From positions 1 to 62,519 of the forward strand of contig JAIOSF010000015.1 of the NCBI GenBank assembly GCA_021107755.1: DNA of 62,519 nt, given 5' to 3'. The notes beneath the pieces were generated by a model. It ran no database searches. It worked only from the letters and a program-made list of their open reading frames with translations, and was not told the origin of the DNA. Positions 1-62,519 of this stretch are shown here, piece by piece; within the stretch, counting starts at the first letter, position 1, and the number at the start of each line of letters is the position of its first letter. The stretch comes from Arcobacteraceae bacterium (GTDB lineage Bacteria > Campylobacterota > Campylobacteria > Campylobacterales > Arcobacteraceae). Both the position numbers and the translations under genes were made by a program.

Positions 1-70
1 CTAAAAGATAGCTAAATTTCTTAAATGTTGCATATCCTTTTATTCCATTGAATAGATAATCTGTTTGCAT
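1..70 (-). CDS. N-terminal fragment of an unidentified protein, cut by the window edge
   Basis: An open frame on the minus strand starts with ATG at 70-68 and runs off the left end of the window after 23 codons. The visible peptide begins MQTDYLFNGIKGYATFKKF and carries no motif I recognise. An AGGAGA ribosome binding site lies about 15 bases upstream, which is rather far but supports a real start. It is transcribed away from hisH. The function cannot be judged from this fragment. Confidence 0.5.
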   Translation of the reverse strand, partial: MQTDYLFNGIKGYATFKKFSYLL

Positions 71-254
71 ATTTCACTCTTTAGTTCTCCTCTGTTGAGT
101 GCCATATGTTTCTGAACTTATACAGTTAAGTTAAATTTAATCTATTTGTAAGAAAGTATTAATGTTAATTATGCATAAAAAAGAGAATTTTATTTAACCA
201 AATACGATGTTTTTTTATAGTATAATCCCAACAATAAAATAGAAGGTTGATATA

Positions 255-863
255 TTGGTTGCAATAGTTGATTATAATATGGGAAATTTAGCAAGTGTTT
301 ATAATGCTTGTAAGCTAATAGATGCAGATGCTACAATAGTAAAAGACCCAACTAAATTAAAAGATTTTAATAGAATAATACTTCCAGGTGTTGGTGCTTT
401 TGGAGATGCTATGGAACATTTAAAATCTACAGGGATGTACGATGCAGTAAAAGAGTTTGCATCTAGTGGAAAACCAATTATTGGTATCTGTTTAGGTATG
501 CAATTATTATTTGAAAGTAGTGAAGAGTTTGGTGATACACAAGGTTTAGGACTAATTCCTGGGAAAGTTGTACCGTTTGATAAATCAAGAATGGATATGG
601 ATGACCACAAAGTACCACATGTGGGTTGGAATAAAATATTCAATAAACCAAACAAACTTTTTGATGGATTAGAAAATCCATATCTCTATTTTGTACACTC
701 TTTTCACGCTGTTTGTGATGATAAGTATACAATAGGTACAACACACTATGGATATGATTTTGTAAGTGCTGTACAAAAAGACAATATCTATGGATTTCAA
801 CCACATCCAGAAAAATCACATGACAATGGGATACAGATATTAAAAAACTTTATGAAATTATAA
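255..863 (+). CDS. hisH: Imidazole glycerol phosphate synthase glutaminase subunit HisH
   Basis: This is the class I glutamine amidotransferase subunit that feeds ammonia to HisF in histidine synthesis. The 202-residue length is normal for HisH. The nucleophile lies in GICLGMQ (Cys79), and the His/Glu pair of the triad in HPEKS (His184, Glu186). The glycine-rich PGVGAFG loop is at 44-50. The start is a TTG codon preceded at a good distance by AGAAGG. The gene reads toward hisA with a 19-base gap, so the two are co-transcribed. hisF, its obligate partner, is not in the window. Confidence 0.95.
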
Positions 864-882
864 TTTAAGAGGAAAAGAGAAA

Positions 883-1590
883 ATGGATATATTACCAGCA
901 ATAGATTTAAAAGATGGAAAAGCAGTAAGACTTAGCAAAGGTCTTATGGAGAGTGCAAAGATTTATAGTGATGAGCCTTGGCAGGTTGCTAAGCGATTTG
1001 AAGAGCTTGGAAGCAAGTGGCTTCACATAGTTGATTTAAATGGTGCGTTTGCAGGAGAACCAGCAAATTTAGAACAGATTACAAAGATACGAGAAAACTG
1101 TAACTTAAAAATTGAACTTGGTGGTGGAATTCGTGATGAAGAGACTATTAAGATGTATGTAGAACTTGGTGTTGATAGACTTATACTTGGAAGTATCGCT
1201 GTAAAAAATCCACAATTCGTAAAAGATATGGCTGCAAAGTATCCAATTGCTGTTGGTATTGATGCTATGAATGGCATGGTTGCAGTTGAGGGTTGGGCTG
1301 AAGTATCAACTATGAAAGCTACAGACTTAGCACAAGAGTTTGCAAATGCAGGGGTTGAAGCGATTATCTGTACAGATATATCTAAAGATGGGATGCTTTG
1401 TGGAGTAAATGTTGAGTTTACAGAATCTATTGCAAAAGCTAGTAGAGTTGATACTATAGCGTCTGGTGGTGTAAAGGATATCGATGATATTATTAACTGT
1501 AAAGCAAATGGAAATATTGCTGGAGTTATAGTTGGAAAAGCATTTTATGAGGGAACTTTAGATTTAGAAGAAGCTTTTAAAGTTTTATAG
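883..1590 (+). CDS. hisA: Phosphoribosylformimino-5-aminoimidazole carboxamide ribotide isomerase HisA
   Basis: HisA is the (beta-alpha)8-barrel isomerase that opens the ribose of ProFAR to give PRFAR, the substrate of HisH-HisF. The 235 residues contain the catalytic Asp8 in PAIDLKDG and Asp127 in GIDAMNG. The phosphate-binding loops are also present: LGGGIRDEE near 79-87, and ASGGVKD and [11 protein letters not shown] in the C-terminal half. An AGAGGAAAAG ribosome binding site precedes the ATG. It is the last gene of the hisH-hisA unit and is followed at once by a terminator hairpin. Confidence 0.95.
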
Positions 1591-1593
1591 ATT

Positions 1594-1632
1594 AAAAACT
1601 AACCATCAATTTAAGTTTGATGGTAGTTTTAT
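1594..1632. terminator. Bidirectional hairpin terminator between hisA and the nitrate importer operon
   Basis: Arms ACCATCAA (1602-1609) and TTGATGGT (1617-1624) form an 8-bp stem with a 7-base loop. The A-rich left flank and AGTTTT right flank give a U-run on either strand. It lies between convergent genes hisA and nrtD, so it probably ends both transcripts. Confidence 0.75.
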
Positions 1633-1638
1633 AATATC

Positions 1639-2433
1639 TTAATCGTCGTCTTTGGCAAATTTTTCATATAGAAAGCTCAAAATAGCTTCTCTACATCTAA
1701 TATACTCAGGGTCAGTTTGAAGTTCAACTCTATTCCGAGGTCGTTCTAAATTTACTTCTAAAATCTCACCTATTGTAGCTTCTGGACCATTTGTCATCAT
1801 GATGACTCTATCGCTTAATAGTACCGCTTCATCAACATCATGAGTAATAATTATAACTGTATTTTTTACTTTTTGTTGTATTCTCATAAGATGTTCTTGA
1901 AGATTTGCTCGAGTTAAACTATCTAGTGCTCCAAATGGTTCATCCATAAGCAATACTTTTGGTTTGATTGAGAGTGCTCGTGCAATACCAACTCTTTGTT
2001 TCATCCCTCCACTTATTTCATTTGGAAGCTTATCTGTTGCATGGTCTAGATTAACCATATTTACAAATTTTATAACTCTTTGATCAAGTTCATCTTTTGT
2101 GAGTTCTGGCATAACCTTTTTTACCGCTAATTCAATATTTTGGTATACTGTAAGCCAAGGGAGAAGTGAGTGATTTTGAAAAACTACAGCTCTTTCTGGT
2201 CCAGGACCTTTTATCTCTTTATTTTCTAAAAAAATATTACCTTCAGTTTGTATATCCAGTCCAGATATCATATTTAATAGTGTAGATTTACCACATCCAC
2301 TATGACCAATGATAGATATGATTTCATCTTTTTTTATATCTAAATCAACATCTGTTACAGCTATATAGTCATCTTTACCAGAAATTGGAAATCTTTTTTC
2401 AATAGCTTCTAATTTTAAAAATACTTTACTCAT
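1639..2433 (-). CDS. nrtD: Nitrate/nitrite ABC transporter ATP-binding protein (NrtD/NrtC family)
   Basis: This is the ATPase subunit of the nitrate importer. The 264 residues contain Walker A GHSGCGKST near 43-51, a Q-loop at VVFQNHSLLPW, the signature ISGGMKQR and Walker B VLLMDEPFGALD. These are typical of the nitrate/sulfonate/taurine group. It lacks the NrtA-like C-terminal sensor domain of cyanobacterial NrtC. The start codon shares one base with the nrtB stop (TAATG), so translation is coupled. The substrate assignment rests mainly on the neighbouring NrtA and on the divergent nitrate and nitrite reductase genes. Confidence 0.88.
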   Translation of the reverse strand: MSKVFLKLEAIEKRFPISGKDDYIAVTDVDLDIKKDEIISIIGHSGCGKSTLLNMISGLDIQTEGNIFLENKEIKGPGPERAVVFQNHSLLPWLTVYQNIELAVKKVMPELTKDELDQRVIKFVNMVNLDHATDKLPNEISGGMKQRVGIARALSIKPKVLLMDEPFGALDSLTRANLQEHLMRIQQKVKNTVIIITHDVDEAVLLSDRVIMMTNGPEATIGEILEVNLERPRNRVELQTDPEYIRCREAILSFLYEKFAKDDD

Positions 2434-3248
2434 TATACTCTACCTTTTTTTCTATAATCAAAATAATCTGCAATTTTACCCATAATAACATCTAACATAA
2501 AACCAACTAAACCAACTATGATAATACCAATGATAATATTTGCATATGCAAGATTGTTATACTCATCCCATATCCAGAATCCAATACCAATACCACCTGT
2601 TAGCATCTCAGCAGCTACAATTACAAGCCATGCAATACCAAGACTTAGTCTCATTCCTGTAAATATGTATGGAATAGCAACTGGTAATATAATTTTTATA
2701 ACTTTTTCCATAGGTGTAAACCTTAGCACCTTTGCAACATTCATATAATCTTCACTTACACTTTTAACACCAAGAGATGTATTAATAATAATTGGCCAAA
2801 TAGATGTTATAAAAATTGTAGATATAGCTGTAAGGGTAATATCTTGAAAAATAAATAATAACAGTGGTAACCAAGCAAGTGGTGACACTGGTTTAAATAT
2901 TTGTATATATGGATCAAGTGCATATTGAAAGTTTTTAGACATACCTATCATTAATCCAACAGGAACTCCTACAATAATAGCAAGTGCAAAACCACCAAAT
3001 ACTCTTTTTAATGACTCTAAAATTTGCCAAAAGATACCCATATCATCTTGGTTCTCTATATAAAAGGGATCAGATAATACTCCTATTACTTCATCTCCAT
3101 CTGCATTTATTCCACCAAATGCTGCAGTATATGTGGTTGATGGCGTTGGAAAGTCCTCAACGATATTTGCTATACCTGACCATATTTGTATTATCACAAT
3201 TAATACAATTAGTGGCAAAAATATTTTTTTTAATGTTTCTTTATTCAT
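2433..3248 (-). CDS. nrtB: Nitrate ABC transporter permease (NrtB family)
   Basis: This is the inner-membrane channel subunit, 271 residues. It has an N-terminal hydrophobic helix and about five more membrane segments. The ATPase-docking EAA-type loop is visible as SVSEDYMNVAKVLRFTPMEK, followed by ILPVAIPYIFTG. The long N-terminal periplasmic segment (about residues 30-80) is also seen in NrtB-type permeases. An AAAGGA ribosome binding site precedes the ATG. It is second in nrtA-nrtB-nrtD and is separated from nrtA by a strong intercistronic hairpin. Confidence 0.88.
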   Translation of the reverse strand: MNKETLKKIFLPLIVLIVIIQIWSGIANIVEDFPTPSTTYTAAFGGINADGDEVIGVLSDPFYIENQDDMGIFWQILESLKRVFGGFALAIIVGVPVGLMIGMSKNFQYALDPYIQIFKPVSPLAWLPLLLFIFQDITLTAISTIFITSIWPIIINTSLGVKSVSEDYMNVAKVLRFTPMEKVIKIILPVAIPYIFTGMRLSLGIAWLVIVAAEMLTGGIGIGFWIWDEYNNLAYANIIIGIIIVGLVGFMLDVIMGKIADYFDYRKKGRV

Positions 3249-3266
3249 TTTTTTCCTTTATGTGAA

Positions 3267-3314
3267 TTCTAGTTTTATATATATCTAATGATTTTAAACA
3301 CATATAAAACTAGA
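3267..3314 (-). other. Intercistronic stem-loop between nrtA and nrtB
   Basis: CTAGTTTTATAT (3269-3280) and its exact reverse complement ATATAAAACTAG (3302-3313) form a 12-bp stem, 13 bp with the flanking T-A pair, around a 21-base loop. No U-run follows on the transcribed minus strand, and the nrtB ribosome binding site comes next. That argues against a full terminator. The inferred role is an mRNA stabiliser or partial attenuator that keeps the binding-protein message in excess over the permease message. Confidence 0.65.
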
Positions 3315-3328
3315 GAGGCTAATCCCCT

Positions 3329-4708
3329 TTAGTTTTTGATAACAAATTTTGGATTAGCACATCCAGCTGGCCCATATGGACATACATATTTTGGTTGTTT
3401 AGTTTCAACAGACCATTTATTAGCTTTCATTAACTCCTCTTTTGAAACTTTTGAATTAGTTACCTCAAAATCAAAAATATAATCAACAGCTTTATTTGGG
3501 TCCCATACTTTTCCATCAATAAATTTATTGTACTCATCAACTCCATCTTTTTTCCAAGCTGATGGTGGAAGTGTGTATCCAACACTTTTTGCAACCTCTT
3601 CAAATAAATCAGGTCTATAAACTGATTCTATAAGTTTTTTCATATCAACAGGTTTATCAATTTGTCCCCATCTATACATTTGTGTCACAAACCACATACC
3701 GTGAGAGTAAAATGGATATGACGCATAGTAGTTAGCAAATGTATTAAACATAGGATTTTCAGAGTCTACACCTTTGTTATATAAAAAAGTTCCAGACATA
3801 GATTTTCTTAAAACTGACTTTGGTGCTTTAACATAGTTTTTCATTGCTAAAAATTTAATAGCTTCTTCTCTATTTTCCCAAGAAGCATCTAACCACATTT
3901 GAGCTTTTATTACAGCTCTCATAACAGCTTTAGTTGTTTCAGGGTATTTTTTTACAAAATCAGCTCTTGCTTGAAGTACTTTTTCTGGGTTGTTATTCCA
4001 AATATCGTAGTTTGTTACAAGTGCGCTTCCTTTACCTTTTAAAACAATTCTTGAGTTCCAAGGTTCTCCAACACAGTATCCTTCAATATTTCCAGCAATT
4101 AAGTTTGATGGCATTGTAGGTGGTGGAAATGGTTTAATTGTACAATCTTCATCTGGTTTAATTCCAGAACCAGCCATCCAATATCTTAACTCATAGTTAT
4201 GAGTAGAAACGGGGTGTACCATACCAAATGATAATGGTTGGTATTTTAATCCTTCTTTAGCATGTTTAGCATCAATATATTTTTTTAGACTCTCTGCACT
4301 TACTGGTCTTTGAGTTTTATCTAAACCATATTTCTCCATCTTACTAATAATGTTATTTCCATAAGTAATTGCATTTCCATTAAAGTCTAAAGATAATAAT
4401 GCTTGTAAGTTAGCATTTCCATTAATACCTAAAGTTGCAGCAATTGGCATACCAGCTAATGCGTGAGAAAAATCATATTCTCCACTTATCACTTTTTGCT
4501 GAATACCTGGCCATCCGCCACCCTCTTTTGCAACATGTACATCTAAACCTTCTGCTTTAAAGAAACCTTTCTCTTTTGCAATTACTAATGGGGCACAGTC
4601 TGTTAGTGCAATAAACCCTATTTTTAACTTTGTTTTTTCAGGAGCTGCCATTAAAGTGGAAGCTACAACTGATACCCCAAGTCCTATTTTAAGAACATTT
4701 TTAAACAT
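3329..4708 (-). CDS. nrtA: Nitrate ABC transporter periplasmic substrate-binding protein (NrtA/CmpA family)
   Basis: This is a 459-residue exported binding protein of the NrtA/CmpA family, which delivers nitrate or, in the CmpA branch, bicarbonate to the permease. An N-terminal Sec signal peptide of about 21 residues ends in TLMAA. Family stretches include IGFIALTDCAPLVIAKEKGFF near 30-50 and GGGWPGIQQKVISGEYDF. The signal peptide has no lipobox. An AAGGAG site precedes the ATG. It is first in nrtA-nrtB-nrtD and divergent from the nitrate reductase gene, which makes nitrate the likely ligand. Confidence 0.9.
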   Translation of the reverse strand: MFKNVLKIGLGVSVVASTLMAAPEKTKLKIGFIALTDCAPLVIAKEKGFFKAEGLDVHVAKEGGGWPGIQQKVISGEYDFSHALAGMPIAATLGINGNANLQALLSLDFNGNAITYGNNIISKMEKYGLDKTQRPVSAESLKKYIDAKHAKEGLKYQPLSFGMVHPVSTHNYELRYWMAGSGIKPDEDCTIKPFPPPTMPSNLIAGNIEGYCVGEPWNSRIVLKGKGSALVTNYDIWNNNPEKVLQARADFVKKYPETTKAVMRAVIKAQMWLDASWENREEAIKFLAMKNYVKAPKSVLRKSMSGTFLYNKGVDSENPMFNTFANYYASYPFYSHGMWFVTQMYRWGQIDKPVDMKKLIESVYRPDLFEEVAKSVGYTLPPSAWKKDGVDEYNKFIDGKVWDPNKAVDYIFDFEVTNSKVSKEELMKANKWSVETKQPKYVCPYGPAGCANPKFVIKN

Positions 4709-4750
4709 CTTTTCTCCTTAAATTTACATTATAAATGTTTTGATAGAAGA

Positions 4751-4756
4751 AGTATA
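4751..4756 (-). promoter_or_regulatory. -10 box of the nrtA promoter
   Basis: TATACT is read on the minus strand from 4756 to 4751 and is preceded directly by TTG. Transcription would start near 4745, giving a leader of about 37 bases before nrtA. The box begins exactly 40 bases from the centre of the 21-bp palindrome. Confidence 0.6.
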
Positions 4757-4785
4757 CAAGAAAATAAATAGAAATAATTCATATA

Positions 4786-4806
4786 ATTGTATATTTAATA
4801 TACAAT
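4786..4806. promoter_or_regulatory. Perfect 21-bp palindrome, putative operator of the nitrate-assimilation genes
   Basis: Half-site ATTGTATATT (4786-4795), a central T at 4796, and the exact reverse complement AATATACAAT (4797-4806) make a perfect palindrome. Its centre is 40 bases from the start of the -10 box on each side, so it sits near -51 for both divergent promoters. This suggests a dimeric regulator acting on both operons together. No regulator gene is adjacent. The half-site does not match the FNR/CRP form TTGAT-N4-ATCAA. Confidence 0.65.
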
Positions 4807-4833
4807 CTATTCTTAAAATTACATAAAAAATTT

Positions 4834-4841
4834 GTTATACT
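4834..4841 (+). promoter_or_regulatory. Extended -10 promoter of the nitrate reductase operon
   Basis: TGTTATACT, an extended -10 of TG-T-TATACT form, occupies about 4833-4841. Transcription would begin near 4848, leaving a leader of about 23 bases with GGAGA at 4861. Because the box overlaps upstream in-frame ATG codons, the true translation start must lie downstream at 4871. Confidence 0.6.
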
Positions 4842-4870
4842 GCTTTTGTAAATTTAATTTGGAGAAAAAT

Positions 4871-6853
4871 ATGATTCGTTCTGTTTGTGGTTATTGTGGT
4901 GTTGGATGTGGATTAGAATATGATGAAAAAACTTTAATAGGAGATATAACATATCCTACAAATGAAGGAAAAGTTTGTAGCAAAGGTGTCTCAGAACTTA
5001 TAAGTATACAAACTCCTACACGACTTTTACGACCTCATATAAGAGAAAATATTAATGATAGTTTGATAGTAGCAACTTGGGAAGAATCTGTATCTTTAAT
5101 AGCAAATAAAATAAAATCAACATCAAAAGATAAAATAGGATTTTACCTTTCAGGTCAATTACTAACGGAAGATTACTATATAGCGAATAAATTAGGAAAA
5201 GGTTTTATAGGTACTAATAATGTAGATACTAATAGTAGAACATGTATGGCAAGTGCTGTTGTCGCATATAAAAAATCTCTAGGTGCTGATTTTGTACCAT
5301 TAAGAATGGATGATATTATCCATGCAAATCTTCTTATCCTAGCAGGAGCAAATACTGCTGAAGCACATGTGGTATTTCATAATCAAATTAAAAAAGCAAA
5401 AAAACAGGGCTTAAAAGTTGTTGTTATTGATCCTAGATTTACAGATACAGCAAAAATTGCTGATATTTACTTACCTATTAAACCAGGAAGTGATATAGAT
5501 TTATTTAATCTTGTATCTAAAAGATTAATAGATGAAGATTTATATAATAAAGAATATGTAAAGAATAATATAAATAATTTTGAATTACTAAAAAATAAAT
5601 TTAAAAGAGTAGCTGTTACTAAAATGCTTAAAAGAACTGGATTAACTATAGAACAGTTTGAAGATTTTTGGGCTTTATATAAAGAAAGTGAAAATATTAT
5701 TACTGCTTGGACAATGGGACTTAATCAATCTGTTCAAGGAGTTGATAAAAATTTAGCTCTTATAAATACTCATCTCTTAACGGGAAAAATATTTAAGAGA
5801 GGTAATGGACCTTTATCTTTAACGGGACAGCCAAATGCAATGGGTGGTAGAGAAGTTGGTGGCTTATCCACTATGCTTGCAGTTCATCTTGGATTTGATG
5901 AGGAATCTATAAAAAAAGTATCTGCATTTTGGAATACAGATAAAATTGATAATAAATCAGGTCTTCCTGCTACAAAAATGCTTGATGCAAATTTAGATGT
6001 TTTAATTATATGTCATACAGATCCTGTATACCATTTACCAAATAGAAAAGAGACTGAGGAGTTATTAAAAAAGATTCCATTTGTCGTGGAGATAAATGCT
6101 TATGAAAACAGCGAAACAGCACCTTATTCTCATATAAGACTTCCAGCAGCGCCTTGGGGAGAAAAAGAGGGAACTCAAACAAATCTTGATAGAACTATTA
6201 CAAAACAAGAGAAACTTACACGCATATCTATAGATTGTAAGCCTGATTGGGAGATATTTCAACTTATTGCCCAGAAACTTGGCTATAAAAAACATTTTAA
6301 TTATGCAAATCCACAAGAGATATTTGAAGAGTTTCAAGCAATGAGTAAACTAAATTCTTATATGAATATTCATGAAGCATCTTATGAAAATCTTTCAAAA
6401 GAACCTTTTATCTGGGGTAAAAATATTGATACATTTTTAACACCTGATAAAAAAGGAAACCTATTTTTTGTAGAAAATAAATTATTGAGTGAAAAAACAA
6501 ATTTAGAATATCCATTTATTCTACTAACAGGTAGGACAAGAGATCAGTGGCATACTGGTACAAAAACAAATCTACCTACTACATTGTTAAAATTTAAAGA
6601 ACTAAATTTTTGTGAGATTAATTCTTTTGATGCTGAAGAATTAAATATCAAAGATGGTGATACCATAATTGTAAAGTCAAGAAGAGGGTCATTAGAAACA
6701 AAAGCTTTGATAACTGATACTATTAAACAGAAGATGATATTTATACCAATAAGTAATAGAGAGGTTAATTATCTTACAAATAATTTATTGGACAAAGAGT
6801 CTTTTGAACCAGATTACAACCATAGTGCAATAAAAATAGAAAAACTAAATTAA
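4871..6853 (+). CDS. narB: Assimilatory nitrate reductase, molybdopterin and [4Fe-4S] catalytic subunit
   Basis: This cytoplasmic enzyme reduces nitrate to nitrite for assimilation. The 660 residues begin with the [4Fe-4S] motif C-x2-C-x3-C (Cys6, Cys9, Cys13) and a fourth Cys at 36. The likely molybdenum ligand is Cys125 in SRTCMASAV. FKRGNGPLSLTGQPNAMGGREVGG and the C-terminal molydopterin-dinucleotide-binding domain (RTRDQWHTG) follow. A longer frame opens at 4832, but its start falls at the promoter; GGAGA before ATG 4871 fixes the start. There is no twin-arginine signal and no C-terminal BFD-type [2Fe-2S] domain, so this is the short, ferredoxin/flavodoxin-dependent type. It could also be called nasA. 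Confidence 0.9.
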   Translation: MIRSVCGYCGVGCGLEYDEKTLIGDITYPTNEGKVCSKGVSELISIQTPTRLLRPHIRENINDSLIVATWEESVSLIANKIKSTSKDKIGFYLSGQLLTEDYYIANKLGKGFIGTNNVDTNSRTCMASAVVAYKKSLGADFVPLRMDDIIHANLLILAGANTAEAHVVFHNQIKKAKKQGLKVVVIDPRFTDTAKIADIYLPIKPGSDIDLFNLVSKRLIDEDLYNKEYVKNNINNFELLKNKFKRVAVTKMLKRTGLTIEQFEDFWALYKESENIITAWTMGLNQSVQGVDKNLALINTHLLTGKIFKRGNGPLSLTGQPNAMGGREVGGLSTMLAVHLGFDEESIKKVSAFWNTDKIDNKSGLPATKMLDANLDVLIICHTDPVYHLPNRKETEELLKKIPFVVEINAYENSETAPYSHIRLPAAPWGEKEGTQTNLDRTITKQEKLTRISIDCKPDWEIFQLIAQKLGYKKHFNYANPQEIFEEFQAMSKLNSYMNIHEASYENLSKEPFIWGKNIDTFLTPDKKGNLFFVENKLLSEKTNLEYPFILLTGRTRDQWHTGTKTNLPTTLLKFKELNFCEINSFDAEELNIKDGDTIIVKSRRGSLETKALITDTIKQKMIFIPISNREVNYLTNNLLDKESFEPDYNHSAIKIEKLN

Positions 6854-6867
6854 AAGTGAGATTGAAT

Positions 6868-8130
6868 ATGAAAACAAACGCCACTTTGCCGATTTTACTA
6901 AAAAACCAAAAGATATTACTTATTGGTGGTGGAAATGTAGCTTTACAAAAAGCACAAGTATTAAGTGAAAATAATATTGATTTTATAATAATATCTCAAG
7001 AGCTTAATCAAGAGATACAAAAAATAAAACGAAAACAGATCAAAAAAAAGTTTACACTCAAAGATATAAAAAATTTCTATATTATTATAGATGCAACAGG
7101 AAATCCAAAAGTAGCTAAAAAACTTGTAAACTATAAAAAAACTCACAATATTTTACTCAATGTAGTTGATGTACCAGAGCTTTGTGATTTTTATTTTATG
7201 GCATTAACAGCAAATCAACCTTTACAAATAGCAGTTTCAAGCAATGGTGCATCTCCAACTGCTTCAATGTTTTTTAGAGATGAGTGTGCAAAACTTATCC
7301 CTAAAGATATAAAAAAATATCTTGCACAAAAACAAAAACAAAGAGATGAGGGGATTATAGATGTTACCCAAACACAAAAAGAACTTGAACTTTTAAAAAC
7401 GCAAGTGTATCTTGTGGGATGTGGTTTAGGAGATGTGGAACTTTTGACAATCAAAGCTTATAATATTATCAAAAGTGTTGATGTGGTTTTGTATGATTAT
7501 CTTATAAGTGATGAAATTATGAGTATAGTGCCAAAATCTACAAAAAAAGTATTTGTGGGAAAGAAAAAAGATTTTCACTCAAAAACACAAGAGGAGATAA
7601 ATGCACTTATTATTAAATACGCAAAAAAAGGTTTAACTGTAGCACGACTTAAAAGTGGTGATCCTTTTGTATTTGGTCGTGGTGCTGAAGAGTTGCAAGA
7701 CTTGATAAATGAACAAATACCAACAGAGGTAATACCAGGGATTAGTTCAAGTATAAGTGGCTGTTCAACTGCTGGAATTCCTATAACAGCGAGAGGTTAT
7801 GCAGCAGGATTTACAGTAGTTTCTGCACACTTAAAGGGAAATAGTGTAAACCTTGATTGGGTAGAACTTCTAAAAAAAGAAAATCACACAGTAGTAGTTT
7901 TAATGGGACTTAGTCGTGCAAAAAAGATAGTAGAAGAATCATTAATATTAGGTATACCACAAGAGAAACTTTGTGCGATAGTTTCAAATGCAAGTAGAGC
8001 AAATCAAAAAGTTGTGACGACAACTTTAAAAAATCTTGTAGTTGATTCACAGAATGTAGAACGACCTGCTATTGTGATATTCGGTGATGTAGTAAAATTT
8101 AATTCAATTTTTAATAAGGAAGTAATATGA
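6868..8130 (+). CDS. cysG: Siroheme synthase, precorrin-2 dehydrogenase fused to uroporphyrinogen-III C-methyltransferase
   Basis: This CysG-type fusion makes precorrin-2 from uroporphyrinogen III and oxidises it on the way to siroheme, the cofactor of the next gene product. Residues 1 to about 180 are the NAD-binding dehydrogenase/chelatase part (ILLIGGGNVALQKA). The rest is the SAM-dependent methyltransferase, with VYLVGCGLGDVELLT, GDPFVFGRGAEE and VIPGISS. A GTG at 6856 would add four residues; ATG 6868 is preferred. Its stop overlaps the nirA start (ATGA), so the cofactor enzyme and its user are translationally coupled. At 420 residues it is a little shorter than enterobacterial CysG. Confidence 0.92.
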   Translation: MKTNATLPILLKNQKILLIGGGNVALQKAQVLSENNIDFIIISQELNQEIQKIKRKQIKKKFTLKDIKNFYIIIDATGNPKVAKKLVNYKKTHNILLNVVDVPELCDFYFMALTANQPLQIAVSSNGASPTASMFFRDECAKLIPKDIKKYLAQKQKQRDEGIIDVTQTQKELELLKTQVYLVGCGLGDVELLTIKAYNIIKSVDVVLYDYLISDEIMSIVPKSTKKVFVGKKKDFHSKTQEEINALIIKYAKKGLTVARLKSGDPFVFGRGAEELQDLINEQIPTEVIPGISSSISGCSTAGIPITARGYAAGFTVVSAHLKGNSVNLDWVELLKKENHTVVVLMGLSRAKKIVEESLILGIPQEKLCAIVSNASRANQKVVTTTLKNLVVDSQNVERPAIVIFGDVVKFNSIFNKEVI

Positions 8131-9695
8131 AAGTATTAGAAGAAGCATATCAGCTTAGAAATAAAAAACAAAATAAGATAGAAAAGATAAAGGGGTTAAA
8201 AACTCCATTAAGTGTTTATGAAAGATTAGAGGAAATTTGTGCAGGTGGATTAGACAATCTAAGTGATGAAGATGCTAGTTATTTCCTAAAATGTTTCGGG
8301 CTTTTTAAAAAGAAAGACGGGAAGTTTATGCTTCGTATTCGTATACCTGCAGGTCAAATCACACCTGAACAAGCTATAAAACTAGGCGAACTTTCTAAAA
8401 TTTATGGTGAAGACTACATTGATATCACTACTAGACAACAATTGGAATTTAGATTTTTAGAGTTAGAAAATTTAGCAACTATTTTAAAAGAGCTAGATGG
8501 TGTTGATATCAGTACTTTTCAAACAGGTGTTGATAACTTTAGAAATATTGTGACTAGTTCATTTGATGGCTTGGGAACAAAAGATATTATTAAATGTAAG
8601 CCAATCATCGATGAGTTGCAAGCAATATTTTTTAAAAAAGAGGAATGGATTGCAACATTACCTAGAAAATTTAACACAGCAATTTTAGGAACTAGTGTAA
8701 ATGATTGTAATATTTATGGACATGATTGTTGTTTTGTAGTTGCAAAAAAAGATAATGCACTTGGATTTAATCTATATCTTGGTGGTAAAGTTGGCGTACA
8801 GGCTAAGGACTCAGGACTATTTGTAGCTATAGATGAAGTTATAGTGACTTTTAAAGCTGTTGTGGAACTATTTAAACAATATGGGTTTAGGGATAATCGG
8901 AATAAAAATAGACTTCACTTTTTACTAGAAGCTGTAGGGATGGATGAGTTTATAAAAGCTATTAAAACTACAAGTGGACTTACATATCAAAGTAGTGGTG
9001 AAATTTTAGCTCATGATGAGTATATCCTAGATGAGACAGGAGTATTTAAACTTGATGAAAAATCAACCGCAATTCATTTTTCAGTACCATCTGGAATATT
9101 TAGTGGAACTGATTTAACAAGTGTTGGACTTCTTGCTCGTGGTACAAATTCACAAATTAGATTTTCCGTTGAACAAAGCTTATATCTAATCACAGAAGAG
9201 ACAAATATATCATTGATTCAAAATAGTAATTTATTTCAAGAGTATAAACAATATAACAATACTTACTTTAATCATCAAATTGCATGTGCTGGAACTGCAA
9301 CTTGTGCATTTGGAGTTATTCCAAATAAACCAGATGCGATAGAGATGGCAAATTATTTACAAAAAGAGGTACCTATAAAAAATGGTAAGGTACGAATGTA
9401 TTGGAGTGGATGTGTAAAAGGGTGTGGAATACATGGAGTTGCAGATATTGGATTTGAAGGTTGTAAAGCAAAAGATGAAGATGGAAATAGTTGCTATGGT
9501 GTTCATATCTTTTTAGGTGGAAAAGCTACATTAGAAGCAAAAGAAGCCAGAGTTTTAGCAAAGTCTGTACCTCTGGAAAAAGCAAAATATATAGTACGGG
9601 ATTTAATGATTAAATATAGAGATGAAAAATTAGAATTTGAAAGCTTTGAATCATATGATACTAGGGTATTGAGTAATTTGTCTGAAAATATATAG
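8127..9695 (+). CDS. nirA: Ferredoxin-type nitrite reductase, siroheme and [4Fe-4S] enzyme
   Basis: This 522-residue protein belongs to the nitrite/sulfite reductase family and would reduce nitrite to ammonium with six electrons. Two ferredoxin-like repeats flank the cofactor domains (first near 70-140). The siroheme/[4Fe-4S] cysteines are visible as C-x5-C in ACAGTATCAFG and C-x3-C in GCVKGCGIHG. Sulfite reductase is the alternative, but position behind nitrate reductase and siroheme synthase favours nitrite. There is no NAD(P)H-binding domain, so ferredoxin is the expected donor. It overlaps cysG by four bases and ends the operon. Confidence 0.9.
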   Translation: MKVLEEAYQLRNKKQNKIEKIKGLKTPLSVYERLEEICAGGLDNLSDEDASYFLKCFGLFKKKDGKFMLRIRIPAGQITPEQAIKLGELSKIYGEDYIDITTRQQLEFRFLELENLATILKELDGVDISTFQTGVDNFRNIVTSSFDGLGTKDIIKCKPIIDELQAIFFKKEEWIATLPRKFNTAILGTSVNDCNIYGHDCCFVVAKKDNALGFNLYLGGKVGVQAKDSGLFVAIDEVIVTFKAVVELFKQYGFRDNRNKNRLHFLLEAVGMDEFIKAIKTTSGLTYQSSGEILAHDEYILDETGVFKLDEKSTAIHFSVPSGIFSGTDLTSVGLLARGTNSQIRFSVEQSLYLITEETNISLIQNSNLFQEYKQYNNTYFNHQIACAGTATCAFGVIPNKPDAIEMANYLQKEVPIKNGKVRMYWSGCVKGCGIHGVADIGFEGCKAKDEDGNSCYGVHIFLGGKATLEAKEARVLAKSVPLEKAKYIVRDLMIKYRDEKLEFESFESYDTRVLSNLSENI

Positions 9696-9717
9696 AAGTA
9701 AAGAACAATTTAAAGTT

Positions 9718-9730
9718 AATTTAGATAAAA
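9718..9730 (+). promoter_or_regulatory. Putative promoter of the rpsB-tsf operon
   Basis: TTAGATAAAAT around 9721-9730 resembles the Campylobacterota -10 element and lies in a T/A-rich stretch after nirA. Transcription would start just before the inverted repeat at 9744, leaving a leader of about 180 bases before rpsB. Confidence 0.4.
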
Positions 9731-9743
9731 TCGCAATCCTTTA

Positions 9744-9905
9744 ATTCAAATTCAGTTTGAATTAGCGTGAAATCTCACATGTAGTAATTCTTTAAAAGGG
9801 TTGCATCAAAGTATTGATGTGAATGACTACAGAGGCTTGTTGTGTATTAATTGTAATATACATCAAAACAAAACCCCTAAAATAATCTGAGCAAAAAGCT
9901 CAAAA
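9744..9905 (+). promoter_or_regulatory. Structured 5' leader of rpsB, candidate autoregulatory RNA
   Basis: The long non-coding leader is rich in complementary segments. ATTCAAA/TTTGAAT forms a hairpin at 9744-9762, and GTGA/TCAC one at 9767-9778. TGTAGTAATTC (9780-9790) pairs with GAATGACTACA (9821-9831) with one mismatch, enclosing the hairpin CATCAA-AGTA-TTGATG (9804-9819). GGGTT (9798-9802) can pair with AACCC (9872-9876), which would make a pseudoknot. TGAGC-AAAAA-GCTCA ends just before the AAGGA ribosome binding site. Leader control of rpsB by S2 is known in gammaproteobacteria; the same role here is inferred. Confidence 0.5.
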
Positions 9906-9918
9906 AGAAGGAACAATT

Positions 9919-10716
9919 ATGGTTACAATGAAAGACTTATTAGAGTGTGGTGTACATTTCGGTCACCAAACAAGAAGATGGAATCCAAAAATGAAAAAAT
10001 TCATTTTCGGTGTAAGAAAAAATATTTATATTATTGACTTACAAAAAACATTAAGATACTTTAGATACACATATACATTAGTTAGAGACGAAGCGGCTCA
10101 AGGTAAAACAATGATTTTTGTTGGTACTAAAAAACAAGCTAGTCAAGCTATTAAAGATGCTGCACTTTCTTGTGGTATGCCTTTTGTTAATCACAGATGG
10201 TTAGGTGGTATGTTAACAAACTACCCAACAATGAAAAAATCAATTAGAAAATTAGAAATAATCAAAAAAATGAGAGAAGAGGGTCAATTAGACTTACTTA
10301 CAAAAAAAGAAGCATTAATGCTTACTAGAAAAGAGAAAAAACTAGAAGATTACCTTGGTGGTATCAAAGATATGAAAACATTACCAGATATGATGTTTGT
10401 TATTGATGCTGTTAAAGAAAAAATTGCTATTTTAGAAGCTAGAAGACTTGGAATTAAAGTTTATGCTCCATTAGATACAAACTGTGATCCTGATTTAGTA
10501 GATTTTCCAATTCCTGGAAATGATGATGCAATCAGATCAGTACAATTATTTTGTACAGAGTTTGCAGCAGCAATGAATGAAGGTAAAGCAGCATTTGCAG
10601 AAGCAAATGGTGAAGAGCTAGAAGAAGTGACTGAAGCAGAGATGTCTGAAGTAAAAGAAGAAGTTGCAGCAGAAGCTGAAACTGCGACTGAAGAAGTAAC
10701 AGAAGAGGAAAAATAA
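9919..10716 (+). CDS. rpsB: 30S ribosomal protein S2
   Basis: S2 is 265 residues here. The N-terminus [26 protein letters not shown] matches the S2 signature, and the coiled insertion near 100-150 and the [22 protein letters not shown] block are also diagnostic. The last 35 residues are a very acidic Glu/Ala-rich tail, as in relatives. AAGGA precedes the ATG. It is followed two bases later by tsf, the usual rpsB-tsf operon. Confidence 0.98.
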
Positions 10717-10718
10717 TT

Positions 10719-11768
10719 ATGGCAGGAGCAACTCCAAAATTAATTAAAGAACTTAGAGAAAAATCTGGTGCAGGGATGCTTGATTGTAAAAATGCATTAA
10801 ATGAATGTGAAGGTAATATCGAAGAAGCTATAAAGTTTTTAAGAGAAGCTGGACTTTCTAAAGCGGCTAAAAAATCTGCAAATGTTGCAGCTGAAGGTTT
10901 AGTATCAATTTTAGTGAATGATAATTTCACAAAAGGTACAATGACAGAGATCAACTCTCAAACAGACTTTGTTGCTAAAAATGCAACTTTTTTAGCACTT
11001 AAAGATGAGATTACTGCTCATGTACAAGCTACAGGTGTAGCTTCTACTGAAGAGTTAAATAAAACAGAGATTAACGGTACAAACTTTGAAGAGTATTTAA
11101 ATTCAAACATTGCTACTATTGGTGAAAATCTTGTTGCTAGAAGAATGGTAACTATTTCAACTGATACAGGTGTTGTAAATGGTTATGTACATTTAGGAAA
11201 AGTTGGTGTTTTACTTTCAGCAACTTGTGACGCTTCTGCAAAAGAAAAGACTATAGATTTGTTAAAAAAAGTTGCAATGCATGCAGCTTCTATGAAACCA
11301 TCTGTTATCTCTTATAAAGATTTAAGTAGTGATTTTATTGAATCTGAAAATAAAGCAATTATAGCTGATATTGAAAAGTTAAATGAAGAGCTTGTAAGAC
11401 TTGGAAAACCTCTTAAAAATATTCCTGAATTTGTTTCAAAAGTTCAATTAACAGAAGAAGCAATTGAAGCTGCAAAAGCTAGAATGAAAGAGGAATTAAT
11501 AGCTGAGGGGAAACCTGAAAAAATTATTGATAATATCCTAAAAGGTAAAATTGCTAGATGGATTGAAGATAATACACAGCTTGATAAAACTCATGCACTA
11601 TTAAGTCAAACATATGTAATGGATGATTCTAAAACTGTTGAAGAAGCTATTAAAGCTTGTGATGCATCAATTGAGATTGTTGAATATGTAAGATTTGAAC
11701 TTGGTGATGGAATTGAGAAAAAAGAAGAAGACTTTGCAGCAGAAGTAGCTGCTCAAATGGGTAAATAG
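10719..11768 (+). CDS. tsf: Translation elongation factor Ts
   Basis: EF-Ts is the nucleotide exchange factor of EF-Tu. The UBA-like N-terminus LIKELREKSGAGMLDCKNAL and the core TDFVAKN motif (INSQTDFVAKN) are present. At 349 residues it is longer than the E. coli protein (about 283) because of extra helices in the second half. That is usual in Campylobacterota. It is co-transcribed with rpsB. Confidence 0.98.
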   Translation: MAGATPKLIKELREKSGAGMLDCKNALNECEGNIEEAIKFLREAGLSKAAKKSANVAAEGLVSILVNDNFTKGTMTEINSQTDFVAKNATFLALKDEITAHVQATGVASTEELNKTEINGTNFEEYLNSNIATIGENLVARRMVTISTDTGVVNGYVHLGKVGVLLSATCDASAKEKTIDLLKKVAMHAASMKPSVISYKDLSSDFIESENKAIIADIEKLNEELVRLGKPLKNIPEFVSKVQLTEEAIEAAKARMKEELIAEGKPEKIIDNILKGKIARWIEDNTQLDKTHALLSQTYVMDDSKTVEEAIKACDASIEIVEYVRFELGDGIEKKEEDFAAEVAAQMGK

Positions 11769-11790
11769 TTTTAATTGTGAATGTTGAATT

Positions 11791-12465
11791 ATGAATTATG
11801 AAGTAAATAATCACGATTCAACACCAATTTTAGAAGCAAAAAATATAACCCATAATTTTGATTATCCTCTTTTTGAGGATATCAATCTTACTCTACATCC
11901 ACAAGAAACTATTGCAATAATTGGCGTTAGTGGTAGTGGAAAATCAACTTTACTTAATATATTTTCTTCCCTATTGATTCCAAATAAAGGTGAAGTATAC
12001 TACAATAATAAGAATATTTTTAAATTATCTAAAAATGAGTTATTAGAGATACGACGAAATGATTTTGGTATCATTTTTCAAGCACATTATCTCTTTCGTG
12101 GATTTAGTGCATTAGAAAATTTGCAAATATCCGAGTTTTTAAGTGGCGAGGCTATAAATGAAAATTTACTGAAATCTTTAAAAATAGATTATGTAATGAA
12201 ACAAGGGATTGGTGAACTAAGTGGAGGACAACAGCAACGACTATCGTGTGCAAGAGTTCTTACAAAAAAACCAAAAATAATTTTTGCTGATGAACCTACA
12301 GGAAACTTAGACCATGAAACAGCAAATGAAGTTATAAATGTTTTGTTTGATTATATTGAAAAACAAAGTGCAGGCTTAATAATAGTTACACATGAAGAAG
12401 AGATAGCATTTAAGTGTGATAAAGTTTACAAATTAAATGATTATAAATTGGAGCAATTAAAATGA
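11791..12465 (+). CDS. ABC transporter ATP-binding protein, LolD/MacB-like group
   Basis: This is a 224-residue stand-alone ATPase. Walker A is GVSGSGKST (near 49-57), the Q-loop is in FGIIFQAHYLFRGF, the signature is LSGGQQQR and Walker B is IIFADEPTGNLD. The short insert-free form and the NLD ending resemble LolD (lipoprotein release) and related MacB/FtsE ATPases. No permease partner is adjacent, so the substrate is open. Its ribosome binding site is weak. Confidence 0.8.
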   Translation: MNYEVNNHDSTPILEAKNITHNFDYPLFEDINLTLHPQETIAIIGVSGSGKSTLLNIFSSLLIPNKGEVYYNNKNIFKLSKNELLEIRRNDFGIIFQAHYLFRGFSALENLQISEFLSGEAINENLLKSLKIDYVMKQGIGELSGGQQQRLSCARVLTKKPKIIFADEPTGNLDHETANEVINVLFDYIEKQSAGLIIVTHEEEIAFKCDKVYKLNDYKLEQLK

Positions 12466-12483
12466 TATTGGAAAGAGTACTGA

Positions 12484-13335
12484 GTGAATAAAAATTTAGT
12501 TTTAGTTTCAAAAAAACCTATTGTTATTCAAATCTTTACATTGGTTTGTAAAAAGTTAAATATCTCTTTGGAGGTTTTACACGATGCACAAATAGATCAT
12601 AAAGTTGATATGATTGTACTTGATAATGAGTTTATTAATGATAGATTTAATATTATTAAAACATATGCAAAAATTATTGGTGCTATCTCTAAAGAAGAGT
12701 TGCCTTTTGAGTTTGCAAATGACTTTATTGTTCCGATGCCTTTTTTACCATCAGTATTGCAAGAGATATTAGAAACCCAAATTGAGATACTTAATAAAAG
12801 GATAAATTCTAAAACTTATGTATCAAATGTAGAAGTTGAAGATGATGATTATGAAGACGAATTTGCTATTAATACAATGCAAAAAGATGATCCCTCTATC
12901 TCTGTTGACTATTTAGAAAGCTTAGCTGATGATATAGCTGATGATATGAGAGAGGAAGTAGATGATAGTGTTGTCTCACGAAGTTCTGTAAATCATGGTG
13001 GTATCTTAGATAGAAATGAATTATCTATGATTGAAAGTATTATGGGTGAACAAGCAGAATTCAATACACAAAATGATTTTATAGATGTGGATGAGGAGTC
13101 TGATGATCAATGGATAGATTTATCTTCTATAATTGATCAAGCAATTGATGAAGTGAATACTGTTGATCATATATACAATAAAACAGACAACAACCCAATT
13201 AAATTACTTTTAAATAACTATGAGTTAGATGAATTAAAACCACTTTTAAGTATGCTAGATCAAGAGATTATTGACTCTTTAGCAGATGGAAATGAGGTAA
13301 GTGTACTTCTAAAGTTGGATAGTAATGATAAATAG
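12484..13335 (+). CDS. Uncharacterised acidic protein with a degenerate receiver-like N-terminus
   Basis: A 283-residue cytosolic protein starts at GTG with GGAAAGAG upstream. Residues 1 to about 100 alternate strands and helices like a response-regulator receiver (LVLVSKKPIVIQIF, VDMIVLDNEF, then PMPFLPSVLQEIL), but the acidic pocket is not clearly complete. The middle is very Asp/Glu-rich (EVEDDDYEDEF onward) and probably disordered. The C-terminus is a short helical region. It overlaps gmk by 11 bases. Its function is unknown; I expect a protein-interaction role rather than an enzyme. Confidence 0.75.
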   Translation: MNKNLVLVSKKPIVIQIFTLVCKKLNISLEVLHDAQIDHKVDMIVLDNEFINDRFNIIKTYAKIIGAISKEELPFEFANDFIVPMPFLPSVLQEILETQIEILNKRINSKTYVSNVEVEDDDYEDEFAINTMQKDDPSISVDYLESLADDIADDMREEVDDSVVSRSSVNHGGILDRNELSMIESIMGEQAEFNTQNDFIDVDEESDDQWIDLSSIIDQAIDEVNTVDHIYNKTDNNPIKLLLNNYELDELKPLLSMLDQEIIDSLADGNEVSVLLKLDSNDK

Positions 13336-13951
13336 TCTTTTGAATAAGGGTGCTATACTTCTAATATCTGGTCCTAGTGGATGTGGGAAAAGTTCCCTTT
13401 TAAAGAAGCTTTATGCGGTAATAGATAATTATTATTTTTCTATCTCAACAACTACACGAAGTCCGAGAATTGGTGAAACTGACGGAGTTGATTATTTTTT
13501 TGTTACAAAAGAGGAATTTGAACAAGATATTAAAGATAATAGCTTTTTAGAATGGGCAGAAGTTCATGGAAACTATTACGGTACATCTTTAAAGCCAATT
13601 TATAAAGCATTGGATGAGGGAAAACTTGTAATATTTGATATTGATGTTCAAGGTTTTGAACAAGTTATTGAAAAGTTAAGAGATATTACAACAACTGTTT
13701 TTATAACAACTCCAACACTAAAAGAGTTAGAACAAAGATTAACCGCTAGAGGTACAGATACTATTGATGTAATAGAAAAAAGAATCAAAAATGCACAAGT
13801 TGAGATAAAGTATACTGAAGAGTATGATTATTTAATTATAAATGATGATTTAGATGAAGCAGCTGATAAATTAATTTCTGTAGCAAAAAGTGCATTAATC
13901 AAATCAAAAATGTTTGATAACACCACTTTAGTAAAGATATGGAATTCGTAA
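13325..13951 (+). CDS. gmk: Guanylate kinase
   Basis: Guanylate kinase converts GMP and ATP to GDP and ADP. The 208 residues contain the P-loop SGPSGCGKSS near 15-24, the GMP-binding STTTRSPRIGETDGVDYFF block and EWAEVHGNYYGTS, all diagnostic. It overlaps the preceding gene by 11 bases, so translation is probably coupled. It ends next to a convergent signalling gene. Confidence 0.97.
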   Translation: MINSLLNKGAILLISGPSGCGKSSLLKKLYAVIDNYYFSISTTTRSPRIGETDGVDYFFVTKEEFEQDIKDNSFLEWAEVHGNYYGTSLKPIYKALDEGKLVIFDIDVQGFEQVIEKLRDITTTVFITTPTLKELEQRLTARGTDTIDVIEKRIKNAQVEIKYTEEYDYLIINDDLDEAADKLISVAKSALIKSKMFDNTTLVKIWNS

Positions 13952-13952
13952 A

Positions 13953-15578
13953 TTAAATAGTATCTTTATTGACAGGTTTACCAAAATGATACCCTTGCAT
14001 ATAATCAATACCAAGCTTTTTTGCTGTATGATAAATCTCTTCACTAGATACAAATTCTGCAACAGTTTTAATACCAAGTTTTTTACAAAATTGTGCAATT
14101 GTTTCAACTATTAAGGCTTGTTTAGGCAAATGGTCTATCTCTTTAATTAAAGAGCCATCAATCTTTACATAGTCAATGTTTAAAGCTTCTAGCATATTAA
14201 AATTAGAATAACCAGCACCAAAATCATCAACACCTATTTTACACCCAAATTTTCTTATTTTAGCAATAAATTCTCTTACTATATCAAAATCCTCAATCTC
14301 TTCACTTTCTAGTATCTCAAACTCTATTAGTTTTGCTTCTTGGGGGTGTTCTTCTAGAGTAGTAAAAATAAAATTATGTGTTTCTTTATTGATAATATCA
14401 TCAAAAGATAAATTAATAGCAACTCGAATATTTTTTTCTTGAATTATAGAGATAACATTTGTAAGCATCACTTTTATAATTATTGGAAATAGTTTAGCTT
14501 TTTTTGCAATAGGTAAGAAACAAAAAGGAGCCACCTCTTTACCATCTTCCCCTATGTATCTAATAAGTGCTTCATATTTATAAATCTCTTGAGTTTGAGC
14601 ATCAACTATTGGTTGCAAGAAAGAGTGGAAACTATTATCTGCAATTCCACTTTTTATCTTTTTTATCCATGTGATATTTTCTTGAATATCTTTTTTTTGT
14701 TCAAATAATGATTCATCATATTCTAAAATCTGTAAATACTTTTTTCGAGCTTTTTGCATAGCTCTTTGTGCATATTCAAATGCATGTTTATCTTTTGATT
14801 GAGCAACTCCAATAGTGATATTAATATCTATATTTGTATCATCAACATTAATCCCATCCTTATCAATGATATTAGAAAATTGATTTGCTAATTCTTTAAA
14901 ATCACTCTGACAACTAATATCATCATCACAAGAACACAATACAACAAATCTATCTGAACCTACTCGATAAATTTTATAAAATTTTTGAAAGGTATTTTTA
15001 ATTTGTTCTGTAAAACTTAAAAGTATTTTATCCCCAAATTCCTCTCCATAAAGGTCATTGAGAACAGAAAATTTATCAATATCAATAAGAGCCAAGAGTG
15101 TTGAGTCTGAATTCTTTACATCTTTTATAAGGGCATTTCTATTTGGAAGATGAGTGAGTTGATCTTTATATAAATCTCTTAATTCATGATACATTAATGA
15201 TTGATTCATAGTATCAAGTAGTTTTTTAATATTAATAGGTTTTAATACATATTTATCAACACCTAGTTCAATAGCTTCAAGGAGATATTCAGAGTTTGAA
15301 AATGCTGTTGCCACAACAATTGGGATATTTGGGTTGATAGCTTTAATCTCTTTTGTCATATCTAAACCATTCATATTTGGCATATTAACATCAGTAATAA
15401 TTAAATCTATATCATCTTCATATTTTTTAAATAATTCCAATCCTATTGCACCATCTTCTGCAACATATTGTTTTTTTGTAAATGTTTCTAAAATACCTTT
15501 AGTTACATCTCTGAGGTATTGCTCATCTTCACAATACAAAACTGTAATATCTTTTAATCTTGAAACATCGTTGTTCAT
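13953..15578 (-). CDS. Response regulator with receiver, degenerate GGDEF and EAL domains (cyclic-di-GMP phosphodiesterase)
   Basis: This 541-residue protein has a REC domain at about 9-125 (acceptor Asp in LIITDVNMP, Lys in YVLKPI), a GGDEF domain at about 135-290 and an EAL domain at about 300-535. The GGDEF active-site motif is replaced by RVGSDRF, so cyclase activity is unlikely. The EAL residues look intact: EALIR, INLSFDD, EFEILESE, DDFGAGYSN, VKIDGS and QGYHFGKP. The predicted role is phosphorylation-controlled breakdown of cyclic-di-GMP. No cognate kinase is adjacent. It is convergent with gmk, with one base between the stops. Confidence 0.9.
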   Translation of the reverse strand: MNNDVSRLKDITVLYCEDEQYLRDVTKGILETFTKKQYVAEDGAIGLELFKKYEDDIDLIITDVNMPNMNGLDMTKEIKAINPNIPIVVATAFSNSEYLLEAIELGVDKYVLKPINIKKLLDTMNQSLMYHELRDLYKDQLTHLPNRNALIKDVKNSDSTLLALIDIDKFSVLNDLYGEEFGDKILLSFTEQIKNTFQKFYKIYRVGSDRFVVLCSCDDDISCQSDFKELANQFSNIIDKDGINVDDTNIDINITIGVAQSKDKHAFEYAQRAMQKARKKYLQILEYDESLFEQKKDIQENITWIKKIKSGIADNSFHSFLQPIVDAQTQEIYKYEALIRYIGEDGKEVAPFCFLPIAKKAKLFPIIIKVMLTNVISIIQEKNIRVAINLSFDDIINKETHNFIFTTLEEHPQEAKLIEFEILESEEIEDFDIVREFIAKIRKFGCKIGVDDFGAGYSNFNMLEALNIDYVKIDGSLIKEIDHLPKQALIVETIAQFCKKLGIKTVAEFVSSEEIYHTAKKLGIDYMQGYHFGKPVNKDTI

Positions 15579-15606
15579 AATCTCTCTTTATTTATAATAC
15601 TTTTAA

Positions 15607-15612
15607 TATAAT
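15607..15612 (+). promoter_or_regulatory. -10 box of the asparaginase-ccoI-ccoS unit
   Basis: TATAAT at 15607-15612 lies 20-35 bases before the possible start codons at 15632 and 15644, in the divergent gap with the EAL gene. Confidence 0.45.
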
Positions 15613-15643
15613 ACAACAAATTTAATAAATAGTGAATAATAAA

Positions 15644-16147
15644 ATGAAAAATAATAAAAATATTCTAGTAATCAACACAGGTGGTACTTTTAATAAACAA
15701 TATAATCCTTTGGATGGAAGTTTAATGATTAAGAAGAATAATGATTTAGTAAAAGAACTATTAAATAAAGCTCAAATTAACACAATTGAAATTAAAGGTA
15801 TACTGTATAAAGATAGTTTAGATATAACTAATGAGGATAGAGAATTGCTTGCAAAACTTATCAATCAAACGAAATATAAAAAAATTATAATTATTCATGG
15901 GACAGATACTATGGATAAAACAGCATTATATTTAGATGAAAATATTAAAAATAAACAAATAGTATTAACAGGTGCTATGGTACCATATAGTATCAGTAAA
16001 ATTGAAGCAATTTCTAATTTTATGATAGGATATGGATATCTGTTATCAAAAGAGAAAAATGGAGTTATGATAGCTATGCACGGAATGGTTAAAAAATACA
16101 AAAAAATAAAAAAAAATAGAGAGTTAGGGGTATTTGAATGTCAGTAG
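15644..16147 (+). CDS. Single-domain asparaginase-like protein
   Basis: This 167-residue protein matches only the N-terminal catalytic half of L-asparaginase I/II. Both threonine motifs are present: INTGGTFNK near 9-17 and IIIHGTDTMDKTA near 85-97. LTGAMVPYS is also conserved. The second half of the usual 320-350 residue enzyme is absent, and the gene ends by overlapping ccoI by 10 bases, so this is an intact short form rather than a sequencing break. A GTG at 15632 could add four residues. Whether it hydrolyses asparagine is unknown. Confidence 0.8.
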   Translation: MKNNKNILVINTGGTFNKQYNPLDGSLMIKKNNDLVKELLNKAQINTIEIKGILYKDSLDITNEDRELLAKLINQTKYKKIIIIHGTDTMDKTALYLDENIKNKQIVLTGAMVPYSISKIEAISNFMIGYGYLLSKEKNGVMIAMHGMVKKYKKIKKNRELGVFECQ

Positions 16148-18555
16148 TTAAATGTACCCATTGTCATTTAGAATTTGATGAAAAGGTTATGATAAAAGAA
16201 CTCGAAAATCCTGAGTTGAATTTTTGTTGTAATGGTTGTCAAGGGGTATATCATTTACTTAAAGATGATGGTTTAGATAGTTTTTACGACAAAATGGGAA
16301 AAAATAGTATCGCACCACCAGTTGCCTTAGGTGCTGATAGTAGTAACTTTGATATGGAGAGTTTTAAAAGTCGATATATTAAAACTACAAATGAAGGATT
16401 TAGTAGAGTCGATTTGATAATTGAAGGGATCCATTGTGCTGCATGTATTTGGTTGAATGAAAAAGTATTAGGGCAAACTGATGGGATAGTAGAAGCTAGT
16501 ATAAATTTCACTAACAATAAAGCCAAAATAGTTTGGGATGAAGATACTATAAAGTTATCTGAAATTATAGATAAAATAAGAAGTATTGGCTATAACGCCT
16601 ATCCTTATGATAGAAGCGAAAGTGAAAAACAAGCTACAAAAAATAATAGAGACTATTTTTTACGGATGAGTGTTGCTATTTTTGCTTCTATGAATCTTAT
16701 GATGATAGGGGTTGCAAAATATACTGGTTTTTTTACAGGTATGGAAGAGGATATGCTCCGGCTTATACATATGGCAGAATTTATTTTTGCAACACCAGTT
16801 GTGTTTTATAGTGGATGGATATTTTATCGTGGTGCTTATTATGGTTTAAAAAATAAAATTTTAAACATGGATTTTTTAGTAAGTTCAGGTGCAACGCTAA
16901 TTTATATCTACTCTTTATATGTCCTTTTTGGTGGAGAGGGACATAGTTATTTTGATAGTGCTGGTATGATTATCACTTTTGTTCTTGTTGGAAAGTATCT
17001 TGAGGTGATAGGGAAAAAAGGTGCTGTTGATACAATGGATAAAATCAAATCAACTATTCCTCTAGAAGCTACTATTATTGTTGACGGTGGGAAAAAGATT
17101 GTAGCTATTGATAAAATAGAAGTAGGGGATATAATAGAGGTAAAAAGTGGTGAAAAAGCAAGTGTTGATGGGCAGATTATAAGTGGTGAATCATCTTTTG
17201 ATGAGAGTAGTATTAGTGGAGAATCACTTCCTGTATCAAAAAAATCTGGTGATAAAGTTTATAGCGGTACGATAAATTTAAATCAAGTGATACGATATAA
17301 AGCTATCAAAAATTATGCAAACTCTACACTTAATAGCATAGTAGAACTTTTAGAAGATTCTCTCAACTCAAAACCAAAAATTGAAGATATAACTAATGAG
17401 TTATCAAAACATTTTTCAGTAGTTATACTTTCATTAGCAATTGCTACATTTGCAGGTTGGTATTTTTATGAGGGTAGTTTTGAAAATTCACTTATTATTG
17501 CAATTTCAGTTATTATTATTGCGTGTCCATGTGCATTGGCTCTTGCAACTCCAATAGCAAGTCTTATTGGGGTAAGTTGGTTAGCAAGGGAAGGATTACT
17601 TTTTAAAGAGGCAAAGTTTATAGAAACATTTGCAAAAGCCAATACAATAGTTTTAGATAAAACTGGAACCATAACACATGGAAAACTCTCTGTTGTAAAG
17701 GGCAATTACGAAGTGTTAAATAACGAGCAATTAAATATTTTATATAGTTTAGTTGATAGTTCAACTCACCCTATTAGTAAAGCAATTAAAAAATATTTAG
17801 AGGAAAATTTTGAAAATATTGCACATATTGAATTAGAAAATATTGAACAAGTAGATGCAAAAGGGTTAAAAGCATCTTATAATGGAGATAATATTTTTGG
17901 TGGAAACAGCGAATTGCTAGAAGAGGTACAAATCAATATAGGAAAAGAGTATCACTCTACAATATATCACTTTGCAATAGGGAGTAAGTTATTAGTAACT
18001 TTTGAATTGGAAGATACTATAAAAGAGGATGCAAAGGAGACTATAGAATATCTTCATTCTCAAGATATTGAGGTAATTATGTGTAGTGGAGATAATGAAC
18101 AAATAGTTTCTAAAGTTGCTTCAGAAGTTGGAATAGTAAACTATCAAGCAAAAATGTCACCAATAGACAAAGCAAATTACATCTCAAAGTTAAAAGATGA
18201 GGGGAAGATTGTTATAATGGCGGGGGATGGTGTAAATGATGCATTAGCACTAAGCCGTGCTTCAATTGCTATTTCTATGGGAAATGGAGCTGATATATCT
18301 ATAGCTGTAAGTGATGTAGTAATTTTAAATGATAGTTTAAAAGGTTTGGAAAAAAGTGTTTATATATCAAAAAGAACTTTTGACTTTATCAAACAAAATT
18401 TAGCTATATCTTTAGTGTATAATGTTTTAACAGTGCCTATTGCAATGGCAGGATATGTTATACCACTAGTTGCAGCACTATCTATGAGTTTAAGTTCACT
18501 ACTTGTAGTTGGAAATAGTGTACGAATAAATAATAAAAAATATAAAGGAGACTAG
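16138..18555 (+). CDS. ccoI: Copper-type P1B ATPase CcoI/FixI for cbb3 oxidase assembly
   Basis: This 805-residue heavy-metal P-type ATPase exports copper needed to build cytochrome cbb3. It has an N-terminal cysteine-rich module (CTHCHLEF, CCNGC), a heavy-metal-binding domain with HCAAC near 100, and eight membrane helices with the metal-site CPCALA motif. The phosphorylation motif DKTGTITHG and the hinge GDGVNDALAL follow. The N-terminal module and direct coupling to ccoS separate CcoI from the detoxifying CopA. The cbb3 structural genes are 6.5 kb downstream. Confidence 0.93.
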   Translation: MSVVKCTHCHLEFDEKVMIKELENPELNFCCNGCQGVYHLLKDDGLDSFYDKMGKNSIAPPVALGADSSNFDMESFKSRYIKTTNEGFSRVDLIIEGIHCAACIWLNEKVLGQTDGIVEASINFTNNKAKIVWDEDTIKLSEIIDKIRSIGYNAYPYDRSESEKQATKNNRDYFLRMSVAIFASMNLMMIGVAKYTGFFTGMEEDMLRLIHMAEFIFATPVVFYSGWIFYRGAYYGLKNKILNMDFLVSSGATLIYIYSLYVLFGGEGHSYFDSAGMIITFVLVGKYLEVIGKKGAVDTMDKIKSTIPLEATIIVDGGKKIVAIDKIEVGDIIEVKSGEKASVDGQIISGESSFDESSISGESLPVSKKSGDKVYSGTINLNQVIRYKAIKNYANSTLNSIVELLEDSLNSKPKIEDITNELSKHFSVVILSLAIATFAGWYFYEGSFENSLIIAISVIIIACPCALALATPIASLIGVSWLAREGLLFKEAKFIETFAKANTIVLDKTGTITHGKLSVVKGNYEVLNNEQLNILYSLVDSSTHPISKAIKKYLEENFENIAHIELENIEQVDAKGLKASYNGDNIFGGNSELLEEVQINIGKEYHSTIYHFAIGSKLLVTFELEDTIKEDAKETIEYLHSQDIEVIMCSGDNEQIVSKVASEVGIVNYQAKMSPIDKANYISKLKDEGKIVIMAGDGVNDALALSRASIAISMGNGADISIAVSDVVILNDSLKGLEKSVYISKRTFDFIKQNLAISLVYNVLTVPIAMAGYVIPLVAALSMSLSSLLVVGNSVRINNKKYKGD

Positions 18556-18777
18556 GTGACAGGAATATTATGGTTAGAACTTATTGTTGGAATTATTGTA
18601 AGCTTTACACTTTTGGGTGTATTTATTTGGGGTGTAAAGCAAGGGCAGTTTGATGATGGAAAAAAGATGATGAATGGTCTTTTAAATGATTCCACAGAAG
18701 ATTTACAAGATGCTATTAATAAAGAGGAGAAAGTAAAAGCACTTAAAGAGAAAAAAGCAAAAGAGCTAGATAAATAG
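18556..18777 (+). CDS. ccoS: cbb3-type oxidase assembly protein CcoS
   Basis: This 73-residue protein has one N-terminal membrane helix (about 5-27) followed by the CcoS motif GVKQGQFDDGKKMM and a charged tail. It is required for cofactor insertion into cbb3 oxidase. The GTG start directly follows the ccoI stop, and AAAGGAG lies six bases upstream. Confidence 0.93.
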   Translation: MTGILWLELIVGIIVSFTLLGVFIWGVKQGQFDDGKKMMNGLLNDSTEDLQDAINKEEKVKALKEKKAKELDK

Positions 18778-19554
18778 TTATTTACCTAGACCTGTTGTTT
18801 TTAGCTCTTCATCTGTATAGTTTTTAACTTTTTCTATCATAACACCTTTCATACTTCCACCATAAGTACCATTTTTATAGCCAAGAAGTGCTTCTACAAC
18901 TTCCTCTTTAGTCATATCTCTTACAATTTTTGAAGAACCAAGTGAAGCTTTTTCAAAGTCAACACCATGACACCCTTTACAAGATGTTAAATCTATAGAG
19001 CTTTTAATAGGTTCGGTATGAATAACATTATTTACACCAATTCCAGTTGTACTTAACTCTTTATTGGTATACATTTTTACATTTTGATACATGATACCTT
19101 TCATAGAGTCCCCATAAGTACCATTTTTGTATCCAATTAAAGCTGCACTCACTTCACTTTTAGTCATATCTCGTACAATTTTAGATTTTCCAAGAGCCGC
19201 TTTTTCAAAGTCAACACCATGACACCCTTTACAAGATGTTAAATCTATTGAACTTTTAAGACCTTTTTTTTGTATTTTTTCACTAGATCCAATCCCCGTA
19301 GTACTTAACTCCTTGTTGGTATACATTTTTACATTGCTATACATGATACCTTTCATAGAGTCTCCATAAGTACCATTTTTGTATCCAATTAAAGCTGCAC
19401 TCACTTCACTTTTAGTCATATCTTTTACAATTTTTGACTTTCCAAGAGCCGCTTTTTCAAAGTCAACACCATGACAACTTTTACATGACTCTATATTTAC
19501 CTCTGCTGTTAGAATTGTTATACAAGCTAAAATCCCTAAAGTTATTTTTTTCAT
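18778..19554 (-). CDS. Exported three-haem cytochrome c with three tandem copies of one module
   Basis: This is a 258-residue protein with a signal peptide of about 18 residues and three tandem modules of about 80 residues. Each starts with a haem site (CKSCHGVDFEKA, CKGCHGVDFEKA, CKGCHGVDFEKA) and continues with a GYKNGTYG stretch, a methionine-containing SMKG motif and a TGIG/TGLG end. Modules 1 and 2 are almost identical even in DNA. AGGAGA before ATG 19554 fixes the start; a longer frame to 19599 lacks a signal. It probably shuttles electrons in the periplasm. The next gene encodes the same module once. Confidence 0.88.
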   Translation of the reverse strand: MKKITLGILACITILTAEVNIESCKSCHGVDFEKAALGKSKIVKDMTKSEVSAALIGYKNGTYGDSMKGIMYSNVKMYTNKELSTTGIGSSEKIQKKGLKSSIDLTSCKGCHGVDFEKAALGKSKIVRDMTKSEVSAALIGYKNGTYGDSMKGIMYQNVKMYTNKELSTTGIGVNNVIHTEPIKSSIDLTSCKGCHGVDFEKASLGSSKIVRDMTKEEVVEALLGYKNGTYGGSMKGVMIEKVKNYTDEELKTTGLGK

Positions 19555-19585
19555 ATTATCTCCTAAGATAAATAATCTAATTTGC

Positions 19586-19625
19586 AAAAAAAAAGCCAAC
19601 CACTTAAAATAAGTGATTGGCTTTT
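19586..19625 (-). terminator. Strong hairpin terminator downstream of the single-module cytochrome
   Basis: On the minus strand AAAAGCCAATCACTT pairs with AAGTGGTTGGCTTTT across a 5-base loop, with one mismatch and a following run of T. It ends the transcript of the 19653-19925 gene before the three-haem gene. Confidence 0.85.
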
Positions 19626-19652
19626 AAAATATGCTATAGTAATATAGTTAAA

Positions 19653-19925
19653 TTATTTACCAATACCTGTAGATCTTAAGTCAGCTTCGCTATATCTAGC
19701 AACTTGACCTTTCATAACACCTTTCATAGGTCCACCATAAGTACCATTTTTGTATCCAACTAGTGAATCAGAAACTTCTTGTTTAGTCATATTTGCAACA
19801 ATTTTAGATTTTCCTAAAGCAGCTTTTTCAAAGTTTGCACCATGACAACCTTTACATGCTCCTAAATTAACTGCAGCAAATGCAGCAACACTACATACTA
19901 ATGTTCCTAATACGATTTTTTTCAT
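19653..19925 (-). CDS. Small periplasmic single-haem cytochrome c
   Basis: This 90-residue protein has a signal peptide (MKKIVLGTLVCSVAAFAA), one CKGCHGANFEKAALGKS haem site and the same GYKNGTYGGPMKGVM stretch as the three-haem neighbour. It is a class I c553-like cytochrome and probably a soluble electron carrier to an oxidase. TTAGGAGA supports ATG 19925. A TATTAT -10 element lies upstream near 19956-19961 on the minus strand. It probably gave rise to, or derives from, the tandem gene by duplication. Confidence 0.9.
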   Translation of the reverse strand: MKKIVLGTLVCSVAAFAAVNLGACKGCHGANFEKAALGKSKIVANMTKQEVSDSLVGYKNGTYGGPMKGVMKGQVARYSEADLRSTGIGK

Positions 19926-20002
19926 ATTATTTTCTCCTAAATTTTGTTTCACAAATAATACAAGTAATTTACTTTAACTTATCTTATAAAAATTAAGATA
20001 GA

Positions 20003-20605
20003 ATGTCATTTATGAAAAATAATAGTGTATTAGATATAAAAAGTATCACATTTGGTTATAAAAAAGAAAAACTTATATATGAAAACTTTTCATTACTCTT
20101 AAATAAAAGTGAAATAACTTCTATAGTAGGAGCTAGTGGGAGTGGTAAGTCAACTTTATTTGAATTAATAACTAATAACTTAAATCCTTTTAATGGTGAA
20201 ATTAAAACAAAAAAAATAGCTTCAATTTATCAAGATCCTTATAGTTCATTTCATCCAACATATAGTATAATAGAACAGATAAATGATGTTGTTGAGGTGT
20301 ATGATAATATTGAGTTAGAATTGATATTAGAAAAATTAAATTTAGATAAAGATTTGATTTATAAAAAACCTCATGAATTAAGTGGTGGACAGTTGCAACG
20401 ATGTAGTATTTTGCGTGCAATATTGATAAAACCAGATCTAATACTTGCAGATGAACCTACAAGTGCTTTAGATAATATAACAGCATTAGAAACGATGAAG
20501 ATGCTAATCTCCTTTTTAGATAGGTTTGGTATTCTTTTAATTACTCATGATAAAGCTTTGGCTTCGTGGTGTAGTGATGCAATAGTAGAAATAGATAAAA
20601 AATAG
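20003..20605 (+). CDS. ABC transporter ATP-binding protein, peptide/nickel importer-like
   Basis: This 200-residue ATPase has Walker A GASGSGKST, Q-loop IASIYQDPYSSFHP, signature LSGGQLQR and Walker B LILADEPTSALD. The DPYSSFHP and TSALD forms resemble DppF/NikE-type ATPases. It is short for that group and lacks the C-terminal oligopeptide extension. No permease or binding protein is near, so its partner is unknown. ATG 20003 or 20012 may be the start. It is eight bases from hemH and probably co-transcribed with it. Confidence 0.75.
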   Translation: MSFMKNNSVLDIKSITFGYKKEKLIYENFSLLLNKSEITSIVGASGSGKSTLFELITNNLNPFNGEIKTKKIASIYQDPYSSFHPTYSIIEQINDVVEVYDNIELELILEKLNLDKDLIYKKPHELSGGQLQRCSILRAILIKPDLILADEPTSALDNITALETMKMLISFLDRFGILLITHDKALASWCSDAIVEIDKK

Positions 20606-20612
20606 GATATAA

Positions 20613-21533
20613 ATGAAAAAGTCATTAGTTTTACTCAATATGGGGGCAGCTAGAAGTAAAGATGAATTAGAGGTATTTTTAACAAATATGTTTAATGATG
20701 AGAATATATTAACATTCAAAAACACAACTTTTCGTTCTATTCTAGCTTCATTGATTGTTACATTTAGATTAAATAAAGCTTGGGGAAACTATGAACAAAT
20801 TGGTGGTAAATCTCCATTACATGAATTAACAAATAAGCTTATAGATAAATTGGAAAAAGAATTACCTAACTATTTTATAACAGATGCTATGAGATATACT
20901 TCACCTTTTTCTCAAACTGCAATTGCAAGAATAAAAGAAAGAGGTATTAAAGATGTAACACTTTTCCCTTTGTATCCACAGTATTCTACTACAACAGTCA
21001 AGTCAAGTGTAGATGATTTTATGTTAAAAGCAAAAGATGTAGGTTTTAATATTAAACTTATAGAGCCTTTTTATCATAATGAATTATATAATAAAGCTAT
21101 TTGTGATGAGATAATTCGTGTACAAGGGAAATACAATGATTTTCATCTTATATTTTCAGCTCATGGACTTCCCCAAAAAATTGTAAATAATGGTGACCCA
21201 TATCAAAAACAAGTAGAAGAACATGTAGAGCTTTTGAAAGAAAAACTTACCCACTATGCAACAAATATAAAGTCAATTAATTTAGCATATCAATCAAAAG
21301 TTGGACCAATGAAATGGTTAACACCTAGCTTAGAAGATATGTTGAAACACTTTAAAGGTGAAAAAGTAATCATCTATCCTATCTCTTTTATAATTGATAA
21401 TAGTGAAACTGTATTTGAACTTGATATAGAATATAGAGAAATAGCAAAAGAGTTAGGGATAAAAGAGTATAGAGTTTGTAAATGTATAAATGAAAGTGAT
21501 ACTTTTGTTGAAGCAGTCAAAGAGTTAATTTAA
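20613..21533 (+). CDS. hemH: Ferrochelatase HemH
   Basis: HemH inserts ferrous iron into protoporphyrin IX, the last step of protohaem synthesis. The 306 residues contain LLNMGAARSKDELEVFL at the N-terminus, LFPLYPQYSTTT, the catalytic-His segment FSAHGLPQKIV, and YQSKVGPMKWLTPS. It lies among many haem-protein genes (cbb3, bd, c-type cytochromes). The stop codon is inside the terminator hairpin. Confidence 0.95.
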   Translation: MKKSLVLLNMGAARSKDELEVFLTNMFNDENILTFKNTTFRSILASLIVTFRLNKAWGNYEQIGGKSPLHELTNKLIDKLEKELPNYFITDAMRYTSPFSQTAIARIKERGIKDVTLFPLYPQYSTTTVKSSVDDFMLKAKDVGFNIKLIEPFYHNELYNKAICDEIIRVQGKYNDFHLIFSAHGLPQKIVNNGDPYQKQVEEHVELLKEKLTHYATNIKSINLAYQSKVGPMKWLTPSLEDMLKHFKGEKVIIYPISFIIDNSETVFELDIEYREIAKELGIKEYRVCKCINESDTFVEAVKELI

Positions 21534-21550
21534 CTCTTTGGGTATTTTTT
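21518..21550 (+). terminator. Terminator overlapping the end of hemH
   Basis: CAAAGAGTTA (21518-21527) and TAACTCTTTG (21531-21540) form a perfect 10-bp stem with a 3-base loop, followed by GGTATTTTTTATA. The hemH stop codon lies in the right arm. Confidence 0.8.
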
Positions 21551-22148
21551 ATAGTATGACAGGTGTATAAATATTGTTTTGAGAAACTCTATTTTTATTT
21601 TCTAAATGAATTATCTCATCTGTTATGAGGGTTTTTTCAGTTGCAGATTTAATTATAACCCCACTATTTAAGTCAATAAGTTTTAGATAAAGTATAAGTT
21701 GTCTTTGGGTAAAAGCATAAGTTCCCACAAGAACATAAGTATTTCTATTTATTTTTTGATTGTTTAACTCATCTAAATCTCGTGATAAAAATTTTGTACC
21801 ATTTGGACCAATTTTTAAATATTTTGAATATTCAATAGCATAAATAGGCATATTACACATTTGTGTTACTTGTGTTTTTAATTCATCAGAAAGCATAAAT
21901 CCTAATTCTGAATTATTTTGTAAATCTTTAAGGTTTACAAAATCAACCACATAAAGTGGTGTTTTTGTTTTGTTAACACTAGAGATAGTAGGGCAAAGTT
22001 GTTCTAGTAAGTCTGCTGTTAAAGAATCAAAACTTGTAGTTGTGGTAAGATGAAGATACTTAAATTTAAAAGAATCTTCATTCTCTTTTATTATTGAACA
22101 GCCATTTAAGAAAAAAGTTACTATTAATATAATGCTGATTTGTCGCAT
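21549..22148 (-). CDS. FlgO-like lipoprotein
   Basis: This 199-residue predicted lipoprotein has the lipobox FFLNGC (Cys17). The body resembles the FlgO domain: VVDFVNLKDLQNNSELGFMLSDEL, SRDLDEL, and YVLVGTYAFTQRQLILYLKLIDLNSGVI. It overlaps the upstream FlgO-like gene by 25 bases. In Vibrio, FlgO affects outer-membrane flagellar structures, but no flagellar gene is near here. The role is therefore open. Confidence 0.8.
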   Translation of the reverse strand: MRQISIILIVTFFLNGCSIIKENEDSFKFKYLHLTTTTSFDSLTADLLEQLCPTISSVNKTKTPLYVVDFVNLKDLQNNSELGFMLSDELKTQVTQMCNMPIYAIEYSKYLKIGPNGTKFLSRDLDELNNQKINRNTYVLVGTYAFTQRQLILYLKLIDLNSGVIIKSATEKTLITDEIIHLENKNRVSQNNIYTPVIL

Positions 22149-22852
22149 ATTCCATCTTTACATTTTTGTGCAGGGCAGTTGTCACCTGAACATTTATCTT
22201 TAACTATATTGATTCCAAAATCTGCAGGTCTAATATCTGCTTCTCTTACATTACATAGATTATAAAGTTTACAATCTTTTGGTGTATAAATCACTCTTGC
22301 TGTTGAGATAATTGCACCACTTTCAGAATCTAAAATTCTTGCATTTAATAAAACACTATCATTTTCAAATTTCACATAAGTTCCTACAACTATATATTCT
22401 GTAGCACTAATGTGATCTTTTAATCTTTCAACATCTCTTGTTATATGAAATTCACCATTTGCATTTACAGAAACGGCATCTTGTCCTCTAAAATCTGTTA
22501 CTTTAAAGTGTCTAATATGAAGCTCATTAAACATACTTTCACTTAAAACTCGTCCAAAAGTACTCGTTCTTTCAAGTTCATTTAGATTAACAAATGATGT
22601 TAAAATGATACTTGTTGGTTCTTTTTCTGAAAATATATTTGATGTGAATAGCTGATCACCTATTGATACAATAGCACCATTTAAATCTTGATAGATATTG
22701 TTAGTTTTTGCATAAGGTTCGTTGTAGTCAGCACCTCTTACCTCTTGAATAACTTTCTCTTTGTATGTTTTTGGTTCACTATTAAAAGGTGTGTTTTGAA
22801 CACACCCACTTAAAAATAATGCTACGAATGTAATTGATAGAATATATTTCAT
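22124..22852 (-). CDS. FlgO-like lipoprotein with Cys-rich C-terminus
   Basis: This 242-residue protein has a lipobox at LFLSGC (Cys17) and a central FlgO domain: LTSFVNLNELERTSTFGRVLSESMFNEL, TRDVERL, and YIVVGTYVKFENDSVLLNARILDSESGAII. The last 50 residues contain seven cysteines (CKLYNLC, then CSGDNCPAQKCKDGIC), suggesting disulfides or metal binding. It is a close paralogue of the 24135-24887 product. A hairpin at 22861-22880 covers the start region. Confidence 0.82.
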   Translation of the reverse strand: MKYILSITFVALFLSGCVQNTPFNSEPKTYKEKVIQEVRGADYNEPYAKTNNIYQDLNGAIVSIGDQLFTSNIFSEKEPTSIILTSFVNLNELERTSTFGRVLSESMFNELHIRHFKVTDFRGQDAVSVNANGEFHITRDVERLKDHISATEYIVVGTYVKFENDSVLLNARILDSESGAIISTARVIYTPKDCKLYNLCNVREADIRPADFGINIVKDKCSGDNCPAQKCKDGICDKSALY

Positions 22853-22860
22853 AAAAGCCT

Positions 22861-22886
22861 CTCAGTATAAAATTACTGAGATTATA
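22861..22886 (-). promoter_or_regulatory. Internal promoter with palindrome before the second FlgO-like gene
   Basis: On the minus strand a TATAAT box (22886-22881) is followed at once by CTCAGTA-ATTTTA-TACTGAG (22880-22861), a 7-bp inverted repeat covering the expected transcription start. The repeat's last bases join the GAGAGG ribosome binding site. It could be an operator or a translation-blocking hairpin. Confidence 0.4.
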
Positions 22887-22918
22887 TTGTCTTTTTATTT
22901 AAGAAAAGTTAAAGCAAG

Positions 22919-24124
22919 TTATTTTTTTGTTGGTAGATAGCTTGCATTAATCATTATATCTTTCCCACCTATAGGTTTTACTCTTGAAATTGTTGGGATA
23001 ATTGATGCGGTTTGATTTTGTCCTAATTGCACTTCGTCATTATTAATTAATGCAGTGATTTGTACCATCCCTTTTTTATATTTTACAGTATCTCGTGTAA
23101 GTTTAATCAAGTCACTAACTGGAATATATCCAACTTCATTAACAATATTTGATCGAGGAGAAAATATCATAGTGTATTTATTTTCATTCATATCTCTAAT
23201 TGTAAACTTGAACTTTCTTGATTGTTTCTCTTTATGACTGAAAGGGAATACAATATTAATATATTGACAATCTCCGGCATTATCATAAGTAAAAGAAAAT
23301 CTTTCATATTGTAAAAGTGTTAATATCTCTTTTACTTTATCTTTTCCTAATAACTCGTCAGGTTTTGCTTGGCTACTATAATTTATCGCTTCACCAAGTA
23401 CTAATTGATCGTGGGCACCTTTAAACGCTGTCATTGGGATAGATGCTGTTTCTTGATTTTCTGTTTGAAATGAAACCAATCCACTTAAACTATAACTATC
23501 AACACCAAACTTACTTAGTTTTGGATTTGATTTATCTTTATCAATTAATCTATCCCATCTATCAACTAGAAAGTTTTTTGGTACTTTTTTTCTACTACCT
23601 TCGTAGTATTGTGCGATTGGATAAACTTCTATATAACCTCTAGAAAAATCCAAATTGTCTTTCTCTTGCTCTTTAATTTCAAAAGATTTTCCATTTATTT
23701 CCACATAGCCTCTTGCAACATCAACATTTCTATATCCTGCATTTTTACTATGTTCTGTTAAGTCTTTTCCTTTAGTAAGGGTCTCTAATGCCGCTGGGTG
23801 ATTTGAATCATCATCACTTTTAAGAATAATTTTATTATCAATTTCACACACTCTACCTGACCATACATCACCAGGAGATAAAAATATTGGTAGATCAACT
23901 TCATGTGAAGCAATTTTTTCTCTAAAAACTACTTTAGCTAAAATTGAACTAGTTTCATTTGTATTAAAAACTTTTACTTCACTACATATATCGCCTTTTG
24001 CAATATATAAAGGTGACACTAAAAAGTCACCAGTTCTATCATTTGATATTGTCACCTTATCTGCAACTAGACTCGTTGTAGATAATATTGCAATCGAAGT
24101 TATTTTGAGTATGTTTTTTAACAT
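22919..24124 (-). CDS. Exported protein of unknown function in the FlgO-like operon
   Basis: This 401-residue protein has a signal peptide of about 21 residues (ending TSLVA) and no lipobox. The rest looks like a beta-rich secreted domain: DRTGDFLVSPLYIAKGDICSEVKVFNTN near 28-55, and DVARGYVEINGKSFEI near 134-149. I recognise no family. It is 10 bases downstream of the first FlgO-like gene and ahead of two more, so it probably acts with them in the periplasm or at the outer membrane. Confidence 0.8.
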   Translation of the reverse strand: MLKNILKITSIAILSTTSLVADKVTISNDRTGDFLVSPLYIAKGDICSEVKVFNTNETSSILAKVVFREKIASHEVDLPIFLSPGDVWSGRVCEIDNKIILKSDDDSNHPAALETLTKGKDLTEHSKNAGYRNVDVARGYVEINGKSFEIKEQEKDNLDFSRGYIEVYPIAQYYEGSRKKVPKNFLVDRWDRLIDKDKSNPKLSKFGVDSYSLSGLVSFQTENQETASIPMTAFKGAHDQLVLGEAINYSSQAKPDELLGKDKVKEILTLLQYERFSFTYDNAGDCQYINIVFPFSHKEKQSRKFKFTIRDMNENKYTMIFSPRSNIVNEVGYIPVSDLIKLTRDTVKYKKGMVQITALINNDEVQLGQNQTASIIPTISRVKPIGGKDIMINASYLPTKK

Positions 24125-24134
24125 TTTATATCCT

Positions 24135-24887
24135 TTATTTTATAAGGTTTACAAGAGGAAATTGTGTTTTTGTTTTCACTTCTAACACCTCTTCTTGTTC
24201 CACTGGTTGATTTTTTACAAAATGTTGTTTTAGGGAGATTTTATTTTGATCAACAACACTTACATTTTCTCTTGAACTATTTTTCTTATATTTATCAGAT
24301 ACAATATTAATGATTCTTGGTTTTTTACAGTTTTGTACTATTCTACAATCATTAGTTACATAATTTGCTCTAGCACTTGCAAGTATTCTTCCATTTTGAT
24401 TATCCATGATTCTCGCATTAATTAGAATTTTATTTTCAAACATAGTATATGTACCTACTAGTACATAGCCACTTTGAACATCCTTATTTAATAGCTTTAC
24501 ATCTCTAGTAAGGAAATACTCTCCAGCTTTATTAATTGAAAGTGTTCCTTGTCCTCTAAAATCACTTACATTAAAGCCTCTTATAAAGAGTTCATCGAAA
24601 AAACCTTCTGATAAAGTTCTACCAAAATGAGTAGTTTTGTCAAATTGATGTAAGTCAACAAAAGAAGTTATTGCAATATCATTCAACTCTTCTCGAGTTA
24701 CTTTACTACTATTAAATAGTCTGTTTGCCAAGTCTTGAATTGTTTTATCAATTGTTTTGTGAACTTGAGCTGTAGGTATAGCTAACATTGGGTCGATAAC
24801 TTTTTTTTCATCCTCAGCATAAGATATACTACTAATACACAGAACACTTAAGAATGATACAATTCCTTTTGTTATTTTACTACTCAT
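24135..24887 (-). CDS. FlgO-like exported protein, first gene of the operon
   Basis: This 250-residue protein has a signal peptide cleaved near SISYA-ED and no lipobox, unlike its two paralogues. The FlgO domain includes ITSFVDLHQFDKTTHFGRTLSEGFFDELFIRGF, TRDVKLLNK and YVLVGTYTMFENKILINARIMDNQNGRILASARA. Tandem ATGs follow AAAGGAG, and the second (24887) has the better spacing. A TATAAT -10 lies at 24956-24951. The C-terminal 60 residues are low-complexity and polar. Confidence 0.85.
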   Translation of the reverse strand: MSSKITKGIVSFLSVLCISSISYAEDEKKVIDPMLAIPTAQVHKTIDKTIQDLANRLFNSSKVTREELNDIAITSFVDLHQFDKTTHFGRTLSEGFFDELFIRGFNVSDFRGQGTLSINKAGEYFLTRDVKLLNKDVQSGYVLVGTYTMFENKILINARIMDNQNGRILASARANYVTNDCRIVQNCKKPRIINIVSDKYKKNSSRENVSVVDQNKISLKQHFVKNQPVEQEEVLEVKTKTQFPLVNLIK

Positions 24888-24950
24888 CATTTCTCCTTTA
24901 AATAAACATATGATAGAACTATACATTACCAATTCTTAATTTTAGATTAA

Positions 24951-24956
24951 ATTATA
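24951..24956 (-). promoter_or_regulatory. -10 box of the FlgO-like operon
   Basis: TATAAT is read on the minus strand (AAGATATAATTTA context), giving a leader of about 55 bases. The rest of the 214-base gap up to ccoN is very AT-rich. On the plus strand it holds possible ccoN -10 boxes (TTAAAAT near 25042, TATAAG near 25054), but I cannot choose between them. Confidence 0.55.
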
Positions 24957-25101
24957 TCTTAAAATAAAATAAAATAAAAATATTAATTGAAATAAATTAA
25001 CAAACAATTAACTAATTCAGAATCGTTTAAATTATTATCTGTTAAAATGCCATTATAAGTGGCGATTTCGTGACTTTATTTTAAACTTTAGGAGGAGATT
25101 G

Positions 25102-26577
25102 ATGCAAGACAATGCACAACCAATTGAGTACGATTACTCGATAACAAAAGCCTTTACTTTTGCAACAATTTTGTTTGGTATTATTGGTATGACAGTTGGT
25201 GTTATACTAGCGTTCCAATTAGCATTTCCAGCTTTAAGTAATCTAGCTGGTGAGTATGGTACTTTCAGTAGACTAAGACCTTTACACACAAATGGTGTAG
25301 CGTATGGGTTTACTTTAAGTGGTATTTTTGCTTCTTGGTACTATATCGGGCAAAGAGTATTAAAGGTGTCTTTAAAAGAGTCACCATTTTTAATGGGTGT
25401 AGCAAAATTACATTTTGCTTTATATTTCATTACAATTCTTTTAGCGGTTGTAACACTAATTTCAGGTATTACTACATCAAAAGAGTATGCTGAATTAGAG
25501 TGGCCACTAGACTTACTAGTTGTTGTATGGTGGGTATTATTTGGTATATCTATTTTTGGACTAATAGGTATTAGAAGAGAGAGAACATTGTACATCTCTT
25601 TATGGTACTTTATTGCATGTTTCGTTGCTGTTGCAATGTTATATTTATTTAACAACATGGAAGTTCCAACAATGTTATTTGCTAACGGTGCACCAAGTTC
25701 TGTAATGCATTCTATATCATTATATGCTGGTACAAATGACGCATTAGTACAATGGTGGTTTGGACACAATGCTGTTGCATTCGTATTTACAACACCAATT
25801 ATCGCGATGATTTACTACTTTTTACCAAAAGAATCTGGACAAAATGTTTATTCTTATAAACTTTCTATCTTAGCATTCTGGGGTTTAATGTTTGTTTATT
25901 TATGGGCTGGTGGACATCACCTTATTTATAGTACTGTTCCAGATTGGATGCAAACTATGGGTTCTGTTATGTCAGTTGTTCTTATTTTACCATCATGGGG
26001 TTCTGCTATTAATATGCTTTTAACTATGAAAGGTGAGTGGGGTCAATTACAATCATCTCCATTAATTAAATTTATGGTTATGGCTTCAACTTTCTATATG
26101 TTATCAACAATAGAGGGACCAATCCAAGCTATTAAATCTGTTAATGCTATTGCACACTTTACTGACTGGATTCCAGGACATGTACATGATGGTGTATTAG
26201 GATGGGTTGTATTTATGGTAATGGCAGCATTATTCCATATGGCACCAAGAATGTACGGAAGAGAAATTTACTCTAAGTCATTGATGGAAACACAATTCTG
26301 GTTACAAACAACAGCTATCGTACTATACTTTACATCTATGTGGATTGCAGGTATTACTCAAGGTATGATGTGGAGAGCATATGATGAATATGGTTCATTA
26401 TTATACTCATTTATTGATACAGTTACAGTACTTCAACCATACTACACAATTAGAGCAGTTGGTGGATTATTATACTTAATTGGATTCTTTATGTTTGCAT
26501 ACAATATGTATAAAACAGCTACAGCAGGTAGAGTTCTTGATAAAGAACCAGCAAATGCTTCGCCTATGGGCGCTTAA
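25102..26577 (+). CDS. ccoN: cbb3-type cytochrome c oxidase subunit I
   Basis: CcoN is the catalytic membrane subunit carrying haem b and the haem b3-CuB centre. The 491 residues form about 12 helices. Ligand histidines are visible in RPLHTNGVAYGF, WWFGHNAVAF, WAGGHHLIYS and WIPGHVHDGVLGWV. A very strong AGGAGGAG site lies just before ATG 25102; a TTG one codon earlier is less likely. It is first of ccoNOQP, the high-affinity oxidase used at low oxygen. Confidence 0.97.
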   Translation: MQDNAQPIEYDYSITKAFTFATILFGIIGMTVGVILAFQLAFPALSNLAGEYGTFSRLRPLHTNGVAYGFTLSGIFASWYYIGQRVLKVSLKESPFLMGVAKLHFALYFITILLAVVTLISGITTSKEYAELEWPLDLLVVVWWVLFGISIFGLIGIRRERTLYISLWYFIACFVAVAMLYLFNNMEVPTMLFANGAPSSVMHSISLYAGTNDALVQWWFGHNAVAFVFTTPIIAMIYYFLPKESGQNVYSYKLSILAFWGLMFVYLWAGGHHLIYSTVPDWMQTMGSVMSVVLILPSWGSAINMLLTMKGEWGQLQSSPLIKFMVMASTFYMLSTIEGPIQAIKSVNAIAHFTDWIPGHVHDGVLGWVVFMVMAALFHMAPRMYGREIYSKSLMETQFWLQTTAIVLYFTSMWIAGITQGMMWRAYDEYGSLLYSFIDTVTVLQPYYTIRAVGGLLYLIGFFMFAYNMYKTATAGRVLDKEPANASPMGA

Positions 26578-26592
26578 GAGAAGGGGGTTAAT

Positions 26593-27258
26593 ATGTTTCA
26601 TTGGTTAGAACAAAGACCGTTTTTCTTTACGGTAGTTTTATTTTTAACAATTGCTTTTGCAGGTATAATAGAAGTTATCCCTGATTTTGCTAAGGCTTCT
26701 CAACCATTAGTTAATACTAAACCATACTCTGTTTTAGAATTAGCTGGTAGACAAGTTTATATAAAAGATAGTTGTAATGCGTGTCATTCACAATTAATTA
26801 GACCATTTAAATCAGAAACTGATAGATATGGTATGTACTCTTTATCTGGTGAATATGCTTATGATAGACCATTTTTATGGGGATCAAAAAGAACAGGGCC
26901 AGATTTACAAAGAGTTGGTAACTATAGAACAACAGATTGGCATGAAAATCATATGATGGCGCCATCTTCAGTTGTTCCAGGTTCAATCATGCCTGCATAT
27001 TCTCATATGTTTACAAACAAAGCGGATGTTGCTACAGCATATGCAAATGCAAATACACAAAAAGTAGTATTTGCTGTACCATATGATAAAGAAGGTATGC
27101 CAAAATTAGGTTCATGGGATGAAGCGAAAGCTGCTGCGTTAGAAGATGCAAAAGTTATTGCTGCTGATATGAAAAACCAAAGCGTAAAAGATGCAGTTGC
27201 TAATGGTGAGATTCCAGAAATTGTAGCTTTAATTGCATATATGAATTCTCTAAAGTAA
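26593..27258 (+). CDS. ccoO: cbb3-type cytochrome c oxidase subunit II (monohaem)
   Basis: CcoO is anchored by an N-terminal helix (about 9-28) and carries one c-type haem bound by CNACHSQLIRPF. GPDLQRVG and the methionine ligand region SIMPAYSHMF follow. The 221-residue length is normal. AGGGGG precedes the ATG, 16 bases after ccoN. Confidence 0.97.
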   Translation: MFHWLEQRPFFFTVVLFLTIAFAGIIEVIPDFAKASQPLVNTKPYSVLELAGRQVYIKDSCNACHSQLIRPFKSETDRYGMYSLSGEYAYDRPFLWGSKRTGPDLQRVGNYRTTDWHENHMMAPSSVVPGSIMPAYSHMFTNKADVATAYANANTQKVVFAVPYDKEGMPKLGSWDEAKAAALEDAKVIAADMKNQSVKDAVANGEIPEIVALIAYMNSLK

Positions 27259-27267
27259 AGGTAAAAT

Positions 27268-27498
27268 ATGGAATATGAAACATTAATGACAATACAAGGA
27301 TATGCAAAATTTGCGTTACTTGCTTTTGTTTGTATCGTATTCTATAGTTATGCATTTTCTATCTACAAAAGGAACAGAAAGGGTGATGCAAATTACCGAG
27401 ATTTTGAAAAATATTCAAATCTCGTTCTCGATGATAGTATAGAATCTAAGCCTTTAGAAGAGAGAAAAAAAACAGAGGATAAAAAAGACAACGAATAG
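27268..27498 (+). CDS. ccoQ: cbb3-type oxidase small subunit CcoQ
   Basis: This 76-residue protein has one membrane helix (about 12-31, AKFALLAFVCIVFYSYAFSIY) and a charged cytoplasmic tail. Position between ccoO and ccoP identifies it as CcoQ, which stabilises the complex. Confidence 0.9.
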   Translation: MEYETLMTIQGYAKFALLAFVCIVFYSYAFSIYKRNRKGDANYRDFEKYSNLVLDDSIESKPLEERKKTEDKKDNE

Positions 27499-27543
27499 TT
27501 GTGTTTTTTTGACTAATATAAAAATTAAAAGGAGATTGCTAAT

Positions 27544-28494
27544 ATGAAATCTATGGTAATAGGTGGGATTATTCTTATCGTAGCACTTATGACAGGAACT
27601 TACTTCATGGCAGGTGACTCATTTGCGCTAGGTGAAGATTATATCAATGACCTTACAATGCTTGCTGGTGTTGCAATTGTTTCTATAACAGTATTTGTTT
27701 CACTTAAGTATGTAAATCAGATTAAAAACGATACAGCAACTGGTGAGTTAGCTGACGAAACATGGGATGGTATTGGTGAATACAAAAATAACATTCCAGT
27801 AGGTTGGGGGATGTTATTTATTGCTACTTTAGTATGGCAATTATGGTATTTCTTTGTAGGATACCCTACAAGTCAATTTTCACAAATTGGTCAGTACAAT
27901 GAAGAGACATTAGAGTACAATGCAAAATTTGAATCTAAATGGGCAAATATCACAGAGCAAGAGCTTGCTGGTATGGGTCAATCTGTATTCTTAGTACAGT
28001 GTGCTCCATGTCACGGTGTTGATGGTGAAGGTATTCAAGGTAAAGCTCATAACTTAACAAAAAGAATTAGTGTTGAGCAAGTAAAAGATGTTATTAACAA
28101 TGGTTCTGCAGCTATTGGACCAAATCCAGCTGGTAACTTAGGTTTCGGTATGGGTATGATGCCAGGAAAAGATGGACTAATTAATGTTAATACAGGAATG
28201 CCTATTTCAGATTCAGAAGTTGAAGCTGTTGCTAACTATGTTGCAAATGGTATGAAAGGTGCTGGTGCTGGTGCAGATATCTTTGCTGGTGTTTGTTCTT
28301 CGTGTCACGGTGTAGATGGAAAAGGTATGGGTGGAATGTCACCTAATCTTGTAGAATATGATGATACTTTAGTTATAAATGTTTTAAAACATGGTAAAAA
28401 AGGTATGATAGGTGCAATGCCAAACTTTGAGGGACGATTAACTGAAACTCAAGATAAAGCAGTTGCTACTTATTTAAGAAGTATAGGAGAATAG
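27544..28494 (+). CDS. ccoP: cbb3-type cytochrome c oxidase dihaem subunit CcoP
   Basis: CcoP receives electrons from soluble cytochromes. The 316 residues have two N-terminal membrane helices (about 3-25 and 36-55) and a third near 91-110. Two haem sites follow, CAPCHGVDGEG and CSSCHGVDGKG. ETWDGIGEYKNNIPVGW is a typical CcoP linker. AAAGGAGA precedes the ATG. Confidence 0.96.
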   Translation: MKSMVIGGIILIVALMTGTYFMAGDSFALGEDYINDLTMLAGVAIVSITVFVSLKYVNQIKNDTATGELADETWDGIGEYKNNIPVGWGMLFIATLVWQLWYFFVGYPTSQFSQIGQYNEETLEYNAKFESKWANITEQELAGMGQSVFLVQCAPCHGVDGEGIQGKAHNLTKRISVEQVKDVINNGSAAIGPNPAGNLGFGMGMMPGKDGLINVNTGMPISDSEVEAVANYVANGMKGAGAGADIFAGVCSSCHGVDGKGMGGMSPNLVEYDDTLVINVLKHGKKGMIGAMPNFEGRLTETQDKAVATYLRSIGE

Positions 28495-28495
28495 T

Positions 28496-28738
28496 ATGGC
28501 AGGAAATTCACAAATAGACCCTAAAACAGAGGGTGGTTTATTTAGTTTAGTTCATGGTATTACAGGTATGTTAATAGCTACTGTATTATTGTTATCTATT
28601 CTTGGTGTTTTAAGTTACTTAGCAGTAGTAACTCAACAAGCTAATGCAGAAAACTTTTATGAGATTAATCAAGACTTAAACGCATTGAAAATGAATAGTC
28701 CTGAAAATCATAAAATGTGGATAAACAAAGGAGAATAG
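28496..28738 (+). CDS. DUF4006 family membrane protein of the cbb3 operon
   Basis: This 80-residue protein has one helix (about 20-46, GITGMLIATVLLLSILGVLSYLAVVTQ) after a short polar N-terminus. It matches what I know of the DUF4006 family, found downstream of ccoP in Campylobacterota. It starts one base after the ccoP stop, so an oxidase assembly or accessory subunit role is likely. Confidence 0.85.
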   Translation: MAGNSQIDPKTEGGLFSLVHGITGMLIATVLLLSILGVLSYLAVVTQQANAENFYEINQDLNALKMNSPENHKMWINKGE

Positions 28739-28740
28739 AG

Positions 28741-28833
28741 ATGGATAAAGTAATTGGAATATTATTAGCTATAACAGCTGTTGCGACTATTATGTTATCA
28801 TTTTTAGATTCTTCAAGAGTGTTTGTTGGTTAA
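28741..28833 (+). CDS. 30-residue single-helix membrane peptide at the end of the cbb3 operon
   Basis: An ATG at 28741, two bases after the DUF4006 stop and just downstream of AAAGGAGA, opens a 30-codon frame ending with TAA at 28831-28833. The peptide begins MDKVIGILLAITAVATIMLS and is one hydrophobic helix with short charged ends. The operon terminator follows 20 bases later. Position and size resemble small cbb3 subunits such as CcoM of Pseudomonas. No homology is claimed. Confidence 0.7.
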   Translation: MDKVIGILLAITAVATIMLSFLDSSRVFVG

Positions 28834-28853
28834 TATTTAATAAATATTAAAAG

Positions 28854-28886
28854 AAAAGGGAGATACGAAAGTATCTCCCTTTTTTA
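28854..28886. terminator. Bidirectional terminator between the cbb3 operon and the DUF134-NifX gene
   Basis: AAAAGGGAGATAC (28854-28866), a GAAA tetraloop and GTATCTCCCTTTT (28871-28883) form a perfect 13-bp stem with A and T runs on its flanks. It serves both convergent transcripts; the minus-strand stop codon is at its right edge. Confidence 0.9.
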
Positions 28887-29468
28887 TTTAATTATTGATG
28901 CAAGTTGATCTTGTTTTATATTTGTTTTTTCTATGGGTTTGATACCTTTTGATATTAAACTATTTTTTAAACCTTCACCAATTTTTGATGAAATAAAAAT
29001 ATTTACATTGTATTGTATGAATACTTTGGGTAAAATAATCGCTGGTTTTTTTGAATCTGAGTATACAGGATTTTCTATTTTATTTATTAGCTCTGTTGAA
29101 CCTTGGGTCATTGAATAGATAAATATATATTGTTGATTATTTTGAATATTTTTAAAGTTTGTATCTTCTGAACATATTGCAATAATATATGTATTAGATG
29201 AATGTTCAATATTGATTTTATGACCGCTGATAATAGCAGTAGATAGTTTTTTTCTAGCATTTTTTAGTATTCGTGTAAATGTAGGTCGTGATACCTCCAT
29301 ATGTTGCGCTGCTTCTTCTTGATATAAATCTAATATATCCATTAAATAGAGAGCTTCAATCTCTTCATCTAAAATATTTGTAATACCATTTGCTTTTGTG
29401 CTACTTGGTATAAATTCTTTAAATACTGGTTTAAAGTTTAATTTTCTTATATTTTTTTCTCTACCCAT
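28884..29468 (-). CDS. Transcription regulator with DUF134 helix-turn-helix and NifX-like sensor domain
   Basis: This is a 194-residue two-domain protein. Residues 1 to about 90 match DUF134: EEIEALYLMDILDLYQEEAAQHMEVSRPTFTRILKNARKKL is a sigma-region-4-like DNA-binding helix-turn-helix. Residues about 95-190 are a NifX/NifB-C-like fold (dinitrogenase Fe-Mo cofactor-binding family) that probably binds a metal or cluster. It is divergent from the bd oxidase operon, which itself encodes two NifX-like proteins. The direct repeats between them are candidate operators. I infer a regulator of cydAB responding to metal, cluster or oxygen/NO status. Confidence 0.82.
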   Translation of the reverse strand: MGREKNIRKLNFKPVFKEFIPSSTKANGITNILDEEIEALYLMDILDLYQEEAAQHMEVSRPTFTRILKNARKKLSTAIISGHKINIEHSSNTYIIAICSEDTNFKNIQNNQQYIFIYSMTQGSTELINKIENPVYSDSKKPAIILPKVFIQYNVNIFISSKIGEGLKNSLISKGIKPIEKTNIKQDQLASIIK

Positions 29469-29517
29469 GCTAATCCTTTTAATATAATAATTTTAGCTAA
29501 ATTTTATTTAATATTAC

Positions 29518-29546
29518 TTGACATATGTTCATAAAAGTTGTATCAT
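29518..29546 (+). promoter_or_regulatory. sigma70-type promoter of the cytochrome bd operon
   Basis: TTGACA (29518-29523), a 17-base spacer and TATCAT (29541-29546) give a near-consensus promoter. The start would be near 29553, with a leader of about 33 bases to the TTG start of the DUF4492 gene. Confidence 0.55.
29519..29536. repeat. First copy of an 18-bp direct repeat, candidate operator
   Basis: TGACATATGTTCATAAAA overlaps the -35 box. The core is a near-palindrome (TGA, CATATG, TTCA). An identical copy lies 30 bp downstream. Confidence 0.7.
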
Positions 29547-29548
29547 TC

Positions 29549-29566
29549 TGACATATGTTCATAAAA
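29549..29566. repeat. Second copy of the 18-bp direct repeat, candidate operator
   Basis: This copy is identical to 29519-29536 and spaced 30 bp, about three helical turns, so both sites face the same side of the DNA. It covers the expected transcription start. Occupying both would block polymerase. Confidence 0.7.
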
Positions 29567-29585
29567 TCGATAAAGGAATAGGAAA

Positions 29586-29795
29586 TTGACAACAATAAAT
29601 AAAATAATTTATTTTTATATTGATGGTTTTAAAAATATGAGAGTAGGAAAAACTCTTTGGAAAATCATATTTGTAAAACTATTAGTAATTTTCTTAGTGT
29701 TAAACTATTTTATTCATGATAAAAGTTTAAAAAGTGAATATAAATCATATGATGAAAAAGTAAATTTTGTGTATGAAAATTTAAAAAGGAAATAA
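29586..29795 (+). CDS. DUF4492 family small membrane protein preceding cydA
   Basis: This 69-residue protein matches the DUF4492 pattern (KIIYFYIDGFKNMRVGKTLWKIIFVKLLVIFLVL) with one membrane helix near 26-43. The family is found directly upstream of cydAB in Campylobacterota and Bacteroidetes. The start is TTG with AAAGGAATAGGAAA upstream; ATG 29638 would remove conserved residues. It ends one base before cydA. Confidence 0.85.
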   Translation: MTTINKIIYFYIDGFKNMRVGKTLWKIIFVKLLVIFLVLNYFIHDKSLKSEYKSYDEKVNFVYENLKRK

Positions 29796-29796
29796 G

Positions 29797-31323
29797 ATGG
29801 AAGAACATTTAGTTGATTGGAGTAGAGCACAGTTTGCTTTGACTGCAATGTATCATTGGATATTTGTACCGTTAACATTAGGACTTGGATTTATTGTAGC
29901 AATTATGGAATCTATATATGTAAAAACTAGTAGTGAGTTTTGGAAAAAAACTACAAAGTTTTGGATGACACTATTTGCAATAAATTTTGCAATAGGAGTG
30001 GCTACTGGAATCATTATGGAGTTTGAGTTTGGTACAAATTGGGCAAACTATAGTTGGTTTGTTGGAGATATATTTGGGGCACCTCTTGCAGTGGAAGGGA
30101 TATTAGCTTTTTTTATGGAGAGTACATTTTTTGCTGTTATGTTTTTTGGTTGGGATAAAGTTGGTAAAAAGTTTCACCTACTTTCAACTTGGCTAGTTGC
30201 GGTTGGTTCAAACCTTAGTGCTTTATGGATACTTGTAGCAAATGGTTGGATGCAATATCCAGTAGGTATGGAGTTTAACCCAGATACTGTAAGAAATGAG
30301 ATGATGAATTTTTGGGATGTACTTTTTTCACCAGTTGCAATAAGTAAGTTTTTACATACAATAGGTAGTGGATATGTGATGGCTTCACTTTTTGTGGTTG
30401 GAGTTTCTGCTTGGTATTTACTCAAAGGTAGAGATGTTGTATTTGCTAAAAAGTCTATGATTATAGGGGCAACATTTGGATTAATAACGAGCTTGTTTTT
30501 AATACTAAGTGGAGATGAATCAGCACATCAAGTAGCTTTAAAACAACCTGTAAAATTAGCTGCTATGGAAGGGCTTTATGAAGGAAAAGAGAGTGCAGGG
30601 ATAGTAGCAGTTGGAATATTAAATAATAAAAAAACATTAACCAATGATGAAGAGACATTTAATTTTGAATTAGAGATACCTTATGCACTCGCACTTCTTG
30701 GGTATCATGATACAACAGCATATGTACCAGGGCTCAAAGACTTAGTGTATGGTAATGAAACAAGAGGAATTATTAGTTCCCAAACAAAAATAGATAAAGG
30801 GAAACTTGCAGTTACAGCTTTAGAAGAATATAAAGAGGCAAAAAAAGCAAATGATATGATAAAAGCTCAAAAAGCAAGAGCTGTATTAGAAGAGAATATG
30901 AAATATTTTGGATATGGATATTTGAAATCTCCTGAGCAAATTGTACCACCTGTGGCAACTACATTTTATGCATTTCATATTATGGTGACACTTGGTGGAT
31001 GGTTTACAGTTCTTTTTGCATTACTTTTATATCTTTGTATGAAAAAAGATATAAGTGATTACAGATTACTTTTGACAAGTGCAGTTTGGAGTATACCTTT
31101 AGGATATATAGCTGGAGAAGCTGGTTGGGTAGTTGCTGAAGTTGGAAGACAACCTTGGGCGATACAAGATTTGATGCCAGTAGGGATTGCTGCTACAAAA
31201 ATAGCAACTACAAATGTGATGATAAGCTTCTTTATGTTTGCAACATTATTTACACTTTTATTAATAGCTGAGATTAAAATTATGACCAAACAGATTAAAA
31301 TTGGTCCAGATGGAGGGCATTAA
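29797..31323 (+). CDS. cydA: Cytochrome bd quinol oxidase subunit I
   Basis: CydA binds haems b558, b595 and d and oxidises quinol. The 508 residues start with RAQFALTAMYHWIFVPLTLGLGF, which carries the N-terminal haem ligand His. FLHTIGSGYVMASLFVVG, the Q-loop start ALKQPVKLAAMEGLYEG and the signature EVGRQPWAIQDLMP follow. It is the high-affinity, cyanide-resistant oxidase complementing cbb3. Confidence 0.96.
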   Translation: MEEHLVDWSRAQFALTAMYHWIFVPLTLGLGFIVAIMESIYVKTSSEFWKKTTKFWMTLFAINFAIGVATGIIMEFEFGTNWANYSWFVGDIFGAPLAVEGILAFFMESTFFAVMFFGWDKVGKKFHLLSTWLVAVGSNLSALWILVANGWMQYPVGMEFNPDTVRNEMMNFWDVLFSPVAISKFLHTIGSGYVMASLFVVGVSAWYLLKGRDVVFAKKSMIIGATFGLITSLFLILSGDESAHQVALKQPVKLAAMEGLYEGKESAGIVAVGILNNKKTLTNDEETFNFELEIPYALALLGYHDTTAYVPGLKDLVYGNETRGIISSQTKIDKGKLAVTALEEYKEAKKANDMIKAQKARAVLEENMKYFGYGYLKSPEQIVPPVATTFYAFHIMVTLGGWFTVLFALLLYLCMKKDISDYRLLLTSAVWSIPLGYIAGEAGWVVAEVGRQPWAIQDLMPVGIAATKIATTNVMISFFMFATLFTLLLIAEIKIMTKQIKIGPDGGH

Positions 31324-31324
31324 G

Positions 31325-32458
31325 ATGGGATTTGGTGATTTAGAATTAATAACATTACAACAGTATTGGTGGATAATTATCTCACTATTGGGAGGATTGT
31401 TTGTTTTTATTATGTTTGTACAAGGTGGACAAACACTTATTGATACATTAAGTGAAAATGAGACTGAGAAAACAATGCTTATAAACAGTATTGGGAGAAA
31501 ATGGGAACTTGGTTTTACCACACTTGTGCTTTTTGGTGGGGCCTTGTTTGCAGCATTTCCACTTTTTTATGCTACAAGTTTTGGTGGAGCGTATTGGGTT
31601 TGGATTGCTATATTATTTTGTTTTATTATTCAAGCGGTAAGTTATGAATATAGAAGCAAGCCAAATAACTTCTTAGGAAAAAAGACTTATGAGGTATTTT
31701 TAAAAATAAATGGAAACCTGGGGACATTTTTACTAGGTGTTGCTATAAGTACATTTTTTAGTGGGAGTGAATTTATCTTAACTGATAATAATTTTGTAGA
31801 TTGGCAAAATGATCTACGAGGACTTGAAGCTCTTTTAAATCCATACAATTATCTTCTTGGTTTTTCATTGGTATTTTTAGCAAAAATTAGTGGAGCAATG
31901 TATTTTATGAGTAGTATTGATCATGAACCTATCATTGACAAGGCAATAGAATCTATTAAATATAATATGATTTTATTTTTATTATTCTTTTTAGGATTTA
32001 TAGCTTGGATATTGTTAAAAGATGGTTATGCAGTTGATATGAATGGATTAGTATTTATTCAAGAGAATAAATATCTAATAAATTTTGCACAGATGCCATT
32101 TGTGTTTTCACTATTTATGTTAGGAGTTGCCATGGTAATTATAGCAGTTTTCTCTGCAGTAGTTATGAAAAAAACTTGTTGTATCAAAACAGGTGGAGTT
32201 GGAATTGTTTTTACTGTTATGGCTATTTTATTAAATGTTGGATTTAATGGAACTTCTTATTATCCTTCAACAACTCATTTACAAAGTAGTTTAACTATTA
32301 TGAATAGTAGTGGTAGTCACTATACTTTAATGGCGATGTCATATGCTTCACTTATGGTTCCTTTTGTATTAGCTTATATTGCTTATGCTTGGTATAGTAT
32401 GGATAAAGTAAAGATAACAAAAGAAGAGATTGAAGCACCTGATGCTCATAATTATTAA
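31325..32458 (+). CDS. cydB: Cytochrome bd quinol oxidase subunit II
   Basis: CydB is a 377-residue, eight- or nine-helix protein beginning MGFGDLELITLQQYWWIIIS, typical of the family. GGA(L/F)FAAFPLFYATSFGGAYW and FVQGGQTLIDTL are conserved. A longer frame opens at TTG 31301, but GGAGG (31312-31316) before ATG 31325 fixes the start. Confidence 0.95.
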   Translation: MGFGDLELITLQQYWWIIISLLGGLFVFIMFVQGGQTLIDTLSENETEKTMLINSIGRKWELGFTTLVLFGGALFAAFPLFYATSFGGAYWVWIAILFCFIIQAVSYEYRSKPNNFLGKKTYEVFLKINGNLGTFLLGVAISTFFSGSEFILTDNNFVDWQNDLRGLEALLNPYNYLLGFSLVFLAKISGAMYFMSSIDHEPIIDKAIESIKYNMILFLLFFLGFIAWILLKDGYAVDMNGLVFIQENKYLINFAQMPFVFSLFMLGVAMVIIAVFSAVVMKKTCCIKTGGVGIVFTVMAILLNVGFNGTSYYPSTTHLQSSLTIMNSSGSHYTLMAMSYASLMVPFVLAYIAYAWYSMDKVKITKEEIEAPDAHNY

Positions 32459-32467
32459 GGAGTGATA

Positions 32468-32572
32468 ATGGAATATATTTATGAATTAGCTTGGTTGACA
32501 TTATGGCCTATTGTGATATATGTAAGTTTAAAAATATCAATAAAAAATGTATTAAAATTTGAGGAAAAATAA
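32468..32572 (+). CDS. 34-residue CydX-like membrane peptide
   Basis: An ATG at 32468, shortly after AAGGAGTG, opens a 34-codon frame ending TAA at 32570-32572. The final A is the first base of the next ATG (TAATG). The peptide begins MEYIYELAWLTLWPIVIYVS: one helix and a Lys/Glu-rich tail. Size, topology, aromatic-rich N-terminus and position after cydB match CydX/CbdX-type third subunits of bd oxidase. The sequence differs from E. coli CydX. Confidence 0.75.
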   Translation: MEYIYELAWLTLWPIVIYVSLKISIKNVLKFEEK

Positions 32573-32988
32573 TGATTGCAATACCTGTAAAAACTAATAA
32601 AGAAAATCCAGCAGTGACTACACTGTTTGGAAAAGCAAAATGGTTTGCTTTTATAGATGGAGATAAAGTCACTATAGAGAAAAATGAATTACAAAGTGGA
32701 CGAGCAGTTGTAGAAGACTTTGTAGCAAGAGGTGTAACTAAAATTGTTTTTAGTCACATGGGTGGAAATCCTTTTATGTTACTTCAAAAAGCAAAGATAG
32801 AGTGCTTTCATAGTGGTGAAGAGAGAATTTTACTTAATGATGTTATTGAAAAATTACAAAATAATCAATTAATAAAAGTTGATGGGATTAATATGGCTAA
32901 TTTTGTAGAGCAGGGTAATATGCACAATGGTGGTGGAAATCATCACCACGATCACAACCATGACCACGGTCATCAACATAATCACTAA
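32572..32988 (+). CDS. NifX-like protein with histidine-rich metal-binding tail
   Basis: This 138-residue protein is a dinitrogenase Fe-Mo cofactor-binding-family domain (MIAIPVKTNKENPAVTTLFGKAKWFAF, VEDFVARGVTKIVFSHMGGNPF). Its C-terminal tail of about 25 residues contains eleven His alternating with Asp and Asn, which should bind Ni, Zn, Cu or Fe. The start overlaps the CydX-like stop. No nitrogenase genes are present, so a metal-handling or sensing role in bd oxidase biogenesis is more likely. Confidence 0.85.
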   Translation: MIAIPVKTNKENPAVTTLFGKAKWFAFIDGDKVTIEKNELQSGRAVVEDFVARGVTKIVFSHMGGNPFMLLQKAKIECFHSGEERILLNDVIEKLQNNQLIKVDGINMANFVEQGNMHNGGGNHHHDHNHDHGHQHNH

Positions 32989-32997
32989 GGATATAAA

Positions 32998-33363
32998 ATG
33001 AGATTAGTATTTCCTACCAATGAAGATATTGGTTATTTAAGTAAAAGAGGTGCACATTTTGGAAAAGCAAAGTTCTATACCATCATAACACTAGAAAATG
33101 GGATTATTGATAATGTAGATGTTATTGAAAATCCAGGGCATAGTGCAAATGGTTGTGGTGATGCTATAGCGAATATTATGAATCTAAAACCAGATGTTTT
33201 AATAGTAAGTGGCATAGGGGGAAGTCCTGCAAAAGGGTTTGCAAATGTAGGGCTAGAGGTCTATTTTGATAAAGATTCTTTAACAGTAAATGATTCTATC
33301 GATAAGTTTTTATTGGGAAAATTAAAATCAATTGGTTCAAGTGGTACTTGTAGCACACATTAA
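32998..33363 (+). CDS. NifX-like protein, second copy
   Basis: This 121-residue stand-alone NifX/NifB-C-family protein (MRLVFPTNEDIGYLSKRGAHFGKAKFYTII, PDVLIVSGIGGSPAKGFANVGLEVYF) has possible metal or cluster ligands in NPGHSANGCGDA and the C-terminal GTCSTH. It is nine bases after the His-rich paralogue. Like that one it shares its fold with the sensor domain of the divergent regulator. Confidence 0.85.
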   Translation: MRLVFPTNEDIGYLSKRGAHFGKAKFYTIITLENGIIDNVDVIENPGHSANGCGDAIANIMNLKPDVLIVSGIGGSPAKGFANVGLEVYFDKDSLTVNDSIDKFLLGKLKSIGSSGTCSTH

Positions 33364-33389
33364 AGTAAATATGCTATATAATTTGATAT

Positions 33390-34694
33390 ATGAAACAAAT
33401 AGATCCTAATCACCATTCTGGACAAATATTAAATAATATAGACTTAGATACAACTTTTAAGTATGGATTTTTAAAAAAAAGTCTTGTAAGAGTTGCATCT
33501 TGGTATATGGGAAAAAAGACAAAATTTTTTTTAGATTTTCAATATACTCAAGAATCAATCATCCCACCAAAATCCAATAAAAATAAAAAATATCTTTTAT
33601 ATCTCCACATCCCTTTTTGTAAGACATTGTGTCCTTATTGCTCTTTTCATAAGTTTAAATTTGAAGAGGAAAAAGCAAGAGAGTACTTTAAAACTTTACG
33701 AAAAGAGATGAATATTGCAAAATCTATGGGATATGATTTTATCTCACTTTATATTGGTGGTGGAACCACTACTATTTTGCCAGATGAGTTAGTAAAAATA
33801 ATTGATTATGCAAAAGAACTTTTTAGTATAAAAGATGTTTCTTGTGAGGGTGATCCTTTGATTGATGATACTCTTGTTAGATTATTATCAAAAAAAGTAG
33901 ATAGATTATCAGTAGGGGTTCAAACAACTAATGATGAGATGCTAAAAAAAATTAAAAGATATAAAAAGTTTGGTTCTTCAAAAACACAATTAGAAAATAT
34001 TACAAAAGCAATAGGGAAGTTTTCAATTGTAAACACAGACTTAATTTTTAATCTTCCAAGTCAAACCCAAAAGATGTTAGAGGATGATTTAGATGAGATT
34101 ATAAAGTTAAATCCTGAACAAATATCAGTCTACCCTTTGATGTATTCCCCATCTGTTAAAAAGAAAATAGAAAAAAATATAGGAAAGTTACACAATGAAA
34201 ATGAGATAAATTTTTATAATATCATAATGGACAAATTACAAAAGAATTATAATCAAATATCATCTTGGACTTTTGCAAAAAAAAATATTCACACTTTTGA
34301 TGAGTATGTTGTAGAGTATAACGAATACATAGGACTAGGCTCTGGGTCATTTAGTTTTATAGAAGATACTTTATATATCAATACTTTTTCTTTAGAAAAA
34401 TACAAAAAATGTGTAGAAAAGGGAAATCTTTCTTTTGAGCGATTTAAAAAGTATAATGAAAATGATATAATGAAGTACCAACTGATGTTGGATCTGTTTT
34501 CAAATAATATAGATATGAAAAAATATAAAAAATATAAAATTTTATTTCAACTTTTACAATGGTTTGGGATACTAAAAAAAGACTTATTTCAAACAACACC
34601 TTTTGGGAAATATTTACTTTTAGTATTGATGAAAGAGTTTTATATTGGGATGGATTTTGTGAGAGAAACTTCAAGGATGCGTTTAAATAGATGA
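33390..34694 (+). CDS. HemN/HemW-like radical SAM protein
   Basis: This 434-residue protein has the radical SAM [4Fe-4S] site CKTLCPYC (C-x3-C-x2-C, near 79-86) in the HemN-type context HIPFCKTLCPYCSFHKF. IGGGTTTILPDEL and LSVGVQTTNDEMLKKIKR follow. It belongs to the coproporphyrinogen dehydrogenase/haem-chaperone superfamily but diverges in the C-terminal third. Possible roles are haem delivery or haem-d-related chemistry for the bd oxidase. That is inferred only from position. Confidence 0.8.
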   Translation: MKQIDPNHHSGQILNNIDLDTTFKYGFLKKSLVRVASWYMGKKTKFFLDFQYTQESIIPPKSNKNKKYLLYLHIPFCKTLCPYCSFHKFKFEEEKAREYFKTLRKEMNIAKSMGYDFISLYIGGGTTTILPDELVKIIDYAKELFSIKDVSCEGDPLIDDTLVRLLSKKVDRLSVGVQTTNDEMLKKIKRYKKFGSSKTQLENITKAIGKFSIVNTDLIFNLPSQTQKMLEDDLDEIIKLNPEQISVYPLMYSPSVKKKIEKNIGKLHNENEINFYNIIMDKLQKNYNQISSWTFAKKNIHTFDEYVVEYNEYIGLGSGSFSFIEDTLYINTFSLEKYKKCVEKGNLSFERFKKYNENDIMKYQLMLDLFSNNIDMKKYKKYKILFQLLQWFGILKKDLFQTTPFGKYLLLVLMKEFYIGMDFVRETSRMRLNR

Positions 34695-35422
34695 TAGAAT
34701 ATATACTTTACTTTTTTCTTACTATTATATTGTCTTCAGTGTTTGCAATTGCAGGGGTGGGTTCTGCAATTGCTTTAGTTCCTACATTTCATTTTGCTGG
34801 GTTATCTTTTGATATCTCAAGAGCAAGTGGTCTTTTTGTAAATTTTATCACAACAGTTACAACAAGCTATTTAAATTTTAAAAAAAAGCTTTTTGATAAA
34901 GAGTTTATTTTACCTTTAGTTATCAGTTCTGTAGTTTTTGCATTTATTGGTGCAAAAATATCTTTAGAGATGGATGTGGAAATTGTGAAAAATGTATTTG
35001 CCACAACACTATTAGTAGTAGCTACATTGATGATTTTTAAAGTAAAAACAATAAGTAATAATATAAAACTAAATAAAAGTATACTTTATATAGTTGGTTC
35101 AATTGGTGGTTTTTTCTCTGGATTTTTAGGGGTAGGTGGAGGTTCTATTATCTCTCCTATACTTATATTGTGTGGATATGATCCTAAAAAAATAGCTATA
35201 AGTATATCTTTTGTGATACCGTTTTCTTCCCTCGTTGCATTTTATAGTTATGCTACTGTTATCCAAATAGATTATCTATTACTTGCAGTAGTAGGAGTAG
35301 GGGCACTTATTGGTGGGATGATTGGTAATTATTTATTACATTTTAAAGTATCATCTAAAACAATAAAAAAAATACTAGCAGTAGTTTTATATCTTTTAGC
35401 AATCAAGATATTGTTTAGTTAA
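34691..35422 (+). CDS. TSUP/TauE-SafE family membrane exporter
   Basis: This 243-residue protein has about seven to eight membrane helices. The family's internally repeated motif shows as FAIAGVGSAIALVPTFHFAG and again as FFSGFLGVGGGSIISPILIL. The family moves sulfite, organosulfonates or other anions. The start overlaps the previous stop by four bases. Confidence 0.85.
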   Translation: MIEYILYFFLTIILSSVFAIAGVGSAIALVPTFHFAGLSFDISRASGLFVNFITTVTTSYLNFKKKLFDKEFILPLVISSVVFAFIGAKISLEMDVEIVKNVFATTLLVVATLMIFKVKTISNNIKLNKSILYIVGSIGGFFSGFLGVGGGSIISPILILCGYDPKKIAISISFVIPFSSLVAFYSYATVIQIDYLLLAVVGVGALIGGMIGNYLLHFKVSSKTIKKILAVVLYLLAIKILFS

Positions 35423-35507
35423 AATGGAAACTTATAATATATATTATTCATTATAATTTAAGTACAATATGGTAGCATACAAAATTAGTTTAAATAAAGG
35501 AAAATAA

Positions 35508-36149
35508 GTGAAAATAAAGTTACTTTTTTTAGTTACATTTTTTATAACAACATTGAGTGGAAATCAAAATCCGTATATTCTTACACATGATGGTCTAATT
35601 GATCAAAGAGCACAAGATAAGATAGTGCAAATAGGGGATGAAGTAAAAGAGAAGCTTGGTGTAAATTTATATATTGATATAAAAGAAAATAATGGTATTG
35701 ATAGAAAAGTAGAAAGAGCACAAAGAATAGAGATGATGAAAAATATTGAGGCAAATCTTGTGAAAGATTTACCAAAGCCTTATGCTGTTCTTACAATTGC
35801 TGTTGATCAAACTTATGCAAATATCTTGATGTCAGATGATTTAAAAACAATAATTAATAGAGATGATGTACTAGATAGTTATGTAATACCACTTTTAGCT
35901 TCTAAAGATAAAAATACATTATTTGCAAAAACAAGTGCAGCTTGTTTAAATGGTTTTGCACAAATGGGTGATAGCATAGCAAAATCAAAAAATATAAAAC
36001 TTGATTCTAGTATAGGAAGTGAAGGAAAAGTTGCAAGTACTATTTGGAAAATGTTTATGTATACATTGGTTTTAGGTGGAATTATATTGTATGCGATTAT
36101 ACTTTTAAGAGAAAGAAAATATAGAAAAGAGGCACAAAAAAATGCTTAA
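35508..36149 (+). CDS. Exported TPM-like domain protein with C-terminal membrane anchor
   Basis: This 213-residue protein starts at GTG. It has a signal peptide (to about residue 18), a domain resembling the TPM/YgcG fold (HDGLIDQRAQDKIVQIGDEVKEKLGVNLYIDI, YAVLTIAVDQTYANILMSDDL), and a C-terminal helix (about 182-203) with a basic tail. It overlaps the FixH-like gene by eight bases. The pairing suggests an envelope role in oxidase assembly. Candidate TATAAT/TACAAT -10 boxes lie in 35445-35470. Confidence 0.7.
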   Translation: MKIKLLFLVTFFITTLSGNQNPYILTHDGLIDQRAQDKIVQIGDEVKEKLGVNLYIDIKENNGIDRKVERAQRIEMMKNIEANLVKDLPKPYAVLTIAVDQTYANILMSDDLKTIINRDDVLDSYVIPLLASKDKNTLFAKTSAACLNGFAQMGDSIAKSKNIKLDSSIGSEGKVASTIWKMFMYTLVLGGIILYAIILLRERKYRKEAQKNA

Positions 36150-36723
36150 AGAAGATAAAAGATTTATGAGAAAAGAGTATGTGTATACTCTTTTTGTTTT
36201 GAAATTTTTACTTGGAATTGGTTTAATATATTGGACAATCGCTACAACAATGAAATCAGATGTGGGGCAAGATGCAGATAATGCTTTTTTATCTACTTAT
36301 CAAGATGTAGATAGAAACTATAATAATATGATGGAATCAAATAAAATATTTGGTAGTAAATATAATGTGAAGTTTTTATTTAATAATCAAGAGGTAGTAG
36401 GGCTTTCTATAGAAGATGTTTTTTTAGCTCAAAGATCTATTCAGGCGAGAAAAGATAGAAAAGATATGGTAAATGTTGGAGAGAATAAATTTACAATATT
36501 AGTACAAGATAAAGATGGAAATGATATAACAAATAAGACTGTGAAGATATTAGTAACAAAGAATACTACACATACAGAAGATGTGAAATTAGAGTATCAA
36601 AATGAAGATACAAAAGAGTTTACAATAAACTCAATAGGATATTGGAATATAACTGGAACTATTGATATCCAAGGAGATAAGGGATTCTTTTATATAAAAA
36701 CAAATGCTAAAAAAGAATCTTAA
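36142..36723 (+). CDS. FixH/CcoH-like membrane protein
   Basis: This 193-residue protein has one N-terminal membrane helix (about 14-36) and a periplasmic beta-sandwich. NKFTILVQDKDGNDITNKTVKILVT and YWNITGTIDIQGDKGFFYI resemble the FixH/YtkA fold. FixH (CcoH) joins CcoI and CcoS in cbb3 oxidase maturation, and those genes are in this window. It overlaps addB by 20 bases. Confidence 0.72.
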   Translation: MLKEDKRFMRKEYVYTLFVLKFLLGIGLIYWTIATTMKSDVGQDADNAFLSTYQDVDRNYNNMMESNKIFGSKYNVKFLFNNQEVVGLSIEDVFLAQRSIQARKDRKDMVNVGENKFTILVQDKDGNDITNKTVKILVTKNTTHTEDVKLEYQNEDTKEFTINSIGYWNITGTIDIQGDKGFFYIKTNAKKES

Positions 36724-39070
36724 AAATTCACTTGTAGTTTTTCCTACATCAAGAGCTATAAGGTATCACCTTGGCTCTTTAAAAAATCAAAATCAACTTT
36801 TAAATAAAAATATTGCTATAGGAGAGTTTTTCTCTCTTGTTACACTTGAAAAAGATAACAAAAACTTTTGTGATAAAAATCTTAAAATCCTTTATCTCAA
36901 AGAAGCTATTAGTTCTATTGATATAGAAACTTTAGGTTTTAGTGGAGATTTCAGTACTTTTTTAAAACAAAGTGATTATATCTTTCGATTTTTTACTGAA
37001 ACTGCAAATGAGTATATAGAGTTTGAAAAACTTTTAGAGTTTGATACATATGCCTTGTATAGTGACCATATTGAGATACTGAAAAATATTCACAAAAACT
37101 ATATAGAGATATTAGAAAAAAATGGTTATACAGATACTATTTTAATGCCTAAAAACTATAAGTTAAATCTTGACTATATAGAACAGTTTGAAACTATCAC
37201 TATTAATTTAGAGGGGTATCTCTCCTCTTTTGAGTTTAAAATTATTCAAGATGTTTCTAAAGTTGTTGATACTTTTATCAATATCACCTTTAATCAATAC
37301 AATCAAAAAAACAAAGAACTTTTTGATGCATTAAAAGATAAGTTACAAATAGATTATAGTTATACAATAGATTTAACTAATATGAAAATAGTTGAGGAAA
37401 AAGAGGATCAAAAGCAAAAACAAAATATAGTAATATCTCCACTTTCATCTCAACTTGAACAAATAGCATTTATAAAATACCATATTACGAAGATGGTGCA
37501 AAATGGAATTGAACCAGAAAATATAGCAGTAGTTGTACCTAATGAACAAATAGCAACATCTCTTGAGCTTTTTGATGATGAACACTATTTTAACTTTGCA
37601 ATGGGAAGATCAATTGGACAAAATAAGATTACAAAAGTTGTAAAGCTTCTTAATAAAATATTGATAGATTTTGAACCAAAAGATTTAGAAAAATTTAAAT
37701 TTTTAGGAATTAAAGAGAATGATTTTGTAAATATATTTAGAGACAATTGGAATAAAGTTCTTACTAAAGAGATATTTGAAAATATATTAAATTATCTTTT
37801 TCTTTTTGAAGAGGATGAAGAGGTTTTAGAAAAACTAGAGCATTTAAAAATTTCACTTGATATTTTGCTTTTTACAAATATAGAAAATAATTATTTAAAT
37901 CTTAAAGTAAAAGAGTTTATTAAACTTTTTATCAATCAACTCTCAAATATAACAGTAGATGATATAAGTGGTGGAAAGATTACAGTTTTAGGGATATTAG
38001 AAACTAGAGCTGTAGAGTTTGATGGGGTTATTGTGATTGATTTTAATGATGATAAGATTCCAAAACTTAGTATCAAAGATAAATTTATCTCTACAAAGAT
38101 AAAAGAGCTTGCAAAGTTACCAACTATTACAGATAGGGAAAATTTGCAAAGATATTACTACAAAAGAGTGTTTGATAAAGCACAACAGATTGCTATTTGT
38201 TTCATAGATGATGAGCAAAGTGTGATGAGTATATTTATCGTACAACTTTTTGAAAACTATAAAGAATTTTTGACTAAAAAAGAGTACAAAACAATCCTTT
38301 ATACACCAAAGAAGTTACAACATTTTAGTAGTGATATTGTACTTGACATAGATTTATCAAAGAAAAGTTGGTCAGCTACAAGTTTGAAGTCATATTTAAC
38401 TTGTAAAAGACAATATTATTTTAACTATATAGCAAAAATAAAAGAGCATATCATAAGTATAAAACCACAAAATTTTGAGGTGGGAAGTATTATCCATAAT
38501 TGTCTTGAAGAGGCTGTAAAAAAAAGTGAATTGAATAATCAATTTATCCATAATTATCTTATAACTTTTCAAAAATCAAATCCATATTTAGTTCTTGAAC
38601 TTGAACTTTGGAAGAAAAAACTTGAAAAACTTGTAGAGTTTGAAAAAGTGCGAGCAGCTAATGGGATTACAATTCAAAGTGTAGAGCAACCATTTAATTT
38701 AGTTTATAATGGTATTAAAATAAAAGGAAAAATTGATAGAATAGATAAGCATAGTGATGGTACTTTTGAGATACTTGACTATAAAACATCATCGAGTTTA
38801 AAAATAGACACACCAAAAACTTATGAAGATTCTGTAGATTTTCAACTAGAATTTTATTATTTAAGTCAAAGAGATAAGATGATAAAAAGTGTAGGGTATT
38901 ATGATCTTAACGATAGTTCTATAAAAAGTGAAGTGGTACTTAATGAGAAGTTAGAATATCTTGATATGCATTTTCAAAGACTAAAAACGACAAGTGTAAA
39001 TTTTGCTTTGACCGATAAACTCTCAAGTTGTCAATTTTGTCCATATAGTATTATTTGTCAAAGAGATTAA
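36704..39070 (+). CDS. addB: AddB-type helicase/nuclease subunit with PD-(D/E)XK domain
   Basis: This 788-residue protein is the AddB partner of AddA in double-strand-break resection. The N-terminus FPTSRAIRYHLGSL is a degenerate helicase region. The C-terminal nuclease shows GKIDRIDKHSDGTFEILDYKTS. The iron-sulfur cysteines are CKRQYYF upstream and C-x2-C-x5-C in CQFCPYSIICQRD at the end. The size matches Campylobacterota AddB rather than the 1150-residue Bacillus form. addA lies 3.25 kb downstream, separated by accessory genes. Confidence 0.88.
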   Translation: MLKKNLKNSLVVFPTSRAIRYHLGSLKNQNQLLNKNIAIGEFFSLVTLEKDNKNFCDKNLKILYLKEAISSIDIETLGFSGDFSTFLKQSDYIFRFFTETANEYIEFEKLLEFDTYALYSDHIEILKNIHKNYIEILEKNGYTDTILMPKNYKLNLDYIEQFETITINLEGYLSSFEFKIIQDVSKVVDTFINITFNQYNQKNKELFDALKDKLQIDYSYTIDLTNMKIVEEKEDQKQKQNIVISPLSSQLEQIAFIKYHITKMVQNGIEPENIAVVVPNEQIATSLELFDDEHYFNFAMGRSIGQNKITKVVKLLNKILIDFEPKDLEKFKFLGIKENDFVNIFRDNWNKVLTKEIFENILNYLFLFEEDEEVLEKLEHLKISLDILLFTNIENNYLNLKVKEFIKLFINQLSNITVDDISGGKITVLGILETRAVEFDGVIVIDFNDDKIPKLSIKDKFISTKIKELAKLPTITDRENLQRYYYKRVFDKAQQIAICFIDDEQSVMSIFIVQLFENYKEFLTKKEYKTILYTPKKLQHFSSDIVLDIDLSKKSWSATSLKSYLTCKRQYYFNYIAKIKEHIISIKPQNFEVGSIIHNCLEEAVKKSELNNQFIHNYLITFQKSNPYLVLELELWKKKLEKLVEFEKVRAANGITIQSVEQPFNLVYNGIKIKGKIDRIDKHSDGTFEILDYKTSSSLKIDTPKTYEDSVDFQLEFYYLSQRDKMIKSVGYYDLNDSSIKSEVVLNEKLEYLDMHFQRLKTTSVNFALTDKLSSCQFCPYSIICQRD

Positions 39071-39169
39071 AACTTTTTAAAATTTAGATAAAGGTTTTAA
39101 AGATTTGATGAAGTAAGATAAAATTGTAATTTTGCTAAAATGTAACTATATAAAAGAGGTTAAATCACA

Positions 39170-40204
39170 ATGGACAAACTCATACGAAACTCAACAGCGG
39201 AATTTTTGATATTTACTTCCCAAAGTGGTGAGAATAGTATCGAAGTAAAAGTTTTTGATGAGTCCGTTTGGCTGACTCAAGCTATGATTGCTCAGCTTTT
39301 TGATAAGGGTAGAACAACCATAACAGAACACTTAAAAAATATATTTGAAAGTGAAGAGCTAGATGAAAATGCAGTATGTCGGGAATTCCGACACACTGCA
39401 AATGATGGTAAAGCTTACAATACAAAATACTACAACCTCGATGCCATTATCTCCCTAGGATACAGAGTAAATTCAAAAAAAGCGACACAGTTTCGACAAT
39501 GGGCGACAAGTGTACTTAAAGAGTTTGCCATCAAAGGGTTTGTGCTAGATAAAAAACGACTTGAAAATGGTTCATTTTTAGGAGAAAACTATTTTGATAA
39601 ACTCTTAGAAGAGATAAGAGAAATCCGCTTAAGTGAGAGGATGTTTTATCAAAAGATTACCGATATTTATGCCACAAGTATGGATTATAACAAAGAGGAT
39701 ACAACAACTAAAAAGTTTTTTGCAAAAGTTCAGAACAAACTCCATTTTGCCATCCACGGATATACAGCAGCTGAGCTAATCTACAACAGAGCAGATAGTC
39801 AAAAAGAGCATATGGGGCTTAGTTCTTGGGATAATGCACCAGATGGTAAGATACTGCGAACTGATGTAACCATAGCAAAAAATTATCTCTCAAAAGATGA
39901 ACTTGACTCTCTTGGGAGAATCGTCAATGCCTTTTTAGACCTTGCAGAAAATAGAGCAAAAAGAAACATCCCTATGACTATGGAAGATTGGGCAAAAAGG
40001 CTTGATGCTTTTTTGGAGTTTGATGATAGAGAGATTTTACAAGATGCAGGGAAAATCACTAAAAAAATAGCAGATGAACACGCCCTTGGGGAGTTTGAAA
40101 AGTATAGAGTAGTGCAAGACAGACTTTTTATGAATGATTTTGATAAGTTGCTTTTGGATATGAAAAGTGATGAAGATGGGAGTGGGGAGATTTTGGGAAA
40201 CTGA
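39170..40204 (+). CDS. RhuM family protein (virulence-associated, function unresolved)
   Basis: This 344-residue protein matches the RhuM family: SVWLTQAMIAQLFDKGRTTITEHLKNIF, then CREFRHTANDGKAYNTKYYNLDAIISLGYRVNSKKATQFRQWATSVLKEF near 70-120. KVQNKLHFAIHGYTAAELIYNRAD follows. RhuM genes are common in bacterial accessory islands; the N-terminal part looks like an ORF6N/KilA-type DNA-binding region. The gene is richer in G/C than its surroundings and contains a stable hairpin at 39371-39399. Both suggest recent transfer into the addB-addA interval. Confidence 0.88.
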   Translation: MDKLIRNSTAEFLIFTSQSGENSIEVKVFDESVWLTQAMIAQLFDKGRTTITEHLKNIFESEELDENAVCREFRHTANDGKAYNTKYYNLDAIISLGYRVNSKKATQFRQWATSVLKEFAIKGFVLDKKRLENGSFLGENYFDKLLEEIREIRLSERMFYQKITDIYATSMDYNKEDTTTKKFFAKVQNKLHFAIHGYTAAELIYNRADSQKEHMGLSSWDNAPDGKILRTDVTIAKNYLSKDELDSLGRIVNAFLDLAENRAKRNIPMTMEDWAKRLDAFLEFDDREILQDAGKITKKIADEHALGEFEKYRVVQDRLFMNDFDKLLLDMKSDEDGSGEILGN

Positions 40205-40303
40205 AAAGCTGATGAAGTTATCTGATATTTTAATTTAGGTAAAATAAAGTATTTAGTGATGAAGCTTTAAAATATTTATAGGATGTGCAGTATATTATCG
40301 CTT

Positions 40304-40309
40304 TATAAT
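40304..40309 (+). promoter_or_regulatory. -10 box ahead of the RexAB-like pair
   Basis: Perfect TATAAT occurs in the 209-base gap after rhuM. A start near 40316 gives the two-gene module its own transcript with a leader of about 60 bases before the short frame at 40379. Nothing else was found in this gap. Confidence 0.5.
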
Positions 40310-40378
40310 TTTTAAGGTGTGTAGTTTGTTGAAAAGTGGTAGATTAAAATATTTTTAGTATGAAAGGAATTTTGAGAG

Positions 40379-40417
40379 ATGGGTGAAATTAAATTTATAT
40401 ACAGGTATGATTTATGA
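40379..40417 (+). CDS. Putative 12-residue leader peptide coupled to the next gene
   Basis: ATG at 40379, preceded by AAAGGAATTTTGAG, opens the peptide MGEIKFIYRYDL and stops at TGA 40415-40417. That stop overlaps the next gene's ATG (ATGA). The next gene has only a weak site of its own. The frame may therefore deliver ribosomes by coupling, or be a remnant. Confidence 0.35.
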   Translation: MGEIKFIYRYDL

Positions 40418-41211
40418 GTAATTTAACATTTTCTGCATTTCAATTGATTATTGACGAAAGAGTTCCTACCATTGAAGCATTTTCAGAATACAAAGAAGAA
40501 CAGTACTATGCAAAAGATAATGTTTATAGAATTACTACTCAAAAAATAGATAATACATACTATTGGATTTATATGGAATATGGTGGTGAATTACCATATG
40601 GAGAAAAAGTATATGATAAAGAAAAGTCAGAGATATTAAATAATCCAAGAACAAAAAGTCAAGCAGAATTAAACAAACAGCTTTTTTGCCTTTATGATTT
40701 TGATTTAAATACTTTTTATATTTCTGATGGTAGGAAAAAAGGCTTTCTTGAAGAATATTTAAAGCATAAATTATCAAAAGATATAATAATTAAGAGATTT
40801 TTTAAAAGTCCAGAAGAATTTACTGAATATGTTAAAACGATAGAAAGTATAAGTTTTACTTCGAAAAATAATCTTTTTTCTATCAACAATGACATATTTG
40901 GAGAGCCAAAAGATATATTTGGCTTAGGACAACCAGAAAACTTTAAGATGGATATTACTTATAATGGAAGAAAAGTTACGGAGAATTTTAAAAGAAAATT
41001 TTTCCACCTTCTTTCAAAAAAAGATAATAGTGAAATACAATCTTTAGTATGTATTGGAAAAGATGATAATAAAATGGAAGCCATTTTTGATATTTCAAGT
41101 TTTACACAAACAGTACCTCTAAGTTTAAAAAAAGATGAATTGGGTAGGTATGAACAAAATATAGTGCAAGAAAATTTGTTAAATGTATTAAAGGGACACA
41201 TCAATGTATAA
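40414..41211 (+). CDS. Cytosolic protein of a two-gene module, RexA-like in size and layout
   Basis: This 265-residue soluble protein has no signal peptide. Visible parts are an N-terminal alpha/beta region (YRITTQKIDNTYYWIYMEYGG), a middle part (LFCLYDFDLNTFYISDGRKKGFLEEYLK, then ESISFTSKNNLFS near 150) and a C-terminal region (VTENFKRKFFHLL, IFDISSFTQTVPLSLKKDELG). From memory, lambda RexA (279 residues) has a similar order of segments. The next gene encodes a four-helix membrane protein of RexB size, overlapping by eight bases. KwaB of Kiwa is another candidate relative. Function is inferred as phage defence. Confidence 0.7.
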   Translation: MSNLTFSAFQLIIDERVPTIEAFSEYKEEQYYAKDNVYRITTQKIDNTYYWIYMEYGGELPYGEKVYDKEKSEILNNPRTKSQAELNKQLFCLYDFDLNTFYISDGRKKGFLEEYLKHKLSKDIIIKRFFKSPEEFTEYVKTIESISFTSKNNLFSINNDIFGEPKDIFGLGQPENFKMDITYNGRKVTENFKRKFFHLLSKKDNSEIQSLVCIGKDDNKMEAIFDISSFTQTVPLSLKKDELGRYEQNIVQENLLNVLKGHINV

Positions 41212-41653
41212 TAAACATTTAATATATATAGTTTTTATAGCTATAGGTTTATTTGGAATATTGTTTTTTATTGATATTTCAATAACTGAATCATTAATGC
41301 AAAACTTCATCACTTTCCTTTCAATTACATTTGGTTTTTATATGACAAGCTTATCTGTTTTATATAATTCAAAATATATTAAAAAGCTATATGATGAAAT
41401 TGATCCTAAAAAGCCAACACAAAGAAAAATACACACTTTAAAAAATTATTTTAAAAATAGTGCCTACTGGTCTTTATTTTCTATTGGATTATTAATTCTT
41501 TGTTCATTGACTACAAAGGTTCAAAATACTAATTTACTTTTAAACAGTTTTTTTGAGAGCTTTTTGGTTGCTGTTGTTTTTATAAATTTTGTTTTTATGT
41601 TTTTATTATTTAAAGTATTTATTAATGGACTAATTGATGAGTCGAAAAAATAA
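41204..41653 (+). CDS. Four-helix membrane protein, RexB-like in size and topology
   Basis: This 149-residue protein has four predicted membrane helices (about 5-24, 31-53, 86-105 and 115-142). A basic loop after helix 2 (NSKYIKKLYDE) and a charged C-terminus flank them. Lambda RexB has 144 residues, four helices and a similarly placed basic loop. The eight-base overlap with the upstream gene shows tight coupling. KwaA of Kiwa is also four-helix, but that system usually has the membrane gene first. Confidence 0.7.
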   Translation: MYNKHLIYIVFIAIGLFGILFFIDISITESLMQNFITFLSITFGFYMTSLSVLYNSKYIKKLYDEIDPKKPTQRKIHTLKNYFKNSAYWSLFSIGLLILCSLTTKVQNTNLLLNSFFESFLVAVVFINFVFMFLLFKVFINGLIDESKK

Positions 41654-41759
41654 TATGTTTATTAAAGCTAGAAAAATAAAGTTATCGTTAATTCTTCAGA
41701 CTTAACTGTATTTGGAGGTAAAAATGATATTAAAAAGTCAACATAAAAGGAGAATCAAG

Positions 41760-42320
41760 ATGAAAAAAGTAATATTGGTAGTATTAGCAGGAATGATGTT
41801 TTTAGGTTGTACAAAAAAGTTAGAATCTAATTTAAAACCTTATGTAACACTCAATCAAAATGAAAAACAAAACACAAAAATAAATTTTTTAGGTGTGGAA
41901 GATCAAAGAGTTACACAAGCGGTATCTACAGTTTTAGATGAGGGTGTAGTTGTTGAAAAATATAATGTAAGTAATAATTTAAAAATATGGTATAGAGAAG
42001 CTTTCCTTCGTGAGCTAAAAACTACAGACATGTATGGACAAAATGATGCTATGTACAATGTAATAGTTAATATAAAAAAAATAGAAGCAATCTATAAAAA
42101 AGATAAATTAGATAAAAAAAATATGCAAGTATCTATTTCATTAGAGTTAGTTATACAACAAGGTAGTACAACAACGACTTCAAATATCACAATTCATCAA
42201 ACTGCTTATAAGATGATGGTTTCAGATGCAAGTGATTTTGAAGATATATTAAATGAAGCAATCAGAGATTCCGTTTCTAAAACAGTAGCAATACTTATTA
42301 AAAAAGTGAATAATCTATAA
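41760..42320 (+). CDS. YajG-like lipoprotein
   Basis: This 186-residue lipoprotein has lipobox MMFLGC (Cys near 17) and a domain resembling uncharacterised YajG-type lipoproteins (INFLGVEDQRVTQAV, LKIWYREAFLRELKTT, YNVIVNIKKIEAIYK). AAAGGAG before ATG 41760 fixes the start; an upstream in-frame ATG at 41724 is less likely. It is three bases from addA and probably belongs to the ancestral operon rather than to the inserted module. Confidence 0.8.
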   Translation: MKKVILVVLAGMMFLGCTKKLESNLKPYVTLNQNEKQNTKINFLGVEDQRVTQAVSTVLDEGVVVEKYNVSNNLKIWYREAFLRELKTTDMYGQNDAMYNVIVNIKKIEAIYKKDKLDKKNMQVSISLELVIQQGSTTTTSNITIHQTAYKMMVSDASDFEDILNEAIRDSVSKTVAILIKKVNNL

Positions 42321-42323
42321 TAT

Positions 42324-45071
42324 ATGAAACCGTATTTAGCCTTAAAAGCCAGTGCCGGGAGTGGAAAAACATTTGCATTAACAGTGCGATATATTTCACT
42401 TCTATTGCTTGATGCCAAACCAAATGAGATATTAACCCTCACCTTTACAAACAAAGCAGCAGCTCAAATGTCTCAGCGAATCTATGACACACTTTTAAAT
42501 CTTGGAAATGATGAGGCTATTTTAAGTGCTATCATTGAAGAAACAAGTTTATCAAAAGAACAAATAATCCAAAAGAAACAACTCTTAGTAGAAAAGTTTA
42601 TCTCTAGTGAATTAGCAATTTATACAATCGATAAATTTATCAATAAAATTTTACGAGAGTTTAGTGGATATATTGGGATAAATGATGATTTTGAGATAAA
42701 GTTTGATGATGAGGAGTTATTACTTTACAAGTTTTTAACTTCACTTGATGAGACTCAATTTGAATCACTTATCTCTTTTGCCCATCTTGAAAACAAAAAG
42801 CTTAACTCCATAGTAGAACTTTTTAAACTGCTTGAAGAGAAGAATGAAAAAAACGAGATAGTAGAGTATCCAAAAGGAAGTTATGAAGCTGTAAAAATAG
42901 CTATCTTAGAAGATGCAAATAGTATAAAAGAGTTTGTAGAGAAAAGTGAACTATCAAAGTCTGCTTTTAATGCAGTTGATTTTAATAGTGTTGAAACACT
43001 TCTTGATAAAGGGAAAACTTGGCTTACAAAAGAGAGCTTAGGTGAATTTTCTTATTTTAAAAAAGCAAAGCCACCAGTAGAACTTGATGAGAATTTAAGT
43101 CGTCTAAAGCAAAATATCACACTTTATTATCAAATACAAGAGAGCTATACTTTAGAAAATCTTTTTAAAATATTTGATGATTTTAAAAACTTTAGAGATA
43201 AATACAACAAGCAACGAAACTCTTTGGAGTTTAGTGATATTACAAATATTGTTTATAAACTTCTTGAAAACTATATAGAGAAAGACTTTTTATATTTTCG
43301 ACTTGATACAAAATACAATCATATCTTAATAGATGAGTTTCAAGATACCTCTACTTTACAATTTAAGATTTTATTTCATCTTATTGATGAGATAATCTCT
43401 GGAAATCCAGAAGTATTTAAAACATTTTTTTATGTGGGGGATATAAAGCAATCTATCTATAGATTTAGAGGTGGAACAAAAGAGCTTTTTGATTATGTCT
43501 CAAGTATATTTCATCCTCTTTTAAAAGTAGAACTTCTTGATACTAACTATAGAAGTAGTAACAATGTAGTGAAGTTTGTTAATAATACTTTTAATAAGTT
43601 ATCAAACTATGAGTATGATGAACAAAAAGTAAATTCTAAAATTGATGGATATGTAGAAGTTTGTAGCGTAACTGAGGAGAAAGAGCTTTTTTATGATGAG
43701 GTGTATAAAAAAGTTGATGAACTTTTAGTTGCAGGAGTTCAACCAAACAATATAGCAATATTAACCTATACAAATGCAGATGTATTAGCAATCTATGAGT
43801 ATCTAAAACAAAAAAAGCCAATACTAGATGTGGTTACAGAGATGACCTCAAAACTTATCAACCAAAACAATGTAAAAGCTGTGATAAACGCCGTTAAATA
43901 TCTCTACTTCAAAGAAAATATTTATAAAGTAAATTTCAATAGCTTAGTAGGAAGAGAGTATTTTGAAAAGTTTAATTTTACAATTGATATAGAAACTACA
44001 GATTTAGTAACTATCATCAAAAAACTAAGCTACCACTTTGGGATAGTTGATGAAAATGTGATACGACTTATTGAGCTATCTCGTGGGTATGAAAGTATCA
44101 CAGACTTTGTGTATGATATAGATAAAGATGATACTGCAATGGTATCACAAAACAAAACTGGACTTACTATTCTTACTATTTTTAAATCAAAAGGGTTAGA
44201 GTTTGACACTGTTATAGTATGTGATAGAGTGACAAAAAAAGTTGCAAATAGAAGTTCACTACTGTTTGAATACAATGATATAGAACTTCAAAAGATTTAC
44301 TACAAAAGAGCAAATAGAGAAAACTTCGATAGATTTTATGAAGAAGCTATAGATAAAGAGAAAAAACTGGTAGTAGCCGATGAACTCAATATCTTATATG
44401 TAGCACTTACACGGGCAAAAAATAATATGATAGTATTAAAAAAAGAGAAAAGTAGTGTCTATGAGTATCTAGGAGATTTTCAAGCTCAAACTTTAGGAAC
44501 ACTCTTTATTGCACCACAAAAAGAAATGTATAAAGAGCAAACATCACCAATATCATACACACCACAAAACTTTGGATATCAAGAGAAAGAGAAATCAGAA
44601 CTTGAAGATAAAGATACTATAAAAGCGCGATATTTTGGGATAGCAACTCACTATTGTTTGGAGATGATGAAAAGTTTTGATATAACAAGTTTAGAAAAAT
44701 CAATCCTTCTAACACAAAATAAGTTTATCAATTTATTGACAAAAGAGCAATTTAATGATATTTTTTCACGAATCAAACTTCTTATACAAAATGAGAAGTT
44801 TCAAAATATTGTAAATAATAGTAACTTTACTAAAGAACAATCGCTAATGTTTGAAAATGAACATAAGATTATTGATCTACTTGTACAAAAAGAGGAGAGC
44901 TTTGTAGTGGTTGATTATAAAACAACACTAGGACAAAGTTATACACATATAGAACAAGTGCAAAAGTATGTAGAGGCTATTAGAAATATTGTGAAATGCG
45001 AAGATGTAACGGGATATGTTGTATATCTTCAAAAAGGGAATATAGATTTATTAGAGGTAAAATATGAATAA
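42324..45071 (+). CDS. addA: AddA-type UvrD/Rep helicase and nuclease (RecB-like)
   Basis: This 915-residue protein is the motor and second nuclease of AddAB. Helicase motifs run in order: KASAGSGKTFALTVRY (I), LTFTNKAAAQM (Ia), ILIDEFQDTSTLQF (II), VGDIKQSIYRFRGG (III), NYRSS (IV), TIFKSKGLEFDTVIV (V) and LYVALTRAKNNM (VI). The C-terminal nuclease shows VVVDYKTT near 865. It repairs breaks and degrades foreign linear DNA. Confidence 0.92.
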   Translation: MKPYLALKASAGSGKTFALTVRYISLLLLDAKPNEILTLTFTNKAAAQMSQRIYDTLLNLGNDEAILSAIIEETSLSKEQIIQKKQLLVEKFISSELAIYTIDKFINKILREFSGYIGINDDFEIKFDDEELLLYKFLTSLDETQFESLISFAHLENKKLNSIVELFKLLEEKNEKNEIVEYPKGSYEAVKIAILEDANSIKEFVEKSELSKSAFNAVDFNSVETLLDKGKTWLTKESLGEFSYFKKAKPPVELDENLSRLKQNITLYYQIQESYTLENLFKIFDDFKNFRDKYNKQRNSLEFSDITNIVYKLLENYIEKDFLYFRLDTKYNHILIDEFQDTSTLQFKILFHLIDEIISGNPEVFKTFFYVGDIKQSIYRFRGGTKELFDYVSSIFHPLLKVELLDTNYRSSNNVVKFVNNTFNKLSNYEYDEQKVNSKIDGYVEVCSVTEEKELFYDEVYKKVDELLVAGVQPNNIAILTYTNADVLAIYEYLKQKKPILDVVTEMTSKLINQNNVKAVINAVKYLYFKENIYKVNFNSLVGREYFEKFNFTIDIETTDLVTIIKKLSYHFGIVDENVIRLIELSRGYESITDFVYDIDKDDTAMVSQNKTGLTILTIFKSKGLEFDTVIVCDRVTKKVANRSSLLFEYNDIELQKIYYKRANRENFDRFYEEAIDKEKKLVVADELNILYVALTRAKNNMIVLKKEKSSVYEYLGDFQAQTLGTLFIAPQKEMYKEQTSPISYTPQNFGYQEKEKSELEDKDTIKARYFGIATHYCLEMMKSFDITSLEKSILLTQNKFINLLTKEQFNDIFSRIKLLIQNEKFQNIVNNSNFTKEQSLMFENEHKIIDLLVQKEESFVVVDYKTTLGQSYTHIEQVQKYVEAIRNIVKCEDVTGYVVYLQKGNIDLLEVKYE

Positions 45072-45771
45072 AAGTTTAGTGACAAATGGTATTGCACTTT
45101 TAGTAGTGATAGTTGGTTTTTTTATAAATAGCAGTGTTGTATTAACAGTTGGGCTTTTTGCTTTAAGTGGGGCAGTAACAAATTGGTTGGCTGTACATAT
45201 GTTATTTGAAAAAGTGCCATTTTTATATGGAAGTGGTGTGGTTGAGAATAGATTTGAAGAGTTTAAAGCTTCAATTCACAGTTTGATAATGGAGCAGTTC
45301 TTTACCAAAGAAAATCTTGATAAATTTTTTCAAAGTGAGTTAAGCAGTGATGATAAAAAATTTGATTTTACAAATCTTATCAATAGTACAGATTTTTCTA
45401 TTGCATTTGAGAGTTTAAAAAGTGCCGTTATGGAGTCAAGTTTTGGTGGAATGCTTGGGATGTTTGGTGGAGAGAAAGCTTTAGAGCCACTCAAAGAGCC
45501 ATTTGAAATCAAGATGAAAAAAGCTATCAATGAGATAGTACATACAGATACTTTCCAAACAACACTTCAAAAAAGTTTATCAAATCAAAATATTAGTGAA
45601 GATTTAGCTAGTAAAATAGATATAGTAGTAACACAAAGACTTGATGAACTCAATCCAAAAATGGTAAAAGAGTTAGTACAACATATTATCAAAGAACATT
45701 TAGGATGGCTTGTAGTTTGGGGTGGAGTATTTGGTGGAGTTATTGGACTTTTTGGATCATTTGTTATATAA
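45064..45771 (+). CDS. DUF445 family membrane protein
   Basis: This 235-residue protein has N-terminal helices containing FALSGAVTNWLAVHMLFEKVPFLYGSGVV, the hallmark of DUF445 (YheB-like). A charged helical middle region and a C-terminal helix with GGVFGGVIGLFGS follow. The function is unknown; the protein is held in the membrane at both ends. It overlaps addA by eight bases. Confidence 0.88.
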   Translation: MNKSLVTNGIALLVVIVGFFINSSVVLTVGLFALSGAVTNWLAVHMLFEKVPFLYGSGVVENRFEEFKASIHSLIMEQFFTKENLDKFFQSELSSDDKKFDFTNLINSTDFSIAFESLKSAVMESSFGGMLGMFGGEKALEPLKEPFEIKMKKAINEIVHTDTFQTTLQKSLSNQNISEDLASKIDIVVTQRLDELNPKMVKELVQHIIKEHLGWLVVWGGVFGGVIGLFGSFVI

Positions 45772-45777
45772 GGATAG

Positions 45778-46587
45778 ATGAAAATGACATTTAAGCAAAA
45801 GATTATAGAAGTAAGAGAATCAAGATGGTTCTCTAATCTTACTACAGGAATCATACTATTTTATGCAGCAGCTTTAGGATTTAAAACTATTGATCAAGTT
45901 GCTGAACCTTTTGGTTGGTTATTTTATAGCATTGATATGTTTATTACTATTTATTTTTTAATAGAGATTATTATTAAACTATCAGCAGAAGAAAGATGGC
46001 AAGACTTTTTTAAAGATGGTTGGAACATATTTGATTTTATCATTGTTGTTATCACATTAATTCCACTCGAAAACTCTTCATTTGCTGCTATTGCTAGGTT
46101 GATGAGAATTTTTAGAGTTTTAAGACTTCTAAATGCAAGACCAGAGTTGAAAAAAATTATAGATATGCTTATCGGCGCTATTCCTGCTATTGTTGATATA
46201 GTTATTTTGATGTTTATTATTTTTTATATCTATGCAATTGTTGGGAACTTTTTCTTTGAAGAGTTGGAGTCTGGACTATGGAAAGATTTCTTAACCTCTA
46301 TGTTGACACTCTTTAGGGTTCTTACTTTTGAAGATTGGACAGATGTGATGTATGAAGCTATGACTCTATATAGTTGGGCATGGGCTTATTTTGTAAGTTT
46401 TGTTATCATAGCTGCATTTGTATTTTTCAATCTATTTGTTGCTGTTATTATTGATGAGATGCAAAAAATAAATAGTGAACATACAGATGAACAACTTAAT
46501 CGTGAAGAGGAAAAAATTGATTTACTTTTACAGAAAGTAAGTCAAATGCAAGATGAGATACAGGAGTTGAAGAAAAAAAGAAGCTAA
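45778..46587 (+). CDS. Bacterial voltage-gated cation channel (NaChBac/NavAb family) with acidic, calcium-type filter
   Basis: This 269-residue single-repeat, six-helix channel subunit would assemble as a tetramer. S4 carries four arginines three apart in ARLMRIFRVLRLL, with a further Arg nearby. The pore reads TLFRVLTFEDWTD, where NavAb has TLFQVMTLESWSM. Asp thus occupies the NavAb 178 and 181 positions, favouring Ca2+ permeation. The C-terminal 40 residues form a tetramerising coiled coil. ATG 45784 may be the true start because AGGA is very close to ATG 45778. Confidence 0.88.
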   Translation: MKMTFKQKIIEVRESRWFSNLTTGIILFYAAALGFKTIDQVAEPFGWLFYSIDMFITIYFLIEIIIKLSAEERWQDFFKDGWNIFDFIIVVITLIPLENSSFAAIARLMRIFRVLRLLNARPELKKIIDMLIGAIPAIVDIVILMFIIFYIYAIVGNFFFEELESGLWKDFLTSMLTLFRVLTFEDWTDVMYEAMTLYSWAWAYFVSFVIIAAFVFFNLFVAVIIDEMQKINSEHTDEQLNREEEKIDLLLQKVSQMQDEIQELKKKRS

Positions 46588-46640
46588 ATTTCAAAATATG
46601 TCAAAAAGCCATATTTTTTAACATTATAGAATAATTTTGA

Positions 46641-46646
46641 TATAAT
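46641..46646 (+). promoter_or_regulatory. -10 box of the DarG/DarT-like pair
   Basis: TATAAT in TTGATATAAT context lies 27 bases before the start codon in the 85-base gap after the channel gene, giving the pair its own promoter. Confidence 0.6.
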
Positions 46647-46672
46647 ATTATTAATAAAGAATAGGATTTTAT

Positions 46673-47575
46673 ATGATAGTTTACACGCGTACCAATATAT
46701 TTGAATCAAATGCACAAGTCTTGGTAAATACTGTTAATACTGTTGGGGTAATGGGAAAGGGATTGGCAAAAGAATTTAAAAGACTTTACCCTGAGATGTT
46801 TAATAGTTATCAAAAATATTGTGAAAATAAGCAATTTACAATAGGTAAACTACAAATATTTAAAACATCAAATAAATGGATATTAAACTTTCCCACAAAA
46901 GAAAACTGGAGAAATTCTTCTAAAATTGAATATATAGAGAAGGGTTTACAAAAATTTATAGAGCAGTACCAAGTTCAAGGTATAAAGTCTATCTCTTTTC
47001 CAATGTTAGGATGTGGGAATGGTGGTTTAGATTGGGATAATATAGTAAAACCATTAATGGAAAAGTATCTTAGTAATTTGCCAATTGATGTTTTTATTCA
47101 TACATCTTCCAAGGATATATTTTCACCTGAGCATAAAAATCAAAAAGAGATAGATAATTGGCTTAAAAATGAAGTACATTATTTATCAAGTCTAGAATTT
47201 GTTACTCATGTAAAGCAAGAATATTCTAATTTAATAAATTCTGTTACTAATAAAAAATTAGGGTTAAGTATGGATGTATCTTTAGAGTCATTTGATGGTG
47301 AAGATGTTTTTTGTTTAAAATCAAATGAAAATAGAATTTGTATTTCAGAAAATACATTGACTAATATATGGCAAGTTTTAAAAAGTGGAGGTATATTAAA
47401 TAAGAATATGCTCTCTCAAGAGTTAGCAAAATATTCTGATATGGTAATGTTGTTTTTATCAAAAATAGAATATATTAATTTAACACAACTTGATGATGAA
47501 AATATTGCAGTAAGATTATTGGCTTATAATCAGCCCAAAACAAAAAATAAAAAAGAAATTTTTGTAGCGGCATGA
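46673..47575 (+). CDS. darG: DarG-like macrodomain antitoxin with C-terminal extension
   Basis: The N-terminal half of this 300-residue protein is a macrodomain that removes ADP-ribose from thymidine in DNA. VNTVNTVGVMGKGLAKEFK near 18-36, the NFPTKENWR segment with the Lys needed by DarG (Lys76) and FPMLGCGNGGLDW near 109-121 are visible. The C-terminal 150 residues include a helical segment (SGGILNKNMLSQELAKYSDMV) and may bind the toxin. It overlaps the toxin-like gene by four bases (ATGA) and precedes it, the reverse of the usual darT-darG order. Confidence 0.82.
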   Translation: MIVYTRTNIFESNAQVLVNTVNTVGVMGKGLAKEFKRLYPEMFNSYQKYCENKQFTIGKLQIFKTSNKWILNFPTKENWRNSSKIEYIEKGLQKFIEQYQVQGIKSISFPMLGCGNGGLDWDNIVKPLMEKYLSNLPIDVFIHTSSKDIFSPEHKNQKEIDNWLKNEVHYLSSLEFVTHVKQEYSNLINSVTNKKLGLSMDVSLESFDGEDVFCLKSNENRICISENTLTNIWQVLKSGGILNKNMLSQELAKYSDMVMLFLSKIEYINLTQLDDENIAVRLLAYNQPKTKNKKEIFVAA

Positions 47576-48555
47576 CAGAAAAAGAAGAATATTTAGTTTC
47601 CTTTAAATCTCAACAGAAAAAGAGATTTAAAAATGGTTTTCAGAATTGGTGGATTGATTTTATTTTTCATTATAACGATTTGCATAATATAGTGTCTATT
47701 TTAAATAGTGGTAAACTATATAGTAGAAATAAAGTTACAGATTTAGCTATTTTGAAAAAAGACATAGCGAATGATGATGTAATATCTCATACAGATATTA
47801 ATGTACATAATTATGTTAGATTTTACTTTGGAGCAAAAACACCTACATTATATAACAATGAAGGCTTAATACCTACAAATGAAATAAAAGATAATGCTCA
47901 TTGTCCTGTACCTATATTTTTACTTTTTGATTTTATAAATATATTGTCTATGGATAATAGTTATTTTAGTAATGGAAATATGGGAGCTAAGAACCCTGAG
48001 GTATATTCTGATGTTATTGATTTAAATAAATTGGAATGGAATTATATTTATCATAGAGAAAGTCTATATGGATATGAAAACTATAGGCATATAAATTATT
48101 GTAGAAATGCAGAAGTTTTGATTGAAAATGAATTAAATATATATGATAGCTTAAAATGGATATGTGTAAGATCAATTGCAGATAAGGAGACCATTTTAAA
48201 TTTAGTTAACCCGGACGCAAAAGAAAGAATTAAAAATAAAATAAAAGTATTTACTTCTGATGGGTTATTTCATAATAAAAGATTATTTTTAAATGAAGTA
48301 GTATTACATGAAAATAGAATAGATGTAAATTTTATTAATACAAATAATAAAATTTTTACAGTAGAAGTTTATATGAAAAGCTTATCGAATGGTAAAGAAA
48401 TTAATATTAAAAAAGATAATTATAAAGTTTCATCAAATTTTTATTTGGATATAAAAGAGTTAGATAAATCACAAGGTATATATTTTATACTGAGTATAGA
48501 TAACTATAAAGTTTATGATAATATTTTATTTGATACTAATGAAATTTTAATATAA
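47572..48555 (+). CDS. darT: DarT-like DNA ADP-ribosyltransferase toxin
   Basis: This 327-residue protein matches the DarT pattern. HYNDLHNIVSILNSGKLYSRN near 33-53 would be the NAD pocket, with VHNYVRFYFGAKTP near 78-91, PVPIFLLFDF and a candidate catalytic Glu181 in CRNAEVLIENEL. DarT ADP-ribosylates thymidine in single-stranded DNA and defends against phages. The protein is about 110 residues longer than typical DarT; the extra C-terminal domain (about 220-327) is beta-rich and unassigned. It is translationally coupled to the macrodomain gene. Confidence 0.78.
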   Translation: MTEKEEYLVSFKSQQKKRFKNGFQNWWIDFIFHYNDLHNIVSILNSGKLYSRNKVTDLAILKKDIANDDVISHTDINVHNYVRFYFGAKTPTLYNNEGLIPTNEIKDNAHCPVPIFLLFDFINILSMDNSYFSNGNMGAKNPEVYSDVIDLNKLEWNYIYHRESLYGYENYRHINYCRNAEVLIENELNIYDSLKWICVRSIADKETILNLVNPDAKERIKNKIKVFTSDGLFHNKRLFLNEVVLHENRIDVNFINTNNKIFTVEVYMKSLSNGKEINIKKDNYKVSSNFYLDIKELDKSQGIYFILSIDNYKVYDNILFDTNEILI

Positions 48556-48563
48556 GAGGATAA

Positions 48564-51542
48564 ATGAATAAAATATTTAACCATATAAAAAACAACAAAG
48601 ATACACAACTCTTAATTGTGTCAGATGAAAAGCAAGCAAATATAGCAAGAGATTGTGTAAGTTTCTTAGGAAAAAAGCCTTTTGTATTAAGTGATTTGAG
48701 GGCAAATTTTGGAGATGATTTACTTTCGTTTTCTGATGAGATTAAGGAGTTAACTGCAACGCTTCAAGAATATCATAAGTATAAAAAGCAAGACAAGATT
48801 CTTATCTCTCCTCTTCGTACTATCTCTTATCCTTTACCAAATGAGAATTGTTTTGATAGTTTGACTTTAGAATTTGGACAAACTATTGATTTAGAGCAGC
48901 TTAAAGAGAAGCTTTACAATTGGGGATACTATTTTGTTGATATTGTCTCTGAACAGGGTGAAGTATCTATTCGTGGAGATATTGTAGATATTTGTCCTCC
49001 GCATGAAGAGTATGGATATAGAATCAGTTTATTTGATACTGAGATTGAGAGTATTCGAAAATTTGATGTGGAAAATCAAAAGTCATTTAAGGAGGAGTTG
49101 GAAAACTTTACTATATCGGCTTCTTTTTTAGCTTTAGATGAACAAAAGCTAGAAGTTTTAAATGAGAAAATAGAAAACAGTAACATTGATGTATTTCAAA
49201 AAGATATACACTCACTAGGATTTTGGTTTTTAGATGATGATGCAACTTATTATACGGAGAAGCTAAAAAGTGTTATTACAAAAGAAGCCTTAGCTGAGGT
49301 AGAAGAAGCATATATATTTGAAGAAAAAAGGGTAGAGAAAGAAAAATTACTTACCACGCCACCTTTAAATGAAGATGATACTTATAAAAAAATTGATGTA
49401 GCAAATATTAAAGAGTTTTTACAATTTCATGCTGGAAAAAAAGTTACAATAATCTCTTCAACTGAGGGGAAGATTCGCTCCCATGAATTAGATATCACAG
49501 ATAAAAATATCAACTATAAGATAGATTATCAAGTTATCAATCTAGTGAGTGATGATGAGGTTATCATCTCTTTAAATAAAGAGGTTAAAAAGAAACGAAA
49601 AAAGAAGCCAAAAATCGTACTTGATGAGCTTCAAAAAGATGATTTTGTAGTACATGAAATTCATGGTATTGGGCAGTTTAAGGGGATAGAACCAGTTACT
49701 GTAATGGGTGCAAAGAGAGATTTTGTGATAGTGCAGTATGCTGGAGATGATAGACTTTTAATTCCTGTTGAAAATATAGGAATTATTGATAGATATTTAG
49801 CAGATAGTGGTAGCATTGCTACAGTTGATAAGCTAGGTAAAGGAAGTTTTGCGAAGCTAAAATCAAAAGTAAAAGAGAGACTTTTTGCTATAGCTGGAGA
49901 TATTATAGCCTTAGCAGCAAAACGAGAACTTACGAAGGGAATCTATATAGATACTTCAAAAGAGGAGATACAACTTCTTCAATCTGCTGCTGGGTTTGAA
50001 TATACAAAAGATCAAAATAGAAGCATCAAAGAGTTTTTAGCTGATATCTCTAGTGGTTTGGTTATGGATAGATTATTAAGTGGAGATGTTGGATTTGGGA
50101 AAACGGAGGTTGCTTTAAATGGTATTTTGGCAACTATTTTAAATGGTTATCAAGCACTTTTTGTTTGTCCTACAACACTACTTGCAAGCCAACATTTTGA
50201 GGGGATTAAAAAAAGACTTGAACCATTTGGGATAAAAGTAGCCAAACTAGATGGTAGAACAGTAGGGAAAGATAGAAACAGTATTAAACAATCTTTAGAA
50301 GATGGAAAGATAGATTTAGTTGTAGGAACTCATGCACTTCTTGGTGTTAAAACTCATAATCTTGGACTTGTAGTTATAGATGAAGAGCATAAGTTTGGGG
50401 TAAAACAAAAAGAGAAATTAAAAGAGCTTAGAAGTGATGTCCATATTTTCTCTATGAGTGCTACTCCAATTCCAAGAACTCTAAATCTTGCTTTATCAAA
50501 AGTAAAAGGGATGAGTAGTTTGTTGACCCCTCCAAGTGAAAGACTAGGGGTGAGAAGTTTTGTAAAAGAGTATGATGAGAAACTTATCAAAGAGATAATA
50601 TTAAGAGAGAAGCGTAGAGGTGGGCAGCTTTTTTATATCTATAATAATATTGCTACTATAGAGACTAAAAAAGCTGATTTGTTACAAATTATTCCAAATC
50701 TAAAAATAGCAGTGATGCACTCTCAAATCACACCAAAACAAAGTGAAGAGACTATTGAAGCCTTTGCCACAGGTGAAATTGATATACTTCTAGCTACAAG
50801 TATTGTAGAATCAGGACTTCATCTCCCAAATGCAAATAGCATGATAATAGATGGAGCGGATAGATTTGGGATAGCTGATTTACATCAGCTTAGAGGAAGA
50901 GTTGGAAGAAGTGATAAAGAGGGATATTGTTACTTTTTAGTTGAGGATAAAAAAACTATCACAAAAGATGCTATACGAAGACTTTTAGCCTTAGAGAGTA
51001 ACTCATATCTAGGAAGTGGTACAGCCTTGGCACATCAAGATTTAGAGATACGAGGTGGTGGAAATATTATTGGGGAAGCACAAAGTGGACATATCAAACA
51101 AATAGGATATGGACTTTATTTAAAAATGTTAGAAGAAGCGATTGCAACTTTAAGTGGAGAACTTAAAGAGGAAACTAAAGAGGTTGATATTAAGTTAAGT
51201 ATTACTGCTTTTATTTCTAGTGATTATATAAGTGAAGATAGAGTACGGCTTGAACTTTACAGACGATTGAGTCGTGCTGAATCGAAAAAAGATGTATTTA
51301 TGATACAAGATGAGATGGAAGATAGATTTGGAAAACTTGATTTACCTACAAAACAGTTTATAGAGCTTATAATTATAAAGATAAATGCACTTGAAAAACA
51401 TATTAAAACTATAAGTAATTATGATATGAACATAACAATAGTGTATAATGATGAAACAAAAGAGACAATTAAGGCAAATAGTAGGGATGATGATGACCTT
51501 ATTAATGCAACAATGAATTATTTGACAAAAAAAGGAAAATAA
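48564..51542 (+). CDS. mfd: Transcription-repair coupling factor Mfd
   Basis: Mfd removes RNA polymerase stalled at lesions and recruits UvrA. The 992 residues contain UvrB-homology modules at the N-terminus, the polymerase-interacting domain (LQKDDFVVHEIHGIGQFKGIEPV near 352-374), and a RecG-like translocase with GDVGFGKTEVA, DEEH, SATPIPRTLNLAL and QLRGRVGRS. The C-terminal TRCF domain is present. It is shorter than E. coli Mfd (1148), as usual in Campylobacterota. Confidence 0.97.
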   Translation: MNKIFNHIKNNKDTQLLIVSDEKQANIARDCVSFLGKKPFVLSDLRANFGDDLLSFSDEIKELTATLQEYHKYKKQDKILISPLRTISYPLPNENCFDSLTLEFGQTIDLEQLKEKLYNWGYYFVDIVSEQGEVSIRGDIVDICPPHEEYGYRISLFDTEIESIRKFDVENQKSFKEELENFTISASFLALDEQKLEVLNEKIENSNIDVFQKDIHSLGFWFLDDDATYYTEKLKSVITKEALAEVEEAYIFEEKRVEKEKLLTTPPLNEDDTYKKIDVANIKEFLQFHAGKKVTIISSTEGKIRSHELDITDKNINYKIDYQVINLVSDDEVIISLNKEVKKKRKKKPKIVLDELQKDDFVVHEIHGIGQFKGIEPVTVMGAKRDFVIVQYAGDDRLLIPVENIGIIDRYLADSGSIATVDKLGKGSFAKLKSKVKERLFAIAGDIIALAAKRELTKGIYIDTSKEEIQLLQSAAGFEYTKDQNRSIKEFLADISSGLVMDRLLSGDVGFGKTEVALNGILATILNGYQALFVCPTTLLASQHFEGIKKRLEPFGIKVAKLDGRTVGKDRNSIKQSLEDGKIDLVVGTHALLGVKTHNLGLVVIDEEHKFGVKQKEKLKELRSDVHIFSMSATPIPRTLNLALSKVKGMSSLLTPPSERLGVRSFVKEYDEKLIKEIILREKRRGGQLFYIYNNIATIETKKADLLQIIPNLKIAVMHSQITPKQSEETIEAFATGEIDILLATSIVESGLHLPNANSMIIDGADRFGIADLHQLRGRVGRSDKEGYCYFLVEDKKTITKDAIRRLLALESNSYLGSGTALAHQDLEIRGGGNIIGEAQSGHIKQIGYGLYLKMLEEAIATLSGELKEETKEVDIKLSITAFISSDYISEDRVRLELYRRLSRAESKKDVFMIQDEMEDRFGKLDLPTKQFIELIIIKINALEKHIKTISNYDMNITIVYNDETKETIKANSRDDDDLINATMNYLTKKGK

Positions 51543-51543
51543 A

Positions 51544-52344
51544 ATGGAACCACTAAATACACAAACAGAACAATCAAAACAAAGTGATAATAGTTTAGTA
51601 TATATACTTCTTTTTATCATTGTTGTATTATTAGGATATATAGGATATGTTCATGGTACAAAAGAGATTGTGAAAAAAGACCATATAAAAGAAAACTATA
51701 TTAAAAAAGATGATGTATCATTTGATACTTTACCTTTGTATACACAAGATAAATATGTATTAAAGTCTCTTTATGACTATAAAGTAAATGAATTAGAAAC
51801 AAAAAACCTTACAATTTTGAAAAAATTAGAAGAGGCTATAGTTAAAAAAGAACCACAAGTTGTAGAAAAAATTATAGCAGCAGAAAAAGCAACACATACA
51901 AGAATGGATACAAGTATTGAGTTGATACCAAAGGAACAAAATATAGGTTCACAAACCGTATCTAAATCTACAGTTAGTGATAGTACTAAAACGAAAACAT
52001 ATACTTGTAAAACATTAAATAGTAGTAGTGAATATATAACTAAATATTGTAAAAAGCAACTAATCAAATTTTTAGATGAAAATAAAGATGCCAAAAGATT
52101 TGAAGTGATAGGTTTGATTGATAAACAAGAATTTAAATTAGTAGAAAAATTAGAAGATGTTTATGGGAAACAAAGAGTTGGAAATCTTTCTAAATATGCA
52201 CAACACGGACTTTCAAAACAAAGAGTGATAGAAGCTAGTTGGGTAATACGACAACACTTAGGCAAACAAGTACAAGTAGATAGTGTAAATTATACAATAA
52301 CCAAAAAGAATAAAAGAGGATTTGTCGTAAAAGCTTATAGATAA
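51544..52344 (+). CDS. Membrane-anchored protein of unknown function
   Basis: This 266-residue protein has a polar N-terminus, one membrane helix (about 18-37) and a large extracytoplasmic part. The second half contains a predicted folded domain from CKTLNSSSEYITKYCKKQLIKFL (three cysteines) through VIGLIDKQEFKLVEKLEDVYG and an Arg/Lys-rich helix. I recognise no family. It begins one base after mfd and shares a base with the next start (TAATG). Confidence 0.75.
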   Translation: MEPLNTQTEQSKQSDNSLVYILLFIIVVLLGYIGYVHGTKEIVKKDHIKENYIKKDDVSFDTLPLYTQDKYVLKSLYDYKVNELETKNLTILKKLEEAIVKKEPQVVEKIIAAEKATHTRMDTSIELIPKEQNIGSQTVSKSTVSDSTKTKTYTCKTLNSSSEYITKYCKKQLIKFLDENKDAKRFEVIGLIDKQEFKLVEKLEDVYGKQRVGNLSKYAQHGLSKQRVIEASWVIRQHLGKQVQVDSVNYTITKKNKRGFVVKAYR

Positions 52345-53375
52345 TGATTTATGATATAGCTATAATTGGAGCAGGAGCTAGTGGTCTGATGGCTGCTAGT
52401 AGATTACAAGATAAAAAAGTCTGTATAATTGATAAAAATAATACTGTTGGTGCTAAGATAAAAGTAAGTGGTGGAGCGAAGTGCAATATCACAAATAGAT
52501 ATCTAAGCAGTGATTATTATTTGGGTAATAAAAAGTTTATAGATGAGGTCTTACAAAAGTTTGATAATAAAAAATTACTTTCTTTTTTAAATAAAAATGG
52601 ACTTCATCCTAAAATAGATGAAAAAATTGTAAAAGGGACATATTTTTGCAAAAGTAGTGATGAACCCATCTCTATGTTTAAAAAGCTTATTCAAAAAACA
52701 AAACAATATCTTAATTGTGAAGTTTTAGATGTGGAGTATCATAATGATAAATTCCAAATTGAAACTACACATGGAATGATTGAATCAAAGGAATTGATAG
52801 TTGCATCAGGTGGTCTCTCATATAGCTCCTTAGGTGCTACAGATATTGGTTTTAAAATTGCAAAAAAATTTGGACATACTATCAATAAACTTGATCCTGC
52901 ACTTGTTGGTTTTACTGTACAAAAACCAGAATTTTGGTTTAAAGAACTTAGTGGTTTGTCAATTGATGCAAGAATTACCGTTGCAAATAAGACACTAGAG
53001 GGAAAAATGCTTTTTACCCATAAAGGGTGTAGTGGACCTGTGATTTTAAGTACTTCATTGTATTGGAAAAAAGGAAATATCTCTGTTGATTTTGCACCAT
53101 ACAAAGAAAGTTATCTACCAAAAAGATTTAAACAAGCTATCAAAAATATGGATATAGATATTCATAATTATCAAATGGCACCAGCTGGAAATTTTGGATA
53201 TACAAAAGCAGAAGTGACAAAAGGTGGAGTTGAAACATCAGAACTTACAAAAAATATGGAAAGCAAGTATCAAAAAAGTCTCTATTTTATAGGTGAAGTT
53301 GTTGATATAACTGGTGAATTAGGTGGTTATAACTTCCAATGGGCATTTAGTAGTGCTTATTGTGTGTATAATTAA
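52344..53375 (+). CDS. HI0933/BaiN-family FAD-dependent oxidoreductase
   Basis: This 343-residue flavoprotein has the dinucleotide motif IGAGASGLMAA at 7-17, VSGGAKCNITNR near 48-59 (a family hallmark), VASGGLSYSSLGATDIGF, and the C-terminal GEVVDITGELGGYNFQWAFSSA. The family includes BaiN and YhiN. The substrate is unknown. It is coupled to the upstream membrane protein by TAATG. Confidence 0.9.
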   Translation: MIYDIAIIGAGASGLMAASRLQDKKVCIIDKNNTVGAKIKVSGGAKCNITNRYLSSDYYLGNKKFIDEVLQKFDNKKLLSFLNKNGLHPKIDEKIVKGTYFCKSSDEPISMFKKLIQKTKQYLNCEVLDVEYHNDKFQIETTHGMIESKELIVASGGLSYSSLGATDIGFKIAKKFGHTINKLDPALVGFTVQKPEFWFKELSGLSIDARITVANKTLEGKMLFTHKGCSGPVILSTSLYWKKGNISVDFAPYKESYLPKRFKQAIKNMDIDIHNYQMAPAGNFGYTKAEVTKGGVETSELTKNMESKYQKSLYFIGEVVDITGELGGYNFQWAFSSAYCVYN

Positions 53376-53398
53376 TTTTTATATAATCTCTTCTGAGA

Positions 53399-53404
53399 TA
53401 TAAT
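53399..53404 (+). promoter_or_regulatory. -10 box upstream of the cytosolic chemoreceptor
   Basis: TATAAT at 53399-53404 lies 31 bases before the start. A second TATAAT lies 17 bases upstream (53382-53387), and the bases between form ATCTC-TTCT-GAGAT. Confidence 0.45.
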
Positions 53405-53434
53405 CTTTGTAAATAAAATGCAAGGGTATCTAAA

Positions 53435-54841
53435 ATGTTTTTTTCCAATAAAGCTAAAGATGAAGAATGTGAGTTACTTAAGTCCAAAGTTCATGAACTT
53501 GAGGAAAAACTCAAACAAGTTGAATTAAACAATAAAATTGAAATTGAAAAGTTAGTATCTAAGTATGATAGCAAGGTTGCTAGTTTAGAGAACGAAAAAG
53601 TTAATCTAGAAAGAATAGCTGCATTTTCTACAACAGAGGGTATTGTTGCTATAGATTCTAACAAAAATCTCTTTTTTATGAATGATAGGGCTAAAGAAAA
53701 TATTAAAAATACAAATAGTCTAATGGATGTAATCTCTCAAGAGGGTGAACGGATTATCATAGAAGATTGTGAAGCTAAATTAGAGTATAAAAAATATGAT
53801 AATTTAACAATTGCTTCACTAGTGAAAACATCAATTCATGATAATGCTGATGATGGATTACTTCATAAGCATAACCAAAATATCAATGTTTCTTTAACAA
53901 ATACACAAAGTGTGTATCAAGAGTTATTAGTTGAACTTGATAGTATGGCAAAAGAATCTAAAGAGACAGCAAATGGTTCTAATGAAGGTTTGTCATTAAC
54001 TAAAAATATTGTTAAGGATACTGAAAACTTGAACAATCAAATTGTAACTGAAAATGAGATTGTAAATAATTTAGTACAAAAAAGTGATGATATAGCTCAA
54101 GCTATCGTTGTTATTGACCAAATTGCATTCCAAACAAATATTCTTTCATTAAATGCTGCTGTTGAAGCGGCAACTGCTGGTGAAGCTGGGAAAGGGTTTG
54201 CTGTTGTTGCCCAAGAGGTTAGAAATCTAGCTTCAAGAAGTGCTGATGCTGCAAAAGAGATTAAAGATGTTGTTGTATCAATACAAGAAGAAACTGCAAG
54301 AATGAAATCAAGTTCTGATATTGTTGCTAAAGTTGTTGTAGAGACAAAAGATAGAGTAGATATTTTAATTAAACTGATGAATACATTCCAAAAAAATGCA
54401 GGAAGAAGTGTATTTGAAGTTGAAGCAATAAGTAATAAAATATTTGTAAATCTTGCAAAACTTGACCATGTAATATATAAAAATAATCTTTATCAATTAT
54501 TGTTTGGAGAAAGTAATAACTTCAAACCTACAGAGCACACAATGTGTAGACTTGGTAAATGGTATGATACAGGTTTAGGTAAGTCAGAATTTGGTACGAC
54601 TCGATCTTACAGCAGTTTAAATGTACCACATAAAACAGTTCATGAGGAAGCAAATGCATTAGCAAAAGAGTGTGCAGGAAGCTCTGTTGTTTGTTCCAAA
54701 GCAATTATAGAAGATAAAATTTCTAAAATTGAAATTGCAAGTCAAGAGGTATTTGAAGTTTTAGATCATATGCTAGAAGAGAAAAATGATCAAATAATGA
54801 AGCATGCAGCAAAAGATTTATTCGATAATACAAAGGAGTAG
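53435..54841 (+). CDS. Cytoplasmic methyl-accepting chemotaxis protein with PAS and CZB domains
   Basis: This 468-residue receptor has no membrane helix. It has an N-terminal coiled coil (about 8-62), a PAS domain ([20 protein letters not shown]) and the MCP signalling tip [37 protein letters not shown]. The C-terminal CZB zinc-binding domain shows His in LDHVIYK, Cys in MCRLGKWY and HKTVH. CZB receptors sense hypochlorite, redox or zinc status. It precedes a response regulator and a PAS histidine kinase. Confidence 0.93.
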
Positions 54842-54844
54842 GTG

Positions 54845-55219
54845 ATGAAAAAAGATGTGTATAAAGTAGCCGTAGTTGATGATGAAAATGAGATCTTAAG
54901 TATGATACAAAGGTTTCTTAATAGAAGTGAGAAGTATCAGGTGACAGTTTTTTCAAATCCAATTACAGCAGTTGAAACAATCGATAAAAGTTACGATATA
55001 GTTTTATTAGATATTATGATGCCACAAATGAATGGACTTGATGCTTTAGAAAAGATTATGGATAAAAATCCTGAGCAAAAAGTAATTATGATGACTGCTT
55101 ACTCAACTTTAGACAAAGTTTTAAAATCACATAAACATGGTGCAACACACTATTTGATGAAACCTTTTGATTCATTACAAGCAATTGAGACTAAGATAAA
55201 CGAAGTTTTATCAAACTAG
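54845..55219 (+). CDS. Single-domain response regulator
   Basis: This 124-residue stand-alone receiver has the acidic pair VVDDENE, acceptor Asp in VLLDIMMPQMNGLDA, Thr in MMTAYST and Lys in YLMKPFD. It has no output domain, so it is CheY- or Spo0F-like. AAAGGAGTAG precedes ATG 54845; a GTG one codon earlier is possible. It lies between a chemoreceptor and a histidine kinase, which is its probable donor. Confidence 0.92.
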   Translation: MKKDVYKVAVVDDENEILSMIQRFLNRSEKYQVTVFSNPITAVETIDKSYDIVLLDIMMPQMNGLDALEKIMDKNPEQKVIMMTAYSTLDKVLKSHKHGATHYLMKPFDSLQAIETKINEVLSN

Positions 55220-55249
55220 TCAAAATACAGAATTAATAAACTAGAATTT

Positions 55250-57007
55250 ATGTCAAAATTATATTTTAATACAAAGCTTCTTGGTTTATTTACAATACTT
55301 GGGGTTATAACCTCAAGTTTTACATTTTATCTATTTTCTAATTTTAACAAAGATAATTATATTGAGTTGATTGTAATTGTTTTTATAGGTTCAACTTTAG
55401 TATCTCTTTTTCTTAGTTATATATTCTCAAATTATAATAAAAAATCACAAGAAAGTCTTAATAATAAATTGGCATTAAAAACAAAAGAACTTGAAAAATC
55501 ATTGTTTTTAGTTGATAAGTATATTATTAGAACTACTACTGATACACGAGGTGTTATAACAAGTGCAAATGAAGCTTTTTGCGATATTTCAGGCTACACA
55601 GAAGAAGAACTAATTGGAAAACCACATTCGATTATACGAGATCCAGATATGCCAAAGGAGGCATTTAAAGACCTTTGGGACACAATACAAAGTGGAAAAA
55701 GTTGGTCTGGTGAAGTTAAAAATAGAAAAAAAGATGGGAGTTCTTATTGGGTATTTGCCTATATTGAACCAATCTTTGATGATAAACATATCATTATTGG
55801 CTACAGTGCAATTAGACAAGAGATTACAGATAAAAAAGATGCTCAGTTTAAAATGGAACAAATTGATGCTATTATAAAATTTGCAAATAGTGGTGTAGGT
55901 ACAATTGATTTTGAAGGAAATTTTTTAAGTGTAAATGGATATTACACTAAGCTTTTTGGTTATTCTACAGAAGAGATGATAGGAAAAAATTGTATTGAAA
56001 TGTCAAGTTCTGATTCTAAAATAGTCGCAGAAGAAGCATTAAAAACTGCTATAGAAACGGGTACTGTTAGTCAAGTTGAAAAAGCTTGTGATGATAAATA
56101 TGGAAACAAAGTTCATGTTGAATTTTCACTTAATCTTCTCCCCGATAAAAAAACTTTTGTTGTTGTAATTAACTCTTTAGAGGATAAGAAAAAACTAGAA
56201 GCATTGAATAAATCACTCAATGAAAAGATTAAACAAGAGGTAGAGAAAAGTACTAAACAGTTGGAAATGATCCAAAAAGAGCAATTAGAAAGTGCAAAAC
56301 TTAGCTCTATTGGAGCATTAGCTGCTGGTATTACACATGAGATAAATACGCCGCTTACTTATATTAAGGGTAACTTTGAATTAATGAATTATGATATTGA
56401 TGATTTAGAACCAAGTGATATTAAAACAAGAATGAAAAATGATTCGATTAAAATAATTGAGGGTATAGATAGAATTGCTAATATCATTGAATCTATGAAA
56501 GAGGTATCACAAGTTGCAAGTGAGAAAAAAGACTTAGTTAATATATACAGCACACTTGTAACTGCTTTAATTGTGAGTCATAATTCTATTAATCAAATTA
56601 CAAATGTTTATTTAAATGGTGAGAAATTTGATATTAATACAGATAAAAATAAATTTATTTTTAATTCAAAAGTACAAAAACAAAGAATTGAACAAGTTTG
56701 GATAGTGATAATTAAAAATGCCTTAGATCAACTCATCTATATTGATGATTTTGATAATAGAAAATTATCAATTGATATTAACAATATAGAGAACCATGTA
56801 GTTGTACAGTTTAAAGATAATGGTGGTGGGATTAAGAAAGATATTTTAGAAAATATATTCGAACCTTTTGTAAGTTTTAAAGAACATGGTGGAATTGGGG
56901 TTGGTTTAAACATTGCAAAAAAAATTATAGAAGATCAAGATGGAGAGATTTCAGCATACAATGAAGATAATGGTGCTGTTTTTGAGGTAAAATTAAAACT
57001 ATATTAA
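55250..57007 (+). CDS. Membrane histidine kinase with two PAS domains
   Basis: This 585-residue protein has two N-terminal helices (about 8-27 and 37-60). The first PAS domain (DTRGVITSANEAFCDISGYTEEEL, then GKPHSIIRDPDMP) resembles the redox-sensing Aer type. A second PAS domain lies near 205-315. After a coiled coil comes the H-box ITHEINTPLTYIKGN near 363, then the N-box VIIKNALDQL and G-boxes DNGGGIKK and GGIGVGLNIAKKI. It probably phosphorylates the adjacent receiver. Confidence 0.92.
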   Translation: MSKLYFNTKLLGLFTILGVITSSFTFYLFSNFNKDNYIELIVIVFIGSTLVSLFLSYIFSNYNKKSQESLNNKLALKTKELEKSLFLVDKYIIRTTTDTRGVITSANEAFCDISGYTEEELIGKPHSIIRDPDMPKEAFKDLWDTIQSGKSWSGEVKNRKKDGSSYWVFAYIEPIFDDKHIIIGYSAIRQEITDKKDAQFKMEQIDAIIKFANSGVGTIDFEGNFLSVNGYYTKLFGYSTEEMIGKNCIEMSSSDSKIVAEEALKTAIETGTVSQVEKACDDKYGNKVHVEFSLNLLPDKKTFVVVINSLEDKKKLEALNKSLNEKIKQEVEKSTKQLEMIQKEQLESAKLSSIGALAAGITHEINTPLTYIKGNFELMNYDIDDLEPSDIKTRMKNDSIKIIEGIDRIANIIESMKEVSQVASEKKDLVNIYSTLVTALIVSHNSINQITNVYLNGEKFDINTDKNKFIFNSKVQKQRIEQVWIVIIKNALDQLIYIDDFDNRKLSIDINNIENHVVVQFKDNGGGIKKDILENIFEPFVSFKEHGGIGVGLNIAKKIIEDQDGEISAYNEDNGAVFEVKLKLY

Positions 57008-57019
57008 AAAAGGTGTAAG

Positions 57020-57832
57020 TTGAAAATAGGATTTATAGGGGATATTGTAGGAAGACCAGGTAGAAAAATAATTAAACATAATTTAGAAAATTTAAGATCT
57101 CAATATAACATTGATGTTGTTATTGCTAATGGAGAAAATGCAAGCCATGGATTTGGATTAACAGTTAAAAATGCCAATGAGTTGTTTAATTGTGGAATTG
57201 ATGTTATTACAGGAGGAAATCACTCTTGGGATAAAAAGAAAGATATTCTTGCTTTGTTGGAAACTAAGCCAGTTTTACGACCAGATAATTATCCAAAAGA
57301 TGTTCCAGGCACTGGAGTATTAAAACTAGATATAAATGGTAAAATATTAGCTATAATAAATTTGATGGGATTGTATACTATGCCACAGGTTCTTAATCCC
57401 TTTACCCATATTTTAGAGATAGTAGAAAGTTTAGAACAAGAGGGTATTAAGCATATTTTTATTGATTTTCATGCGGAAGTAACTGCTGAAAAAAGAATTT
57501 TAATGCAAATGTTAAAAGGGCGTGTAAGTGCTATCTGTGGGACACATACGCATATAGGAACTGATGATTTAGAGATAACAGATGGTACATTTTATGTAAC
57601 AGATGTAGGGCTTACTGGATGTAGAGATAATGTAATAGGGATGGATAGTTATGTTCCTATTCAAAAAGCACTTACTGGACTAGGAGGACATTTTGATGTA
57701 CCAAATAGTTGTAAATCTATTATGCAAATGATTATAGTTGAATTAGATGAATTAGGAAGTTCTATTGATGGGTTTAAGCTTAAATTATATGATGATAAAG
57801 ATGTGATAATTTCAAAAGCTGTAGTAAATTAA
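57020..57832 (+). CDS. ymdB: YmdB-family metallophosphoesterase
   Basis: This 270-residue calcineurin-like phosphoesterase starts at TTG. The dimetal site is formed by GDIVGRPGR near 7-15, NGEN, GGNHSWD near 68-74, DFHAE and GTHTHIGTDD. The Bacillus homologue hydrolyses 2',3'-cyclic nucleotides and affects cell-state decisions. It is part of the signalling run downstream of the kinase. Confidence 0.92.
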   Translation: MKIGFIGDIVGRPGRKIIKHNLENLRSQYNIDVVIANGENASHGFGLTVKNANELFNCGIDVITGGNHSWDKKKDILALLETKPVLRPDNYPKDVPGTGVLKLDINGKILAIINLMGLYTMPQVLNPFTHILEIVESLEQEGIKHIFIDFHAEVTAEKRILMQMLKGRVSAICGTHTHIGTDDLEITDGTFYVTDVGLTGCRDNVIGMDSYVPIQKALTGLGGHFDVPNSCKSIMQMIIVELDELGSSIDGFKLKLYDDKDVIISKAVVN

Positions 57833-57873
57833 AAATTAGATAGAATTAATAAAAATAATCAAAAGGTAATAAT

Positions 57874-58662
57874 ATGATTATAATTCCTCAAACTAAAGGT
57901 GGTGTTGGTAAATCAACTGTAGCAATGCAAGTTATCGCACCATATTTATATAAAAAACATGGTAAGCCAATTACATACATTGAGATAGATGATGAGAATA
58001 ATGATTCTCAAAGTTTTACACGAACTGAAATTGTCAATAAAAAGATGCTTAGTACAAATAAACTTACTCAGTTAGATGAACTTATACTTATGGATGATAA
58101 CCATCAAGTGATAGTTGATGTTGGTGGGAATAAAACATCAACTCTTGTACTTGATGAGATTGCAAAAGTTGGTTCTTTTAACAATGTAAAATGGATAGTT
58201 CCCATGGGTGATGGTGAGCTAGATGGTAAAAATGCAATAGCAACTATGAAAAAGCTTAGAAAAATTGAGAGAAACTCTACAGATAATCTCTTTTTTGCTT
58301 TAAATAGAGCAATATCTATAGAACAAGATTACTTAGAAGAGCAGTTTATTAATTTTTTTGGACATAAATATTTAGGGAGTGATTCTACAATAACAGATTT
58401 TGTAAAGGATCCGAAGTATTTTGCTGTAAAAAATGATAAAGTTATTACTATGAGCAGATATCTTGGAAGCACTGTTTGGGAGATGGCACATAATAATACT
58501 GATTTTGCACAAAAAGCAGTTGAAGCAAAAGAGAATGGAGATAGAGAAGCTGCTTTAAAATATCTTTTTTTTAGAAGATTACAAACAGAAGCAAAAGATT
58601 ATGTATTGAATAATCTTAATGGGATATTTTGTACCCTTGATAGATGGATTGATATCAAATAA
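57874..58662 (+). CDS. Orphan ParA/MinD-type ATPase
   Basis: This 262-residue protein has the deviant Walker A PQTKGGVGKST at 5-15, an EIDDENNDSQSF switch region replacing the usual DLDPQ, and VIVDVGGNKTS as Walker B. No ParB or parS-like repeat is beside it. Similar orphan ParA proteins are found on conjugative elements and in chromosomal positioning systems. The next small gene encodes a membrane-anchored coiled-coil peptide that may be its partner. Confidence 0.82.
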   Translation: MIIIPQTKGGVGKSTVAMQVIAPYLYKKHGKPITYIEIDDENNDSQSFTRTEIVNKKMLSTNKLTQLDELILMDDNHQVIVDVGGNKTSTLVLDEIAKVGSFNNVKWIVPMGDGELDGKNAIATMKKLRKIERNSTDNLFFALNRAISIEQDYLEEQFINFFGHKYLGSDSTITDFVKDPKYFAVKNDKVITMSRYLGSTVWEMAHNNTDFAQKAVEAKENGDREAALKYLFFRRLQTEAKDYVLNNLNGIFCTLDRWIDIK

Positions 58663-58681
58663 ATGATAAGGATTAATTAGT

Positions 58682-58930
58682 ATGAGTGATATGAGTTTTA
58701 AACAAGCTAAGGAATTAACAGAAAGATTTGAATTAGCAGAGATAACTCTTACTCAAACACTTAAAAGGGTTGATAGAGCTACAGAAAATTTTGATAGAGC
58801 TTTATTAGAACAAGAAAAAATTGTACGAACAATTCCCAAAACTGATAAAAAACTAGAGTTGATGAAAATAATTGTTGCACTTAATATAGGCTTTATCATA
58901 GGGTTGTTAGTTTCAAAATATATTATATAA
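58682..58930 (+). CDS. Small coiled-coil protein with C-terminal membrane anchor
   Basis: This 82-residue protein has a long amphipathic helix (about 5-55, with FELAEITLTQTLKRVDRATENF) and a C-terminal membrane helix (about 62-80). It resembles the small anchors next to ParA-like ATPases, although I know no family name. It sits 19 bases after the ATPase gene. Confidence 0.75.
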   Translation: MSDMSFKQAKELTERFELAEITLTQTLKRVDRATENFDRALLEQEKIVRTIPKTDKKLELMKIIVALNIGFIIGLLVSKYII

Positions 58931-58939
58931 GGTAAAAAA

Positions 58940-59665
58940 TTGGCAGAAGAAAATAGAGATAATCAGGAAGATATTGTAAAAATGTTTAATGAGATTGCTA
59001 AAACTTATGATTTAGCAAATAGAATCTTAAGTATGGGTATAGATAAAATATGGAGAAAAAAAGCTTGTAATATGGCTTTTAATTTATATGAACATAAACA
59101 TATTTCAAAAATAGTAGATGTGGCTTGTGGAACTGGTGATTTAATGATAGATTGGGAAAACATTGCTAAACAAAATGGGATTGAGGTTGATGATATAGTT
59201 GGTATTGATCCAAGTATTGGGATGATGGAAGTTGGAAAGACAAAAATACCACATAGAACATTTATAGAAGCAGGAGCAGAAGCAATGCCAGTGGAGGATG
59301 TAAGTGCTGATATTATATCTATCTCTTATGGTATTAGAAATGTTGTACAAAGAAAGGAAGCTCTTAAAGAGTTTGCACGAGTGTTAAAAAAAGATGGCTT
59401 ATGTGTTATTTTAGAGTTTACAAAAAATGATAAAGATACACTATCAGCAAAGCTTACAAAATTTTATATGAATCAAATAATGCCCCATATCGGTGGATTA
59501 ATCTCTAAAAATAAAGATGCTTATACATATTTACCAGAATCTATTGAAGCTTTTATTACTACAAAACAGATGATTGAAGAACTAAAAGAGGCTGGATTAG
59601 AGCCAATCTTTGTTCAAGGGTATTCTATGGATATGAGTACAACATTTATAGCTAGAAAGATTTAA
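58940..59665 (+). CDS. ubiE: Demethylmenaquinone/ubiquinone C-methyltransferase
   Basis: This 241-residue SAM methyltransferase completes menaquinone synthesis. The family start VKMFNEIAKTYDLANRILSMGIDKIWRK, the SAM motif VDVACGTGDLMIDW, and SYGIRNVVQRKEALKEFARVLK are diagnostic. The start is TTG after AAGGTAAAA. Campylobacterota use menaquinone, so menG/ubiE function in menaquinone is expected. It shares one base with xseA (TAATG). Confidence 0.93.
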   Translation: MAEENRDNQEDIVKMFNEIAKTYDLANRILSMGIDKIWRKKACNMAFNLYEHKHISKIVDVACGTGDLMIDWENIAKQNGIEVDDIVGIDPSIGMMEVGKTKIPHRTFIEAGAEAMPVEDVSADIISISYGIRNVVQRKEALKEFARVLKKDGLCVILEFTKNDKDTLSAKLTKFYMNQIMPHIGGLISKNKDAYTYLPESIEAFITTKQMIEELKEAGLEPIFVQGYSMDMSTTFIARKI

Positions 59666-60873
59666 TGCAATCACCACTGAGCGTATCAAGTTTAAATGAA
59701 CAGATAAAAAGTGTACTTGAAACCACTTTAAGTTCTGTATATGTTGAAGGTGAGATATCAAATCTTACTTATCATAGTAGTGGACATATTTATTTTAGTA
59801 TCAAAGATAGTAAATCAAATATCTCTTGTGTAATGTTCCGTGGAAATGCACAATATCTTAAGTTTCGTTTAGAAGTTGGTGCAAAAGTAGTTATTAGTGG
59901 TAATATTACAGTTTATACCCCTAGGGGAAACTATCAACTTTTATGTCAAAAAATTGAACCCTCCGGAGTAGGAGCTCTAGCCTTAGCTTATGAACAATTA
60001 AAAACAAAATTACAAATCAAAGGTTATTTTGATCAATCAATCAAAAAACAACTTCCAAAGTTCCCTAATATAATTTATGTAGTTACATCAAATACAGGAG
60101 CTGCTATTGAAGATATGAAAAAAGTGCTTACACATAGATATCCCTTGGCTAAAATGATACTTATACCAACCCTCGTTCAAGGTGAAGGTGCAAAAGAGAG
60201 TATTGTAAGAGGGATAAAAAAAGCAGATCAATTAGCACAAAATATTCACAATAAATCTATAATAATAGTAGGAAGAGGTGGAGGAAGTATTGAAGATCTT
60301 TGGGCTTTTAATGAAGAGATAGTTGCAGATGCAATTTTTACTGCAACTACACCTATTGTTAGTGCGGTAGGGCATGAAAATGATTTTGTAATTTCTGATT
60401 TTGTGGCAGATATTCGTGCAAGTACACCTTCAAATGCTATAGAGATAACAGTACCTGATATAAATGAATTAAGAATGTATGCAGATACTATATTAAATGA
60501 TTTTAACCAAAAATTAAAAACAATACTTTATCAAAAAGAGCAATATATTAAACATACAAAAAGTAGTTTTGAACAACACTCTTTGAAAAAAAGATTTGAA
60601 TTTGTTCAAGCAACTATTAGTCAGTTACAACAACAGTTTAATAGTACATATTTACAAACACTTAAAGTAAAAAAAGATGATCTTAATAGATTACAAAATA
60701 GCTTTTTTATTAATAGTCCAGAAAAAAAAGATAAAAAAGGCTTTGTACAATTAACTAAAGATAATAAAATTATAGATATCTCAAATATAAAGTTAAAAGA
60801 TGTCATTACACTGGAAAGTTCAAAGTGTACTGTAGAATGCGAAGTAATCAATAAAAAAGTTATTAAAGCTTAA
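59665..60873 (+). CDS. xseA: Exodeoxyribonuclease VII large subunit
   Basis: This 402-residue catalytic subunit of exonuclease VII has an OB-fold N-terminus (VYVEGEISNLTYHSSGHIYFSIKDSKSNISCVMFRG). The catalytic core includes NTGAAIEDM, GRGGGSIEDLWAFNEE, and SAVGHENDFVISDFVADIRASTPSNA. A coiled coil and a short C-terminal beta segment follow. The small subunit XseB is not in the window. Confidence 0.95.
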   Translation: MQSPLSVSSLNEQIKSVLETTLSSVYVEGEISNLTYHSSGHIYFSIKDSKSNISCVMFRGNAQYLKFRLEVGAKVVISGNITVYTPRGNYQLLCQKIEPSGVGALALAYEQLKTKLQIKGYFDQSIKKQLPKFPNIIYVVTSNTGAAIEDMKKVLTHRYPLAKMILIPTLVQGEGAKESIVRGIKKADQLAQNIHNKSIIIVGRGGGSIEDLWAFNEEIVADAIFTATTPIVSAVGHENDFVISDFVADIRASTPSNAIEITVPDINELRMYADTILNDFNQKLKTILYQKEQYIKHTKSSFEQHSLKKRFEFVQATISQLQQQFNSTYLQTLKVKKDDLNRLQNSFFINSPEKKDKKGFVQLTKDNKIIDISNIKLKDVITLESSKCTVECEVINKKVIKA

Positions 60874-60928
60874 GAGAAAAATAGATAAACTATATAAAAT
60901 TAACTTATAGTTCATTAAAGGAATTAAA

Positions 60929-62519
60929 ATGAAGAGAAAGACACTGGCTAAAAGTATAGCTCAGAGACTTATAGCAGTTGCCGTAATATTTTTGTTATTT
61001 GGTATGTTAGCTGGGTATCTTATTATTAACAATATTGAAAAAGATGTTTTTAAGAATGCTAAAAAAAATTTATCAGATATGTTGATTCAAAGGGTTGCAG
61101 GAAAACAAGTTGCTGGTATAACAAATGCCGTTTCAATATCGCAAAATACAGTTGTAAGAGATGCATTATTGACAAATAATAGGGATATAGCAATTAACTC
61201 TTTAAAAGATATCTCTTCTGGGATGAAAAATGGTACACCATTTAAAAATATAAAAGTACATATTCATGATAAAAATGTACACTCATTTGTTCGAAATTGG
61301 AAACCAAATAAGTTTGGTGATGATTTGTCTTCATTTAGAGCAACTATTTTAGAGGTAAAACACACACAAAAACCTTTATCTGCAATTGAAGTTGGAAGAG
61401 CTGGATTAGTTATGAGAGGTCTTTCTCCTATTATGAAAGATAATGAGTATATAGGTTCTTTAGAATTTATTATGGGATTTAATTCAATTGTAAAAGATTT
61501 CAAAAAAAGTAATCAAGATTTACTTGTATTGATGGATGGTAAATACAAAAGAGGTGATGCACTTACTGATGAATTAAAAGTTCAAAATTACTTTATTTCT
61601 CAAAAAACAATTGACAAAAAATTTAAAGCAGATGCAAGTGGAATAGATTTTAACTTATTAAAATCAAATGGTATATACATGAATGATAACTATTTTTATA
61701 CATATGTACCTATTAAAGATATTTCGGGTAATGAGGTGGGTATCTATTTAATAGGGGAAAATATTCATACTATTGATGGGTTAGTTGACCAATCTACAAG
61801 GATAGTAGAACTTATGTTGTTAATTATGATTATTATGATTATTGCATTGATAATTACTGCTAATATTGTTATTAAAAGTATTGTAGTAGATGGTATAGCA
61901 CGATTTAATAAACAATTTCAAGTATTTTTAGATTTTTCTCAGTTTAAAATTAATAAATATGTAGAAGCTCAAGTTGAAGGTAATGATGAGATTTCAGAGA
62001 TGATTTATCAGTTAAATGATACAGCAAAGAATGTAACAAAACAATTACAAGATGATATGAGAGTTATGGGAGAAATAGTTCTTACAACTGATAAAGTTGA
62101 GCAAGGTATTTATGCTTGTAGAATCAATGCAAGAACTAAAAATCCTATGATACAAACTCTTGGAACAACTATCAATAAGATGATAGATGCAATAGCAAGA
62201 GATATGGGACAATTAAGAGATACACTGGAAGAATATTCAAATGATGATTTTAGAAATAAAGTTATAATTGATGATACACTTAAAGCAGATATGAAAGTAG
62301 TTTTAGAAAGTGTAAATAGATTAGGCGACTCCCTATCAAATAGCGCAAAACAAAACCTATCAAACGGACAACACCTCCAATCAAACTCTTCAACAATGAC
62401 ACAAAGTGTAAATAACCTAGCAAATAAAGCGAATCAACAAGCAGCTTCATTAGAAGAAACAGCAGCAGCAGTTGAAGAGATTACAAGTATCACTAGAAAT
62501 AATGCAAATAATGCTTCTA
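60929..62519 (+). CDS. Transmembrane methyl-accepting chemotaxis protein, 3' end cut by the window
   Basis: This open frame starts at ATG 60929 after AAAGGAA and runs off the window after about 530 codons. Visible parts are a first helix (about 15-35), a periplasmic sensor of about 240 residues of dCache/double-Cache type (MRGLSPIMKDNEYIGSLEFIMGF), a second helix near 287-312, a linker, and the start of the signalling domain (NQQAASLEETAAAVEEITS). The ligand is unknown. Base usage changes abruptly near 62325, toward C-rich codons. Confidence 0.9.
   Translation, partial: MKRKTLAKSIAQRLIAVAVIFLLFGMLAGYLIINNIEKDVFKNAKKNLSDMLIQRVAGKQVAGITNAVSISQNTVVRDALLTNNRDIAINSLKDISSGMKNGTPFKNIKVHIHDKNVHSFVRNWKPNKFGDDLSSFRATILEVKHTQKPLSAIEVGRAGLVMRGLSPIMKDNEYIGSLEFIMGFNSIVKDFKKSNQDLLVLMDGKYKRGDALTDELKVQNYFISQKTIDKKFKADASGIDFNLLKSNGIYMNDNYFYTYVPIKDISGNEVGIYLIGENIHTIDGLVDQSTRIVELMLLIMIIMIIALIITANIVIKSIVVDGIARFNKQFQVFLDFSQFKINKYVEAQVEGNDEISEMIYQLNDTAKNVTKQLQDDMRVMGEIVLTTDKVEQGIYACRINARTKNPMIQTLGTTINKMIDAIARDMGQLRDTLEEYSNDDFRNKVIIDDTLKADMKVVLESVNRLGDSLSNSAKQNLSNGQHLQSNSSTMTQSVNNLANKANQQAASLEETAAAVEEITSITRNNANNAS

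Follow-up and report, generated by a model that had tools for sequence, protein, structure and literature searches.

A candidate Rex/DUF4747-like two-gene module in restriction-modification operons of Campylobacterota

The central result of this study is that a pair of overlapping genes, here named A and B, recurs inside restriction-modification (R-M) operons of Campylobacterota. Such a placement was found at 7 of the 11 loci of the pair in this phylum, and, as R-M genes form a small share of any genome, we infer that this is far above expectation. The pair was analyzed in a stretch of 62,519 nucleotides from an Arcobacteraceae bacterium (GenBank assembly GCA_021107755.1, contig JAIOSF010000015.1), which is called the window below. 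Our working interpretation, which we regard as fairly likely, is that A-B represents a divergent two-gene abortive-infection module of the RexAB/DUF4747 (CarolAnn/Sbash-like) type, carried as a portable cassette of R-M operons in Campylobacterota. What is new is a family missed by current defence models and repeatedly inserted in very different types of restriction operon in this phylum. The initial annotation of this DNA, which had proposed a Rex-like phage-exclusion pair, did not contain the R-M association, the main fact reported here.

Genes A and B

The features of the window and the gene orders of the R-M-associated loci are listed in Table 1. A and B are co-directional, and the overlap or abutment of their reading frames recurs in homologous loci (8 nts in L025 and L048, 11 nts in L029 and L030, and 0 nts in L031), an arrangement that points to translational coupling. 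When compared with L025 and L048, its nearest homologous loci, A has a dN/dS of ~0.11 (dN ~0.04, dS ~0.4) and B a dN/dS of 0.16-0.21 (dN ~0.06-0.07, dS ~0.33-0.37), and the majority of substitutions in both genes fall at codon position 3. Given these low ratios and this codon-position bias, A and B are genuine genes under purifying selection.

B contains four hydrophobic segments, and the loop between TM2 and TM3 is basic (9 K/R vs 3 D/E), which is the layout of lambda RexB. Its AF2 model is all helical and of fair quality (pLDDT 72). The model of A is poor (mean pLDDT 51), being fair for residues 5-128 and of low confidence past residue 128. Only proteins of the window and of related loci were modelled, so the alignments behind the models were shallow. 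The ORFs, their overlap, the hydrophobic segments and the helical model bear out the initial annotation in its description of a soluble protein followed by an overlapping four-helix membrane protein. Its likening of the pair to RexA-RexB in size (265 and 149 aa vs 279 and 144 aa), order (soluble gene, then four-TM gene) and topology, and of the basic loop after helix 2 to that of RexB, held as well.

Table 1. Features of the window and gene orders at R-M-associated loci of the A-B pair.
Feature	Location	Strand	Evidence or description
addB	36704..39070		upstream of the RhuM-A-B block
RhuM-family gene (PADLOC candidate PDC-S05)	39170..40204	+	Pfam E 1.6e-110; PADLOC PDC-S05 E 5e-155
Hairpin	39370..39400	-	inside RhuM
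TATAAT, possible -10 box	40304..40309	+	upstream of A; not above chance
Gene A	40414..41211	+	ORF; 265 aa, soluble; proposed sensor, remote DUF4747/RexA-type
A/B overlap, 8 nt	41204..41211	+	sequence; overlap or abutment recurs in homologous loci
Gene B	41204..41653	+	ORF; 149 aa, four-helix membrane protein; proposed effector, remote RexB-type
addA	41712..45071		downstream of the RhuM-A-B block
DarG/DarT	46673..48555		toxin-antitoxin pair
Locus L031 (type I)			HsdM-HsdS-A-B-RhuM-HsdR
Locus L027 (type III)			Mod-A-B-RhuM-Res
Locus L048			RhuM N-terminal domain-A-B-AAA_15 ATPase-Mod
Locus L001 (IIG/MmeI-like)			MmeI-A(broken)-B-RhuM-helicase-GIY-YIG
Loci L028 and L032			Eco57I-type IIG enzyme-A-B
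Locus L029 (PabI-type)			A-B-putative methylase-R.Pab1

Distribution, pairing and horizontal transfer

Of 397 genomes sampled from the phylum, 10 contain the pair, and the A and B profiles recover the same ten; A and B are thus rare and strictly paired. Two further weak matches were false, namely an A-profile match in L049, where no A gene is present, and a genome match in L052, which belongs to an HrcA-like repressor. In L001 (genome G035; 8001-9102), a frameshift and an internal deletion disrupt A, but B is intact. The record of this metagenome-assembled genome is titled Helicobacter cetorum yet comes from a 'SulCav' sample, so its name may be wrong. Two remnants in a decayed state are present in genome G363: in one, part of A is fused in frame to part of B (L026, 1333-2139), and the other is a fragment of B (L034, 515-949). 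A relative of A was also detected outside Campylobacterota, in a GC-rich viral contig (L046, 7986-8853), where the A-like gene adjoins a Rha/KilAC antirepressor and is shortened by an apparent IS5-type transposase gene.

The A and B proteins of this genome share 87-91% identity with those of G454 and G473, which belong to other families, whereas AddA, a core protein, shows 58-70% identity in close relatives and 43% in a member of the family of G473 (f6). This comparison indicates that the A-B pair moves horizontally.

Association with R-M operons

Besides the seven R-M operons of Table 1, A-B occurs in the window, in L025 (with GNAT and ASCH genes), in L030 (near an IS110 transposase) and in the decayed remnant L026. 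The homologues lie in variable defence operons and outside prophages, in agreement with the accessory character first suggested for the pair. In L048, the gene adjoining A-B (5622-6500) combines the N-terminal part of RhuM with an unrelated C-terminal part resembling a phospholipase-D-type domain.

Pairs of KwaA and KwaB (Kiwa) were observed at two other loci. In L051 (1429-3477) the order is HsdM fragment-KwaA-KwaB-HsdS, and in L050 (1432-3008) KwaA-KwaB precedes a short S-like ORF; both pairs lie in type I R-M surroundings. As Kiwa pairs, too, occur in such surroundings, carriage of membrane two-gene modules as passengers of R-M operons is suggested to be a general theme in these bacteria.

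Surroundings of the pair in the window

No R-M gene adjoining A-B was found in the window; a type I-like methylase gene is present in the same genome on a different contig. RhuM adjoins A-B also in L001, L027 and L031, and in L048 as its N-terminal part. It is probably an accessory gene of R-M operons and a frequent neighbour of A-B, not a third subunit. The GC content of RhuM is 0.35-0.37 vs 0.24-0.31 in the flanking DNA. Within it lies a 13-pair hairpin with a T-rich tail, the sole terminator-like site of the region.

The RhuM-A-B block is preceded by addB and followed by a lipoprotein gene and then addA. Since addB directly precedes addA in two more distant relatives (L093 and L096), it is plausible that the block was inserted between addB and addA genes that were ancestrally paired; closer relatives have genes other than addB upstream of addA. 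The pair had been placed in accessory DNA beside RhuM. RhuM was confirmed by Pfam and PADLOC, but the DNA is accessory only in part, as addB and addA flank the block. A reading of A-B as prophage genes here was ruled out by their core-gene and R-M-gene neighbours. A further defence system, the toxin-antitoxin pair of DarG (macro domain) and DarT (ssDNA ADP-ribosyltransferase), is located 5 kb downstream.

A dedicated promoter had also been proposed on account of the TATAAT box upstream of A. The sequence is present; however, the window contains 131 copies of it vs 159 expected, and the region 17 promoter-like sites vs 18 expected. As neither is commoner than chance, a promoter dedicated to A-B is not supported.

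Sequence and profile comparisons

HMM scans of Pfam, PADLOC, PHROGs and NCBIfam, including the models of RexA, RexB, KwaA and KwaB, assigned no family to A or B. These negatives count because the models detect true members: Pfam matches lambda RexA at 1e-97 and RexB at 8.5e-92 (PF15969/PF15968), PADLOC matches RexA at 9e-110, and the KwaA and KwaB models likewise recover theirs. A did not match the DUF4747 HMM (PF15931) at E up to 1; this model found nothing in the genome of the window and, among the sampled relatives, matched in G250 only. Searches of PDB sequences with phmmer and hmmsearch gave no matches. With tblastn against phages and plasmids, no match was obtained for A or its viral relative, and B had only chance matches in phages (E 7).

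Because direct tests against lambda-type RexA/RexB sequences were negative, we collected the DUF4747 family, a wider group that has been linked by HHpred to RexA, Sbash gp30 and CarolAnn gp44 (PMC6426596, PMC6426606). In each collected member, the next gene downstream encodes a multi-helix membrane protein. Profiles were compared by a home-made test of moderate strength, using composition-corrected scores, three shuffling schemes and 250 shuffles. A aligned with the DUF4747 profile over the whole length (z ~4 in all three schemes, matched by 0-1 of 250 shuffles), and B resembled the profile of the DUF4747 membrane partners more weakly (z 2.1-4.1, matched by 0-6 of 250 shuffles). In the same test, the positive control of DUF4747 vs Sbash/CarolAnn gave z 5.2-7.3, comparisons with Kiwa gave z ~1 or less, and A vs lambda-type RexA and B vs lambda-type RexB were at chance.

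Two other approaches were set aside. With shallow alignments, hhalign returned a probability of <2% for every pair, including the accepted DUF4747-RexA and RexA-Sbash relations used as controls, and was dropped as blind to these relations. A single-sequence ranking did not distinguish DUF4747 members from AT-rich decoys and was given no weight, as AT-biased composition dominates it.

Membership of RexA/RexB proper is therefore not supported, either by the Pfam and PADLOC models, which miss A and B, or by the lambda-type profile tests. Kinship with KwaA/KwaB, which the initial annotation had listed for checking, also fell away, given the lack of an HMM match, the profile result and a reversed gene order, with the membrane gene second and not first. 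What survives of the Rex reading is that, in profile, A remotely resembles DUF4747 and B the DUF4747 partner, together with the Foldseek links described below. These comparisons support, though indirectly, a view of A-B as putative remote kin of the Rex/DUF4747 type, not as members of RexA/RexB.

Structure comparisons

Foldseek of the A model (pLDDT 51) against the PDB gave no significant or convincing match. Among viral predicted structures (BFVD), the same model reached, at scores exceeding the noise, a 277-aa siphovirus protein (prob 1.00), a 162-aa fragment (prob 0.98), a 314-aa protein of Siphoviridae sp. ctylc9 (prob 0.96) and, at this low model confidence, a 'Recombination-associated protein', which is the name of RdgC (prob 0.89). 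RexA and RdgC are structurally related (PMC11077077). B matched best a 172-aa protein encoded by ctylc9 (prob 1.00); its matches also included a 165-aa protein from phage Sbash (prob 0.99, TM 0.62/0.57, E 0.26). Judged by length, the latter is gp31, the product of the sole 165-aa CDS in Sbash; gp31 is a proven RexB-like, four-TM partner required for Sbash defence (PMC6426596). That separate searches with A and B both arrived at ctylc9 seems hard to explain by chance, with the qualification that the matches have weak E-values, that the model of A is poor, and that the two ctylc9 genes need not be adjacent.

Proposed function and rival explanations

A-B probably provides a second, portable line of defence against phages. 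In the cytosol, A would act as the sensor, with a DNA-handling fold of the RexA/RdgC kind, and would recognise an infection signal; candidate signals include protein-DNA complexes of the phage, DNA intermediates, and a restriction system either blocked or at work. Activated A would then turn on B, a predicted four-helix inner-membrane protein, and B would permeabilise the membrane, so that the infected cell is stopped before progeny are made. The placement of the pair in R-M operons suggests, as our best guess, that A-B may serve as a backup that fires upon restriction failure, like PrrC, whose gene belongs to a type I operon. The type I enzyme to which PrrC is linked keeps it silent, and an anti-restriction factor of the phage sets it free (PMC2610378). 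In P. putida, excess RexApp renders RexBpp toxic and harms the membrane (PMC12894663), and Sbash 30/31 and CarolAnn 43/44 give defence (PMC6426596, PMC6426606). We infer the sensor and effector roles, the membrane damage and the coupling to R-M failure by analogy. As A is broken and B intact in L001, B alone appears to be tolerated, which is as expected for a sensor-dependent effector and not for an unrestrained toxin. A bolder version, offered tentatively since we find it doubtful, is that A-B is a Rex-fold sensor/membrane-effector cassette freely exchanged between restriction systems of types I, II and III, whose failure it monitors; it would serve as a 'restriction beaten' alarm that is independent of enzyme type and leads to membrane-based shutdown of the cell.

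A convergent two-gene membrane defence module, resembling RexAB/DUF4747 in size, order and topology only, would fit the lack of a sequence-family match for A and B, the negative hhalign result and the low-confidence A model. Such convergence appears rather unlikely in the face of the shuffle-controlled profile likeness of both proteins and of Foldseek searches that lead from A and B to the same phage genome and from B also to Sbash gp31. We likewise consider it unlikely that A-B is a regulator or subunit of R-M systems, for example a membrane tether that puts restriction at the site of DNA entry and aids it with no cell killing. The embedding of the pair in several types of R-M operon would be accounted for, and the KwaA-KwaB pairs in type I R-M surroundings occur in the same bacterial order; but the partner enzymes are of unrelated types, which makes a specific subunit contact unlikely, the window, L025 and L030 have A-B without adjoining R-M genes, and the Foldseek and profile links favour Rex-type pairs and not Kiwa.

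Strict pairing, overlap and mobility are also what a toxin-antitoxin-like pair would display, with B as toxin and A as antidote, kept for stability and having no phage-defence role. This alternative is very improbable: in L001 it is A that is broken and B that is intact, the reverse of what an antidote A predicts, and the pair resides in R-M operons and not on plasmids, the plasmid search being without a match. The reading of A-B as a divergent RexAB/DUF4747-type module in R-M operons is the one we retain.

For seventy years, research has treated lambda Rex as an oddity of prophages. If our reading is true, a Rex-type pair unseen by present models travels in unrelated restriction systems and newly ties abortive infection to restriction. 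The operons would then offer a compact setting in which to test, with and without a defined restriction enzyme, the long-standing question of the signal that RexA senses, and A-B would be a new family for annotators to add.

Comparison with known defence systems

The initial annotation held that chromosomal, non-prophage Rex homologues would be notable. Non-prophage loci were indeed found, although the point is less notable than supposed, since Rex-type operons outside prophages are already known (PMC11077077, PMC13373217). Lambda RexA/RexB share with A-B the size, gene order, four TM helices and basic TM2-TM3 loop; unlike them, A-B is missed by the RexA/RexB models, is at chance in the profile tests and has no prophage link. 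The GenBank record MW057783.1, 'Campylobacter phage CJLB-4', contains a RexA that is 100% identical to that of lambda in a 48-kb genome and resembles a mislabelled lambda record. The RexAB-type pair PP_5643/PP_5644 of P. putida, compared here by description, consists of a sensor and a membrane effector, as proposed for A-B, and its RexA link, too, is seen by remote-homology methods only; it is prophage-borne, unlike A-B (PMC12894663).

Kiwa also combines a multi-helix membrane protein with a soluble partner and in this phylum is likewise found in type I R-M surroundings, but its membrane gene comes first, whereas in A-B the soluble gene does. The PrrC gene is located between hsdS and hsdR. PrrC is an abortive-infection gene with genetic linkage to a type I R-M enzyme that silences it (PMC2610378), and A-B is similarly borne by R-M operons at most of its loci, the window not being one of them. 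PrrC is an anticodon nuclease, whereas A-B has no nuclease domain and includes a membrane protein.

The closest parallels are the pairs of DUF4747 and membrane proteins (CarolAnn gp44/gp43, Sbash gp30/gp31, Sejanus gp46/gp45, L072 and others), in which, as in A-B, a soluble gene is followed by a multi-helix membrane gene. L072 (1465-3598) is a true DUF4747 pair in a Campylobacterota genome, adjoining a CI/LexA-like repressor gene, so that both Rex-type lineages occur in the phylum. A differs from DUF4747 in having no HMM match and no 'NI.LHPH' motif and in being shorter. DUF4747 pairs lie beside a CI-type repressor, whereas A-B inserts in R-M operons and has RhuM, addB and addA around it in the window and R-M genes elsewhere. 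On the side of likeness stand the profile scores of A with DUF4747 and of B with the partner, the fold of B, which is close to that of Sbash gp31, and the neighbourhood itself: in CapKS loci, DUF4747/CarolAnn operons lie downstream of R-M operons, so that some bacterial DUF4747 operons, like A-B, are found near R-M genes (PMC13373217).
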